This document shows positions 1-64,000 of a stretch of 64,000 bases of DNA, in pieces. The stretch is from Symbiodinium natans. Lineage: Eukaryota > Sar > Dinophyceae > Suessiales > Symbiodiniaceae. Numbering within the stretch: the first letter of the stretch is position 1; every line of letters begins with the position of its first letter. Position numbers and translations under genes: made by a program. The stretch covers positions 671,501-735,500 of the forward strand of contig CAJNDS010001624.1 in the NCBI GenBank assembly GCA_905221605.1, given 5' to 3'. The notes beneath the pieces are model-generated. The model was not told the origin of the DNA and did not search any database. It saw nothing but the letters and a program-made list of their open reading frames with translations.

Positions 1-290
1 CCTCAGAGCATAAATGCGTCCGGTTTGCTGGGATTCTTGCGCCATATTACACTTTGCACATCATTGCACTGGTCTCCGAGTCACCCATCATCTGTGAGGT
101 GGACTTGTGCCCAGTGCCTGGAACGTGCCGAGACCACCTTGCCAAGCTTCGGCACTCGCTGTGTCCGATTGCGTTCGTGAGCCCGGTGACGACGTGTCCC
201 GACTGTGAAGTTGCTACCCCCTTAGATCTTCAGTCTGGCTTAGGACCTGGTTGAGGCTTCCCCTTCCACGATCTCACTTGGTCTGCAGGC

Positions 291-778
291 CTCCGCGACA
301 GCGCTTGAAGAGCTTCGCAAATCTTGCAAGATATCTTCCACACCCGACCACCGCAGATCGAAGGACAGGAAGTGCTCACCCTCCTGAGAAGCCAAGAACC
401 GCTCATGTGGGTTGCATTCCATCATCCATTCCTGCTTTGCCCAGACGTGTCTAGACATCTGGAATCAGGCTTTCTCTTCGTCAGGGCTGGTCGCAGGAGG
501 CAATGAAAGGCAAGGGGCAAACGTGTCGGAGTGACGAGGGGGCGAGGCAGCTTGGTCAATGAAGGGTTGTGGGTAGAGAACATCATGTTGCAAGTGGATC
601 AGGACACAAGCACTACTGGGTTGCAAAACTGCTAGGGAAACTTTTGTCGGCACTCTCCTTGAGCTGGGAGTAGTACCATTCGTGGTATAGAAATGGGCTG
701 GACAGCACCACAGAGCCGCAAAGCAGTCGGTACTTTAAAGCCAAGGCCATCGTGTTGCCAGGCAGGTTGGCCAAGAAC
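291..778 (-). CDS. GT90 (CAP10/rumi-like) glycosyltransferase, two exons of a partial gene
   Basis: Two minus-strand exons fit the C-terminal core of family GT90 O-glycosyltransferases. Exon 658-778 (40 codons) follows a good polypyrimidine acceptor and carries the family pattern LKYRLLCGSVVL followed by YHEWYYSQLK, which matches the conserved nucleotide-sugar region (GSVVL, E/W-Y, L-K). Exon 291-383 (31 codons) continues in phase with GEHFLSFDLRWSGVEDIL, like the HYVPF-D-L-S-D-L segment of the family. The joining intron uses a GA donor after AAG and an AG|G acceptor; the next donor is GC. Upstream exons should lie above 0.8 kb (a possible one at about 1010-1115) and the end is beyond the left edge or in unread exons. 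The family call rests on pattern memory, not on an alignment. The donor sugar and acceptor are unknown. Confidence 0.55.
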
Positions 779-2281
779 CTGGCAAAGAAACAAAAGAACA
801 GCTTGAAACAGCTTGCCGGACATGTCGGAGACTGCATGCTCCATAATGCAGATTCACGCAACATTGTATACTGGTAGATTTGGCCTGTGCTGGCACCATT
901 CGTGGATTGGGACGCAGCTGGCACTGCCACTGCTGACCACCTCGAATACAAGTGAGCACTGGACCGAACCGGAACAGCTGTGAGGAAACAAACCCACGCC
1001 GATCCACCTGGCGCTGTCCTTCTGGCCCAATGACCCATTCCATCATCGACACGTTGGCTTTCTCTAAAGATGCCAGGAACGGCACCACTTGTTTCCTGGC
1101 TGCGTACATTGTCACAAACAGCGTTGCAGGATTCTTCGCGCTTTGTGAACAGATGTCTGGGTCCTGTAAGTCGAGGTTGCAGCACCCCGCCAGAACAGCG
1201 AGTCGGTCTTCTCAGACCACAGTGGCACCTCTACAACCAGCACTCGATCATTAGATGAATCAGAATCAGAAAGTTCCGACGAGGGAATCTGTGTTCATGT
1301 GTAGTTTTCGCTGTGGAAGGGATTGTCTCAGATGCAGAAAGACAATGAAAAGCAGGCATGGTTAGGCCTCTGTCATCTTGGCCAGGACTTGGGACCAGAC
1401 ATGGGCGCCCGCAGGTTCCGAGGGACACTCCGACTCAGGCCACGCATATGAGGAGAAGTCTGGGTACAGGATGCCACCTCAAAGCGTCAAAGCGTTAAAG
1501 CGCGCAGGCGTTTCCAACTTCCAAGCTTGGGTGAAGACAAGCGCCGGCCTGCAGATTCAGGGAACTTCGCGATGACAAACATTGGAGCTTCGATCTGGGC
1601 GTAGCCATCCGACGTGTCGACGACCTTGGCGTTTTGACAGCCGTTGTGCTTGAGGTGTGGCGATGCGTCTTTCCAGGGACCAGCCCGCTTGCTGGGCCAT
1701 GAGTGTGAGGTAGAGCTAGAGCCTGTCATCCAACACATCTGAACGGGGCTCCAGCAAATTCAGCATCTGGAAGTGGCCCGAACTTGGCCGAAACTCGGTG
1801 AAGCATGGCCTCAAGACATGTCCAGCACAATGACAGCTGCGAACCTCCAGCCTACTGCAGACTCAGGGAAAGCTCCTGAACACATTTGTCCAGGCTACCA
1901 TGGTGAGGCGGTTTCGGCTCTGGAAGCCTGGCTGCTCCTCCGAGATGAACACCTCCAGAGTCCAGAGGCTCTGACTACGATGGAAGCACGTTTAGTTGCA
2001 ACTTTTGTTTGCTTACTTGTAGCTTCTCATGTTTCTCATCAGGTTGACTTGAGAAGGGGCTACGAAAGCTAGTCACCGCAGGGGGGTGGCATGCAGCGAG
2101 TCGGCAGGACTTGGAGCCGCCGGCGCACTTTTTCCGTATTCAGGCACATGCTTCAAGCCCTAAACTCCTTCAGCCCCCTTGCTTCCCCCGCTGGAACCCG
2201 GTGTCGCAAACGAAGTTTAGGTACAGGGACGCTCTGTTCAGTACGACCTCTGCAAAGTACCACAGACCTTCAGAGCATGGT
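779..2281. other. No supported gene; possible exon near 1010-1115 (-)
   Basis: The minus strand at about 1010-1115 reads as a plausible exon (…QVVPFLASLEKANVSMMEW…) and could be an upstream part of the GT90 gene, but no splice phase could be fixed. I see nothing else that can be defended. Confidence 0.3.
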
Positions 2282-2512
2282 GACTGTGGGGGGCGGGGGA
2301 GGACCTTGGGGTGGGGTGGGGGGGGACCTTGTGGGGGGGGGCGGGGAGGGGACCTGAAGGTGGTAGGGGGGGGGCCCCCCCCCCTACCTTATCCCACACG
2401 CAACCACCTTAAAGGAGGGGGGGGGGGGGGCGCCGGCACCTTATCCTTCGAAAATGCTTCACGGTGAGGTGAGGGGGGGGGGGGGCCCCCCCCCCCCCAA
2501 CCCCCACCTTAA
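2282..2512. repeat. G/C homopolymer-rich low-complexity block
   Basis: Long G runs at 2290-2345, 2366-2374 and 2418-2430, with G runs next to C runs at 2470-2500, are interrupted by short CACCTTA/TAAGGTG-like pieces. The adjoining G and C tracts can form hairpins or G-quadruplexes. Short reading frames across it are composition artefacts. Confidence 0.8.
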
Positions 2513-4131
2513 GTCTTGGGTTTCGGACCTGTTAAGGTGTGGAACCCTTTTTTTCCCTGGAAGCTTCTTAACAAGGTGAATACCAGTGCATGGGTAAACG
2601 ACAACTCCCGCCAGCTCCACAGAGCTAGCTTTCGTGACTTAAAACCTAGCAAAACATGCTACAACGAACCCAGCTACCGACTCCAATGGACTTTAACGAT
2701 TCAATACTGGCTGGGCCCGTTGCTCTTCAGGAAAAATGCCGAACATGGTCGCCTTTTGGTCATCAACAACCTGCTGGAACCACTTCCCGGAATATGCAGC
2801 ATTGGCCTGCCCGTTTCTGATCTGCACCACGAAGCACGCCTGCACAAGGCATCCGAGACTGCTGAGTCCCTGCGAACCTTGTCCCATAAGAACCTGTCTC
2901 TGCAGCAGAAATTTTGTATGAAGTCTTGCTAGGATGGTGCTGTTACCAAATCACAGCTGAGGACAAAGGACTAGTTCTTGTGCTGCAAAGTCCCCCACAA
3001 TGCCCTCAACATCGACCTGCCCGTTCGAGCGGCAAAGATGTTTTGTGCGTTCTGCATCCCATGCAGAGAGCTGATGGAAGGGCCGAAAGTCCCTCTCAGC
3101 CTGCCTTAGCAATGGAAGCACTTCGGAAGCACTGTTCAGTGGTCACTACATGGTGCGCTGCCACACAGCAGAATCCAAGTCACTCAAAGAAATTGTTCTT
3201 GAAGACGCTGCACCTATGGCCAATGATTGAGAACTCAGGCGCTATTGCAACACCCGACATCACTTCGCTCGAACAAGGGCTTCACTCACACTGCGATTAC
3301 TCTCACAAAGCTAGGAAAGCTCATGTCACCTCGCTGGCCACTCTGCTGCTGCACAGAACAGACAATATAGTAGACCGATGACGAATGCCCACATGGCGGG
3401 TTCATGGCATACAGACAATGCTCTGTCCAAGCTACGGATGCATTGTCCACCTCGTTAAACGCAGGATAGCGCAGGAACTTGTATCTGCTCTACCCTTCAC
3501 CTCAACTTTGAATTCCAATGTTGGACAATGACAGGTGGCTGGAGCCAAAGCTAGCAGGACAAATACAAGCATGATTTGCCTTGACCATCTTGACGCCCAT
3601 GGCTGTCTTGGTCTCATGCGACTGGGAACCATCTAACCGTCGACCCGATTGCCTTACTAAGCTGCAATGCACAGTCCTGACATGTGCTGAAGAGCGGCGG
3701 GATGTACCTGAGCTCGTTGCGACGCGTGAGCGACCAGCGCAAGCCACAAACCCAAAATAAGCAGCTGACTGTCTTCTGAAGAGAACACAGGCAAAAGCAT
3801 ACTCCTGGGGAGTACCCATTTGCCAGCATAGAATCGAACAGAATCGAACAGACTTCGAAAAGATGCGATTTTCAACGAGTTTTCTGGGCACATTGAAAGA
3901 GAGGAAGCTCTACGAAGCTCTGGATTGAAGAGGTCGGAAGAGTCTCCTTGGAGCGAACGAAGAACTCCCAGCCATCCCAGGACGCGATGTCATCTGTACG
4001 GTTCATCTTCTTCAGATACTGTCCGGACACAACCTGGAGAGATTTGCGGGGAAAAGAAGCGAAAGCGGAAGAGAGCTCTTACACTCAGAGGGACAGCACA
4101 TGATCACTACCGGCTCTGAGGGTCGAACCAC
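2513..4131. other. No supported gene
   Basis: A minus-strand stretch at about 2700-2850 (…AYSGKWFQQVVDDQKATMFG…) has exon-like composition, but no flanking splice sites in consistent phase were found. The rest appears intronic or intergenic. Confidence 0.3.
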
Positions 4132-4443
4132 ATAGAACTGGTCCAAGTTCTCAGTCAGACTGCGCTGGTACTCCATGGCCACAGTGCGTAGGTCCTCCAT
4201 GCCTGCCCGTCGCCAAGACTCTCATGTCTGCGAAAACCGACCGAAGACTTATGCTCAGCTGCTGGCCGTCGCGAGACTTCTCCAGGTCCATGATCAACTG
4301 TTCATTGTCGACGTGAACCATGACTCCTCGATTGCGGGGTCTCGAGGCCCATCAACCCTTTCAGTCAAGAATTTGGTGCTGAGCTTGGTACGCACACCAG
4401 GGGGCACGGAGACCGGCTGCGCTTTGTAGCTCACCTCCCAGCC
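4132..4443 (-). CDS. Unrecognised gene, two phase-matched exons
   Basis: Exon 4299-4443 (48 codons plus 1 nt; contains YKAQPVSVPPGVRTKL and DPAIEESWFTST) ends at a GT donor. Exon 4132-4202 (2 nt plus 23 codons; contains MEDLRTVAMEYQRSL) starts after an AG acceptor. The phases join exactly across a 96-nt intron and codon use is clean. I do not recognise a family. It lies just downstream, on the same strand, of the ETHE1-type gene and is probably the next gene in the one-directional cluster. Further exons on both sides are expected but not resolved. Confidence 0.5.
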
Positions 4444-4801
4444 CTGCAGACTTTTGCAGACTGAGAAGTTGTGAGCCATCGCGAGCCATGAGCAGTCATG
4501 ATCTAACGCAAGAATGCAGCTTCGCTCTGTTATCCACGGCGATCATGGCTGCCCTACTTGTGAATGCACAGGAGGGTGTGGAAAAGCAAACGACGAGCAT
4601 GGAGTCGCATGGAGCGAATTTCAACGCTCGCTGTCCACGTCTGCAAGCTTGTGCCACGCGTGGCTGCCTCGCACATACGTAAACAACTATAAAACACTTT
4701 GTCAATTAGTCCATTCCTGACCTGGTTACTTGAGTGGTCGCTGCCACTAAGCTCATGAAGGAATGGGGGTCATTTACATCCTGCTTCTCACAGATGTGCC
4801 A

Positions 4802-6328
4802 CTAGTCCTGGACGCCACATAGCATGTTCGCAGGCACCGCAACATCCATGTCGGCAGGGTACGGCAAGTTCAAGCACTTCATGATGTCTTGGAACTCATC
4901 CTTGCTCTTGGTCAACCGACTGTTGAACAGTCGTTCCTCCTCAACTGTAGACACGCTGCGGCCCTTGTAATCATGGGCTGGGCAGACAATGGTCTCCGCA
5001 GGGAGAGTGAATATCTGTTTGTGGACGCTGTCGTACAGGCGCCCAGCGCAGCCCTGCTGAAAGTCCGTTCTGCCACAACCACGGATGAGCACGGCATCAC
5101 CGCTGAATACGAAGCTGGCACCCCGGCCTCCAGCGATCGAGAATTGCAACGTGCACTGATGGTTCTCTGCGCAGCATGTCAAGCCGTTTCAACTCAAAAG
5201 CACCAACATGCTACGCCAAAATGCACACACACACACACAGAGCCAACCTGCATTCAGCATTCAACAAAGGTTTTTTGATGTTTTTTGCTGAGCCTGCCTT
5301 GCAGTAGAAACGAGACACAGCCGTCCGTGTGACCCGGCGTGGCGCGCACGTCGAGGCTCAGGTTGCCGAAGCGCAGCGAGTCCCCGTCCTTCAAGTGGAT
5401 GTCAGCTTTGGCTCCCGAGGCAGCCGAGATGACCGTGCGAACATCTGGAGATGTCTTCTGAATCACGCCACCGGACGTGACATGATCTGCATGACAATGG
5501 GTGTTCACCACGTACTTGAGCTTCATGCCGAGTTCCTCGATGATGGCGAGGTCGCGTGTCATCTGATTCATGACTGGATCAAGCAGAACAGCTTCGTTTG
5601 TGTCTGGGCACGTGATGAAATATGTCAGCGTGCTGCTTGACGGGTCAAAGAGTTGCCGGACCTCTGGGCTATTCGCAACCAAAGGGTCGATCTTCCTGTC
5701 CCCTGCATTCAGTTCGGGCAAGTAGGTCCTCATCCAGTCGACAATCTCAGGCTTCTTGAGGATGTCGAGCTGAAGATCGTGTGCCAGCAGCTCCGCTGAA
5801 GCACCAGTGTAGCCGCGCTTCCGGGCTAGCCAGAGCAGCACTGCAAGGCTGGCTCGCACAGCACTGTTGCACTGAATAAGCAAGGGCCGTGGGAGAGTTT
5901 CTACTGCATCGATGACCTCTTCCACTCTACCCGGCAAGTCAAAGTGTGAAGGCATGAAGGAGATCCTTAGCTGTCGGCTTAAATTGCACAATCTCTAGTG
6001 TGACATGTGACTATGAGAAGCTTAAGAACTTATCAAGAACCTCTGTCACCCTGCCTCGTCAGTCCAACATGACACGTGAATCAAACGAATCTAGCTGCAA
6101 GCCCAGGGTCACTCGGACTTGAACACCAGAAGCTTCAATCACGTCTCTGTGCAAGTTGGGATCTGTCTCTGGGTTCAGAAACAGCCAGGATTTACACAAC
6201 GGACTCATCTCAGCGACAGCTTCTTTGGGCAGAGTGCCCGAGAGTAGGACCCCACCCGGCATTGAAGGATTCCGCACCCCATGGCGCTCTGCAAGCTTGC
6301 CGACCACATCTTCCACTGGCACAGACAT
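4802..6328 (-). CDS. ETHE1-like: DUF442/rhodanese-like + ETHE1 persulfide dioxygenase fusion
   Basis: Three exons join in frame to 420 codons: 6099-6328, 5298-5965 and 4802-5166 (TAG stop). The N-terminal about 130 residues match DUF442/rhodanese-type domains, with a six-residue C-N-S-A-V-R loop as the possible sulfur-carrying Cys site. The C-terminal part is ETHE1: THCHADH for the mononuclear iron, ATPGHTDGC, then [19 protein letters not shown] and VSTVEEER, near-identical to animal ETHE1, and a VPANMLCG end. ETHE1 oxidises glutathione persulfide to sulfite in mitochondria. The fused order (sulfurtransferase then dioxygenase) is known for bacterial Blh proteins. The start is the first ATG of exon 1; the frame stays open upstream, so a longer targeting peptide is possible. 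Both introns are GC-AG. The dioxygenase call is firm, the exact splice sites are inferred, and the role of the N-terminal domain is inferred. Confidence 0.88.
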
Positions 6329-6900
6329 GGGAAGGCTGAGGCCGCTACGTCCGTTAAGCGAGATCTGTGAAGAGGTCTACCGCAAGTAGCTGCTGAGGAG
6401 AAAACAGCAGAAACGCAGAGGACTCAACGGCACACAGAGGATCAAAGTGCTATAGCACCTTGTCCATGGTTAATTGCATAGCTTGCTCTGGATTCTAACG
6501 CAGGAAGCTCAAACTTGGCCTCGTCGTTCTGGAACACTCCGTCTTTGAGTCCCGACGCACTCGCAAAACCCTGCAAGCAACAAGCCAGTGCATAAAATGC
6601 GCTACTATCACTTGATCCGACTTTGCCTCATGCTGCCCGCAAAGCATGGACATTGCACGACAAATTTTACGACATGCAGTCCGTCTGCGCAGCTACCGCA
6701 GTTCTCGACTCCTCTAAAACCCATCCATCGCCTTCCGCAGCCAAAAGCCGTAGCCGCGGTAGCTGAAGCTGTCTTCGTAGCCCCGGAAGGGTTCGATCTG
6801 TGGCGATCTTGAAATCGACAGCGGAGTGACTACAATCAGCGACCAATCACGATGAGTATCCAGTAGCATCCACAAATGAAAACCAGACTTGCCTTGATCA
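6329..6900. other. No supported gene
   Basis: This is the upstream region of the ETHE1-type gene on the minus strand. I see no coding exon or clear regulatory motif. Confidence 0.3.
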
Positions 6901-8224
6901 AGTCGCTTTGCTTGGCCATCCTATCAGCAATGCAATGCTCAAAGCAAGTGTTATTTTGTTTGGGCACAATTCGTTCAAATTCCCGGAGCCAAGAAGCATG
7001 TTCTTGACAGCTGCCAGCTGTTCACCCAAGGCAGCTTTAACCATCTCAAACTTCCTAACGTCGAACAGGCGGTACATCACTTCGGCCTCTGCATGTGTGA
7101 GGGGCGCGCGTTCGCCACGTGAATGGCAGCAACAATGTCCCACTGTGGCTGCAAACCGAGGCCTGCCAACACTGAGCGATCTTCTGCAGAAGAAGCTCGC
7201 CTGAAGCATGGAGAGGCCCCTTGCAACAATGCAAGTGCCTGTGCGACCAGGATCCCAGGAAGATGCCGAGGATCTCTGAATCGAGCCCCCCATACAAAAC
7301 AATCCTGTATATCAAGCTTCCAGTAAGAAGACCCATCACATCTATCCTGCATTGTTCGTCGACTGCATCCAAGTCACGATGGGTGCTTTGCACTAAGATC
7401 CTTAGCCATGCTCCGAGAGACATAGCACAACACGGGAAGCTCAACAATGAGGCATCTTCGACATCTTCGACCATCTCATCTTCTAGCCGTACTCCTTAGA
7501 AACCGATCGGGAGCATATAGAGTAATATAGAGTCAAGTGACCTCGTGCCACTCCAGCTGGATCCCTGTGAAGGCCGAAGCTCTAGCAGAAAGTAGCGATT
7601 TGTGGAGCTGTCCACAACTGCGCGACGAATGTCCAAGTAGGAAATCCTTTCGCCTCGGATATCCCTCTCCATCAAAGAAGCTTGACGAAGCTGCAAGGCT
7701 GCGAGCTGGCTAACCAAACCACGAGGCTGTGCACTGGGCAACAGATGTCTCGTAGAATCCAGCTGCGAGTGTATTGCAACCCAACAGAACTGGTTGCGGC
7801 AGAAGCTCGACCGTCTATCAACTTGCTCATCTCCTGACTCATGGCACACATCCTCTTGAACAGGCACGATACGAAACTATAAACCCACTTCACTTCTCAG
7901 CGGTCTCTCTAGCATCTAGTGGCAGCCAGGGTAGTCGAGCAAAGCCACGTTGGCTACTGACATGAACGCAGACGGGGCTCCCGGTTTACGAAATAGATGA
8001 AGTGCTTGGAGATACAAATGTTTGCCCGGCGTTCTTCCTGTCAGGGACAAGCTCATGCAACATAACGATGTGCGGCTAGAAACAGTCCAGACACTGCTCC
8101 TTTGTTGGTCTTCCGTGGCCTTGTCATCAAAAACGATGACTATGCGCTCGAACAGTTGCAAAGCATCCTTGCAGATGGATGCCAGGACATCCAGTATGAC
8201 TGGATCGGAAGACATGGGCTTCAC
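6901..8224 (-). CDS. Unrecognised multi-exon gene, candidate exons only
   Basis: Several minus-strand stretches have exon-like composition and splice borders: about 8107-8215 (DPVILDVLASICKDALQLF…FDDKATEDQQ, ending at a GA donor), about 7920-7990 (GAPSAFMSVANVALLDYPG), about 7590-7720 (MERDIRGERISYLDIRRAVV), about 7340-7440 (AWLRILVQSTHRDLDAVDEQ) and about 6970-7090 (THAEAEVMYRLFDVRKFEM). They follow one another on one strand, as expected of one gene, but phases were not all reconciled and no family is recognised. Exon order and number are tentative. Confidence 0.35.
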
Positions 8225-10209
8225 AGGGTATCCTCAGCAAGCAGGCACGATATGCACGATTCAGGCCCGGAAACCATGCACATCAGGCAAATCATCTCGG
8301 TGGGGACAAACATGATGAAGAATGGTTACAGAGGAAATGAAAGACAAATATGGAGTGAGGGAGAGTGCGATTGATAAGGCTTGCTTCGCCAATTCGCAAT
8401 GGATGCAGATTTCCGGCGAGCGTATCATGGTAGCAGGGTCATTAGGCAAGGCTGCGTGCAGTTGGACACGAAGGCACAGAGGCTGGCAAACAAACTGCTT
8501 GATTCAATCATGCCTTGCTTAGGTTGGTTTTGGTTGCGATGCATACGTGCCCGGCCTTTTGCGACACAGTTACTACAAGCCTTTCGCCTTGCTTGATTCA
8601 AAAGGCTTGTTAGTCTTGTTGTGAATCCCGGAAGGGGATGCTCTCTGCGGGATACTCTCTGCCGCTCTCCGCGGGCTTCTGGTGCGGATGTGTGGAAATG
8701 TAGGACATTCTCGGCCTCTCGGCCCAGGTGAGGAGAAAGAGATGAGCCAAAAACTAACAACAACCTTATGGGGAACAAGAACAAGCAGCACTCGATCCAG
8801 CTTGCATCGAGGATTCAGCTTCACGATTCGGACTCCAAGAAGCAGCAGTCCGAATGCGACTTCGCATGTAAGCGCAGCGCTCTACTCATGGCTAGTTACG
8901 TTGGTGTTCTGTATTCGACTATTCGCCTACACACCTTGTACTCTTTGCACTGGCAAACACATCCTTCAAGGCTTCAGTTGCTACCTGGTTGCCGGGCTAG
9001 GGCGAACATGCACAAGCAAGCTAAGGTGGTGGCTGCCCGTACATAGCAAGCGAATAAAGACTTGTCTCTCGGCGAGAAAGAAAAATGAACTTGCAAAATG
9101 CCCGCTTCATTGTCTGAGCCTAATCATAGCGGTCGACCATGAACGTCCAAACTGCACCAGTATTGTACCAAGTCCCTTCAGCTCTACATTGATCAGAGTC
9201 ACTTCAAGTTCAACCGGCTCAATGAACAGACTCGCGTTGACGAGCAGGTTTCGTATGCACTTGGGGGGGGGTTATGGAGTGGAAGATGAATTCAAGTTGT
9301 GAATCGAACAATACGGACACTTGAAAGCAGAAAGGACCAAGTAACCACAGCAATCATGATGTACATGACCATGGGAAGTTGGAAGAGCTGAACATGGCGT
9401 AGTAGCAATGCTTCTTTTACCCATTGTAATGCTGTATGATGTGCAATGAAAACTTCGTGCTGGAAAGCTAAACGTCTTAGGCTGTACGCCGCAAATTGAC
9501 GCAATATCCCACGCCTATTTTCAAGCGGCCTCAAGACCTTCAAGAGCATCCATGGCACTGCTCAAGGGCTACATGAAAATGCTCAGCAATACAAGCGGTT
9601 GCAATTGTGTGGTCATGGGCAGGGCTTCGGCTGTGCCATGCGGCACGTGCACGACAAAGCCCGTCGATGTTGCAGCAAAACACGATCACCAGCACATACG
9701 CGTCGATGAAACATACACCGCGTCACCTGGTAAGACATACATGAACTCATGGAGTCGAACAGTCGAACATGGAGCGACAGCGGTCCTTGCTTGTTGCCAC
9801 GCAGGGAAACTGCCAGTCGCGCAAATATGAGAAAATGACGCATGTGCACATCAGGCCACTTTCACGAGAAGTCGCGGCCAAAACCCCTCCGAAGTTCCGT
9901 GAGGACGAGGATTTGAAGCCCCACCTTCCCCAAGCTAGACCCCCACCTCATGATGTGTAAAGTGGGGGGGGGTACTCCAGTGTCTGATGCCTAAGCAAGC
10001 AGCTCGATAACCCGACACGGTGTGGGCGTTGGCACAACACTTTCAGGTTTGCTCGAGAAACGTATTGTAGTCGCTTCCTCTTAAGGCTAAACCCACTTGG
10101 AAAAACATTTGGCGAAACATTGGGAATGTGGGCTTGTGTCGATGTTTTTCAGGTTTTTAGAATTCGCTCAGGCGTTTGTGCAGGAAACTGCATGGCTTGA
10201 AGATTGTCA
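8225..10209. other. No supported gene
   Basis: Neither strand holds frames with convincing codon use or family motifs. A hydrophobic minus-strand stretch at about 9310-9370 is too short to call. Confidence 0.3.
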
Positions 10210-10218
10210 GCTCAATAA

Positions 10219-10680
10219 TTGGTGAGGAGGCATGTGGGGGGGGTGGCACCATCCTGTCCGAACGAGGCGCAGATGCCTATTGTACTTAAGCCGTCCTCCC
10301 CTCCCCCCCCCCCCCCCAGGTCAGGTGAGGTCGAATGTGTCCAAACATGCCTTGAAATGCGGTCCTTCTGGGGGTCTCGTGGGAGGGGGGGGAGGGGCAG
10401 AACAGCTTAACTACGTTGTACTTAAGGCTGCGCGGATGCCTTCATCCGTGGGCCCTCAAGTACGTTGTACTTAAGCCGTCCTCCCCTCCTCCCCCCCCCC
10501 CCCGCCCCGTCAGGCGAGGTCTATAATAATGTGTGCACACATGCCTTGAGTCGCGGTCCTAGCGGGAGGGGGGGCGGGGCAGAACAGCTTAATTACATTG
10601 TACTTAAGGTTGCGCGATGTTGTGCGGATGCCTTCATCCGCGGGCCCTTAAGTACATTATACTTAGGCTTGTCTTGAGCT
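10219..10680. repeat. Two-copy tandem repeat (about 185-195 bp) with C-tract and G-tract arms
   Basis: TTGTACTTAAG followed by a CCTCCCC…poly-C tract recurs at about 10279 and 10473. Each unit ends with a G-rich tract, AACAGCTTAA and another TACTTAAG. The C-tract near the start and the G-tract near the end of each unit could pair into a long hairpin. The segment GGATGCCTTCATCCG is itself a short inverted repeat and occurs twice (about 10434 and 10627). Confidence 0.75.
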
Positions 10681-10719
10681 AGTTTGGGATCTTATTTTGT
10701 GGGTCGCGGGGTGCAATTC

Positions 10720-11020
10720 AATGGTTTCAAGCCAGCTTCAGATGCGCTTATCAGGTCTTGGGAGACGCATTTGGGCTGTGTTCGGGCATTGGTATTGACC
10801 CCCATTACTGCGCCAATGCTTGCAGCCAGCTTCCAGGAGCCCAAGCCAGGCCCAGATGCAATTTTCAGGCCTTGAAAACTGCAGTTGGGCCTCGTTCATG
10901 CACTTTGAGCCGACAATGCTTGAAGCCAACTGCTGGGAGCCCAAGCCAGGCTCAGATGCGTTTTTCAGGCCTTGGAAATTGCATCTGGGCCTCGTTCGGG
11001 CACTTTGGTGCGACCTGAAA
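10720..11020. repeat. Degenerate tandem repeat, three units of about 100-115 bp
   Basis: Units at about 10736, 10851 and 10950 share CAGATGC…TTTCAGG(C/T)CTTG…GGGC(C/T)…GTTC…GCA(C/T)T. Separating segments share AGCCCAAGCCAGG. Divergence between units is clear, so the array is old. There is no coding potential. Confidence 0.75.
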
Positions 11021-11479
11021 TGCCTTCCTGCCTGTTCCTGAGCCGAACACGCTTAGCTTCAAGCGTTCGCAGCAGCTGTTATTTGGCCCGGAAATGTATA
11101 ATGATGTGGGGGACTCCCTTTTATGCTTAAGGTCAGGGTCTCCCCAACCTCTTCATGATGCCCGCTAGCCAGCACTTTCTCGCCGCATCCGTACAGGCGT
11201 GTTTAGCTGGTTCCAAAACTAAATTTTGAAGTCGCTACGTAGGAGCAAGACGGAATTTCAGCCAATGTCCATCCTTGCGTACATTCAGTCATTCTGCACT
11301 CCTTGACGCCGGAAGAAGCAGAGATACCTGAGCAGCATTCTGCATTGGACCTGCATAGGCGGACTTTTTGTAGTAGAAGTGGTAGTCGTCAAAGCCCAAC
11401 TCGCCAAATCAAACGAGGGCGCCATGAAATGAAACGCCTCAACCGGAGCAAGGCATTGCTGCCCGACGAGCTCCATGAC
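11021..11479. other. No supported gene
   Basis: Nothing identifiable; sequence between two repeat blocks. Confidence 0.3.
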
Positions 11480-11700
11480 GAAACCCTGCTTGATTTTCGT
11501 CCTAGCCCAGGGCGTGCTAACCCAGGTCGGAAACATGAATCCATGCCGAGGCTTTCGGGGAACGGTGTCTGTGACATCTAGGCCTGGTTGCAACAAATTG
11601 CAGTACGCAAATCGTTGTGAACTGGCGGCTGCACGTCATCTCATGTTTTGCGATGGATGTGCAGGCCAAAGAAAACTGTCAATGTAAATCCTCAGCAAAA
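11480..11700 (+). repeat. Dispersed repeat, copy A (partner at 59408-59610)
   Basis: Copy A and the partner share the ordered blocks GCTTG-TTTTCGTCC-A-CCC, GGCGTGCTAA, TCGG…ATGAA…ATCCATGCCG, GTGACATCTAG, TGCAACA, TCGTTGTGAA and AGAAAACTGTCAA, with small indels between them. Both are in the same orientation. This is a diverged interspersed family of unknown type; no target duplication or terminal repeat was found. Confidence 0.7.
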
Positions 11701-11721
11701 GCACATGATGGATCAGATTTG

Positions 11722-11740
11722 AGTGTGTGTGTGTGTGTGT
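11722..11740. repeat. (GT)n microsatellite
   Basis: A short uninterrupted GT run follows the dispersed repeat copy. Confidence 0.9.
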
Positions 11741-12165
11741 CTTCTGTTTGATCGTTGAATCAATCATGGTTGCTGAATATAGCATGCACGAGTTCACATG
11801 TCATAATCTGACATTGACACAAAGTCGTTACGGTACCGGACAACCTTTGATACAGATTCCAAACCAAATCACAACCGAAAATTTGGAAAGTGAGTCAATC
11901 AGATCAGTTCTTTAACATACACAAGTGCAGGAGCTTCACGACGTTTGGCCAGGCTGCAAAGCACACATTTCATCGTGGACCCAAGGGGTGAGACTGCATG
12001 GGCAACACCTCCTGTAGGGGACAACCCGGGCGCTCGGGCGCTCCTTTAGCAATGCATTCTTCCAGGGCATAATCACACGTTGCGTGAGAAAAAGTTCAGA
12101 AGACCACCAACCCCTGATTGGGACGCCGCAAGGTCCGGGTGACACTCCTCCTGGTCTCACAATGT

Positions 12166-12860
12166 CTCACTTGCGCGCGGAAGGACGCTGCCCGCGACGA
12201 GATGCACCCGCGAAGCACCATGCTTGTTGGAGATCTGAATGTGCGTGTAGAAGTTGTCGCTGATCCGGCTGGGGATGGGGCCACAACCAGCCTCTGAGTC
12301 ATACTCCTCCTGCCAAGGGTAAAGGAACAACGAGCAAGTTACAGTATCGGACTTTGCAAAAGAAAGGATCAGCACGAGCATCTGGGTCTGACTTTACCGA
12401 AAGGAAAGCAAGAAGGCAGCGCACAAGCACTTCATGCCTCCAGTTCGACTACTCAGCTGCAGAATGCCTGCGCACAGTCACATGCGGCAAGTACCAAGGC
12501 AGATCTTGTTCATCTTGTTCAAATTGCATGAGAATCTAAGCGACGAGCCGCCAGAAACCCCAGCAAGAGCCCGGGCACTCAGAGTATGGCCTTTCAGGAA
12601 TCCGGTTACGATGAGTCCGAAGGTGGCTCAGCTTGCACCAGCCTTTCACATGCCCGGCACCGACGAATGGGAGGAGCAGGAGAGGCCTTGGCAAAGCTTT
12701 GTGCCGTCATAAGCCGTAACTTTCTGTGTTCTTGCCTGGGTTACCTAGGTGAACCACAGCCAATCAGAAGTGAGTGCCGTGCGCCAGCACCATCTGTCAA
12801 GAAGGCCAGCCTCGCCTCCACCTGTACGATGGTAAAGCCATGAATACCCGTGAATACGTG
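12166..12860 (-). CDS. Unrecognised gene, 3' exons including the stop
   Basis: A terminal exon runs from an AG|GAG acceptor (about 12325) to a TGA at about 12166. It has strong GC-ending codons and contains GCGPIPSRISDNFYTHIQI and VHLVAGSVLP. An upstream exon at about 12760-12830 follows a clean AG|GTG acceptor and reads VEARLAFLTDGAGARHSLL. A third piece at about 12695-12720 is possible. I do not recognise the family. Composition and splice borders support real coding sequence, but the joins between exons were not proved. Confidence 0.45.
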
Positions 12861-14256
12861 TCAAAGCCAAAAGGGTGTCCCTGCCTGCATTAGCTTCTTT
12901 CGCAATGTGTTCCGCCGGTTCTTCTTACGAGTTCCCACCTCACAGAAGCCATGACAATATCAACAGAAGAGAAGCAAAGGTTCTGAGAAGGGTTTGATTC
13001 AAAATCACAGTGCAGGGAGAACCCCTATCCAGCTCATCCGAGTCACTAAGCACCACCCGAAATTCCACATGGCCCCCCCCCCACGCATGGAGCATGTTTC
13101 CCCTGTGAGCTTCAATACAATCAATAGTCAGAGCCTCAGACCGCCAAATATGAGAACGCTATCTTAGGGTGCAGAAGGGACAGCTGTAGCCAATGCCGTC
13201 GGACAGACTTAGCCGGGTACAATCAATGACTACCTTTCATCAAACCCCGCTGGCCTCTTTTGCAAGGCAGGATTGCAGAGCACCGGCTTGCAGCTGCAGC
13301 TCTTCCGCCTTAGCAGCGGCAAGACCCATCCAAGATTTGCACGTCGAGCAACGCGAAACAAACAAATGAGCCATGCCAAAAACGGCAACCGCGTCGGACG
13401 TATGCAAAGCTTTGCACACTGAAACGGTCGAGGAAGTGGTGGTAGATGCCTGAACGTGTTTGCAGCATCTGCTCTTGGGCACCTGCGAGTTCTGTCAGAG
13501 AATCGCCTAGACCTTAAACTTCAGTGTCTTCAGGCCTTTCATCTCCGAGTGCTCCGGGCACCAGTACCTGATCGGAGTGCAGACTGTCAGCCCGACGTGT
13601 AATGCCTGAAAAGTGAAAAAGGTTGCCCGAATCGAAGACACATGGCAAGCAGCACTCACACGACACAACAACACTTACGAAGCAACCCTATACGACCCTG
13701 GACCCACCGACTGAATCGTTTACATCCGATCGTCTGGGCGTCGCGCTCGCCGCTGCTGGTGGCATCACAGGCGTCGCATACCAGGACCAATGCTCGGCCT
13801 TCGAATTCTACGTAAGTTGAATGCAAATACGAGTCTGCATTTCTGACCAAAACCTTGAGGCATGCCATGTTAAGATGCAGGCAGACTGCACAAACCCTGC
13901 CGCCATGATGAGTATCCTTAGCCATATCAGCTGTTGCTCGGATACTTCCTGCATTCCTTGCTCGTGTTTTTGTTTTCCTTCTTCTTCTTCTGCTGGGCAT
14001 GGCATGGGGGGCAGGGCAAAGCCCTGACCCACGCGCACGAGTGCGCCCGGGTCCCGTCCGGAGGTCTGTGACACGTGGTGACAGACATACGCAGGAGAGG
14101 ATTCCCCCTTGACAACACTAAAATAACTGTCTAAACACAAAACCAACACTGGTGCTCTAGTTCCCTCTTCTAGGTCGGCAAGAAAGAAAGACGTCGCTCT
14201 CTTACGGCCTTATCTCACAGCACGAAGTGATCCCTGTCTCCATTTTCACCTTGAAC
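12861..14256. other. No firm gene; weak exon candidates on -
   Basis: Minus-strand pieces at about 13270-13340 (…AAAKAEELQLQAGALQSC…) and 13830-13930 are exon-like but unanchored. An 8-C run at 13073-13082 is the only other visible feature. Confidence 0.25.
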
Positions 14257-14319
14257 TCCCTCCACCCACCCACCCACCCACTCACTCACTCACGCGCAAT
14301 GATGTCCCTGAAGTCCTCC

Positions 14320-14359
<40 letters not shown>
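14257..14359. repeat. CCCA/CTCA repeats followed by (CA)n
   Basis: Short CCCAC and TCAC repeats at about 14261-14292 lead into a pure CA run at about 14321-14358. Confidence 0.9.
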
Positions 14360-14594
14360 GCTCATGCCACCAAAGCCATGGCAACCGCCAAACTCTCGCA
14401 AGTTCTGTTGCGCCGAGGCGCTCTGAAACGTGCACCGGCCTACGGGTGGCTTGCTGCCTCTCACTATTTGAATCTGTTCGCGGAGGCTTTCCGCCCCTCT
14501 GTCACCCGGTTCTTTTTTTCCACCTCCCCACTTCTCTTTGCCACTTCCCACCTCTTGCCACACTCCTTGCAACACTCCCTTGCCACCGAGGTGC

Positions 14595-16794
14595 CCAGGG
14601 TGAGGAGCACTCCGAGCAGCGGCCAACCACGGAAGCACTGCCCTCGCGCCAGAAAGACTTAGACTTTGTGACTTTGTCTCACAAGGCAACAACATTCGGC
14701 CCCCCAATGGCCCAATGAATGCCCACAAAATGAGATGCAACTAAAAAGGCAAATAAAGGCAAATAAGCAGCCACAAAAAAATCGAAGAAAGACAGCCCAA
14801 GAGCAGAAAGAGCAGAGACTTCTGGCAAGCGGATGGCAAGGCACTGAGCGCATCTGCGCTCTCTTGTCGAAGACAAAGTTGGCTCCCTGAAAATGTCCGC
14901 CATCAGGAAATGCCTCGCAACCCGGGCCATCCGTACAGTTGAGACATGACATCAGGCGCAGGCACAGATGACAATGCGACTTGAGGTGTTGATTGCCAAG
15001 CCTCAAGGTATCGATGGATGCCACCTTCGAGCTGGAACCTCCCCAACTACAACAGGCCCGCTGGATTCGCGGGTGGCCATGAGTGGGCGCACACAGGGGT
15101 GGAGCTGTCGCCCAAGTCCTTGAGCCTGCGCCTCAGATAGGCTGATGCCTGAGCAGGAAAGAAGCAAAGCAGAGCAGACTGGGCTAGACTTCTTACTCTC
15201 CGACTCACTCCTGCCATACGGCTGCTCCTCACTCATACCTACTCGTACTCACACGCATACCTACACGTACTTATACCTACGGACTCCCCACGTTGATGTG
15301 CCGGCCTTCTCACATCGTATTCCTCCTGTGCCTCAGTAGCTGGGCAGCAGTGTCAACTTCTCGCCTTGTCATCGCTGCCCAATATGTGCCGATCTCAGCA
15401 GGAGAGGATGTGTCTCAGCAAACGAGGCTGGAGCAGTACAGCATCACAGTGCGGCCTCGCAGATCCTGACCAAAAGAAACTCTAAACACGACTACTAGCA
15501 GGCACCAGGACCAGCAAACAGTGGCATCTAGTCATCTAGTCATCAGCCATACCTGTATGTTGTCTTTTACAAATCGAGGCCATTGAGCTGTGTGCCTGGC
15601 AGGGGCCGAGAAGGCGAGCTGATTCTGAAAGCTCATATGGCCTTAGTCCGTGACGTCATGCCCGGATCGATGGCACCATCGAAATGGCCCACATCGTACC
15701 TGCTCAGCCGAAGTGTCGATTGGCCCTCCACTCTCACAAAAGACACAGTATGAAAGTCCGCAAGAGGCAGCAAGAACAATCAGCGAGCACTCGAACGTGT
15801 TCCGCACATCAATGAGTCGCAGCCTGAGAGCGGGAAGATGCTTAGCAACAGAGCCTGCATCGAGGAACTACAAGGAGAGGATATGTTCCGAAATATCCAT
15901 GAGCGCGGACCTTTCAGGCAACAGCATCTAAAACAGCATCTAAGCCATGCGCTCCTCCGAATTTTGATGGAGTTGGGAGTGGAACCTGCACTTTTTGAAT
16001 TTGCCACTGTTCACGACTTTGGCTATGCTAAAATGCCGCTGGCTGCACTCTTGCGGCGACAAGCGCGTCCCAGCCTCCCGACTCCGCACATCACGGCCAC
16101 ACACGATGGTAAGAAGGGGCCAGTGACAGACTAGTGACAGTGCTGATTTCTCGGTTCGAGTCTTCCCACCTCGGTGTGAACGTCCAGTGGCTCCGGTTCC
16201 TGGAGCCCAAAGCCAACGAGCTCTGAAACCTTCAAGGGTGCCCCGACAATATCTGGGTGATTTGCTTTGGCAGAAGCAGGATGAACAGGATGCAACAGGA
16301 CCGGCCTTCTTCACAACAAAGTCAGGGAAGAGGTTCTGATCAGACCTGGGCAGTGATGGGCAGTGGTGCCGGAACAGAGAAAGTGATGTTGCAAGAGCTT
16401 GGCTCTGCCCTTGCATGAAGCATTGGTATCAAGCGAAGGCGGCAAAGACCAAACTGCTGGCTGCCCCAGAGGCTTCTAAAGGTTTCTAAGAGGCTTAAAA
16501 GGCTTCTGGCTAGGCAATGCAGATCTGTCCCAGGCTCGCACGCAGGGCTCCTGAGACAAACGAGCCCCTGGATTGTTGCCAGTACATTCCCCCTTGGGCC
16601 ATCAGACGGCTCAGAGAGAAGTGGAGAAGTCAAACAAGTCCTCTTCCAGTCGATCTGGCTGTCGAAGAAGCTTTGAACGGCAACCTCCACGCCAACACGC
16701 AGACTCTGTTCGATCGTCCGTTCGCTTAATCTCAGAGCTGGGCTTCATAAGCCATCACTGCAGCTGCTGGCCCTTGAACGGTGCCATTGATGCC
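14595..16794 (-). CDS. TSTD2-like: TSTD2/TrhO-type rhodanese protein (UPF0176 family)
   Basis: Nine consecutive small exons join in phase: 15791-15823 (LIDVRNTF), 15649-15699 (YDVGHFDGAIDPG), 15553-15595, 15435-15465, 15306-15331 (TGGIRCEK), 15093-15148 (ASAYLRRRL), 15002-15038 (FQLEGGIHRYLE), 14860-14913 (FPDGGHFQG then FVFDKR) and 14595-14642 (VVGRCSEC, a Cys pair). Upstream exons include 16744-16794 (GINGTVQG, from the conserved EGING site), one near 16640-16700, one near 16200-16240 (VSELVGFG) and one starting at 16074 (RLSPQEC). Bacterial TrhO hydroxylates tRNA uridine-34; human TSTD2 is uncharacterised. The intron after 15435 splits the codon of the catalytic Cys (T|GC). Introns are mainly GC-AG, with some GT and one GA. 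The 5' end and the zinc-finger tail beyond 14595 are not resolved. Confidence 0.85.
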
Positions 16795-17426
16795 CTGAGA
16801 ATTCACACACTTCAGCATTAGAACCTCCTTTGCCAAACTAGCTGGAAGAAGCTCTTCACTCGAAACTGAGGAGAGGGGTACAAACTCCCTCCGCTATGGC
16901 ACAAAGGGACAACAAGTTTTCGCCCCGAGTTCCAAGTAGCTTCTTTTGCCAAAGCGCCTTGAAAAGACCCGGCGGTGCAACAAAGAGAACAGACACACAC
17001 GCGAAACAAACCAATTCTGCCACGTTTGCAGTGCAATCGTTACTTTAGCCCCCAATCGAGCGAACTTCGACAAGTGTTGCAGAGATCGCAATAGCAAGCT
17101 AATGCTCAGCAGCAGCTTTGAGTAGAACAAGGAACCAAGAAACTAAAGACGACAGGCAAGAACTGAGAAAAGCACAAGTACCACACGTGGTTCGCGCTGT
17201 TCCAGTTGACTGCTTCGTCGCTTCACAAGACACACAAAGCAGTTCCGCAGCATGGCTTTGTAAATTTCCTGCCAATCAGGTATCCGCCGAGGCCTCGGGC
17301 CGCAGGTGTATAGGTTGTCAGCTCCCCCCAAGCCCAAAGCCACACATCGGCCCCCTTTTTTTGCCTGGAAAGGTACCCCATGGTACCCCTCCGTGAGCTA
17401 CCACAATCTGAAAGTGGACGGTTCGC
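16795..17426. other. No supported gene
   Basis: It probably contains 5' exons of the TSTD2-type gene on the minus strand, but none could be fixed. Confidence 0.3.
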
Positions 17427-17441
17427 CAGGACCAGGGGGTA

Positions 17442-17446
<5 letters not shown>

Positions 17447-17487
<41 letters not shown>

Positions 17488-17512
17488 CCCCCCCCCCCCC
17501 CCGCCCCTGCCC
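17447..17512. repeat. Poly-C tract
   Basis: About 65 bases are almost entirely C, broken by a T and a G. It lies just outside the 5' LTR of the retroelement. Assembly length here is unreliable. Confidence 0.9.
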
Positions 17513-17538
17513 TCCCCGCTTGCTTGAGGAACCTTGAA

Positions 17539-17543
17539 CCCTA
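17539..17543. other. Target-site duplication, 5' copy (CCCTA)
   Basis: CCCTA sits immediately before the TGCGGAG start of the 5' LTR. The same five bases follow the 3' LTR at 26307-26311. With the flanks joined, the empty site reads ACCCTAAACCC, a telomere-like string. Confidence 0.85.
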
Positions 17544-17819
17544 TGCGGAGCATTGTATAGGTCCAGGTTGGAAGGGTAAAACACCCGCGAACATATTTGG
17601 CTCAAGGCTCAAGGATGGCCGGAAGCTGTCCGTTCGCTCTTAAAAAGTTAGGCCGCTGGGGTTTGGGGTTTGGTTACAGTAAGGGTCCTTTCCCCTCCCG
17701 TTTGGTTACTTTGGGCCTGAGGGATTTTCTCTTGTGGTTCGGTCTGGGGAATTCATTCAGGGCAACTATTGAGGGTGATATTTGGGCTGGCTCCTTGTCC
17801 CCGTGGGTTGCCCCCCGTA
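17544..17819 (+). repeat. 5' LTR
   Basis: 276 bp, starting TGCGGAG and ending CCCCCCGTA. Compared with the 3' LTR it lacks GTTG after TGCGGAG and has six extra bases (TCCAGG) shortly after. Three substitutions, all C/T or G/A, separate the rest. It contains a spliced-leader-like string at 17596-17613. Confidence 0.92.
17596..17613 (+). other. Spliced-leader-like relic in the 5' LTR
   Basis: TTTGGCTCAAG is identical to the last 11 bases of the conserved dinoflagellate spliced leader. It is followed at once by a second GCTCAAG and then GATGG. A CCG string about 10 bases upstream matches the leader start. Tandem truncated leaders are typical of mRNAs that were trans-spliced, retroposed and trans-spliced again. 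Confidence 0.6.
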
Positions 17820-17832
17820 GGTTATGAGCCCA
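17820..17832 (+). promoter_or_regulatory. Primer-binding site for half initiator tRNA-Met
   Basis: GGTTATGAGCCCA begins on the base after the LTR. It is complementary to the anticodon stem-loop of initiator tRNA-Met (…GGGCTCATAACC…). From memory, Drosophila copia has almost the same site (GGTTATGGGCCCA) and is primed by a half tRNA-iMet. This points to a Ty1/copia-type parent. Confidence 0.85.
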
Positions 17833-17886
17833 AATTAGGTTCCCTGCGGTTAAGCGTTTTTCTCAAGGATTCTGGGTTGAGAAGCA

Positions 17887-19179
17887 ATGCCTTCGCCCAA
17901 AAAATGGCTTCAGCCCTCCGTGCATGGTGACAAAAGTGGTGGAGCTGACAGCGGAGTGGATAGTGGTGCAACTGGTTCTCAGGTTGAAGAAGCGGCGCTG
18001 GAAGAAGAAATGCCTGGTACTGCAGAAGAACAACTGGAGGGAACGTCAGTTGCTGGAGACCCCAATGAGGGCATAGATCCCAATGCGGGTATGGTTGAAA
18101 ATGCTGAAGGTGAAAGACGAGCTGTTTCTGTATCACCAAAACCTGGAGAAAAAAGGAACTGGGATGAAACTGGTGGTATAGACCGTGAACTGGAGGCGAC
18201 CGTTTTACGCGTGTTGCTGAGGCATGGGTATCAGCCGTCGACTTCAACTTCGGGCCGAATGGTCGATCAAGGGGCTCAGACCAATCTGAGTGGAGCGGTG
18301 TCGCAAGTTTCCAGGAAACCTCTGAACAAGATAAAAGGGGATCCCTCAGCGAGTTCCATGTGCGATGAAGGCGGTGATGAAAAGGAGACAAAGGGTGCGG
18401 ACAGCTTTGAAGCTGCACCTACTGCTGAATACGCCATGGGGGAGGAGGAGATCCTAGAGATGGAGGTTGAAAGGATGCGCCAGTTGTCTGAAGAGGCGGA
18501 TGAGATGCGCCAAGTCTCTGAAGAGGATGGTTTTCAGAAAGACGAGCATCTGATCCAAGCGTGTGATGGGACAACCTGGGACTGGCATTTCCACGAAGCT
18601 GGGAGACAGTATTATTACTGCCTGGATACGCAGGAGAGCAAGTGGACACTGCCGGATGTAGGTGAAAAGATGGAAAGTGACAAGGTGGTTGAGTCTCTTT
18701 CAGGCAATGGACTGGAGTTGGAGACTGCACTGGGTCCTTCATCGTCTACTCCGACAGCTGAGTCTACAAGGGCGTTCCAAGGTAGTGTAGATAGTGTAAA
18801 TAAGGAATTATTTTCCTCTACCATCGGGGATAGCGGTCTTAGGGGTGGTAAAGCTGCTGAGACCTCGGGTTCTCCAAGGGAGGATAGAATTTCTGGATTC
18901 CAAACAGACATGGCTGGAGAACACCTGGATCGGGAAGGAATCGAAGCACTTTCTGAGGGTGACGCAGCGGTGAAATCTGTGGATCTGGAGGACAAGATTC
19001 CCAATGCGAAGGCGAATGCTGTGTCGGTTACCAAGGAGCAGGTGGGAGATAAAATTTCTGGCATTCAGGAGGTTGGTCCTGGAGATGAGGATGATGGAGA
19101 AAGAAGGTTGTGCGTTACGACTGAGGAGGTTTCTCCGTCGCCATGGATTCCACCACTCAGAGGGAGGCTTCTGGAATAA
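17887..19179 (+). CDS. Element segment a: acidic N-terminus with WW domain
   Basis: 430 codons are open. Residues about 230-258 form a WW domain: TWDWHFHEAGRQYYYC then SKWTLPD, with the two signature Trp residues about 25 apart, a Tyr triplet between them and the closing Pro. WW domains bind Pro-rich or phospho-Ser/Pro peptides and are frequent in RNA-processing factors. The rest is Glu/Gly/Ser-rich and probably disordered. The start is the first ATG after the primer site, 67 bases downstream of it. The true frame probably leaves this segment near 19125-19150, and the last residues here are out of frame. Confidence 0.7.
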   Translation: MPSPKKWLQPSVHGDKSGGADSGVDSGATGSQVEEAALEEEMPGTAEEQLEGTSVAGDPNEGIDPNAGMVENAEGERRAVSVSPKPGEKRNWDETGGIDRELEATVLRVLLRHGYQPSTSTSGRMVDQGAQTNLSGAVSQVSRKPLNKIKGDPSASSMCDEGGDEKETKGADSFEAAPTAEYAMGEEEILEMEVERMRQLSEEADEMRQVSEEDGFQKDEHLIQACDGTTWDWHFHEAGRQYYYCLDTQESKWTLPDVGEKMESDKVVESLSGNGLELETALGPSSSTPTAESTRAFQGSVDSVNKELFSSTIGDSGLRGGKAAETSGSPREDRISGFQTDMAGEHLDREGIEALSEGDAAVKSVDLEDKIPNAKANAVSVTKEQVGDKISGIQEVGPGDEDDGERRLCVTTEEVSPSPWIPPLRGRLLE

Positions 19180-19780
19180 CTGGAGACGCAGTTATTTTGC
19201 TAAAAAAGGACGATGAGGCCTGGAGCGCCAATGAAGCGCGGACTGGTGCGCAAGAGAAAACCTGGAGTGCAGAGGAGGCACGGGTTGAGGCGCATGTGGT
19301 TTCATGTTCCGCGGATGACTGCAACAATGGGGCGCAGGTCTCCGTAGTAGCCGACGATGGAGGCTCACAGGTGGACGCACTAGTGCAGCCTGAAGTTGGC
19401 GGCGAGGAACAGAATGATGAAGGCCACACCGGAGCCAATGGGGCAGCTGCGGCCGACGATGATGGTGTTATTTCCCCCTTGGTAACCATGGAGCCAAAGG
19501 ATCCTACAGTGGAAGAAAATGTGCCTGCTGTAGATGACCAAGAAAAGGACCCGGATGGGGTCTCTTCCTCCAAAAGGGAGGAGACATTGCCGACTGGAAG
19601 TTTGCTGGAAGTCGACACCGTGCAGGCTTCAACAGGGAAGGCAGAGCCTTTGGCAAAAAAGGATGATGGTTCTGTGTCACTGGAGTGCAAGGTGAATGAT
19701 CTTGTGGAACTCACTGGTGTACAGGACGAGCAGCTTGGTCCAATGGTGGAAGCAAGGGCGTTCAAGGGGCCGAAGAAAGT
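19143..19780 (+). pseudogene. Element segment b: acidic spacer, shifted frame
   Basis: It continues the coding signal of segment a in another frame. The protein is Glu/Asp/Ala-rich without a recognised fold and contains repeated W-S-A-E/N-E-A-R motifs (about 19225-19290). The frame stays open to 19937, but the signal passes to the next frame between about 19735 and 19780. Confidence 0.6.
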
Positions 19781-20419
19781 GTGCCGGTTTCTGAACAAAC
19801 GAATGAAGTACCCAATGAGGCAGCCCCAGCTACACATGGAAAGCATTGCTATGAAAAGGGAGATAAGATCACTGGAATTGTTTGCTACATCAATGTGCAT
19901 GGAGCTTATTTGGAATATGGTGATCTGGATGTATTGATTCCTGCGGAAGGGAAAAATACCCTTCTTTTCAAGGTCGGTGATACCGTGCAATCAGAAGTGC
20001 AAAGAGTGGAACAAGATGGTACTGTGATCTTGGACACCTACCTGTTTCTGGAAGAGGATGAAGATGAGGACCCTTCCTCTGCGCTGCGAAAATGGAAAGA
20101 CAGCGGTTCAGGTACGTGGTGGAGAGATTCATGGTATGCTGGTCAATGGTACCAAGATTCCGACGGTCAATGGGACTGGAAGTCGGAAGAATGGCAATCC
20201 TACGAGTGGTTTGCCGATCAGCGGTTATCCTCGGAAGAACGAGATGAAGCCGTTCAAAAACAACTCTGTGGAGAAAAAACTTATAGAGCACTCCTGGAGA
20301 ATGGAAAAAATGAAAAGGAGTATTTGGGCAAGATCACTGGGATGTTGCTGAATCGTCGAATGGACGAGGTCAGAGAGTTGGTGGCAGATCCTGCACTGAT
20401 AAAAACGAAGCTCGACTAG
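19781..20419 (+). CDS. Element segment c: S1 RNA-binding domain + MLLE (PABP C-terminal) domain
   Basis: Residues about 26-88 match an S1/OB-fold RNA-binding domain: GDKITGIVCYINVHGAYLE, then LIPAEG, then KVGDTVQSEVQRV and DGTVIL. Residues about 105-150 are packed with Trp and Tyr. Residues 164-212 match the MLLE domain of poly(A)-binding protein: YLGKITGMLLNRRMDEV, then ELVADPALIKTKLD; KITGMLL is the family signature. MLLE domains grip PAM2 peptides of translation and deadenylation factors. The open frame ends at TAG 20417, inside the last MLLE helix, and a TGA follows one codon later in the same frame. An upstream GTG is the nominal first codon here, but the segment really continues from segment b. 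Confidence 0.75.
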   Translation: MPVSEQTNEVPNEAAPATHGKHCYEKGDKITGIVCYINVHGAYLEYGDLDVLIPAEGKNTLLFKVGDTVQSEVQRVEQDGTVILDTYLFLEEDEDEDPSSALRKWKDSGSGTWWRDSWYAGQWYQDSDGQWDWKSEEWQSYEWFADQRLSSEERDEAVQKQLCGEKTYRALLENGKNEKEYLGKITGMLLNRRMDEVRELVADPALIKTKLD

Positions 20420-20437
20420 CAGTGACTAGCATACAAT

Positions 20438-21545
20438 ATGCTGTGCAATGAAGGTTGGACGCCCAGTGGTACAGAAGATGCAGGTTTGGAAAAAATAAAA
20501 TATCCCCGGAAGCAGTACCACAATGCGCTTCACGACCTGGCACGTCAAAGGAAAAAATATAGTGCAGCGGTCGTAGGTGAAGCAGTGGCAACGTTGCTAG
20601 ACAAGGGAGAAGATGAACACTGGAATGAGCTCTGGTTGGATTCAAAAAAGTTTTTGCAGGAGCTTGATGGTGCGGTTGAAGCTATGCGTGCACGGGAGCA
20701 AAGGCCAATGGAAACCTACCTGGACCCGGACAAGTACAAAAAGGTTTATATGACGCCAAAACCTGTGTCGAAAGGGTATACAAAGCTGTGCAAATTTTAC
20801 AATCTAGGGAGGTGTCGCAATGGAAGCGATTGTCCCTATGAGCATCGTCGTCATGGTGAAGGGTGGCCAGAAAGAGGTCCAAATGAATCCGAGACCAGCC
20901 AAAATACTGGCGATGAGGATGGGGACATCGGTGGCCCTCCAACTGATGAAGGTGCAGTGGATGAGGTACAGCAGGAACGGGAGGATTCAGCCTTCCGAGC
21001 CCAGTACAACTACGGCAAAGGGGCGTCAAAGGGTGAGCCTACATCGGTTGAGCCAAAAAAGCAGATGTGTCTGTACTACAACCGAGAGGGTTGCAAATTC
21101 GGAAATGCCTGCAGATATATCCACGACGACAAAGCGGTATTGGAAGGGACTTGGGAACCTGGCAAATCTTGGGACAATGCCTCCCGAAAGGCCATGAGGG
21201 ATGAAGGGTTCCACCATTGCTGCTTCGACTATTACCTCAAAGGGAAGTGTCGCGTGCGATATGGTCCTTGCAGATTTTCTCACGCTGAAATGTCGGAAGA
21301 TCGACTGACTCGGCTGAAATATTTGGCGAACGTGGCAAACCAGGTCAGGTTCCAAAAAGAAAGAGGACTGGAGATTACAGACAGAAGTACTTTCAAACCA
21401 CCTGTAATTGGGGGAGCTGAATCTTCATCGTCCTCAGCACCGCAGGCGTTGCAAATGACCAATGTGTCCAAAAAGGAAGGTGTGGTCGATACACTGGATG
21501 AAGCAGAAGCAGATGTACAAAAGGATTCGGTTGGCAGAGTCCACC
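20438..21545 (+). CDS. Element segment d: three CCCH zinc fingers
   Basis: Same frame as segment c, restarting at an ATG 18 bases after its stop. CCCH fingers lie at residues 118-136 (C-x7-C-x5-C-x3-H, CKFYNLGRCRNGSDCPYEH), 211-229 (CLYYNREGCKFGNACRYIH) and about 261-282 (C-x8-C-x6-C-x3-H). Such fingers bind single-stranded AU-rich or poly(A) RNA in Nab2, ZC3H14 and tristetraprolin-like proteins. The frame is open to 21634, but the coding signal moves to the next frame between about 21510 and 21545. Confidence 0.75.
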
Positions 21546-22450
21546 ACTGTACTGCTTCAAGATCCAGAAGAGCCAATAGAACATTGGATGGCTCGCAACC
21601 AACACCTGTGGGTATACACACCTCAAGTAAGTGAGGTGATGATCAAGCTTGGTGTGACCAACGTCAAAGAGCTCCAGGAGTATATCTTCGTGGAAGATTT
21701 GGTTGAAAAAGGGGTCAACAAGGTGACTGCCTGCAAAATTCTGAAGCTGGTTGGCGGTGTCCGATACCGGCCAATGTTGCCGGATGTGGCTGTTTCTACC
21801 AATGCGTCGGTACGCGTGGAGCAATCTTCTGGAAGCCGTGAAGCTGGAAGGGATGCAGCGAGAACCATCTCTCAGGTGCGAGAAGCTGAAGGTCACGGTA
21901 CAAAAGAGATGCCGCGAGGGTCGTATAGGGAGATCCTCAACAGCCGCTACTGTGAAGCTTGGACTCTTGAGCAAAGGTCTCCGCTGTGCGTGCAGAAGTT
22001 GCAGTTGGTGGGAATGGGAGTGCCACCGGTTAACCCGCCTAAAAAGGGTTTTCGAACAAGGTCAAACCCCGTGAAGAGGGGACGACCCCTGCTGAATCGG
22101 AAACAGGTACAACGTGTGCCACGTTCTTATTCGAATCGGCGCATGCGGCCAGCAGAGGTCGTGGAAAAGCCAAAGCCGTTGCAACCTCCTCGTGGTGGTT
22201 TATCTTTTCGATTTAGCAGATCATGGGCAGATTTGGAGGACGATGATCATGATGGAGCGTTGGTCTCCTACGCCGCGTCCTCGGGAGAGTCCAGTGCGGA
22301 GGAAGCTGCCGAAGCTCAGAGGTTAAAAGAAGCCCTTTGCAAGAAAGGGATTCAAAGAGAACCAAAAAGGGTGGCAATGTTCCACGGGGTTCTCAAAGCT
22401 CCAATGGTGGGCACCAAACGCTTGGCGAAGAGCGCGACAAAGCGTCGCGG
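21546..22450 (+). pseudogene. Element segment e: SAM-like domain and basic region
   Basis: In the frame open from 21462 to 22679, about 21624-21760 reads as a helical SAM-like unit (SEVMIKLGVTNVKELQEY, FVEDLVEKGVNKV, CKILKLVGG). The domain call is by pattern only. It is followed by Arg/Pro-rich sequence and an AT-hook-like KRRGGRPAKKG near 22440-22475. The signal moves frame somewhere in 22330-22500, possibly at the six-G run at 22449-22454. Confidence 0.5.
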
Positions 22451-24634
22451 GGGGAGACCCGCCAAGAAAGGTCTTCTCAAAATTTTTCGCTATCACAATC
22501 TTCGGTTCAAGCCGCAGTCTCAAAAAGGGCAAGGGATGGCTCTATTATTGGTGGTTCGATGGCGGTGGGCTCTACGGATGAGGATCGACCTGGGCAAAGG
22601 GTTGCTGGACAGGAAGATGCGTCTGGAAGCGCGGAAGTTCTACCTGGGCAAGAAGACGCTGGACAGGGAACAGCGTTAGAGACAGAGCTGGCCACTGGTG
22701 AAGAGACTGGGTGTGATCAAGGCGAAGGCGGGAGCAATGAACTCCATGGTGATGGCATGAAAAAATTGGCTGTCCTTAAGGCGCAGAAGAGCCATGAACA
22801 GCTATTGGCCAAAGGTCTTCTGATGCGGATCTATTTGAAGGTCGCCGACGGCAGGATACCCGTTGAACAGAAGGACTGTCCGAAAGGACCCAATAAGATG
22901 GATCGAAATTTAGTTATCAGTGTGTCTACAGACGGCGCGAGCGAGCAGGAGTTGAGCCTGGCGCTGGTGGACAACGCCGGTCCTTCAATGGAAGATGGTA
23001 CAGCATTATTGCCGGTGTGTGATCCACAAAGATTGATACAGTCGCCAACGACTGATTGGGTTATGCGTCGTGGTTTGACCGATCGTGCCATATGGCCCGC
23101 AATAGCGGCTTCAGCTCGAAATATATGTGCTGAAATGATTCAGGTGGATGAAATGAATTTCCGGTTGGAAAATGGGAAACTCCTTTGTCAAAGGAGAGAT
23201 CAAGGACATTATGGTGATTTGCATCATCCTTTCCATGATCATCCGTGTTTGCCGGCAGCGGGGAATTATCCACTTTCTGTGATGGGAGCATTGCTATCGC
23301 CTGGCCTGGAGAATGAATTCCGAAGCACCGAAACGTTCGGAACTGCAATGGAAGCAATAGCCTTCGATTGGAGCCGTATTCCAGGTATGGAAGTTCATGT
23401 TGAACTTATGGTTAGGGTAGCAAAATTGGTTTATCCGCTCCTTACTATAGGAGGCCAAGGGACGGCGGTGAACTCAGAGTTTAACTGGCAGCGCGGAAGG
23501 GATCAACTGATGGAATTCCTTCAAGCAGCGACATGTGCTGATGAGTTGGAGGAGCTCTGGAAACGAATGGATGATGATGATGATCAAGAAGTAGATCCAT
23601 CAGGTTGTGTGCTGGAGTTCTCTGGACAGGACAAGTCGGTTTTTGAACAAGGGAATGGTGAGAATCCTGATTCTTCTGCTGGTATCAAGGAAGAGATGAA
23701 CGAAGAAGAGGCTGCTGGCAAAGCGCCGGAAATATCCCCTGAAGAGGAGGCAGCTGATAGTTCATCAAGGCAGAGTGTCACAAGGATGTTTCTGCAGAAA
23801 ATTTACGAGAAGCTCTGTGAACTTTCACTTCAAGATCGACACACTGGGAGGATTTTCGACAGCACGAAGGGATATCCTGGTGAAGGACCAAAGAATGATG
23901 ATGATTTGACTTTCTCAAAGAGGAACTTGCCCTGGATTTCTGAAGATCACCTCGATCAAGTGGAGGCAAAAAAGATGGAAATGTCTTCAGATGAGAATGT
24001 GCTGGATGGGTTTGTTCCGGAAGGTGAGGGACAGTTGGAAAAGGTAGAGGTGGAGAATGTAGCTGCCTCTAGAATTCTTATGGCTCTTTGGAAGAAGGGA
24101 TATAGAGCCGGGTATAGGAGGTTGTGTCGCTCAAATGTATCTGGACCCAAGGTTGGAGCAATAAATCATCCAATCAAAACGGCGCGGAAGATTGGCACTA
24201 GAAAAACCTTCTTGAAGATGCCCAGTATTTGTGGATCGGCTCAGCATGGCTCAGGAGCTGGTGGGAAACCAATCATGAAGGTGGTAGGACCAAGGCCAGG
24301 TTTTCCCGCTGTTCTCGATGCATCAAACATTGATAGCACCTTGGGTGAAGGGAGCAGTTCTCAGGTACATGACAATGTTCGTGTAGAGCAGAATCGCCCT
24401 ATGGACCGTTACGAAGCGGAGCGTCTGGAGAAGAGGAAGAGAGGTATCTGCTATTGGTTCAGCAGGGGAAAAGATAACTGCAAATTCGGTGAGAATTGCA
24501 AATTCATCCATTCAAAGAATGATGTGGTGCTACAATCATTTTGGTGTAAATATTTTGTGGCTGGGAGACATTGCTTCGCTGGAGAGGACTGCAAGTTCTC
24601 GCACGATGCAGCTGGTGTAAGGTGTATCCAGTTT
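22451..24634 (+). pseudogene. Element segment f: long unknown region ending in two CCCH fingers
   Basis: The frame is open from 22337 to 24844. About 600 residues show no family I recognise (one region has HYGDLHHPFHDHPCLP; others are acidic). Two CCCH fingers follow at 24449-24511 (C-x9-C-x5-C-x3-H) and 24545-24604 (C-x8-C-x5-C-x3-H). A third finger starts in this frame at about 24626 but is completed only in the next frame, so a single base appears lost in the T-run at 24632-24634. Confidence 0.6.
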
Positions 24635-25062
24635 CTCAGTCTGGGAAGTGCCGTCATGGTGACAAGTGCGTCTTCGAGCACGGTGATCCTTTGGGTGGAC
24701 AAAGGCCGAGGTCTCCTAGGACGCCCCCAAGGGATAGCCCAAGGAGGAGTACTGGTACAAGAGATGGTGGAAAGAAAATTTCTCCTGAACGTTATGATGA
24801 AGATGAGGAGGATCTTATGGGGTATGATGACGGCACCAGGATGATGGAATTGCTGACGGAGGCAATTTCGTACATGTCTGATGGTAAGCCAGATTTGGCC
24901 CGCGCAGAAGCGGATCCGGTGTTCAAACTCTTGAAATTCAATGGGGATGCTGAACAGATGGACGCAGAATGGTGTTCATGGACGTCTGGTATGTTGTCTT
25001 CATTGGAACTTCACGAAATAGTGAAGTCATACGAGGTTCCACTGGAAGAACCAACAAGCTAA
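24616..25062 (+). pseudogene. Element segment g: last CCCH finger and RS/acidic stretch
   Basis: In a third frame, GKCRHGDKCVFEHGD completes the sixth CCCH finger. It is followed by an RS/RP-rich stretch (RPRSPRTPPRDSPRRS) and an acidic DEDEED patch. The frame ends in TAA at 25060, but the next frame continues seamlessly (…ANLEEGSDPKRGKK…). Confidence 0.55.
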
Positions 25063-25657
25063 CCTGGAAGAAGGGAGCGATCCAAAAAGGGGCAAAAAGA
25101 GGTCCCTGGAAGGGGAGTCCGGTAAGGACACTCCTGCTAAAAAGGAGGTATTTGGAACCTCGGAGACGGAGGTTAACGTTGAAGAAGAGGTTTAAAAAGC
25201 CAAGAAGAAGAGGAAGACTACGGCAAGTGAGGATCCCTATACTCTTCTGGTTCCAAGGCCGAAGAAGAAGCCGGTGAATACTGAGAAGGGTGGACCGTCA
25301 TCCAAGGCGGTGGTTTCCGGAGAGGAAAAGGCCTCTTCACGAGCGCGCACAAAGACAAGCGTTTCAGGAAAGACGCAAAAGAAGGAGAGAAGTCAGAGTC
25401 CAAAGAAGGAAGAGGTGGCAAAGGTGAAGGGTCCTGAGGAAAAGGATCGTTCCTCTGATGTGGATGCGCAAGCGTCTACCACTGTGGATGCGGAACTGGG
25501 GCAATCCTGCCAAGCAATTGAAGACGCGAAGAGAGAGGGGTTGATCTCCTCAATTCAAAGGTGTGTGCAGGATCCTGTTCTTACAGTGTCGGACCTGGAA
25601 TACGTTTTGCTGCGACTTCATCTAAGCATCGACGCCAACCGGAAGAAGAAGAAGTGA
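25055..25657 (+). pseudogene. Element segment h: Lys-rich C-terminal tail
   Basis: The sequence is Lys/Glu-rich with likely nuclear-localisation clusters (KKPVN, KAKKKRK). It has a stop TAA at 25193-25195 between VNVEEEV and KAKKKRK, then is open to TGA 25655-25657, ending DANRKKKK. The last about 40 residues (LISSIQRCVQDPVLTVSDL…) look like a short helical module. A separate 34-codon frame at 25738-25842 follows; its status is unknown. Confidence 0.5.
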
Positions 25658-26019
25658 TGACTGGATGGTGTGGATGATGGAATGGTTTTTTCTCTTTCTG
25701 AAGACAGGTGCGCTGGAACAGCCAATGTGCTGAAAGTATGGCGGTTACTGTTAAGGGTATGGAAATCCCTGATGGTAGAGAGTGTACAGCTCTTAAGGAT
25801 TTGAAGACCGTATTCGGGGTGAAAAAGACCGGAGAGTCTTAAGAAACGGTTCTTTGTTGTAATTCACTCGTCCTGGATGACGTAAAACCATAGTTTGCAA
25901 GCCAATGGCTACGGCCCGTCTAATGGACGTTAAACACTTGTTTGGCTGCTGAGAAAAGAACAGCTTTTGGCCAGAATGGGAAGTAATCTGCACCTCCAAA
26001 GGTGTCCTGAGGGAACCTC
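25658..26019 (+). other. 3' untranslated part of the LTR element
   Basis: No recognised protein. It holds one small open frame (25738-25842, MAVTVKGMEIPDGREC…) that might be a detached final piece of the long ORF. Confidence 0.5.
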
Positions 26020-26032
26020 AGGACAGGGGGAG
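26020..26032 (+). promoter_or_regulatory. Polypurine tract (AGGACAGGGGGAG)
   Basis: It consists of purines except for one C and directly abuts the TGCGGAG start of the 3' LTR. This is the expected place and composition for plus-strand DNA priming. Confidence 0.8.
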
Positions 26033-26306
26033 TGCGGAGGTTGCATTGTATAGGTTGGAAGGGTAAAACACCCGCGAACATATTTGGCTCAAGGCTCAAG
26101 GATGGCCGGAAGCTGTCCGTTCGCTCTTAAAAAGTTAGGTCGCTGGGGTTTGGGGTTTGGTTACAGTAAGAGTCCTTTCCCCTCCCGTTTGGTTACTTTG
26201 GGCCTGAGGGATTTTCTCTTGTGGTTCGGTCTGGGGAATTCATTCAGGGCAACTATTGAGGGTGATATTTGGGCTGGTTCCTTGTCCCCGTGGGTTGCCC
26301 CCCGTA
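26033..26306 (+). repeat. 3' LTR
   Basis: 274 bp with the same ends as the 5' LTR. The spliced-leader-like TTTGGCTCAAG plus GCTCAAG is kept unchanged at 26083-26100. Differences from the 5' copy are three transitions and two short indels. Confidence 0.92.
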
Positions 26307-26425
26307 CCCTAAACCCAAAAACCCAAACCCCAAACCGTGAACCTTGAGCCCTAAGCCCTCAACCCTAAACTAACCCTCAACCCTAAACCCCAAACCATAA
26401 ACCCGGAACCCTAAACCCTAAACCC
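26307..26425 (+). repeat. Target duplication (26307-26311) and degenerate CCCTAAA telomere-like repeats
   Basis: CCCTAAACCC-type units with many variants (ACCCAAA, AACCATA, AGCCCTC) follow directly. They are the likely pre-insertion context, since the 5' flank ends in TTGAACCCTA. Confidence 0.8.
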
Positions 26426-28233
26426 AACCCTCATTGCTTGGGGTCCAGCGACTTGGGCGCTGCGGAATCGGGCCGAGGCGGGTCGCGTAGCGTTAAAATT
26501 GATGGTATGAGGCGCCCTAACCTGAAACCGAGACCATTCTAAGGGTCCTCCAAAGCCACCAGCACGCGACCAGAGAGCTTCAACCTTCCAAAGCTCCCAG
26601 AAAGCGTGCCAAATGGAATCCGGAGCACGTTTCCTCTAAGAGGGCAGATTCTGGTGCTGAGCAGTGGGCTCTTCTCCCAGTCGCTGCTGCCTAAGTAACG
26701 CTGCGCAAGCAGCATGTCTTAGAACACACTTCTTAGCATGCCATGCACATGATGTCCTCATGATGTCCTGAACCGGGTAGCTGAAACGGTACTGAGTTTT
26801 TTAGCTGAGGCCACGTGGTCGGAGCAACTATCGAGTAAAAACTAAGTGCGCGCTTCTGGGAAAGGTCAGGCGCTGCAGAAATAGAAGAAATCTCGGCTTG
26901 TTGCACAGATCTTTCGGCTTCATGGCCTTCACGCCCATTCCTGCTGCTATCGCACGGAAAAAGGAATGTTCCCGCTTCTCCTCAAAGTGGCACTCTCGCA
27001 TGAGTCCGAAAGCTCAGAGTCTCCAGCATGTGCTGTCAGGCTAGCACATCTGCAAAGTGAAGCATATTTTGCTTCACCGCGTCTTGCCAGCTGCTCTGAC
27101 TTTGCTGGATCTGAGAAGCTTAGCCAAGAATGTTAAGGTAAGGGAAGGATTTGGAGTGCTCATCATCTGCAGCGTGACCGTTGAAGACCCTAGTGCTTGC
27201 ATGTCACCTTTGAATGGCCTGCAGACTTGAGCGCCAGCTTGACCTGGCAATTGAAAGATTCAGAATTCGAGTGACAGCAGGCAGCAAGCTTGTGGCACTG
27301 CATCAGGTTGATGCTGCCGCTGCTTCTTCGCCACAAAAATCACTTGAACGTGCAAGAGTACCACGCATACTGCACTCAGTGCATGTACGCGCGCCTTTGC
27401 ATGTGTGGCAGCCACGAACGTGCTCAGCAAACGATTTTCTACTTCTTTGATCCTCCCAGCCTCTTCTGTAGAAGTACAAGACTGACAGACACTGAGTCAA
27501 AGAGAAGCTTCGTTTGCCCCGAGTTGAGCTGTCACGGCACTGTACAGCGGACGTCGGCATCTCAACCGCCAAGGACGGTGGACTTGAGCCCTCAGCGGAG
27601 TTCTCTGCAAACGAAAAGCAAATGTGCTCCAAACAAGCCCGACAACGCAGCCTTGGACATTTTGCGTGTGGACTGCACCATGGTAGCAGAAACTAAGGCT
27701 GCAGCCCTGAGCCCTCAGCTCGGCTTAGGGCAATCATGTAATGCGAGCGAACCCACGGACAAAGCGATGCAAAGCGATGCAAAGCAATGAACCCCGCAGA
27801 GTCCAAGGGCCCAGCACGTTTCTCTACCCATGCGAAGAAGCAACTTCCACATTGTGCGTTCTGGCAGATTCCTCTTACCCTAGCCAAGCGATGCCAAGTC
27901 GCTCCAAGGAATTCGGCTCCAAAGAATTCTTGTAGGCCTGCGGCGGCACCAAGGCCTGCACAACAAAATGCAACACAATATCACCCCCCCCCCCTCCCTC
28001 CCCTTCTCTGCCCCCCCCCTTCCCTCCCACCCTCCCTACTATTCCCTACTCCACCCTCCTCTTCACCATGCAATGGCTGTCAGACTTGCAGGATCTTGCA
28101 GGCATGTCGCCGTGCAGCGTTTCATCTCGGTGTCTCCGACCTAGACAGCGCTACAAGGACATGAGCCCTGCTTAACTTGCCACAAAAGCCAAGAGTTTTG
28201 GCGAAGCTCCAATATCCGCCGAGAAGCTGCAAC
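26426..28233. other. No firm gene; C-rich block at 27985-28060
   Basis: I see no defensible exon. The C-run block at about 27985-28060 is simple sequence. The 3' exon(s) of the desaturase gene should lie at about 28.0-28.2 kb but were not fixed. Confidence 0.3.
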
Positions 28234-28887
28234 CTGAAACATCATCCACGTGCGTCGCAGAGCGTTCATCTGCACATACTGGACGTTGTGTTTCTTGCAG
28301 ATGCCTCGTACCACTGCTCCCAAAGCAGAAACCCACATATTCGGCCCCAAGGTCTGTACAGCTCTAGGGTATGCATTGTAAAAACAGCAATGGCCACGAC
28401 AAACGTCTTGTGGAAACAACATGCAACAACCCGCAATAAAGTGTATCAGCCCCCCTATCCCGATGCGGGCATCAAGCCCACCGTACATACATTGAGCGCA
28501 GGAATTGCCTCATGCTCCAGCTAAAAGAAATTGCACATCACCAACAGCGCCACATGAAGCACACATGAAGTAGCGCAAGCATCGAAAGGTTCGTGACAAG
28601 CGACTCTTCACGAGAGGCTGGAGCTTCCGGTACCTCCACGTCACACGCTTCCGCATATCTTGTCCACATGTTTGAAGCCGAGGAAAGAGTGCCCGGGATT
28701 GGTAGCTGTCGGGGCACTGAAGTGGCGTCATGTCCGGGAACATGTGATGCTCCACCTGTGCAGCTAGGGCAGCACTTGCACATTGCAGCAAGTTTGGAAG
28801 CAGGAGATAGCAGGCAGATGCAGGCAGCTTCTAGGTCTCGGTTTCTGCCTGGTAATTGAGCCAGCCGTAGACTGTATCAATCAAGTC
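28234..28887 (-). CDS. Front-end fatty-acid desaturase, C-terminal exons
   Basis: Four exons join in phase: 28849-28887 (DTVYGWLNYQ), 28730-28755 (VEHHMFPD), 28605-28633 (YRKLQPLVK) and 28234-28304 (ICKKHNVQYVQMN). Across the first junction this makes LNYQ-VEHHMFP, the third histidine box Q-x-x-H-H of cytochrome-b5-type front-end desaturases. The tail follows the family (Y-R-K-L-x-P-L-V-K, then C-K-K-H). These are ER membrane di-iron enzymes that add cis double bonds in polyunsaturated fatty-acid synthesis. Regioselectivity cannot be told. Upstream exons with the cytochrome b5 domain and the first two His boxes were not fixed. Donors used are GC, GA, GT and GT. Confidence 0.8.
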
Positions 28888-30180
28888 CTGAGTCGCAAGA
28901 GCATCACCACCTACCTTGATCTTCTTAGTATCAATGTTCTAACGTGTTCCCAGGCTGATTCAACAGCCGGCTACAGAACTGAGGGAATGAAGGCTGCGGG
29001 CGACTGTCAGTGATTTCCAGTGTCAAGCGTCAGTGAAAAGCTGCCAAGAGAAACACAGCGTTCACGGAGGAGCGGAACTCTTTCCCACCCTTTCATATGC
29101 CCTGGATCCGTACCAATAGTGACTGTACTGGGTGCAACAGGTCACATTTCCAGTCTCGAAGTTGGCCGAGGAGTAGCTGCAGCGCAAGAGAAACTCTGCT
29201 GAGTACGCCTGCCAGGGTTCCAGCATGAAACCGCAGAAACCGCAGAACAGAGTCTGGGCTAAAAGTGCTCAGTTGGACAATTGCTTCTAGATGCAAGGAA
29301 GCTGCAACAGCCGAAAAAACCTGATGAAGAATGGCTCCAAGTTTAGCTAAACCGGCATCTAAATCTCTGAGTCATCTGTTTGAGGCGAACTGGCGTTCAC
29401 CAGCCGCACCAATTGCAGCCAGATGGGCAGATGGACCTTTTTTTATCGCATTTTCTCCCCGAAGACCTCTTTAAGGCACCCAAACTCTAAAGACTCATGT
29501 GACAAAACTCCATAATGCTTGGGTTCCTGTGCTTCTCCAGAACTTGCATCCGGACTGCATCAGACTGGTTACGGCGAGTCAAATTGGAAATTGCATGCGG
29601 CTCAAAGCAACTGGAGCCATTGCTGCACCCGTCCTTGCAAGATGTGCTGTAGCGGTACATGTCGTTCCCAGAGTGATTGCAGGCAATGATGACCTTGGTG
29701 GTTGGAAACACTGCTTCCGAAAACGGTGTACACCACCGTAGCTCTCGCGGCCAGTTAGGATTCTTCTGTATACTACCTGCAAGCCCTCCTGCCAAAGGGT
29801 CTCCTGGTGCCCGCTCGCTATCATACGCTCTTCTGCGACTGGGTTGCAAAGGAATGTCCATTGGAGAGCAGGTCAGCCGTCACAGATGTCACCAGCGCCC
29901 GGAGCGCCGCCTGGCGTGCACGTGGGCCTCTTGACGTCACAGATGGCACAGCAAGTGCACCTGGCCGGGAGAGATGGAGCTGGGCCAAAGTCCGGCTTGT
30001 CCAAGAAGTAGCGGCCACAACTAAGTGCATCAGCACAGTTCACAGTGGGATGAAGTCAGCGTTGGGATCCGAAACATGCAAAATAGTTCACAGAAACGAC
30101 TCGTAAATCCCCGATGCATGGGACCTGGTCATTTTGGATTTTCCACCAGTGCGTTGATTTTTGAACCATAGCGAGCCAGA
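28888..30180. other. No firm gene; one likely exon at about 29655-29710 (-)
   Basis: A minus-strand piece between an AAG acceptor and an AAG|GA donor reads VIIACNHSGNDMYRY…. It could belong to the desaturase or to another gene. Otherwise nothing. Confidence 0.3.
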
Positions 30181-30850
30181 GCTCCGATGGAGCTCGCTCT
30201 AACACACACAAGAGCCGTCCCAAAAAATAGCGATCAAGGAACCAAGATAAAAGCGGAAGAAGCCGAGGCCAGCAAGCCCAAGAGTCATGAGTCAGAAAGC
30301 CGCTCGGAGGCAAGCAAGCTGTAATTCTTGCAGATGCTTGACATTCCATACACAAGCACGAAAGGACATATCAAATGAGGAAAACACATGACTGCAAAGT
30401 ATACCCCCCGAGGCAATGACAGCTGGAAGTGCCAGCGTGGCCAGCATCGGCAGAATCACATAAAACCTAGAAGCTTGACAGAGCTCAACCACACGTGATC
30501 TGGACTTGGCAGAGCATGACAGAGCGGAGCTCGTCGCAGTGCAGACACGTCACCACTGAGCAAAGAAGACCATCCAGTAGACCGCAGCCATGACGCGTCC
30601 AGTAATGAGTGCCTGCCGGTCAAAGCCCTACCACTGCCCGAAAGATGGCATGCAGTCACATGTGCTATGCAGCATTGCCAACAACACTACAGACAGGAAC
30701 GCACGCGCAACATCATGGAGCAGGAATGGAAACATGGAAACGAAAATACACAAAGCCTCCACAGGTCGACGAACCCAATCGAAGACGACAACCTGAGTCG
30801 GCTTTGCAGCTCTCGCAGCACAAAAAGCGTGGGAGGCACGCTGGATCACA
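30181..30850 (-). CDS. Multi-pass membrane protein exons (TM2-like motif), unrecognised
   Basis: Hydrophobic exon-like stretches succeed each other on the minus strand: about 30700-30800 (SMFPFLLHDVARAFLSVV), about 30545-30600 (VMAAVYWMVFFAQ), about 30404-30470 (after AG|G: FYVILPMLATLALPAVIA, then a GT donor) and about 30230-30300 (LGLAGLGFFRFYLGSLIA). The last resembles a TM2 domain (G-x-x-G-x-x-R-F-Y-L-G). They may also be upstream membrane exons of the desaturase on the same strand. Phases were not reconciled, so gene unity is an inference. Confidence 0.35.
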
Positions 30851-31599
30851 CTGGGAACGTCGTGTGTTGCAAAAGCGCGGACGGTGGATAGGCGGACAAT
30901 GGCGGACGGCGCAGACTGGTTTGTGGGGGGGGGGGTTACGTCTATGTAGGATCCATGCGCCGGATCGTCTGCGATTCTATATGGTCAGTTCTCCAAAGTA
31001 TGGTCCAAAAATAGGTACCCCTTTCACTGCAGCATGCACCGTTATGCGATGCAAGTACAGCCTGCCGCCTCATTCCCACAAGCAGAACTTCTAACCTCTT
31101 TGCAACATAGTGCTCATGTGGCGTCTCCCCTGTTCACCACGCTGGTTTCCATAAATGAGATATTGCCAGACTCCAGTCCAAGAGGACCGTGATTCAGAAC
31201 GAACCGTGGGCAAACTCCCTCCGAAAAGCGCATGACGCGCACTAAGTCGGCCTACAAGATGTCGCATTTTGCCGTAATGCTGATGATTGAGCTTTCGAAA
31301 TTCCAAACAGCAAAGGGCTTGCTCTCGTTGCTGTGCTGAGCGATGGGGCTCGCCAGAATACGCATCATCCACGAGTATGTGAATCCGGCATTGTTGGAAT
31401 CGAAGGAATGATCGCTGCTAAGTCGGCTCGATCCGGTTTCTGCATCTGCCGTGCTGCAAATACTCCTGAGATCCGGACAGGATCAGTCTTCCTCTCCGCG
31501 GCTGGCCAGTTTCGCGCCAGCCAGCTCTCGCGCTTTGAGTTCATCAACTCCTGCCATTGCGGGCAGCCCTATGTAGAGCCCGATCCCAAGTCAAAGCTT

Positions 31600-31910
31600 C
31601 GCTCTCGAACGCTGTGCCCACGTTAGTAGGCCTGTCCTTGAAGGTGTTGGGCGAGTAGTAAGTAAACTTCCATGTGAAGACCCACATGATCATGGACAAA
31701 TACTTCAGGGCCTGCTCTCCACGGCACACAGACACAGCAAACGAGTAGCCGAAAAGGCAGTTCAAGTAGCCGATTCAAGTGCAGACCCCGCCATCGGAAG
31801 GGGCATTTTTCGGAGGATCTCGAAGTTGTGCTCGACAAGGTCTGGATCCTTCTCCTCGGACAGGTAGTAGTGATGCGCCTCCAAGTCCCCAAGTCGCCAG
31901 GACATGAACT
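31600..31910 (-). CDS. Unrecognised gene, two exon-like stretches
   Basis: About 31790-31900 reads SWRLGDLEAHHYYLSEEKD and LVEHNFEILRKMPLP with good codon use. About 31640-31780, in another frame, reads GYLNCLFGYSFAVSV and CRGEQALKYLSMIMW. They look like neighbouring parts of one protein separated by a frame change or a tiny intron. Family unknown. Confidence 0.4.
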
Positions 31911-32027
31911 TCACGCATCAAACTGCCTCAAAAAATGAATCAAAACGAAGTCCAAAGCCATGACGACATGGCCTTGTTGTGCTCGACATCCTTGGCTTCT
32001 TGCATCTTGCACTGGGAATGGGAGGAT

Positions 32028-32345
32028 ATGGGGGGGGGGGGGGTCGAGAGGATAGGTGAGGACTCTGAGACGATGGTGGACTGTGGTTGTGATGCACCTG
32101 CTCCGACTGCTGAGGCTGAATGCGCGAACAGCCCACCGCTGCCCCTTCCAGTGCAAGTACTTGGGACTCTGGCTGCCACAGATTACCACAGCAAAGCAAG
32201 ACAAGCGCCGGTGTCTTTACTCACCGGCAAGCAAACAAGCAACAGAGCCTTTTGGGGGGAGATGCGCCCCCCGCGTGAAATCAATCATTTCAGGGCGGGG
32301 GGGGGGGGGGAAAGGGGGGGGGGACCCCCCACCCCACGGCCCGGT
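32028..32345. repeat. Poly-G/poly-C rich patches
   Basis: G runs lie at about 32030-32043 and 32297-32332, with a C/G junction after the latter. Reading frames crossing them are Gly/Pro artefacts. Confidence 0.8.
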
Positions 32346-34047
32346 CAACTGATTGAACTTCGTACCACTCAAAGCCCGCGGTCGACTTTTGACACACCTG
32401 AAACACTTGAGACAGAGGAGGGAGACACAGAGACAGAGACAGAGACGGAGACAGATTGATTGGTAAATGACAACTCCTGCACGCCCGGTCCCTGAAGAAG
32501 CCGTAGCTACTAAGTGCAAGACTCGATAGGCTGCTTCCATATTGAGCTTCAACAGCTAGTGCAAGTGCACATTTTGAGGAGATACGCAAATGAGGTGTAA
32601 CCCCGACACAAGATGCTGGGCATTCAACTTGCTAAGCCTGTTGAACGTCGGGAAGCGACAGCATCTTACGAAGGCCAGAAGTAATTGTGCCTAATTGTGT
32701 ACTGTTGTGTTTCGACTCGGCTGGCACAAGTTTGTGGAGGATGCAAATGCTGCATGTGAACGGGAAATGCTGCATGTGAACGGGACTAGTTCCTGTCTCG
32801 CGTGTTGCCGTGCAGTTCACATCCCCAACAAAGCAATGCAAAATGTGGCTCACAGAACCATCCAAGCTTCCCAAGCCTGGGGCAGCATCCAGTCCATCCA
32901 ATCAAAGAAGCGACGGATGCCAATCGCAAAAACACCACGCCTGAGAAAGCGCAGATCCCAGGTCTGCCCAAAGAAACAAGTTTTTCAACATGCAGCTTGG
33001 ATGCTTGTAGTGCGATGGTAGGGCATTTGGATGCGTCTTCTGCAGCTTGTCGAAGCCTGTCATGCCAACGTGCGCTGAAAGTTCCAGTTCCTTGCGCACT
33101 TGATTGCGGCACGCAAGGGGTCCTCCGTGCGAGACGTGGTGACCGATGATGGTCCACTTCATGCAGCGGGCAAAGGAGATCATGAGTGCCCCTGCACCAA
33201 GTGCCAGAATGCTGCCGATGTTGTGTTTTCTGCTCTCGTAGACATAGCTGCGCTGGCCCTTCCATTCCAGCCCCGACTAGCTATATATACCCTGCTCCAC
33301 CCTTGGGATACCTCTTCTGTCTCCATGTTCTAAGGCCAGTGCCAGCAGCCAGGACAATCCAGGAGAATCGTGGCAAAGCAGCACCCAGCAGCAGCATTGC
33401 ATGACCTACACTAGAAAGGACATTGGCCTCCAACCATGTCGGGGGCATGCTGTGAAAACAGCACTTTCTCAAGCACTGCTACCTAAAAATACACATGGGA
33501 AATTAGCTGCGGAGAAGGGGCCGCCATAGAGTAGAACCTGCGAGGCCGCTGACAAAGTAGGCTCGCTTCAGACGGCCAGTGGCCAGCACAGGCGCTTTCA
33601 TCGGCAGTGCTATGCTACTCCTGACGCTTGCAACGTGCCTGTGAGGTCAGCACCAAGCCCTGCAAGTGACGAGCATCTTCCTCGGTGGCGTCTCCCACGG
33701 CTGCCTGCCGAACATTTGCCCAACTACTGCCGATGGATGGCTTTGTCCTTTGTGCTACTTCGGTTGGGCCGGGGTCGGTTGCCTCGATTCGAAAAGAAAC
33801 CCTTCCATTTTCTAAGATCGGAAAACCTCTACTTTCTTTACATATCAATATCACATCCACTTTTATTTCCGCCTTTTCTTTCCTGTCTTCGTCCTGCGGG
33901 CGACATGCACACCCGCCGCCCAGGTGACTGCAATTATGAAGAGGCATGTAATTTCTTGTAGGCTGCTGGGCCTTTCATGTTTCCGAAAATCCATAATGTT
34001 AACTCTCGCTACCCGCTGATCACGGACATGAGCATAAGAGCGAACAC
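32346..34047. other. No supported gene
   Basis: A short AGACAG-type repeat at about 32420-32455 is visible. No exon could be supported on either strand. Confidence 0.3.
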
Positions 34048-34224
34048 CTTTCGATATGCTTCAAGCACGGGGGAAAGCGACGTAGTCCCAATAGAAGATA
34101 AGACCACGAACTCGTCGGTCTCTACGGTGGTAGCCGCGGCGATCATGGTGTTCATAGCCACGATCGCAGCCACGCTGGTCACCGCCCCGAGCTGCCATTC
34201 TTCCCCAGGCCAACGGTTGTAGAT
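34048..34224 (-). CDS. Single exon of an unrecognised, possibly membrane, protein
   Basis: 59 codons lie between a clean CTGCAG acceptor and an AAG|GT donor, with strong GC-ending codons. It begins IYNRWPGEEWQLGAV and continues with a moderately hydrophobic Ala/Val/Ile stretch followed by SSIGTTSLSPVLEAY. It may be a membrane or Ala-rich helical segment. I do not recognise the family. Confidence 0.45.
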
Positions 34225-34383
34225 CTGCAGAGAGCAAAACATATCACAATGGGATCGTTTTCAGCCAATATGGCCACGATCGGAGCCATTCACTTGCGTG
34301 GCCTCACGTTACAGATGTGGCACTCAAATCCAGACCAAACCTTGCTGTGATTTGAGTACGACACATTTCGCTAGTTTCTATGC

Positions 34384-37018
34384 CGGCGCAGTTGCAAGCC
34401 CGCACCCCCTCCCAAGCCTTGAACCTCCTCCAAGCTGCGACGAGTTTCTAAGCCCGGCATGGGTTGCCAGCCCGCACCCCTGCCAAGCACCCCCAAGCCC
34501 CCCCAAGCTGCGACGAGTTTCTAAGCCCGGTACGGGGTTGCTAGCCCGCACCCCTGCCAAGCACCCCCAAGCCCCCCCAAGCTGCGGCGAGTTTCTACGC
34601 CCGGTGCGGGTTGCCAGCCCGCACCCCTGCCAAGCACCCCCAAGTCCCCCCAAGCTGCGACGAGTTTCTAAGCCCCGGTGCGGTTTGCCAGCCCGCACCC
34701 CTGCCAAGCACCCCCAAGCCCCCCCAAGCTGCGACGAGTTTCTAAGCCCGGTACGGGGTTGCTAGCCCGCACCCCTGCCAAGCACCCCCAAGCACCCCCA
34801 AGCCCCCCCAAGCTGCGACGAGTTTCTAAGCCCGGTGCGGGTTGCCAGCCCGCACCCCTGCCAAGCACCCCCAAGTCCCCCCAAGCTGCGACGAGTTTCT
34901 AAGCCCCGGTGCGGTTTGCCAGCCCGCACCCCTGCCAAGCACCCCCAAGCCCCCCCAAGCTGCGACGAGTTTCTAAGCCCGGTACGGGGTTGCTAGCCCG
35001 CACCCCTGCCAAGCACCCCCAAGCACCCCCAAGCCCCCCCAAGCTGCGACGAGTTTCTAAGCCCGGTGGGGGTTGCCAGCCCGCACCCCTGCCAAGCACC
35101 CCCAAGCCCCCCCAAGCTGCGACGAGTTTCTAAGCCCCGGTGCGGTTTGCCAGCCCGCACCCCTGCCAAGCACCCCCAAGCGCCCCCAAGCTGCGACGAG
35201 TTTCTAAGCCCGGTGCGGGTTGCCAGCCCGCACCCCCCTGCAGGGGTGTGGGTTGGCAACCCGCACCGGGCTTAGAAACTCGCAGGGGTGCGGGCTGGCA
35301 ACCCGCACCGGGCTTAGAAACTCGTCACAGCTTGGGGGAGGGGTGCGGGCTGGCAACCCGCAAACTCGTTGCGGCTTGGGGGGGCTTGGGGGTGCTTGGC
35401 AGGGGTGTGGGTTGGCAACCCGCACCGGGCTTAGAAACTCGCAGGGGTGCGGGCTGGCAACCCGCACGCTTAGAAACTAGTCGCAGCTTGGGGGGGGCTT
35501 GGGGGGGTGCTTGGCAGGGGTGCCGCCCCCCCTGCCCCCCAGCTCCCCCAAGCTGCGACGAGTTTTCGTTGCCCAGCCCCCTGCCAAGCACCCCAAGCCC
35601 CCCAGCTGCGACGAGTTTCTAAGCCCCAGCCCGCAGCCCCCCCAAGCACCCCCAAGCCCCCCCAGCTGCGACGATTTCTACCAGGTGCGGTTGCCACCCG
35701 CACCCCTGCCCCCAAGCCCCCCCACTGCGACGGTTTCTAAGCCCCTGCCAAGCACCCCCCCCCCCCCAGCTGCGACGAGTTCTAAGCCCGGGCCCTTGCC
35801 ACCGCACCCCTGCCAGCACCCCCAGCCCCCAAGCTGCGACGAGTTTCTAAGCCGGTGCGGGTTGCCAGCCCGCACCCCTGCCAAGCACCCCCAAGCCCCC
35901 CCAAGCTGCCGCACGCAAGCCCCCCCAATTTTTAAGCCCGGTGCGGGTTGCAGACCCCAGCACGCCCAAGCCCCCCAGCCTGCGACGATTTCTAAGCCGC
36001 CATTGCCAAGCACCCCAAGCCCCCCCAAGCTGCGACGAGTTTCTAAGCCCGTGCGGGTTGCCAGCCCGCACCCTGCCAGCACCCCCAAGCCCCCCCAGCT
36101 GCGACGAGGTTCTAAGCCTGCAAGCGGGTTTGCCCCCGCACCCCTGCCAAGCACCCCCACGCCCCCCCAAGCTGCGACGAGTTTTCTAAGCCGGTGCGGG
36201 TTTGCCAGCCGCACCCCTGCAGCACCCCCAAGCCCCCCCAAGCTGCGACGAGTTTCTAAGCCGGTGGGGTTGCCAGCCCGCACCCCTGCCAAACCCCCAA
36301 CCCCCCCAAGTGCGACGAGTTTCTAAGCCGTGGCGGGTTGCCAGCCCGCACCCTGCCAAGCAGCCCGCACCCCTGCAAAACCCCCAAGCCCCCCCAAGCT
36401 GCGACGAGTTTCTAAGCGTGCGGGTTTGCCAGCCCGACCCCTCAAGCCCCCCCAAGCTGCGACGAGTTTCTAAGCCCGGTGCGGGTTGGCCAGCCCGCAC
36501 CCTGCCAAGCACCCCCGCAAGCCCCCCAAGCTGCGACGAGTTTCTAAGCCCGGTGCGGGTGCCAGCACGCACCCCTGCCAAGCACCCCCAAGCCCCCCCA
36601 AGCTGCGACCAGTTTTAAGCCCGGTGCGGGTGCCCCCTAACCCCCCCCAGCTGCGACGAGTTTTCCTAAGCCGGTGCGGGTGCCAGCCCGCACCACTGCC
36701 AAACCCCGACCAGCAGCCCGCACCCCCTACCAAGCACCAGAACCCCCCCAAGCTGCGCCGGTTGCAGCCCGCACCCCTCCATGCACCAAAAAACCCCCCA
36801 GCCCGCGACGAGTTTCCCGCCAGCCCCCTGCCAAGCCCCCAGAACCCCCTGCCAAGCACCGCAACTGGCGAGCCCGCCCCCTGCAAGCACCCCAAGCTGC
36901 GACGGTTTCTCAGCCCGGTGCGGTTGCCAGCCCGGTGCCAGCAGAAAAGCTGCGACGCCCAGCCCGGCACCCCCCACCAAGCACCCCAGAACCGCCCCAA
37001 GCTGTGACGAGTTTCTAG
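34384..37018. repeat. GC-rich satellite, 74-bp monomer with a built-in hairpin
   Basis: The monomer contains GCGACGAGTTTCTAAGCCC, then GGTGCGGG-TTGCCAG-CCCGCACC (8-bp stem, 7-nt loop), then CCTGCCAAGCACCCCCAAG. Spacing between 34437 and 35193 is 73-74 bp, with an 83-bp variant, giving a repeating 83+74+74 = 231-bp higher-order unit from 34731 to 35193. From about 35235 to about 35520 the monomers run in the opposite direction, then the original direction resumes. After about 35520 units carry many small deletions. Long Pro/Arg reading frames here are artefacts. Confidence 0.9.
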
Positions 37019-37126
37019 TGTCGACCTAATTATGGGCGTCCGCCGACTTGGGGAGCATCCGGTCGGCAATGCAAGAGCAAACTTCTTCTGGCATTCGGGT
37101 TAGATCTGTCTCTACATGTCTAAATC

Positions 37127-37318
37127 CTATCGGTCCTTGGCTTTCCGCATCCATCTCCGGGCCTTCGCTGCCTTAACATCTGCCACGAAAGCATCCGGGT
37201 CGAAGCTCGCGTCGAGCACGTAGGTTTCGGACCTCAAGAGATCTCTTCCACTCGAGACTCCGTATGTATCTGCAAACCACTTGTGGAAAGAGCCTGAGTC
37301 TAGGACTTGCACATGAGC
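37127..37318 (-). CDS. Terminal exon of an unrecognised protein
   Basis: 63 codons plus TAG follow an AAG acceptor (37319-37320). It contains VQVLDSGSFHKWFADTYGV and ends in a basic tail (ARRWMRKAKDR). The pattern V-L-D-S…W-F…Y…G-R faintly recalls ribosomal protein eS8 (V-L-I-D-S…W-Y…Y…G-R), but the remainder does not, so I give no name. Upstream exons would fall inside or before the repetitive flank to the right. Confidence 0.45.
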   Translation of the reverse strand, partial: AHVQVLDSGSFHKWFADTYGVSSGRDLLRSETYVLDASFDPDAFVADVKAAKARRWMRKAKDR

Positions 37319-40300
37319 CTTCGAAACTAGTCGGCACAAGTTTCTGTGGAAAATTACTTGAGCCGAATACTGATGCGCAGCCATTGGTCACGATTTGCAA
37401 AGATGCAAGCCCTGTCGGTACAACTGTGTCACACAACAGGCATGTTGCCCGTTGCCATCGAACACCCGGAACTCTGGGCCGCGTCTCGTCCGCCAATTGT
37501 GCTGCCCCTTCCGCGCCAAGTCCTGACTCAAGGAGAAAAATCCACAGCAGCGAAGACAAGAGCGTAAAGAGCCTTTGCACCTAGTTCACATGCTTCACTT
37601 AAAATTGCTTCTATGGGCTGTCCTTTCTGTCAGCTCAGCATGGTGGCCTTGGTAGCAGTAAAAACAGCACAACGACCGTATCCTCAGTGGGCATCGCCGC
37701 CAATACCTGTCTCGTGCACAACTACAGACATACTGTGCTCCTCTCTCTCCGACCATCATGTAGTCACTGTAGTCTCTGGCGCTGCTTGCAGATGCCGGGC
37801 CCTAGCCTGCTACTGGAATCGGAAATGATGCAAGGGAACTCCAGAAAGTTGGAACATGGACTTAGGATGAGTGGCCCAATCCCATACTGTACTTTGCTTG
37901 AGGGCATGAAGATACTGATGTTAACATGTCAAAGATTGAACTGGTATCAGTAGCGCAGATCTGCTGCTAATCATACTTCCTCACGTGCATGGAGCTTTGA
38001 GCATATGCTCTCTCCTTCAATGGTACCTGACCCCGCTAAACTGATCGAACTGGGCCTCCGCACATTGCTCAGGCCCAGAGACAAAAATCTGTAGGACTGG
38101 GATCAGCAGCTAGGCAGGAGGGAGTTGCTTGTAAACTTTGATGCATCATAATTCTATCTGGAAAACCTATGCGTACAAAGATCCAAACAGGTTCCACAGA
38201 ATCTCGCTGAGCGACTGGAAGAATGCATTGACGCTGCTGGAAGCCCAAAAACAGAACGACTCCGACTCCGACTGGCTTGCGAGACTCATGAGCATGAAGC
38301 CTCACATTGAACCCACTGAACCCTGTTGAAACACTTTGCGTGCCTGCCAGGTCTGACAAGATTAGCAAGAGATTGGTGCGACAAACGATAGAATTGAGTC
38401 AAGCTCAAGCAAGTGCAACAAGCCGCGGTCACGATCATGGACAAAGTCCTTGGGCCAGTCCTGTCGACCCTTCAGGATCTCATGCCCTCTTCAAGTGCGG
38501 CCCGAAAATATAATCCGCAACTACCATTACAGAGGGCAATTGTCGCATTGGCTCTTGAGTGTTTACCCTTGCGATTACACCACTCTAGCGAAAAAGACAA
38601 GGGACGGCGCATGGAAAGGCCACCCAAGCAACTGATGCGGTTGCATGTCAGAGTGGGATGTCACAGTGCTGGCTTCTTTGTGAGCGCGCTAGACTGCAAT
38701 GGCGATCATCGGCTGATCCTTCCTCCGTCCATGGGGGGCGCGACAGAATCCACGCCTGTCCTCAAACGCACCCCTAGTGTGCTTGCCAAATCCTTCATTC
38801 GGTGCTACCAAACTCTGCCCATGTACAAGCAGTAACTAGTACACAGTACACACATAGCTACCATAGCTCGTGCAATTTGATTTCGTGCCGCCAATCGATC
38901 TGCACAGGGGCACAAGCCTGGCAGAGAGTTCTCGTTACTCGTTTGATCCATCACATGATCGGCTCCTCGTCACGAGCTGAAACCATGGCGGTCTACCAGC
39001 GGTTTTCTCCTCTGTGAAACTGCGTTTCTCGCAGTGCGGAGGGAGATCTTCGACACTAAGATTCGACGAAACAATGACACACGCTCAGCATGGCTGAGAA
39101 TGTGCTAAGTTCTTCCAAGCTTCTTGACACAGCACGCGTAGGGACGGCCTATTAGGCCCGATTGGCCCTCAGGTGGTGGAACCATCGTGGCGGAAGAGTA
39201 GGAGGAAGATCCTGGCAAAAGTGACATGCTTACTACCCCATGCCCATTTGCACAAAGGCGCTAAGTTTTTGGTCCTGCCCTGCCAGCTTCATCTTGATGA
39301 AATGCTGGGCGAGCGCAAACTCGGACAAAGATAGAAACCATCCTCAAGCCCAGAGCATCAGAGATGTTCTAAAACTAAACTGCTCCACCTGTTCTCTTGC
39401 TCTCTGGAGTCCTTGTCCACATCTGAAAAGGTTCCAAATTGCATGAGGACCTTCGACGGAAGCTTGCTCTCCTCCAGCTTGGCCTTTGCCTGCTGGGCAA
39501 TATGAGTACAGCTTTAAGAGATCAAGCCGATGTCTTACGCAATCCCGACCTGCAGTCCCGAGATTTTCCCAGCTGTTTCGGACCTTGTCGCCATCAGCCG
39601 AAGGAGAAATGGCTAGATGCTTGTCTCACCGAGCATTTCGGCCAACAGCCTCGAACTCGGTCACATACTCGTCACCTAGCAGCCAAACGCATCTAAGCTC
39701 AGCTAAACGCGTAAACCTATCGTAAACTCGTGTGCCATCGACTGGCCAGTGCGCTCTAGCAATACTGTAACTTCAATGCCATTGCAACCAAAAAGTGGAC
39801 GTTTTCCAAATTCATGTCATGCTCGTGCGCTCCCTATGCTCTCAAGCAAGCTCCGTCGCCAAATCGTCAGAGCACTTCTGAAATCCCAGTCAAGGATGGG
39901 TACAGGCTGCCTGACTGCCGATCTTATCCAGGGACAAAGCTAAGCGTCCGACATTTGGAATGTATCCATCGCAGACACGTGCATAGGTGAACTTGAGTAA
40001 GGATGGTACAGGATGCCAAGCCCCTGGTGGTTCTGGTAAAACGCTTTGCTCGCTTTGCCCATCAACCTGAGGGTAACACCCGGAAAGGAGATCACAGATA
40101 AAGAAAAGAAGAAACAATTGCATCCTTGGCAGACTCAGAACATCTCATGCTGAGCAAGGCGCTAAGCGCGCCAAAGCCCCATGGACGTTGAGGCACTCTA
40201 TGTTCACCGACCTTCATCACAGCAAAAGGCGAAGCCCCTGAAGAAAGCTGTGCCTCGGCGGCAGGATGGCTTCAGCGCACCCTCTGACTCTACACTCAAG

Positions 40301-40470
40301 AATTAAAATACATGCTCTCTCTGTGCCGCAACACATGTCACCTGCATGGCCACAGGACAGGCGCGAACCTCCGCAGCTTCGGCTTGCGGCAGCCTGAAGC
40401 AGCAGATATTTCATGATATTTTTGTCTTGCAAGTCTGTCATTTGAGTACGTGGATGGAGAAAAGCTGGCC
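37319..40470. other. No firm gene; one dispersed repeat piece at 37841-37870
   Basis: Apart from the CCAGAAAGTTGGAACATGG repeat piece shared with 62.7-62.8 kb, no exon is convincing on either strand. Confidence 0.3.
37841..37870 (+). repeat. Dispersed repeat piece shared with 62720-62809
   Basis: CCAGAAAGTTGGAACATGG followed after two bases by T-AGGATGA matches the reverse complement of 62780-62809. Similarity fades beyond that. Confidence 0.65.
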
Positions 40471-42353
40471 CTAAGTTTGGAAGCATGGAAAGCTGCAGTA
40501 AAAGGCCTCCTCAGTCGTCATCTTTAGCAGCTGAGGTAGCTCCTGGTGGATCATGGCCTGCGGCTTTCTGCGACAAGACTGCCCAGGGTGCTTGGAGTTA
40601 AGGCGGAAGCCTCTAAATTGTCCATTTTCTTCTTATCCAGCTTTGGAAACTTGGTGAAATCCATTTTTTCCAGCTTCTCCTGTCCACAGGGGACGGGCAT
40701 GATCAGGATGTTCCCTGTACGACGCTACGAGCAAACTGCCACTTGCCCTCCAAACCCTGCACCCGCATCAGAGTCGGGTCGGGGAAGTCGCCCATTGCCA
40801 AGCTGCGCTCCTCGCATCGTTTCACTGCGACACCCTGCGGAAACGCAGCAGCTGGGCTGTCCTTGGCAATTTCGGCATAGACGTTGGTAAGATTGTCAAT
40901 CAGCTTTTTCTGCTCCTGCCCATGATGCGAGGAAGCCTGCTGGCAGAATGGACCTTGGCCTCAGGACTACTCACGACCACAACCTTTCAAGCACAAGTTG
41001 ATTTCGCCGGCATGGTTTTTGGCGCTGACTCGTCTCTAAAAAGAGTTGCGCACCAAAGCAAGGTCCTTGCTCTTCCCCATGAAGGAGGGCATTTTATTCC
41101 TGCGTGGAGCACAGGATTGGTCACAGCTTAATGGAAAAAAGGCCACAGGTCCTCAGATGGTTTAACAAGAAGGCCAGCACCTTGCGACAAACCCTTTGCA
41201 GTGAAGTCAAGCAAAGATTGTGCCAGGCTTCTGCCAAGGCATCTGCCCGGGCCAGTCTCGCCCGCTTGATCAAGTCGTTAAGCTTTCTTGTGGCCGCACC
41301 GCGGGGCATCTGGGACAAGGCCGTGTACAGGTCATTCCTTGGCAACAGACAAGCCCAGCCCACCTCACAATATAACGGCATTGTTACAACCACAGTCCGA
41401 TTGAAGAGGGAAAATCCATAGGCACCAGGCTCTTCTGACTCGAACAGACTTCTCATTTCGACATTTCGCAGCGCCCCGTCCTCAACATGCAAGTAGCAGA
41501 GAAATTTCAAGCAGAGCAGCAAAAACAATCCCAGTGCTCCAACACAAGAGTCAGGCCCAGTAGGACCCAATGTAGACACGGGACACTTCTGGAGTGTCCT
41601 TGCACGTACATCAAAGTCTCTCGCTACTGACGCGAGTCATAGTGAGTGAAGCTCAGGTGAAGGCGATAACCTTGCCCAGGGACCACATCAGTGCCTTAGC
41701 AATCAACAGCCACCCTTTTTGGAACACTACGCACAGGGACGCCGGACTTTCCAACATCTTTCAACCCGTGTCTGTCCGGGAAATATCGCTACAGATTTGT
41801 CTTGTATTCATGAAACAGCAAGGGACTTTTCACTCGAGAGCCTTGCCCCATAAACGCGCATCAGCTGCGGTGTTGTTACTTGATCAGCCTGTCAACGTCA
41901 AGAGACTCACAGTAACATACGGTAGCATCTTGCAACAGCCACTGACTGATGGAAGTATGAAAGCCATTCCAACACAAGCCATTATCAGCTGCTTCCCTTC
42001 AACCAATCCTCGCCTTGTTCAGAATGATGTGTATCTTCTGATCGTTCCTTTCACTCGCCGAATCTCGCCGAATTAGTTCAGCATGAAACGCCAACAGCAT
42101 CCCCACAGCTGTGATGTGATACTTGCCTGATCTACCAAACTGCACGAAATAATGCCAATGCTCCCTTTCAAAGCAAGCAGTACACGACGGAACTCATCAG
42201 AGATGTCCAGCTTAGACCTCGGAAGGGCAATGAAGGGCACGACAACTCTCTCATTCACGCTTCTGGAAGGCTCCTGCGGCCGAGCCACACATCAAAGAGT
42301 ACCAATATCATGTCAACGCGGTCTGCAAACCACTTGATAACTTCCTCCCAGCG
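40471..42353 (-). CDS. EHD-like: EHD-family membrane-remodelling ATPase, C-terminal half (14 exons)
   Basis: Fourteen small exons chain in phase: 42289-42353 (VIKWFADRVD), 42164-42217 (KLDISDEFRRV), 42014-42047 (IHIILNKA), 41847-41888 (ADQVTTPQLMRVYG), 41665-41694 (ALMWSLGKVI), 41557-41598 (DTPEVSRVYIGSYW), 41431-41480 (RSLFESEE), 41247-41337 (RKLNDLIKRARLA), 41152-41180, 41066-41099 (MPSFMGKSK), 40862-40915, 40757-40810 (GDFPD), 40611-40679 (DFTKF) and 40471-40557 (TAG stop). These follow the dynamin-like G domain from the G4 motif (NKAD) into the helical domain of EHD proteins, which tubulate endosomal membranes. Donors are mostly GC, several GA and one GT. There is no C-terminal EH domain if the TAG is real. 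The N-terminal half is not adjacent; a matching half lies at 58.0-60.5 kb on the same strand. Confidence 0.88.
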
Positions 42354-42520
42354 CTTCACCATGGGTCCACAGAAACATGGAATGGAGCTGCTTGCACTTA
42401 CTTGCACTCGCAACTGTACACATCCCATTGCATGCTCACTTCGCAAACGGCATTTGCGAACGACGAGCGCACAGGAGTCCACTATCTACGCCTGCCGTAG
42501 CAACATAACTGTCAACCGCT

Positions 42521-44400
42521 AAAACCCGGAGCATCAACATCAATCTCCCCCGCAATCACAAGCTCTTGAACAAACATCTCCCAAGAAAGGCTGACCTAAG
42601 TGTCCAGCATAGTTCGCCGCCGGACTATGCAAGGCGCTATGCGGAAAATGACTCGCATGAGTTCTCATGCACAGCAACGTATTAAATCTAACTTGCCCAG
42701 CACTTTCTCCAGCAAGGTTTACTCAAATAGGCGTTGAATTGCTGGCTGCGATGGCTGAGTGAAGTACTGAACACCTGCCACTATCATACAGTGAAACTTC
42801 GGCAGATGTAAGCTACACGGCCGCATGCTCGTGTCCGAGGTTGCGCTCTGGAATAAAGACTATGGTGACCATCGTCCTGCAAACGCCTCGGATTGAGCTG
42901 CAACTCCTTGTCGTTTCTCTGGGGGCCGCTAGACGCCAGACTGCTTATATCTGCTTATGACTGCTTGACACTCTGGAGCTTGCATTAGGTCGTACCAGCC
43001 TGAACAATCTGCAAATGAGAGGCTATTCCGGGACCATTGAGGATTGCCTGCTGGTGCAGCGGCTGTTGGCCTGACTGCCAGCCGTGGCAACCTCATGCGA
43101 GTCGGCTCAACAGGTAAATCCATGGCACAGGTGGATGCGCAGACCTCGTGTCTTGGTCCAAGCAGCCGTCCCCCGAAATCGAGTCTCAAATTCGTGCAAG
43201 GACACCTCAGACAAAGCAGCTACTGATGTCAGGCACGCAACTTGCCACATTCAACTCGGCAAGCTTTCAGATCGAACCAAGCGCACTTCGTACCCGTGGC
43301 CTGTTAAAGCTGCAACGTAGCGCAAGTCCTGCTTTTCTCCGGGGGGAGCACCAAACCATCTTTGTTGGTATCCAGCTCGTGGAACACCTCCTCCAATGCT
43401 CTCGCCGGCTTGGGAAAGGGCGACAGGGTTTCCATTTGTCACATGTCTTATCATGATGTCAAATGATCCTCCAAGCAGGTATCTGGAAACGTCCATTGAA
43501 GTGCCATGCGTACCTCCCAGTGGTGTATAAAGATGTTCAAGCAGGCAACACAAAGAACTGCACAGACAACTCTTCATGTTTAGGCTGCGGCTGTGCTGTC
43601 ACTGCAGGCCGTTCGAAGCTCGTGTGCCGTCACGGCTCCATCATGATTTCGATCAAGCCTGACTGTTTTTGCACAGGCTCCAAATCTCAAGATGAATGCT
43701 CTTTTCTCTCTGCATTGCTTCTTGGTCGCTTAGCAGTTGCCAAGGCCTCTGCTAGAGTTTTACAGTGACAAAGTTCCTGAATCACACACGAATTTGTGAA
43801 ACCTTGTGACTTGCTGTGACTTCGGTCCCCGTTGTTACATGAGTGTAAGTCACTTAGCCTGGAAGCTGAGGAATATGGGAGGTTTCATAGATTTGCAGTA
43901 TTTTGCAGTACAGGCAATAAAAACGCTTGGTTGAACGGCAAGGGTGCAGCCATGTGATGCTCGTACGAAGACATCTAAGAAACCGTGCGACAAGAAGAGT
44001 GAGAACAGCATGCTTTTCGGAGACGGCAAACGAGTTAGCAAGACTCCTGTCAAGGAGTGATGGACAAAGGGCCCAGGGAGTGGGAGAGCGTGCCCATGAT
44101 GCTTGGAGCGCACGCTCAGTTTACGAACTCAACCGGGCATGTACCTGGCTCTGGATCCGGTCTGATGTGCTGGCTTTCACGTGCATGAACTCGGCCCGCG
44201 ATCTCGAAAGGCAAGCGTCAGCGTCAGATTCCCACGCGTCACCTTTCGGCCATCTTTCTGCGACGCCGGCCCTGTCATTGAGCTTCAGCGTGGCCAAAAT
44301 GGTGGCCAACTCAATTGCTTTCCGTGGGCACTCAGACCAGAACGACCCTGCCGAAACAGAATCTAACAACTCTCCTGGCTTTGACATTGCCTGCAACGGG
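42521..44400 (-). CDS. EF-hand protein exons, gene structure incomplete
   Basis: Two canonical EF-hand loops lie in short exons: DRNHDGAVTAHE (43619-43654, exon about 43610-43662) and DTNKDGLVLPPE (43337-43372). Each has Asp, Asn, Asp, Gly and the closing Glu at the right loop positions, so both should bind Ca2+. Further exon-like pieces on the strand are about 44265-44400 (AMSKPGELLDSVSAGSFW), about 43120-43200 (VSLHEFETRFRGTAAW), about 42840-42900 (VTIVFIPERNLGHEH) and about 42526-42577 (MFVQELVIAGEIDVDAPG). The last could instead be the missing G3 exon of EHD. Whether all belong to one gene is unknown. Confidence 0.55.
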
Positions 44401-47002
44401 TAACCAACAGGACGCTTCCTCACAACAACTCGGAAATTCCACACGAAAACGGCCGTGGAGCTATGACTTGCATTGGCCACATGGTTCCAGAAAGCCAGCA
44501 AACGAGCTGGGAGCAACAAACGAATCAGCTGCCTTCGGAAAATGCGCTCCACAACGTCGCCTTCGGCACCTTTCACATCTTCGCCATCCGGCCACAACAA
44601 ATAAGCACATTGATGGAGCTAGAAACAACTTCGACAAACCACGTTGAGAAGCGCAGGGCGTTTGATATGTTGAAAGTTCGTTGAGAAAGCTCAGCTTGGA
44701 ACCCGTGAACCCAGCTCCAAACTCCTCACCGAAGGAAGCTATTTCCAGCCTCAGAGGAGCGACAACGCAACTGCCGACGCAACACATCACCTCGTCACAC
44801 GGCCTTCTTGACTGGTTGGACGGCAGGATGCAATGACCTGATTCTGCAATGGCATAACACTGAGCCTAGGTACGGACGGCTGCGAAAGAATCATAGGCTT
44901 TCGGCTGCCAAATACTCTGATGACTTCATCTGGTGACTCTTCCTTTCGCTGTGCATGAACATGCATTCAAGAACTCTCACGGTGCAACACGAACCACCGT
45001 GCTCAACCAACCTGATATGTGTTGGTGAAGCCATCGACTTTGCACAGAAGATATCTGGCATCGTATCCTGCTCAAGCACAAGGGCCAGTAAACCACAATA
45101 AACCCAGAAGGTGAGACATTGAGCCATTGTCAAGACGTCGATCACAACACGCAAAACCACTGACGTCATGCATTGTAAGATTGCAGCAATGCGTAACAGT
45201 AGTAAGCATACGCGCTTCGTACACAACCCTCGGGAACCTTTCACCAAACTAGCGACAGTACACCAGAATGCACACCTGGCATTCGGATCCCTCGTGCAAA
45301 CGCAAGCGAGCAGAGCTGAAGCTGTTTTCCGAACGGGAAGTAGCAGCAAAAGGCTACACGCCAATCTCTCCCGAGTAGGCTACGAGCCTTCCAAGGCCGC
45401 CAAGCACGCCTTGACGAAGAAGCGCTTGTCTTCAGGAACCTAAATGAACAGGCTGCATGCTGCATCCTGGACAGGCTTCGGCGGAAGCACTTGTAAATTG
45501 AGCACAGGCATCTAACCTTGAATGCGCTCTGGATTGAATATGCTTTTAATAAGCATCAATACACCCGCTTGTGAAGATCGCACAGAGCTCGTTTGCAAGG
45601 CAATAACCTTGATTGACTCTCGGATATCCGCGGTATGATCTCGTAAACTCCGGGATGCGGGAGGCTTCGGAGAAAGACAGGGCTCTGGATTTGTCTGCAC
45701 ATTTCGACTTAGAGGGCTTCAACTCAGAAGACTTTTGACATAGTTTGTCTTACGCTCGCACAGAACTGGGGCCACAGCTTCCTCACTTTCTGGCTGCACA
45801 ATACCAATATGAGGATCTCCACCTGCGATCAAGCGATGCACCAGAGAAACCCCCCAATGGATGGAGGACATATTGCACTACGTCTTCTCAGAATGCTGTT
45901 CTTCACTTCGCTACAATGGCTGGAATCGCCAAGCCACCTTTTTAAGATAATGCTACAAGGGGGCGCAAGGGAGATTTGACCAGTAAACGGTTTCCTCCAT
46001 CCAGTACCCCTCAGCTGATGTAGCTTTGGCCTCCTCTGTCCACACGCTCAGGATCCGTTTGTCCCCAGTAGTAACTACAGTAAAGAGCAACGTTTAACTT
46101 GTGCCATCAGACAACTACAGTGTGCGGTGAGCTCATGTACAAGCAGTCAACATTGCGCAGATGTTGAAAGGGCCGCAGTTCTGAAAGATGCTCCAAAATC
46201 TAAGATTGTTGCTGTTACCAGTAGTTTTCTCAGCTAATGAGGTACTGTCCATTTCAAAAAGGCTAGCAAAATGCAGCTTCTTGGCATTCTGCAGCAAAAA
46301 CATATCAGGATGACAAATCAGATGTCTGAGCGTGCTCCGCAGAAACCAGACAACTTGGACTCAGTCTGTTGCATGTTCCAACTCTGGAAGATTCCACAAA
46401 CTGGTGAGAGGTCGTTCGCTCGATGTGGCCTTCACTACCACACACCATACTTCACCAGGCATATCCCAGCTGTCTCGATACAGCGAGAAAAGGTGCGGGC
46501 TAGAAGGCCGCCTAGCTTCCAAATTTTTGGGGCGGATTCCTGAGCAGGCTTGCTGAAAACATGTGAGCTGCCCAAAAATGACAGAAATCACAAGCCCATC
46601 GGTTGAACAGGTATAGGAAGTGCGGGGGAACGAAAGAGCTTCTCAAGCGGTTGAAAGAACAACAGCTTCAAAAATGAGTCCGACACTCAGTTACCATACA
46701 CTTGACATTACAGTTGTTCTTGGCTTCCCCTGTTGCGCACCAGATTCCTCATTGTCACTGCGCTTGTCTGTTGCAAACATGCTGGCAGGCCAACTGCTTC
46801 TGGACTTCTGACGACGAAACTCGGAAAATCGGACCACTGCACGTGTTTCGTAACGCTACACGTAACGTTAACTGTAACAACGATCAGTGCACGATAACTC
46901 TAAGAAAGCCGAGGGCACTAAGTCGTTTTTTTCTCTTCCTCTTTCCTTTCTGATGTCTCCTTGTCCCCAGAAAGATGCTACGCCAGCAAGAGCAATCAAC
47001 AT
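44401..47002. other. No supported gene
   Basis: I could not fix any exon on either strand. Confidence 0.3.
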
Positions 47003-47072
47003 GATTTTGCTGCAAGAAGTGGTTAGAGCAGCTGACTGCAGATGAGCAGGTTCCTGGCTCAAATCCGGTGTG
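47003..47072 (+). repeat. tRNA-Cys-like relic 1
   Basis: AGTGGTTAGAGC (D-arm, partial A box), an anticodon arm with loop CTGCAGA (GCA anticodon) and GGCTCAAATCC (B box, one mismatch) are in the right order. The acceptor stem does not pair. It is probably a tRNA pseudogene or the head of a SINE. Confidence 0.55.
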
Positions 47073-47184
47073 GCCTCTTGTACGCCATCTAAGTGTGAAC
47101 ACTGAAACTCTTTTGCTAAAGCTGCAAAGATCACGTTGACTGCTCTTCTACATCGAAGTTACTTCCTTCCAAGTATAGTCAGTT

Positions 47185-47232
47185 GGTTACATAGCTCAGT
47201 GGCTAGAGCGGCTGTCTGCAGATCAGCAGACC
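47185..47232 (+). repeat. tRNA-Cys-like relic 2
   Basis: TAGCTCAGTGGCTAGAGC (good A box) and an anticodon-like arm CTGCAGA lie exactly 180 bp after relic 1, with 28 of 32 core bases the same. The T-arm is missing. Confidence 0.5.
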
Positions 47233-48428
47233 TGTATCTTACAAGAATTGATTTCGAGCTTTTGCATCGCAAGACCGGGAGACAGTGTCGTGGTCGCCAG
47301 CCATGCTACGTCGACCAGCCGATTGTGAAAAGGGAAATTGCAATCTGCTACAGCATCCAGAATTCTGATGGCAATAAGACCTAATTGACCTAAGGACCTA
47401 ATCATTCCAGGCAGTGAATGGAGGAAATGTTTATGCTTCAGATTTCAGATCTTTCTCACCTTCAACGCGAACCCCATTGTCCCGCTCGCCCAGGGCAATA
47501 CCATTGAGCCAAATCCCAAGAAGTCGAACTTCCCATGGGGTTTTCGGCCACTTGTGTATGCTTCAAGGCGCAAAGTTTCCATCGACTGTCGCTTTACTTG
47601 TCAAGCATTCTGTGGGTCACCTCCGTCAGCACCACCAGGCGCTGCATAGTGTACAACCTGCACCGAACGCAGATGATCATGTGGCTGATCCTCTTGATAC
47701 AGAACACTTCGCAACTGGAAGAACACGCAGGCAGAAGATATTCTTGCACTTGCCTGCCGATGGCAACCTGAGCAGGAATACACAACATCTGTCACTTCAA
47801 TGTGCAAGGATGTATATGCGGCCTGGATCCTACAAACCACCGCCTATGAAGGGACACGAGCTGACCATGCTGCACCCCACATCAGACCACATCCAAAGAA
47901 GGACCCATGGAGCCCGTGGATGTTGACAACCCACCCAAGCGAACAGAGAAACAGAGAAACACGGACATGTGACGGACACCGCGGCTTCGGACCCAGCCCC
48001 ACCCATTTCTACAGACACAGCAGTGGCTCATCTGATGAGAGGACTCCAAACATTGCAGCCACACCCTTTTAGACACTGCTGCCACGGCCCACACATCTAA
48101 ATAACACATCGGTGACCATGTCCCATCATTCTGCAAGAACGACCCAACTTCTTACGAGAGAGCTGGTGGAATCACCCATTGAAGCAACTGGTGGATTGTT
48201 TTGCGGGCAAGTCGCTCAGGCCGTCGACGTAGCCAGTGAACCCTCGCACAAAGCACTTCTCGCCCTCCAACGCCTCACAACTCCCAGTGACTCCCACCCA
48301 GTGCATTCATAATTTGTGAAGAACATTGCATAGGCCCTCGACAATTTCGCAGACGGCGTCACCACCTCGCAATCGGAACAATGCTACACCAGACCGATTC
48401 AGCCGCTTCACTACTTACGTTATCTTTC

Positions 48429-48900
48429 CGGAGTATCTGCCATACTCGGTAAGCTCAGCAAGAAGGACTCTCAGTCGACCACGGTTGTCCCCTGGGTAGG
48501 CAAGATCAGCCTTCATGCAACCTGCACGACAGATGTTCCATTCACTGATGTCACTGATGTCGATTCTTTGGGCACTGAGCATCTGGCTGTAGCTTGTGTC
48601 ACCCATGATGACAGTTAAGCCTTTCCCCAAGCGTCACAATGCCAATTCTTCTGACAAAGTGGCTGCGACAACACGCTCCTTCATGAGGAATCACAGTTGG
48701 ACAGTTGCCATGCGGCGTGTGCCCCACGACGACACCTCAACAATGCTCAGCATGCTTGGTGTGCACAGAGGCTGCATTCTCGCAGCAATCAGAACCAGGA
48801 CTGCGACGGCATATGCCGTGGGCCTGAAGATGTTCCACAAGCTCTTGCCTCGTTGTTCGTCGTTGAAAAGTGTGAAGAGGAAGACCCAAATGTCAAGATT
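48429..48900 (-). CDS. Unrecognised protein, two well-bounded exons
   Basis: Exon 48736-48900 (55 codons) lies between a GCAG acceptor and a GAG|GT donor. It begins NLDIWVFLFTLFNDEQ and has a hydrophobic stretch (AYAVAVLVLIAARM) that may be a membrane segment. Exon 48429-48582 (51 codons plus 1 nt, GA donor) contains MKADLAYPGDNRGRL and RVLLAELTEYGRYS. Codon use is strong in both. The phase between them does not close directly (0 to 0 is possible only if no exon lies between). Family unknown. Confidence 0.5.
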
Positions 48901-49380
48901 CTGCACAGTTGATGTGACGTGATTCGACCACTTGGAACATCGAGGAAAAACAAAACTCTTTGGTGGACGCTGGGAGCGCCACGGATACTGCCTGGCTCTG
49001 GACACATCTGAATTTCTAGCGAGGGGTTGCCCAAGAGATGTAAAGGCAGCACTTCCGAAGAACATGCAGTCAAAGCTCAGCGGTCGCTTGTTACAACATA
49101 CACATGGGGTTCCAGGTGTTCCGGGCCCCCCCCCCACAGCGAAAACTGCAAGAAATCGAGAAACATGAATTTCTTCAATGCGGCGCAGGCAAACTATATC
49201 ATGTTTCTTATCGACACCAAGAGGCAGCCTGATTGGGGATGGCGCCCCGTGTTGAAAAGGTAAACTGATACAAACAAAGAAATGTCAGGCGAACGTGGAA
49301 TTTTAGTAAGTGGACCGAAAGCCTGTCGACCGGCTAAAAGAACAGACGGATAGGTGTCAGCCCAAGTAAGCACACACATA

Positions 49381-49385
49381 TGTAT

Positions 49386-49422
<37 letters not shown>

Positions 49423-49545
49423 TTTATATTATATATATATATATCTTTATTTAATAATTTATGTGTAAATATGTGTGTATATACATTGTGACGTATATAG
49501 ATGTATTTGTTGAATATATATACATATATATATATATATTCATAT
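49381..49545. repeat. (TA)n-rich microsatellite
   Basis: About 165 bp of TA runs are interrupted by TTTATATTT-type units and imperfect ATATATAC units. It is strongly AT-rich compared with its flanks and can form cruciforms. Confidence 0.9.
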
Positions 49546-50212
49546 CTAGCGGCTTGGCCGAACCGAGCATGCTCAGCCGCATTTGCCGGCAAAACCAAAG
49601 GTTTTCACATCTCAAGTACTTTCACAGAGATTGCCAAGTCCTCGAGCAGCAGGAGCAGCGCTTGCAAAAGGGCGGCTCTTTTTTGCGATTCAAGCTTCCT
49701 GCTCACGACATCTCACGACGTGAGATCAGGCTACAAGAGTGAGGAGACTGTTCAGAGCTGAGCCTTTCAGAATTGCGTCTGTGCAAAGGGTGCTGTTGAG
49801 CCTGTACACTGTACACAATGGCAGGGCCTGCTTTACATGACTATTACATGACTACAAATGTCAAATTCTGTCTAGTTGTTTAACCGTGTAAGAAGCAGTT
49901 TTGATGTTTGATGCGTAGTGACTTCTGGAAAGTTCAAGAAGGCGATCGTGTGTTGTCGCAGGACAGGCCCGGCAGCTCCCATCACAACTGGTTTTGAGAG
50001 GTCTTAACAGCCTACTGGCCATGCTCTGGATCTAAAGAATCTAAGGCTCCTGAGTGCGCAACAGTAGCGGCTGGTACATCCTCGGCAGTGCCGAGAGCAC
50101 TATGGCCAGTCCGACTCTCATAACATTGGTTTCATGAACGAGCCCTCACCCTGATTGCATTGTGGAATGCCAGTCTTGGACTTGGCATGCTTTTTGAAGT
50201 CACTGCAATGGC
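49546..50212. other. No supported gene
   Basis: This is the region downstream of eRF1 on the minus strand. No exon or poly(A)-type signal stands out. Confidence 0.3.
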
Positions 50213-51896
50213 TCACATGAAATCATCATCACTGTCCGCTTCCGCCAGGTCAGGCTCCTCCAGCAAGTCAAACTCAAGCCTCAGAGCTGCATCAACATGA
50301 GTCAACATGAGTCACGTGAGTCAACGCAAGTCAACATGGATGTCAACTCACGGATCAACTCAATGCAACTCAATGCTGGCCAGCCCTGGCTTGCAACTTA
50401 GAGGCTGATATCTCATGAGCCCACCGATGCCTCCAAAGCCCTTGACGAACTGGTTGCCCTCCTGCGACCTATCTGAAATAAACTCCAGCTTGGTACCAAA
50501 GTTCTTGTAGTTCACCACTATCCAGTCCAAGAACGCCTCGTTCTCCGTGACGTTCAACTCTACGTTGGTTTCCTTGTCAACATAGAGTTTTGGATCCTTC
50601 TCCTGTTCCGGAGTCACGTACTTGACTTCCTCAGTGTCCGTATGTGGGTTCCGAATGACAAGGCGTTTGATATCCAGGTTTTCCCAGATGATCAAGATCT
50701 CCACAGCACCGGCCTCCAGGCCCTGCATCGTATCCTTGATCCCGAAGCAGTATCGGCCAGAGTCTGTGGCAACTTCATCCAAGAATTTTGTCACAAGCTT
50801 CTTCTCCTGGACGAACTTTACGTTTCGGAGAGTCTCTGCCGACAGCTCAATCGCCTGGTTAAAACCGGCCTCACCCCCATAGCTGATGTCAAGGAGTGGC
50901 GGAATGACAATGGCTGCCAGTCTCTGATCAAAGAGGTCTGTGTTAGTCGTCAAGTCCTGCTTGAACTCTGCAGAACCTGCAACGATAAGCCCCTTGATGT
51001 TGGGGGTCTCTCCATTTGGAATGAACATCTGCGTTGCCGTCTCTCCAACTTTTCTAACATAGTTGTGTCGCTTCTCCAGTCGGAGGCGCGCAAAACGCAA
51101 AGCAGACTGTCCTCCTCGGCCGTGCTTCTTTGGCAAGTCCACGGTGAATTTGTGCAAGATCTCGCGATGGTTTCCCTGCACAGTTCCAAATAGAGAGCCA
51201 TTACCGTCCATGATCAGGAACCCAAACTTGTCATCATCCTCCATGAGCTCAGCAAGGGGTTCTGTATGAAACTTGCTGTCACAAAGATACATGGAAGTGT
51301 TGATCGGCTTGAAGGGCTCGAAGTCGATGGTCAGCTTCTTCTCCTTGTTGTCCTGAGCAGGGAAACAGAGGAACAGGGGAAGAAAAACAAACAGAAGAGC
51401 TTCCAAAAGAGCACGATTTCCCGGCAGAGCATGAACTCGAATGAGCTGGCCAGCACACCGAATCCAGTAAACACACACAATCCCCCAAGGTAAGGCTGCA
51501 AAGTGCCGCCGTCTTCACAGGCCCTAACTGGTCGGCTGGGATGGGGAGCTCAGAATGGATTTAACTGTCTTTCCTTCAGCAACACCGGGCCTCCGTCAGA
51601 ACCTCACCACAGAAAATGATAAGGCCGTTTGGTGGAGTACGGTTGTACTTCTTCAACCGCTGCTGCGTTGATGTGATGGCGGACAACACCGACAAGCGGT
51701 TCACGCGCGATTTGATACACGACGCAGTGCCGTACTCCTCTGTCAACATTTTGTTGGTCAGGTTGATGTCCTGCTTAGAATTGAGAATCAATGTGATGGC
51801 TGATGTGCCATTTCCGCGTGCGGCATCGAGCATCTTGACAAGGCGCTTCACCTTCCACTGCTCGATCTGCCGATCTTCTTCGGTCTGGGCCGACAT
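50213..51896 (-). CDS. ETF1-like: Eukaryotic translation release factor 1 (eRF1), with CIKS in place of NIKS
   Basis: Three exons, 51591-51896, 50406-51352 and 50213-50279 (TGA), join to exactly 439 residues; human eRF1 has 437. The protein reads stop codons in the ribosomal A site and triggers peptide release. Seen in order: GTS motif (GNGTSAITL), [14 protein letters not shown] where nearly all eRF1s have TASNIKS, YLCDSKF (the YxCxxxF motif is intact), the catalytic GGQ in [17 protein letters not shown], the eRF3-binding C-domain ([16 protein letters not shown]) and an acidic tail. The Cys codon is TGT at 51718-51720. Both introns are GC-AG with matching phase. GGCTCAAG in the 5' leader (51947-51954) could be a spliced-leader relic but may be chance. 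The identity is certain. Confidence 0.97.
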
Positions 51897-54800
51897 GACG
51901 ACAAAGGAGTCCAGTACGCCCAAGCTGCGCACTCTACTTCTGCCTTCTTGAGCCCGGGCAAGATGCAATGGCCTCCAAAGCAGATCAGTAGATTCAACAA
52001 ACAACTTAACGACTTAAAAAAGACAGCTGTCCAGCACTACACCATGGCAACCAGGCAGGAAGACTTGGGCATGCAGTTGTCCTCCAGCCAACGGCAGTAC
52101 ACCACTGAAGGCACCTAAAGGTCCACCAAAGCTGCATCATGCTGCAATGCAACACTAGCACCAAAAACTTGGGCCGAATATTTTTCTTGCAGGCCCGGTC
52201 TGATCGAACCGCCCCTGCTGCATGTGCTACATGCGGTCGAATGTAGTTGGCTTGTGCTGGCTTTGGATTGTCTCTTGGTTTCCGGCCCGCGTGGCAGGGG
52301 TGCCATAGGCGATGAGCCCGGCGCCGCCCCGGTCACACCAGTCCTGCGTGGACTTTTTTTGTGCAACGATTGCAGCATAGGCTCACCCGACGTTGAAAAC
52401 TTGAATTACGCGAATTACTGTGCTGGGATTCTTGGAGACCTGGACTCTCACATGAGTTCGCCATCTCTGCCGACCGCCGCGGCAGCTCCGCTATGAAGGT
52501 GGGGGGGGGGAGTGTGAGCAACATGATGCGAAACATCCCTCGAGGAGACTCATCGGAAAGCAGGCCGGGGCCGCAGGAGGCCGATTGATGAAAGACCTCT
52601 TAAGATCCACTCCTCGATCCTCTTCGCCCATTCCTCTTGCGATGCACAATCAAAACCGTGGTCCTCGAAAGTGGAAGCTGCGGGAGACCTGCTGCATGGC
52701 TGTTGACTTTTGTGACGATGTCAAAGGGACGGAGTTGACCCCAAACAGCGTAAGACCAGATCCTCCTAGAAAGGATGCACGAAGCGAAGCAGAGGAAGTA
52801 GGAAAGGCATGTTCATGCACTTTCTTGCGACCCAAGTGATTGAAGCGTGAAAAGTGCCTGAGGAAAAAACGAAAGCGTGGTTTCTTCAAGCATAGAAGGC
52901 GCACGGGATTTTAGACAACGCCCAACCCTTTAAACACGCGATCAACGAAATCCACTGCAACACCCACGCCTGGGCAAGCGCCCGATTCAAACCCAAAACG
53001 AGCGCCGCGCATAAACGAGAGTAGCAAACGACCGCACGCGCCGCATGTGTACACCTCAGCCCCCTCCCTTTGTATACTCTGAACCCATTGGAACCCAAGC
53101 ACTGTTACCGCACATTTGCTACATTTCCCGTCCGACCTCCGCCAAGTTGGCTGGGCCTGCCATGCTGCCTCGGCACCGGATTCAGCTGAAACTGTTCCGC
53201 ACAGCAGGAAATCCGGGGAGATCCCGTTCCGAAAGCCTTTGCGAGTTAAGGCTACTAAGGCTACTGCCACATTTCGCCTGGCCCAAGTGTTGATCTGTGC
53301 TACCTCGGTTCTCACACTGCTCCTAGGTGGTTCTCACAAGGAGCTGCCTAACACGCGCTTCGCAAGTAACTGTGGAAGTGACTCTGGAAACTGGCTGCCA
53401 GGTGAGCCCAACACCCACTCCTTCAGGTCGGACACCCACTCGGAAGTGGCACCATCATCCGAGGGCCTGAAGTTCTCACTTCCCCGACGTCTCCCCGACA
53501 ACATGAATCTTGTGCTCAATGCTGCTCTTTGACGCAATAACCCCTCGCCTACAACTCCAAAAGATCCCAAAAGTGTGTCTTCTAAGACAATGCCAATGAC
53601 GGCCAAGACCTGGATGTGGGGCGAAGGAGCCCTGGGCTTCCCTCGGCAGCGTTGGCCGATCACTGGGTTCTCAATTGTCGCACAGTGTTTTGGCTGTGCC
53701 TCGCAATCGTGGTTAGCTCAATGACTCAATGAAGCAGTCCCGTTGCTGCGATCTGTCCCCGAATGTTTCTCAGAAGGTGGCCGACTTGTGGTCGCTGATG
53801 CAAAGTCTTGTATACGCACAGTGACTACCGGGAGGAAAGATCACGAAAACGTGGCACTGCGCTGCCATCATTTTCGCATCTCACGTGCGTCGTTACTTGC
53901 AACTGTAAAGATTAACGCTTGACTTGTGGTGTGCCGTAGAAGGCCAATGAGAGAGAGAGAGAGAAGTCCGTCTTTGTACTCTCCCAACGATATGGTGTAA
54001 CTTTGGGCATGGGGCATAGGAGCACTCCGCGCATCTCTTCGCATATGATCACGATGAGAACTGATTTGACTATAACGCTAGTGGTGCCAGGATTGGACCA
54101 ACCAGGCAAGTGCGACCAACTTATTTATTGAGGCGCTTGGCGGCATCAAGGTCGACGGGCAATCGCCCTCGCAGTACAGCATTCACGATGCAGACTTCTG
54201 TAGGTTTGAGGTGGCAATTTCGTCCCATTTTGCCTCCACCAAGTGGGGCAAAAGCACTATCTGTTTCCTGGCACTTGCCAATCTTACCTCGCCTGCCCCA
54301 CCGCTTGCCTCTCTCGAATCATCTCCCTCGCTCCTTATATCCTGGAGTACCGATCCAGTCTTCTGAGTCTGAGTTCGGCAAGCAACTAAGTTGTGTGGAG
54401 GCTGGGCAAGCGGCGCAAAATGAAACTCCGCCGAACGAACACAAGTAGGGCAACTGGTAAATTTCAACTAGTGGTTCCTAACCAAACCTACGCTGCAACA
54501 AGCCAAGCCCCAAACCACTATTCCGGTGGCCAAAAGAAGGGCCAAAGTGGCATTCGATTTGGAAACTGGGATTTGGGTTGAGTTGGGATCTGAAAGCAAG
54601 ACGCTAACAGAAACTCGAAAATGCAGGGTGGGAACTGGGAAATACAGCTTTCAAAGAAGAAGAGCGCACGTGGGCAGACGAGGATTCTGAAGCTGAGCAG
54701 ATTCCGCAGCTAGAACAGTGCGGACTGGAAGACTGGAAACGGCGCACTGAGGCTGCGGCACGCAGCCCACCTTGACAGCTCCAAAGCGTCGGCAAAGTGG

Positions 54801-55714
54801 CAATAACAGGTTGCAGTCAAAGCTTTGCCACTTCGTTGGCAGAACAAACACTCGGTTTCCAACAGCCCATGCGACGCCGTCACGTCCACAATCAGAGAAC
54901 TGATTACCGATGATCTGGCCTGGCAGACGGTTCTCTCGTTGCTTGACTCTGGCCTAGACTGCCAAGAAACCAAGGATAGTCAAGGACAGCACCGTGCACG
55001 AAGAGGGTCGAGCCAAGGATACAGGCAACCTCCGATAGTCGGAGGTATTCACCTCTGCTGCAGCGCACAAGCCGACCAAACCTTTGCAGCAACGAAACGA
55101 GCGCCCATGACATGACGATGCTGGGTGCCACACGCATGACTCCGCCTTCAGCAACACTAGCCTGCAGCAAAAGTGCGAAGAACTGGAAACACATCATCAC
55201 CTTGCTCACTGGCCTCGTAACTGTTCACAACTTCTTCATCAGACACCTCTGCGACATTCCTGGTTGACATATGCGCGAGCTCCTGCAAAGAATCGTCTGC
55301 TACGAATGCCCACGATCGCAAGCACTACAGTCAATGCAGTTCCTGACGACGAAATTCAAACTCGCCGTCAGAGCCCATGTCATACTTCAGATGGTACCTG
55401 CAAGTGCAAAAGGGAAGCGGGTCCAGAGTCACCTCTACGTGATTGAAGCAAAGGGCCTCATGAGGTTGGGCTTTGTGCAGTAGCGCTGGACCTCCTCATG
55501 TGTCAAGAGCTCCACGTCCTTGCCTCAAGACAGGTTGTTCGGTTATGCAAGTACCAGACAGCAACTGCGCTGAATGACAAAGCTGAGTTGACAGCCCTCC
55601 GCTTGCGCAGCAAGGCTAGCGAAGTAACTCCATGGACTGTCCACAATGCGTAGATGCACGTAGATGCCCCGAAACATCTGCCCAGGCTACAAGCAAGAGC
55701 CAGATATGCCTCAC
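51897..55714. other. No firm gene; G-run at 52501-52510
   Basis: A few minus-strand stretches (for example about 53340-53500, SDLKEWVLGSPGS) are exon-like, but no chain could be built. It presumably holds 3' exons of the metallophosphoesterase gene and spacer. Confidence 0.3.
53948..53962. repeat. (GA)n microsatellite
   Basis: Short uninterrupted GA run. Confidence 0.85.
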
Positions 55715-56340
55715 CCGCTTGTCCTCGGGGACCCAGTACGCACCAGGAGTCTCAGGTGAGACTTGTCGAACCTGCGTAAAGCATCGTAAAGCTGACCAAC
55801 ATCGATCATCACGGTATCAATGAAACTACTGTAAAGAACCGATGGCCTCTTCATCCGTAAATTCGGAGGTGTAACCTTGCCATTGCATCCAACATCAACA
55901 AAACACATCAGACGACTTTTCGCACAACGGTCGAGAAGATGGGGCCCTGTCGCATCTTGTTGATGTCTCGATTCCCGAGAAGCAGATGAACTCTGTCAGG
56001 ATGCCGCCTTATCGAAACGAGCCAGACAGTGCAGAATCTGCTGTAGACGTGCACACCAAAAATACATGAAGACCATTCGCTTTCATGGCCATTCCCGTGA
56101 TGAGTGAATGTAAGAACCAGTGATTGTACACAATGAATGTACAGCTGTACAGTGCTGTCACCAGGCCAGGTGACTTCTTGGCCGAAACCAGCGTCTCCAA
56201 GCACCTCAACGAACCCGGGCCTCGCAGCGATTCAAACTGATTCAAACTGCGGAACATGAAGATCGAACTTGATCGAGCCGATCGAAGTCTGAATGGCCTT
56301 TGTCACAGGTGTCGCCACCAAATACAAAGTGCCAATCGTC
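55715..56340 (-). CDS. Calcineurin-like metallophosphoesterase, three exons
   Basis: Exon 56279-56340 has FVFGGDTCDKGHSDFD, the G-D-x-x-D-K-G metal-binding block. Exon 55947-56037 has RRHPDRVHLLLGNRDINKMR, the G-N-R/H-D block. The junction is in phase with a GC donor. Exon 55715-55771 (SPETPGAYWVPEDKR) ends at a GT donor and probably continues the same protein. The G-N-R-D-x-N-K variant of the GNHD motif is typical of a eukaryotic phosphoesterase subfamily. The substrate is unknown. The first metal motif (D-x-H) should be in an exon above 56340 and was not fixed. Confidence 0.75.
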
Positions 56341-58035
56341 CTGGCTCGAGGAAAATGCAGGTTTGGACTCTGATAGATTAAATCATGGGTCACTGCAGTC
56401 GCAAGCGCTGTCGCAAGCAAGAACCTGAGAAAGGCCTTGACAATCAGCTCTGGAGAACATCGAGCTTCGCGCTGATCCTGATGCAACGCAACCCTCTTGA
56501 CACCGTTTGTCCGCATTTCCGCAAGCACGCTGCATCCATGGAGACTCAGACTTCTGCACCGTCTTCAGCAAATGTGAGACCCTCTGACAGTTCCACCTGC
56601 TATGAGGCCACACGCATGCTGCACACAACAGACAACCATCAAGGTGCCAAACATGCCAGCACAGCAAAGTTGCAGAAGTATGCCCAATGCCCCTCCACAT
56701 CAGTCATGTAGGTGATCTGCAAGCAGGTCTTGCATCTTGCAAACGGGAGCAGAACGTGCTGCAAAACATGCAAGAATGCATGGGACACATTCCTTCAAAG
56801 GTGCCTTGCAAGCTTCTGGAACAACCCAGCAGCAACTGCTGTAGGGGTCTTCAGAGGTGCCAGCCTGGCATCGTCACGAATCGCTGCAGCTGATGCTCAA
56901 AAGAGCTCTTGGAAGCTATAAGGCGCCCTAAGCTACCCCCCTAGACATCCCTAGACTCAGGCATGGTGAGAGACTCGGAGTTTCAACGTTCTCTCACGGC
57001 ATGATCCAGCCGAGAAGCAAGGGCAACAGAAGCCATCGCCTCAGCGACAGCAAAAACCAATCTACGGTCAGCCAAGCAATCAGGTCATTCACGTTCTCAT
57101 CCTTCGTAGCTTCTTCCGGGCAAGCTTCGTTTGCCGCACTCAGCGAGGAACAGCGAATGGGACAAACCAGACGACCTAAGGGAACCTAGTACTGACCCTA
57201 AGGCCTAGATTTGCTAATTTGGATGGGCTTTGAGGCTATGATGGGTTGGTGCGGGTGTTGCTGCAACTTGGCGCGCAAAGGCGGCACCGCACTTGCAGAA
57301 ATAATTGTTGGTTGCTTAATCATGGACTCTGGTCTGCTCAGGGTCCCGGAAGGAGAAAGATGAATCTGAAGATGGCTGAAAAGAACTAAAGAGGCTTCTG
57401 AAGTTCTCCAATGTGCAGTCTATGGTCGTCCTCAAGTCTACAGGTGTCTAGCGCCTTTACATGTTTGAGGGATCTTGAAGGCTTGGGCTTGGTTGCCTGC
57501 TTTGCTTGTTGAAACGTCTGCACTGTGTGCTCTGTGTACCACTAAATGACTCATGCTGCCATATGCTTCCTGTAAGCAAAATGCTTGGGAGCACAACGCG
57601 CACAAAATCACACAAACATGTAAGCACGTGCTCCGCCGTGTCGTTGCAGCTGCCTGCCTCGAACTCGTATCCACCTCAGACTACTAGCATCTGCACAATA
57701 CTCAAGCTGGCCCTCAGCTCAGGCTGCTGCGTTTCAGCCGCTGCTTCTCGCCGGACAAAACGCCAGGCTGCAGGGGAAAACATCATGAGTGACTGAAAAG
57801 TCAGCGACCGGCTGTCACTGCTATTGCGATTTTAGATTGCCGAAATCAACCTCTGGGCAGCCCGACCGTGTCTATGAGAGACATGCCATTCAGAACAGCA
57901 CTGTCGAGCTTTGCGCACTCGAACCGAGTCAGAAAGTTGTTGCCTTACCAGGCTCCAACCACACTGTTTCAGCACCAAGTTCTGCAGCGCTCTGCATATG
58001 AAGTGACAACAACTCTCCAGTTGCGGCTTCGCGAC
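56341..58035. other. No firm gene
   Basis: A candidate exon at about 56405-56432 (AFLRFLLAT) could belong to the phosphoesterase or to EHD. Otherwise there are no supported exons. Confidence 0.3.
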
Positions 58036-60511
<2,476 letters not shown>

Positions 60512-62429
60512 CTGATCCAGACAGCGGGAGGCCGCCCAACACGAGCCACACAAAGTCACTTGAAAATCCGATCCTGCGCTCCAAGATCCCGGCACGATTG
60601 CCCTTGTCTCGGTCTCCAGTCAGCCACTTGCTTAGATCACAATGGCAGGCAGAAAACTTCCCTCCAATTCACCACTCAAGCCGGCAGCATGCTACCTGCA
60701 TCTGCCTGCTGCCATGTTGGAAAGTCTTCTCAGTGCCCGGCAACATTTGTAAGCCCTCTGCACGCCCGAAGGCGCAGAGAGGGAAGAAGCAATGAGGCGC
60801 TGACAAGTATCTAAGTTTATCTAAGTATGCACTCTGAGATCTGTGACCGACTCTGAATCCAACGAAGCCTCAGCTTCGTGCTACTGAAAACAAATCTTGA
60901 TGACTGGTACATTTCCAGTCCGTTCGCACCTAGCACTGCTAGCACGCCTTTCCAACAATGAGCAGCTACTCAGTACTGAGCAGTGCATGCGTGTGATGCT
61001 TACGCCAGCTTGAGGATGGGAGCCCAATCAGCTCTCGAAGAACAAGCCTTTTGCAAGAAACAAACTTCGCCTGCTGAGCCATGCGACTCCAACTGTGACT
61101 AGCATCGCCTCAGCAAGTGGCAGGGCGAGCCTAAAATAGCGTCTACGACGAATCTACGATTGACAATCACCTCAACAAAAAAGGCCTGCCAAAGATAGGC
61201 CTAAGGAATACCATGACTGCTGTAAAAGACTGCATGTTGACATCAACATGCTCGGCAGCAAATAATCTCAACCCCTGGCAAAATGTTGGTTGTGATTCTT
61301 AACTCTTCATGTCAACACCTCACTCATTTCTGAAAGCAAAGACAAGGCTCAAACTTTGAAGCATACCAGTATATACAAGTCTTTTTGTGTGACTTCGCCT
61401 GGGCGACGGTCGGCACGGGCTGCAACACAACTTGCCGAGCGTTTGCCTAGATTGGCCAGCAAGTAAATGGTCAAGTGCCTGGTGATGAATTTCAATGCAT
61501 ATATTTCTTCTGCTACAAAGCGCAAGCTGCAGTGATCCAAGCAGGGATGACATAGGGCAGGCATGCAAAACGAACTGGTCGAGTTCGCAATGTAAGAAGA
61601 TCGTAGGTCCTAGTAGGGTTGAGATCAAAAACTCACAGCGTGGCACAAGCAAGTTGCGCAAGCCCCTTCGAATTAGAGCTCTGTCAGGAGTGACAGGAGC
61701 TAATTTGCCCGAGCGACATGCGTTGTTTCGGCATACAGGCATATCTCTTTATCTCCTAAGGGCGCAATGCAAAGTGAAACTCGTCGGCCTGCTTGAGCTG
61801 ATTCACTGGCAAGCATAGCAGCTTGATTACCCTCGCAGGAAGGAAGCAGCCTCAAGCACGGCCATTGCAGACATGGGTGTGCTGAGGAAAGACACTGGAA
61901 AGTTCTGAAGAGATGAGCACTGGACTTGTGGTCCTGAAGCAGGAACACAAGGCTCCGGAGGTGCCTGGAACTTGTGGGAGCCAGGGCATCTCGACACTCT
62001 CCCACATTGTCACAGCATGCTCTCATGCTCCATAGACAAAGAAGGCACGAAATGTGCAGCCAATACTTGAGAGACACTAGTTCAAACTACAAGTTGCAAC
62101 TAGACACTTACAGGATCTTACAGGCTGTTGGCAGAAAACATCCGACAGATATTGCACCTCGAAAGCTGCTGATGGAGCTCGCCAGGGCGAGTGCACCTCA
62201 CGATGAGGCACATTTCTGCCTTGAAATGAAGTTCGTCGGTACATTCGGTACAGTACGGCAGGGCTCCACTTTGAGCTCGGCACCACTCCATGGCGTGGCA
62301 GGCCTCCTGGCACGGAACCTGAAAAGACCAAACAAGTAGTTGTTTCGCGTTCGTTTCGCCATTTTTGCCTTAGCAACATCCCCAATTCTAGGGCACAACA
62401 GCAAGGCCTTACCTTTCCACCCCCAGGGT
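60512..62429. other. No firm gene; possible EHD 5' exon at about 60555-60640
   Basis: Apart from the possible EHD exon, neither strand holds a supportable exon. Confidence 0.3.
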
Positions 62430-62435
62430 TGAGGG

Positions 62436-62521
62436 TCTAGAGATTTGGTGCTGGCGCTTAGGGTAAGGGTCTAAGATTCAGGGTTTAGGGTTTAGAGTTT
62501 GGGTGGTCTTCGGGTTAGGGT
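62436..62521 (+). repeat. Degenerate TTTAGGG/GGGTTAG telomere-like repeats
   Basis: GGGTTTAGGGTTTAGAG and GGGTTAGGG-type units with many variants, on the opposite strand orientation to the block at 26.3-26.4 kb. Confidence 0.75.
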
Positions 62522-62719
62522 CTCCGGTGCAGAAAGACTTGAAGGAGGGGTACAGTGTGCTTTTGCTAGATTCAGGAAGGCTTGCGTCTTCCACTATTGT
62601 CCAGCTTAAAGTAGCAGACATTAGTTGTAAATTTGGGAATTTTTCAAGACAAAGGGATAGATGATTGCACAAGGTTTTGGGCTCTCGGCGGCAGTTGTCG
62701 GGCCTTCAAGTAAACCCAA

Positions 62720-62806
62720 AAAGTTGGAACATCGGGATCCCCATCCCCAAAAGGTAGACTAAAGGGAATCCCAGCTCTCATCATCCTCAAACCATGTTCC
62801 AACTTT
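62720..62806. repeat. Inverted repeat AAAGTTGGAACAT…ATGTTCCAACTTT
   Basis: Perfect 13-bp arms at 62720-62732 and 62794-62806 are separated by 61 bp, and a third copy of the arm lies at 37845-37857. It may be a small MITE-like element. No target duplication was recognised. Confidence 0.7.
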
Positions 62807-62899
62807 CTGGCGGTTACTGTAGGGTGTTGGGGATTTGGGCGGCCCCCGAAAGTAATCCCCCCCCCACCCCCACCGCCATGAAAAACGTGTTGTCGCTGG

Positions 62900-63594
62900 A
62901 CGGACACGGGCAGCAAAAACTTGTCCTTTCATCAACTGACCCCTGTGTCCACAGATTAAGGTGCCGACCCCACGGGCTCGGTGCCACAGAGGTCTTCATC
63001 CCCGGCGTGCCGGAGCACGGCTCCCCGTTGAGCACAGGGGAAGCCAGATCAGAGGATGCTTCGCTGAGCAACTTGTTCAGCCTCAGCTTCAAACATTTCG
63101 ACTTTTTCGAAAGGGCTGTGACAGCTACGTCGAAGCAGCTTAGCTGACAACGCTGGGCTAGACAGTAATGCCTCCGGCACACATCACTGCCCTTTGAAAC
63201 TGGCCATTCTCGGCTATCCACACTCCAGCCTTTGGATCAGATACACCCAGGCGACCTCAACACGAAGCTAGCGAAGTTGCAAATCATTGCACATCCCTCT
63301 CAGAAACTGCACCTAGGAGCCCAACTAAGCAGCATCTGAGGGGTAAGGCCTTGGAGCTTCTCCTCGCAACAAGATGCCCACACTATATAGAAGCACAAGC
63401 ATGCTTCTTCTCACGTTGTCCTTGAAATGTTTAAGCACATCCAACAGGAGCTGCGTCCTCCAAGCGAGTAGGTGCCGAGATGAACAGGCAAGTTGCTAAG
63501 AGCCAAGCTCTCCTTTGCTGTTCATGCTCCAAGAGTGAAGCCACCCTCATGCGCTCAGCTCTTTCCTGTGCACATCAACAAGGCAAGGCCCTGC
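62900..63594. other. No firm gene
   Basis: Minus-strand sequence at about 62980-63130 is exon-like (…LLSEASSDLASPVLNGEP…) but unanchored. Confidence 0.3.
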
Positions 63595-63895
63595 TAAGCT
63601 TTCCCGCAGATTTCGGGCCTTCTCAAGCGTTTCTCGCAGCTGTGCGAGCATGCGGTGGGATTCCTGATTGATGCAAACTTTACACACAAACGCCTACAAC
63701 ATATGCCATATGCTGAAGTGGAGCCACCACACTTCTTAGACATGGCGTGATGGGGATTAGGTGGAGGGAGGGAAAAGCTTGTTGCTGTTGCCGGAGCCCA
63801 TTGCCGATGCTTTGGAACAACGGGCCTCCAGCATGTTCTGCAGGGAATCCAACTCTTTGGCTTGCTTCGCACAGTGCGAGACCGCCTGAAGCAGA
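63595..63895 (-). CDS. Coiled-coil protein exons, unrecognised, right edge
   Basis: Exon 63595-63663 (23 codons) lies between an ATCAG acceptor and a GC donor and reads SHRMLAQLRETLEKARNLRE, a heptad-like coiled coil. An upstream exon at about 63775-63895 reads LLQAVSHCAKQAKELDSLQ, also helical. The gene probably begins beyond the right edge. No family can be named. Confidence 0.5.
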
Positions 63896-64000
63896 CTGGA
63901 CATGACTGGACCTCTCAACATCCTTAGAATCAACAGACGCGCAGACAACGGACAACTGAGCTACCAACACCTTGCAGCCGCTCAATGCGACCACATCTAA

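Follow-up and report, generated by a model that had tools for sequence, protein, structure and literature searches.

A protein-coding LTR retrotransposon family of Symbiodinium natans, probably mobilised in trans by a telomere-repeat-targeting copia family

The window analysed here, 64,000 nucleotides of Symbiodinium natans contig CAJNDS010001624.1 (assembly GCA_905221605.1), contains an LTR element on the forward strand at positions 17544–26306. Self-comparison of the window revealed a 255-nt direct repeat of 99% identity (17565–17819 and 26052–26306), and the LTR limits read from the sequence are 17544–17819 for the 5′ copy (276 bp) and 26033–26306 for the 3′ copy (274 bp). The LTRs have the termini TGCGGAG...CCCCGTA and are three substitutions and two indels apart. 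The pentamer CCCTA is duplicated on either side of the element (17539–17543 and 26307–26311) as a target-site duplication (TSD), and its 3′ copy opens a degenerate telomere-type CCCTAAA array (26307–26425) that is the insertion target. The 5′ LTR is followed directly by the primer binding site (PBS) GGTTATGAGCCCAA (17820–17833); the 3′ LTR is preceded by the polypurine tract (PPT) GGGGGAG (26026–26032) and, ahead of it, by the hairpin TGTCCTGAGG/CCTCAGGACA (26003–26025). Paired LTRs, TSD, PBS and PPT, together with many dispersed copies, identify an LTR retrotransposon, and the mobile-element structure described in the initial annotation (LTRs, target duplication, primer site, purine tract) is confirmed from the window sequence. 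The interior is occupied by a reading region (17887–25657, forward strand) homologous to an intact ORF of ~2,600 codons found elsewhere in the genome. The single reading region of about this length originally claimed for the locus is intact in other copies, but in the window it is broken into seven pieces that change frames. We regard the window element as an old copy belonging to an LTR retrotransposon family that is non-autonomous yet codes for a protein, as part of the probable explanation set out below.

The PBS is a 14-nt perfect complement to seven tRNA-Met genes of the same genome, and the complementary tRNA stretch is internal, running through the anticodon loop. The first tRNA search pattern matched one place with three mismatches, and the second led to tRNA-Met. 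Judging from their GATCGAAAC T-loop, we take the matched genes to be initiators. In half-tRNA-primed LTR elements the PBS is complementary to an inner part of the initiator Met-tRNA, and Drosophila copia, with a PBS against an internal part of a Met-tRNA, uses such a half-tRNA primer. The window element has the same arrangement by sequence, the Met-tRNA being its putative primer.

Copies with the same LTR, intact ones included, are present at other places in the genome. The LTR/PBS junction occurs 859 times in a genome pattern search (8 for the reversed control), and relatives number at least 150, with a frame of at least 2,590 codons open at 19 of the 150 scored places. In three near-identical copies read whole (L012–L014) a frame of 2,628 codons stays open, and the LTRs on its two sides are 100% identical over 223–224 nt; the intact protein is 2,609 residues long. 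Because these intact copies share the LTR–ORF–LTR structure, the locus cannot be read as a single-copy host gene flanked by unrelated repeats; the LTR belongs to the interior. The dN/dS ratio of the ORF is mostly 0.15–0.45; taken along its entire length it is 0.27 (dS 0.40), with windows below 50% identity left out, which lowers dN. On these codon comparisons the ORF is under purifying selection, and the protein has been kept by it.

The reading region encodes domains typical of mRNA-binding proteins, all on the forward strand. In a Pfam search of eight window pieces, the curated cut-off was exceeded by an S1 RNA-binding domain (19853–20032, 2.9e-6) and by an MLLE domain with the KITGMLL signature (20240–20413, 5.5e-7), as well as by CCCH-type families in two of the eight pieces. 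In two intact copies the MLLE scores of 27.6 and 26.6 bits straddle the cut-off of 27, and the family profile A2 matches the MLLE chains of PABP at 2.1e-4; S1 gives 0.12 in one intact copy and is unlisted in the other. A WW-like stretch (18571–18654) is weak and below cut-off in the window pieces (0.87), and WW is absent from the two intact copies at E ≤ 1; profile A2 matches the WW chain of PRPF40A at 0.007, without any stretch passing alone. Of the WW, S1, MLLE and CCCH set first proposed, the last three are borne out by Pfam in the window pieces, S1 being weak in the intact copies, and WW is only weakly so. CCCH fingers 1 (20789–20845), 2 (21068–21124), 4 (24449–24511) and 5 (24545–24604) were detected by both Pfam and pattern, finger 3 (21218–21283) by pattern, and finger 6 (approximately 24628–24681) by Pfam. 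The pattern occurs six times in the intact protein, against a mean of 0.0 over 200 shuffles of the same protein. The annotated count of six fingers holds for that protein; in the window copy five lie within open pieces, but the sixth is split across a frame change. From its domain content the protein may recruit poly(A) RNA or PABP partners. A PAM2 motif linking MLLE with the partner family described below was rejected: neither the intact protein nor five pieces from a single partner copy contain a PAM2-like motif.

S1, MLLE, CCCH and the weak WW are all domains of the host mRNA-machinery type, and gene capture by LTR elements has been described (PMC3726574). The protein could accordingly be pictured as a captured host RNA-binding gene, a passive cargo without a role in the spread of the element. 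We find this improbable: the ~2,600-codon frame is open in many copies, dN/dS between subfamilies is well below 1, and no host ancestor was recognised among 13, 38 and 40 homologues, a weak argument given that their organisms are not stated.

The interior had been described as devoid of pol motifs, and searches for them agree. Pfam found no reverse transcriptase (RT), integrase, protease or RNase H family in the eight window pieces or in the two intact copies, and none among the families listed at E ≤ 0.1 and ≤ 0.5 for the 66 rows of alignments A2 and A3 (35 + 31 rows, a few proteins being present in both). Integrase and RT pieces of a pol-bearing copy (L062) match A1 only at a probability under 1% in hhalign. 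A hidden pol is rejected on these results, and the window family lacks the PR-IN-RT-RH pol of an autonomous Ty1/copia element. Likewise, Pfam detected no Gag family in the two intact copies or in the A2/A3 rows. LARD, TRIM, TR-GAG and BARE-2 elements resemble the window family in having LTRs, PBS and PPT but no working pol, and all are presumed to depend on a related autonomous family that copies them in trans. LARD and TRIM interiors are non-coding, and TR-GAG and BARE-2 keep Gag or parts of gag-pol. The window family, in contrast, encodes ~2,600 codons with S1, MLLE and CCCH domains under selection: in place of the large non-coding interior of a LARD it has a long conserved ORF, and compared with TR-GAG, whose interior encodes a Gag, one of its CCCH fingers resembles a finger of the partner Gag.

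Related copies that carry pol do exist, as a separate family. This second family encodes a Ty1/copia Gag-Pol and agrees with the window family in its LTR ends, PBS, 3′ hairpin/PPT and target, the relationship expected between a non-autonomous element and its partner. Twenty PBS junctions were read downstream: ten lead into the window-family ORF, eight into a Gag-type ORF and two into neither. In L062, the only partner copy read to 10 kb, Pfam identified RVT_2 (1.5e-10) and rve (4.5e-4, below its cut-off). L062 and L012 are 77% identical over 268 columns of LTR and leader and 84% identical over 259 columns of 3′ UTR, PPT and LTR start. The RTs of the best 104 partner copies are 99–100% identical, and 26 of these 104 scored RTs lie in frames of at least 3,000 codons. 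The 3′ hairpin has a counterpart in the partner copy read; its RNA structure is putative, since 0 of 17 pairs covary and the shared hairpin shows no compensatory pair. The RVT_2 RT, the integrase upstream of it in the partner and the 5-bp TSD agree with Ty1/copia elements, from which the system differs in the pol-less window family, in a target of fixed telomere-repeat phase and in a partner Gag that has a CCCH finger besides CCHC. Other candidate partners were rejected. Four elements with high-scoring copia RTs (L032–L035), read from a search in which 150 of 2,237 candidates were scored, lack GGTTATG[AG]GC, and TGGTAGCGGAGC is present in three of them; C2301 has no LTR pair in 10.2 kb, and the LTRs of C136 sit in a (GTTT)n run.

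Two further readings turn on the partner proteins. Finger 4 of the window family, in an intact copy, resembles the CCCH finger of the partner Gag: hhalign pairs 29 aa at 41% identity (probability 72.6, E 3.2e-5), and BLASTP 27 aa at 44%. The protein might then be a massively altered Gag, in which the C-terminal CCCH pair derives from the CCCH+CCHC Gag of the partner and the remainder was added. This is rather unlikely, as the match comprises one zinc finger, an easily convergent fold, and the first partner Gag piece, like the integrase and RT pieces, matches the window-family profile only at a probability under 1% (hhalign). The second reading is a two-part system used by both families, with enzymes from the partner and an RNA- or target-handling protein from the window family; both families are multi-copy, their ends, primer site and target are common, and the ORF is conserved. 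Since the partner itself encodes pol and a CCCH+CCHC Gag, it could do without the window-family protein, and we give such shared use little credence.

Integration looks sequence- and phase-specific. Among 652 5′ junctions found (reversed control, 0), exact TAGGG or CCCTA precedes the element at 89 of the first 100; the remaining 11 are inexact, one of them unlike the repeat. At the 3′ end, TAGGG or CCCTA comes next in 35 of 36 junctions and CCTTA in the 36th (control, 0). By position, among the matches listed, 20 of these 36 are spaced as expected from a window-family ORF, seven from a partner RT and nine from neither. An earlier 3′-junction pattern, whose last position excluded the TAGGG phase, gave 17 matches, all 17 in CCCTAAA arrays. 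Both flanks were read in seven copies; the TSD is exact in five of them but not in L014 and L020. By these counts many insertions, putatively independent, share one target phase. "Telomere-type" denotes the repeat sequence only. One place near a telomere array, C1783, was rejected as an insertion site, with no LTR pair in 12.2 kb.

Telomere-type arrays are very common, at ~3% of the genome by our own arithmetic, so tolerance may add to targeting. L009 and L010 have an identical 3′ flank as far as displayed, and at least one pair therefore looks like a duplicated locus. That abundant arrays, or duplication of the element with its flanks, would account for the junctions with no targeting at all is nevertheless highly improbable: the phase is fixed in both orientations at the 89 of 100 listed 5′ junctions, the five exact duplications in seven copies need explaining, and of seven TTTAGGG/CCCTAAA heptamers in the window five fall in 26307–26425 and only two lie away from the element.

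Yeast Ty5 belongs to the copia group of LTR elements. It is directed to telomeric chromatin, with Sir4 as its guide to silent chromatin (PMC4700185), and resembles the present system as an LTR element at telomeric sites but differs from it in the base-exact repeat phase seen here. SART/TRAS (PMC7265360, PMC2868851) and MoTeR/FoTeR (PMC12857005) likewise insert inside telomeric repeats but are non-LTR elements with their own endonuclease, in contrast to the LTR element with a 5-bp TSD reported here.

We propose, as the probable explanation, that the window family codes for a protein but is non-autonomous, and that it is mobilised in trans by a copia family aimed at telomere repeats while being equipped with a selected RNA-adaptor protein. 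The Ty1/copia partner would supply the Gag-Pol that copies window-family RNA, and its integrase would insert the cDNA into telomere-type TTTAGGG arrays and act as the source of specificity, making a 5-bp staggered cut nearly always across TAGGG. The 2,609-residue protein would most likely bind its own transcript through CCCH and S1, and MLLE, perhaps with WW, would dock the transcript to translation or poly(A) factors, by which its own RNA may gain preferred access to partner particles. The probable role of the protein is that of an mRNP adaptor acting in cis, on the RNA that encodes it; it could instead act in trans for both families. A broader reading, which we put forward tentatively, is a two-family LTR system, base-precise in one telomere-repeat phase, in which the non-autonomous member exchanged gag-pol for a giant mRNP adaptor that recruits the element's own RNA into partner particles. 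Equally tentative is the view of this system as the LTR counterpart of SART/TRAS specificity combined with Gag-independent packaging.

If correct, a copia-type family that lands almost always on one TTTAGGG phase would be an example from nature of sequence-directed LTR integration, and could serve as a model of transposon colonisation of telomere-type arrays. It raises the question of what a non-autonomous element gains from a giant selected protein when its enzymes come from elsewhere; the element protein is a candidate for cis packaging or for translation control through MLLE/PABP-type contacts. The telomere-type flanks as target, their fixed phase, the internal-tRNA primer site and the selection on the ORF had all gone unnoticed in the initial annotation.

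A 255-nt direct repeat with 99% identity flanks the window element, which is delimited by a 5' LTR (17544-17819) and a 3' LTR (26033-26306), both with TGCGGAG...CCCCGTA ends, and by a CCCTA duplication on either side. The two LTRs differ by three substitutions and two indels. The window spans C1624:671501-735500, and genome-wide counts cover the Symbiodinium natans assembly (759,417,921 bases, 2,543 contigs), in which LTRs of this type at ≥93% identity are scarce, occupying seven places including the element's own two. Three further copies with a long open ORF (L012-L014) have LTR pairs identical across 223-224 nt. The S1-MLLE piece of the ORF gave 628 candidates (150 scored) and the CCCH piece 1,637 (104 scored); by our count, 19 of the 150 scored S1-MLLE loci hold open frames of at least 2,590 codons. 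Two close relatives of the window copy, on contigs C1513 (L009) and C2354 (L010), share one 3' flank over the stretch compared, which suggests duplication of a single locus.

The large protein occupies a single open frame of 2,628 codons in L012, L013 and L014 and of 2,607 codons in a fourth copy, L018; counted from the first ATG, the L012 product has 2,609 amino acids. In the window the reading frame is broken into seven pieces; here Pfam placed MLLE (5.5e-7), S1 (2.9e-6) and a number of CCCH models over their cut-offs, and WW at just 0.87. In L012, the CCCH and Torus models lie far above cut-off, MLLE scores 27.6 bits (cut-off 27) and S1 has an E-value of only 0.12; in L018, MLLE reaches 26.6 bits and S1 is absent from the Pfam matches, and WW has no Pfam match in either protein. 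Against the PDB, a profile of the family (35 rows) matched MLLE chains of PABP (2.1e-4) and the WW domain of PRPF40A (0.007), the latter without any stretch passing alone. At E ≤ 0.1, MLLE is detected in 34 of the 35 rows and S1 in 7, and the residues GKITGMLL are almost invariant. The public protein set holds homologues of the ORF protein (13, 38 and 40; source 'ena'). No report of this domain set was found among titles and abstract openings of the open-access literature, partly best matches only.

The ORF carries the mark of purifying selection in pairwise comparisons: dN/dS is 0.27 for L018 against L012, L013 and L014 (~2,350 codons, dS ~0.40), 0.32-0.37 within L012-L014 (dS ~0.01) and 0.13-0.46 when open pieces from other copies are compared with L012 or L018, with dN biased downwards because windows below 50% identity were excluded. 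The L011 comparison yielded no value.

Insertion sites point to a telomere-type target. A 3'-junction pattern, consisting of TCGGGTTCCCCCCGTA and its flank with any base but T at flanking position 16, has 36 matches in the genome (control 0), and all 36 are followed by telomere-type repeat in a single phase: TAGGG 19, CCCTA 16 and CCTTA 1. A 5'-LTR-start pattern, whose tenth flanking base is not A so that 3' LTRs drop out, has 652 matches (control 0); the first 100 in contig order comprise CCCTA 49 and TAGGG 40, while the other 11 are, in our judgement, ten repeat-like flanks with letters off and one, GCACAGCCTG, unlike the repeat. Among 19 junction sites read with flanks, which overlap in part with these lists, the LTR start is present in 18, once in the form CGCGGAG, and an exact TAGGG/CCCTA accompanies it in 16. 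Both flanks were read for seven copies: five (window, L012, L013, L015 and L018) have exact 5-bp duplications, and L014 and L020 do not. TTTAGGGTTTAGGG occurs 3,575,698 times against 537 for the reversed control, by our arithmetic ~25 Mb or ~3% of the assembly; tandem TTTAGGG arrays on this scale go far beyond the needs of chromosome ends. The 64-kb window holds seven telomere-type heptamers, five of which adjoin the element. TTTAGGG is given as the dinoflagellate telomere repeat in an excerpt of PMC11453091, and guidance of Ty5 by Sir4 in one of PMC4700185. Among open-access titles and abstract openings, partly best matches, we found no LTR element described as targeting a telomere repeat with single-base precision.

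Directly 3' of the 5' LTR lies the 14-nt primer binding site (PBS) stretch GGTTATGAGCCCAA. A Met-tRNA signature search gave eight places in the genome against one in the reversed control, and ARAGORN called tRNA-Met at seven of the eight. The PBS is the exact complement of TTGGGCTCATAACC, through the anticodon loop of these seven genes, whose T-loop, GATCGAAAC, we take to be of initiator type. Half-tRNA priming is described for Drosophila copia, and the internal Met-tRNA complement of the window element suggests the same mode. Three other copia elements of this genome (L032-L034) carry, in place of the internal-tRNA site, TGGTAGCGGAGC, which fits the 3' end (with CCA) of the same Met-tRNA. At the other end, a hairpin and GGGGGAG precede the 3' LTR and align across nine ORF-family copies and one partner copy; RNAalifold found compensatory changes in 0 of 17 pairs.

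This partner is a separate Ty1/copia-type Gag-Pol family with similar termini. The LTR/PBS junction occurs at 441+418 places, against 5+3 in the reversed control. Twenty sites, picked by eye among the first 100 listed and read for 1.2 kb ~2 kb downstream, comprised ten ORF-family members, eight with a CCCH+CCHC Gag-type frame and two with neither, a sample biased towards other content because sites matching scored S1-MLLE/CCCH pieces were passed over. The eight Gag-type frames share 94.9-99.2% DNA identity. L062, a partner copy read to 10 kb, has a TGCGGAG start preceded by ACCCTA, and is 77% identical to L012 in the LTR/leader (268 columns) and 84% in the 3' UTR/PPT/LTR start (259 columns). 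Partner copies among the flank-read sites show exact TAGGG/CCCTA in six of seven cases, plus L062. Separate pieces of L062 match RVT_2 above the Pfam cut-off (1.5e-10), and rve (4.5e-4), CCCH and CCHC under it. The L062 RT has 1,531 genome candidates, of which the best 104, those scored, are 99-100% identical; 26 of these 104 lie in frames of at least 3,000 codons by our count. Similarity between the partner proteins and the ORF-family protein is limited to the CCCH fingers.

These features suggest that the partner mobilises the ORF family in trans. The element would be transcribed from LTR to LTR and its large protein translated from that transcript; Met-tRNA would prime reverse transcription by the partner's RT inside the partner's particles, and the partner's integrase would insert the cDNA through a 5-base staggered cut around TAGGG. 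Since the large protein is conserved even though another family would supply the enzymes, its main substrate should be the RNA that encodes it, i.e. it should act in cis. Its predicted MLLE, S1, CCCH and perhaps WW domains suggest an adaptor linking that RNA to host poly(A)/translation factors.

Several further observations concern these families and their surroundings. Two extra stretches lie within the partner pol region (L062:3353-4468 and L062:6344-7660): one contains VVHLFSG and GGPPCRTVSR, presumably cytosine-methyltransferase-like motifs, and the other HRDSHNE, which we take to resemble a 2OG-Fe oxygenase motif; Pfam and PDB sequence searches returned nothing credible for either. An excerpt of PMC5890265 describes copia elements as the commonest retrotransposons in Symbiodinium, there without a DNMT domain. 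L080 (C23:250937, minus strand) has the LTR end and PBS of both families; the part read shows no TGCGGAG start, neither kind of ORF follows downstream, and the site may represent a third subfamily. Four equal-scoring copies of the ORF piece within ~25 kb (C2411:3486-28862, partly in L021) look like a locally amplified unit, and an ORF-family member at C95:107300-121600 (L016/L017), with LTR matches ~14 kb apart around a repeat-rich block, is possibly a nested insertion. The window also carries a G+C-rich minisatellite (34373-36631; ~72-74 bp period) with unit core GGTGCGGGTTGCCAGCCCGCACC, partly inverted. Finally, another copia element (L032, L037 and L041; C136:974700-986899) has 195-nt LTRs that are 100% identical and (GTTT)n at both outer sides; microsatellite specificity may exist in other copia families too.
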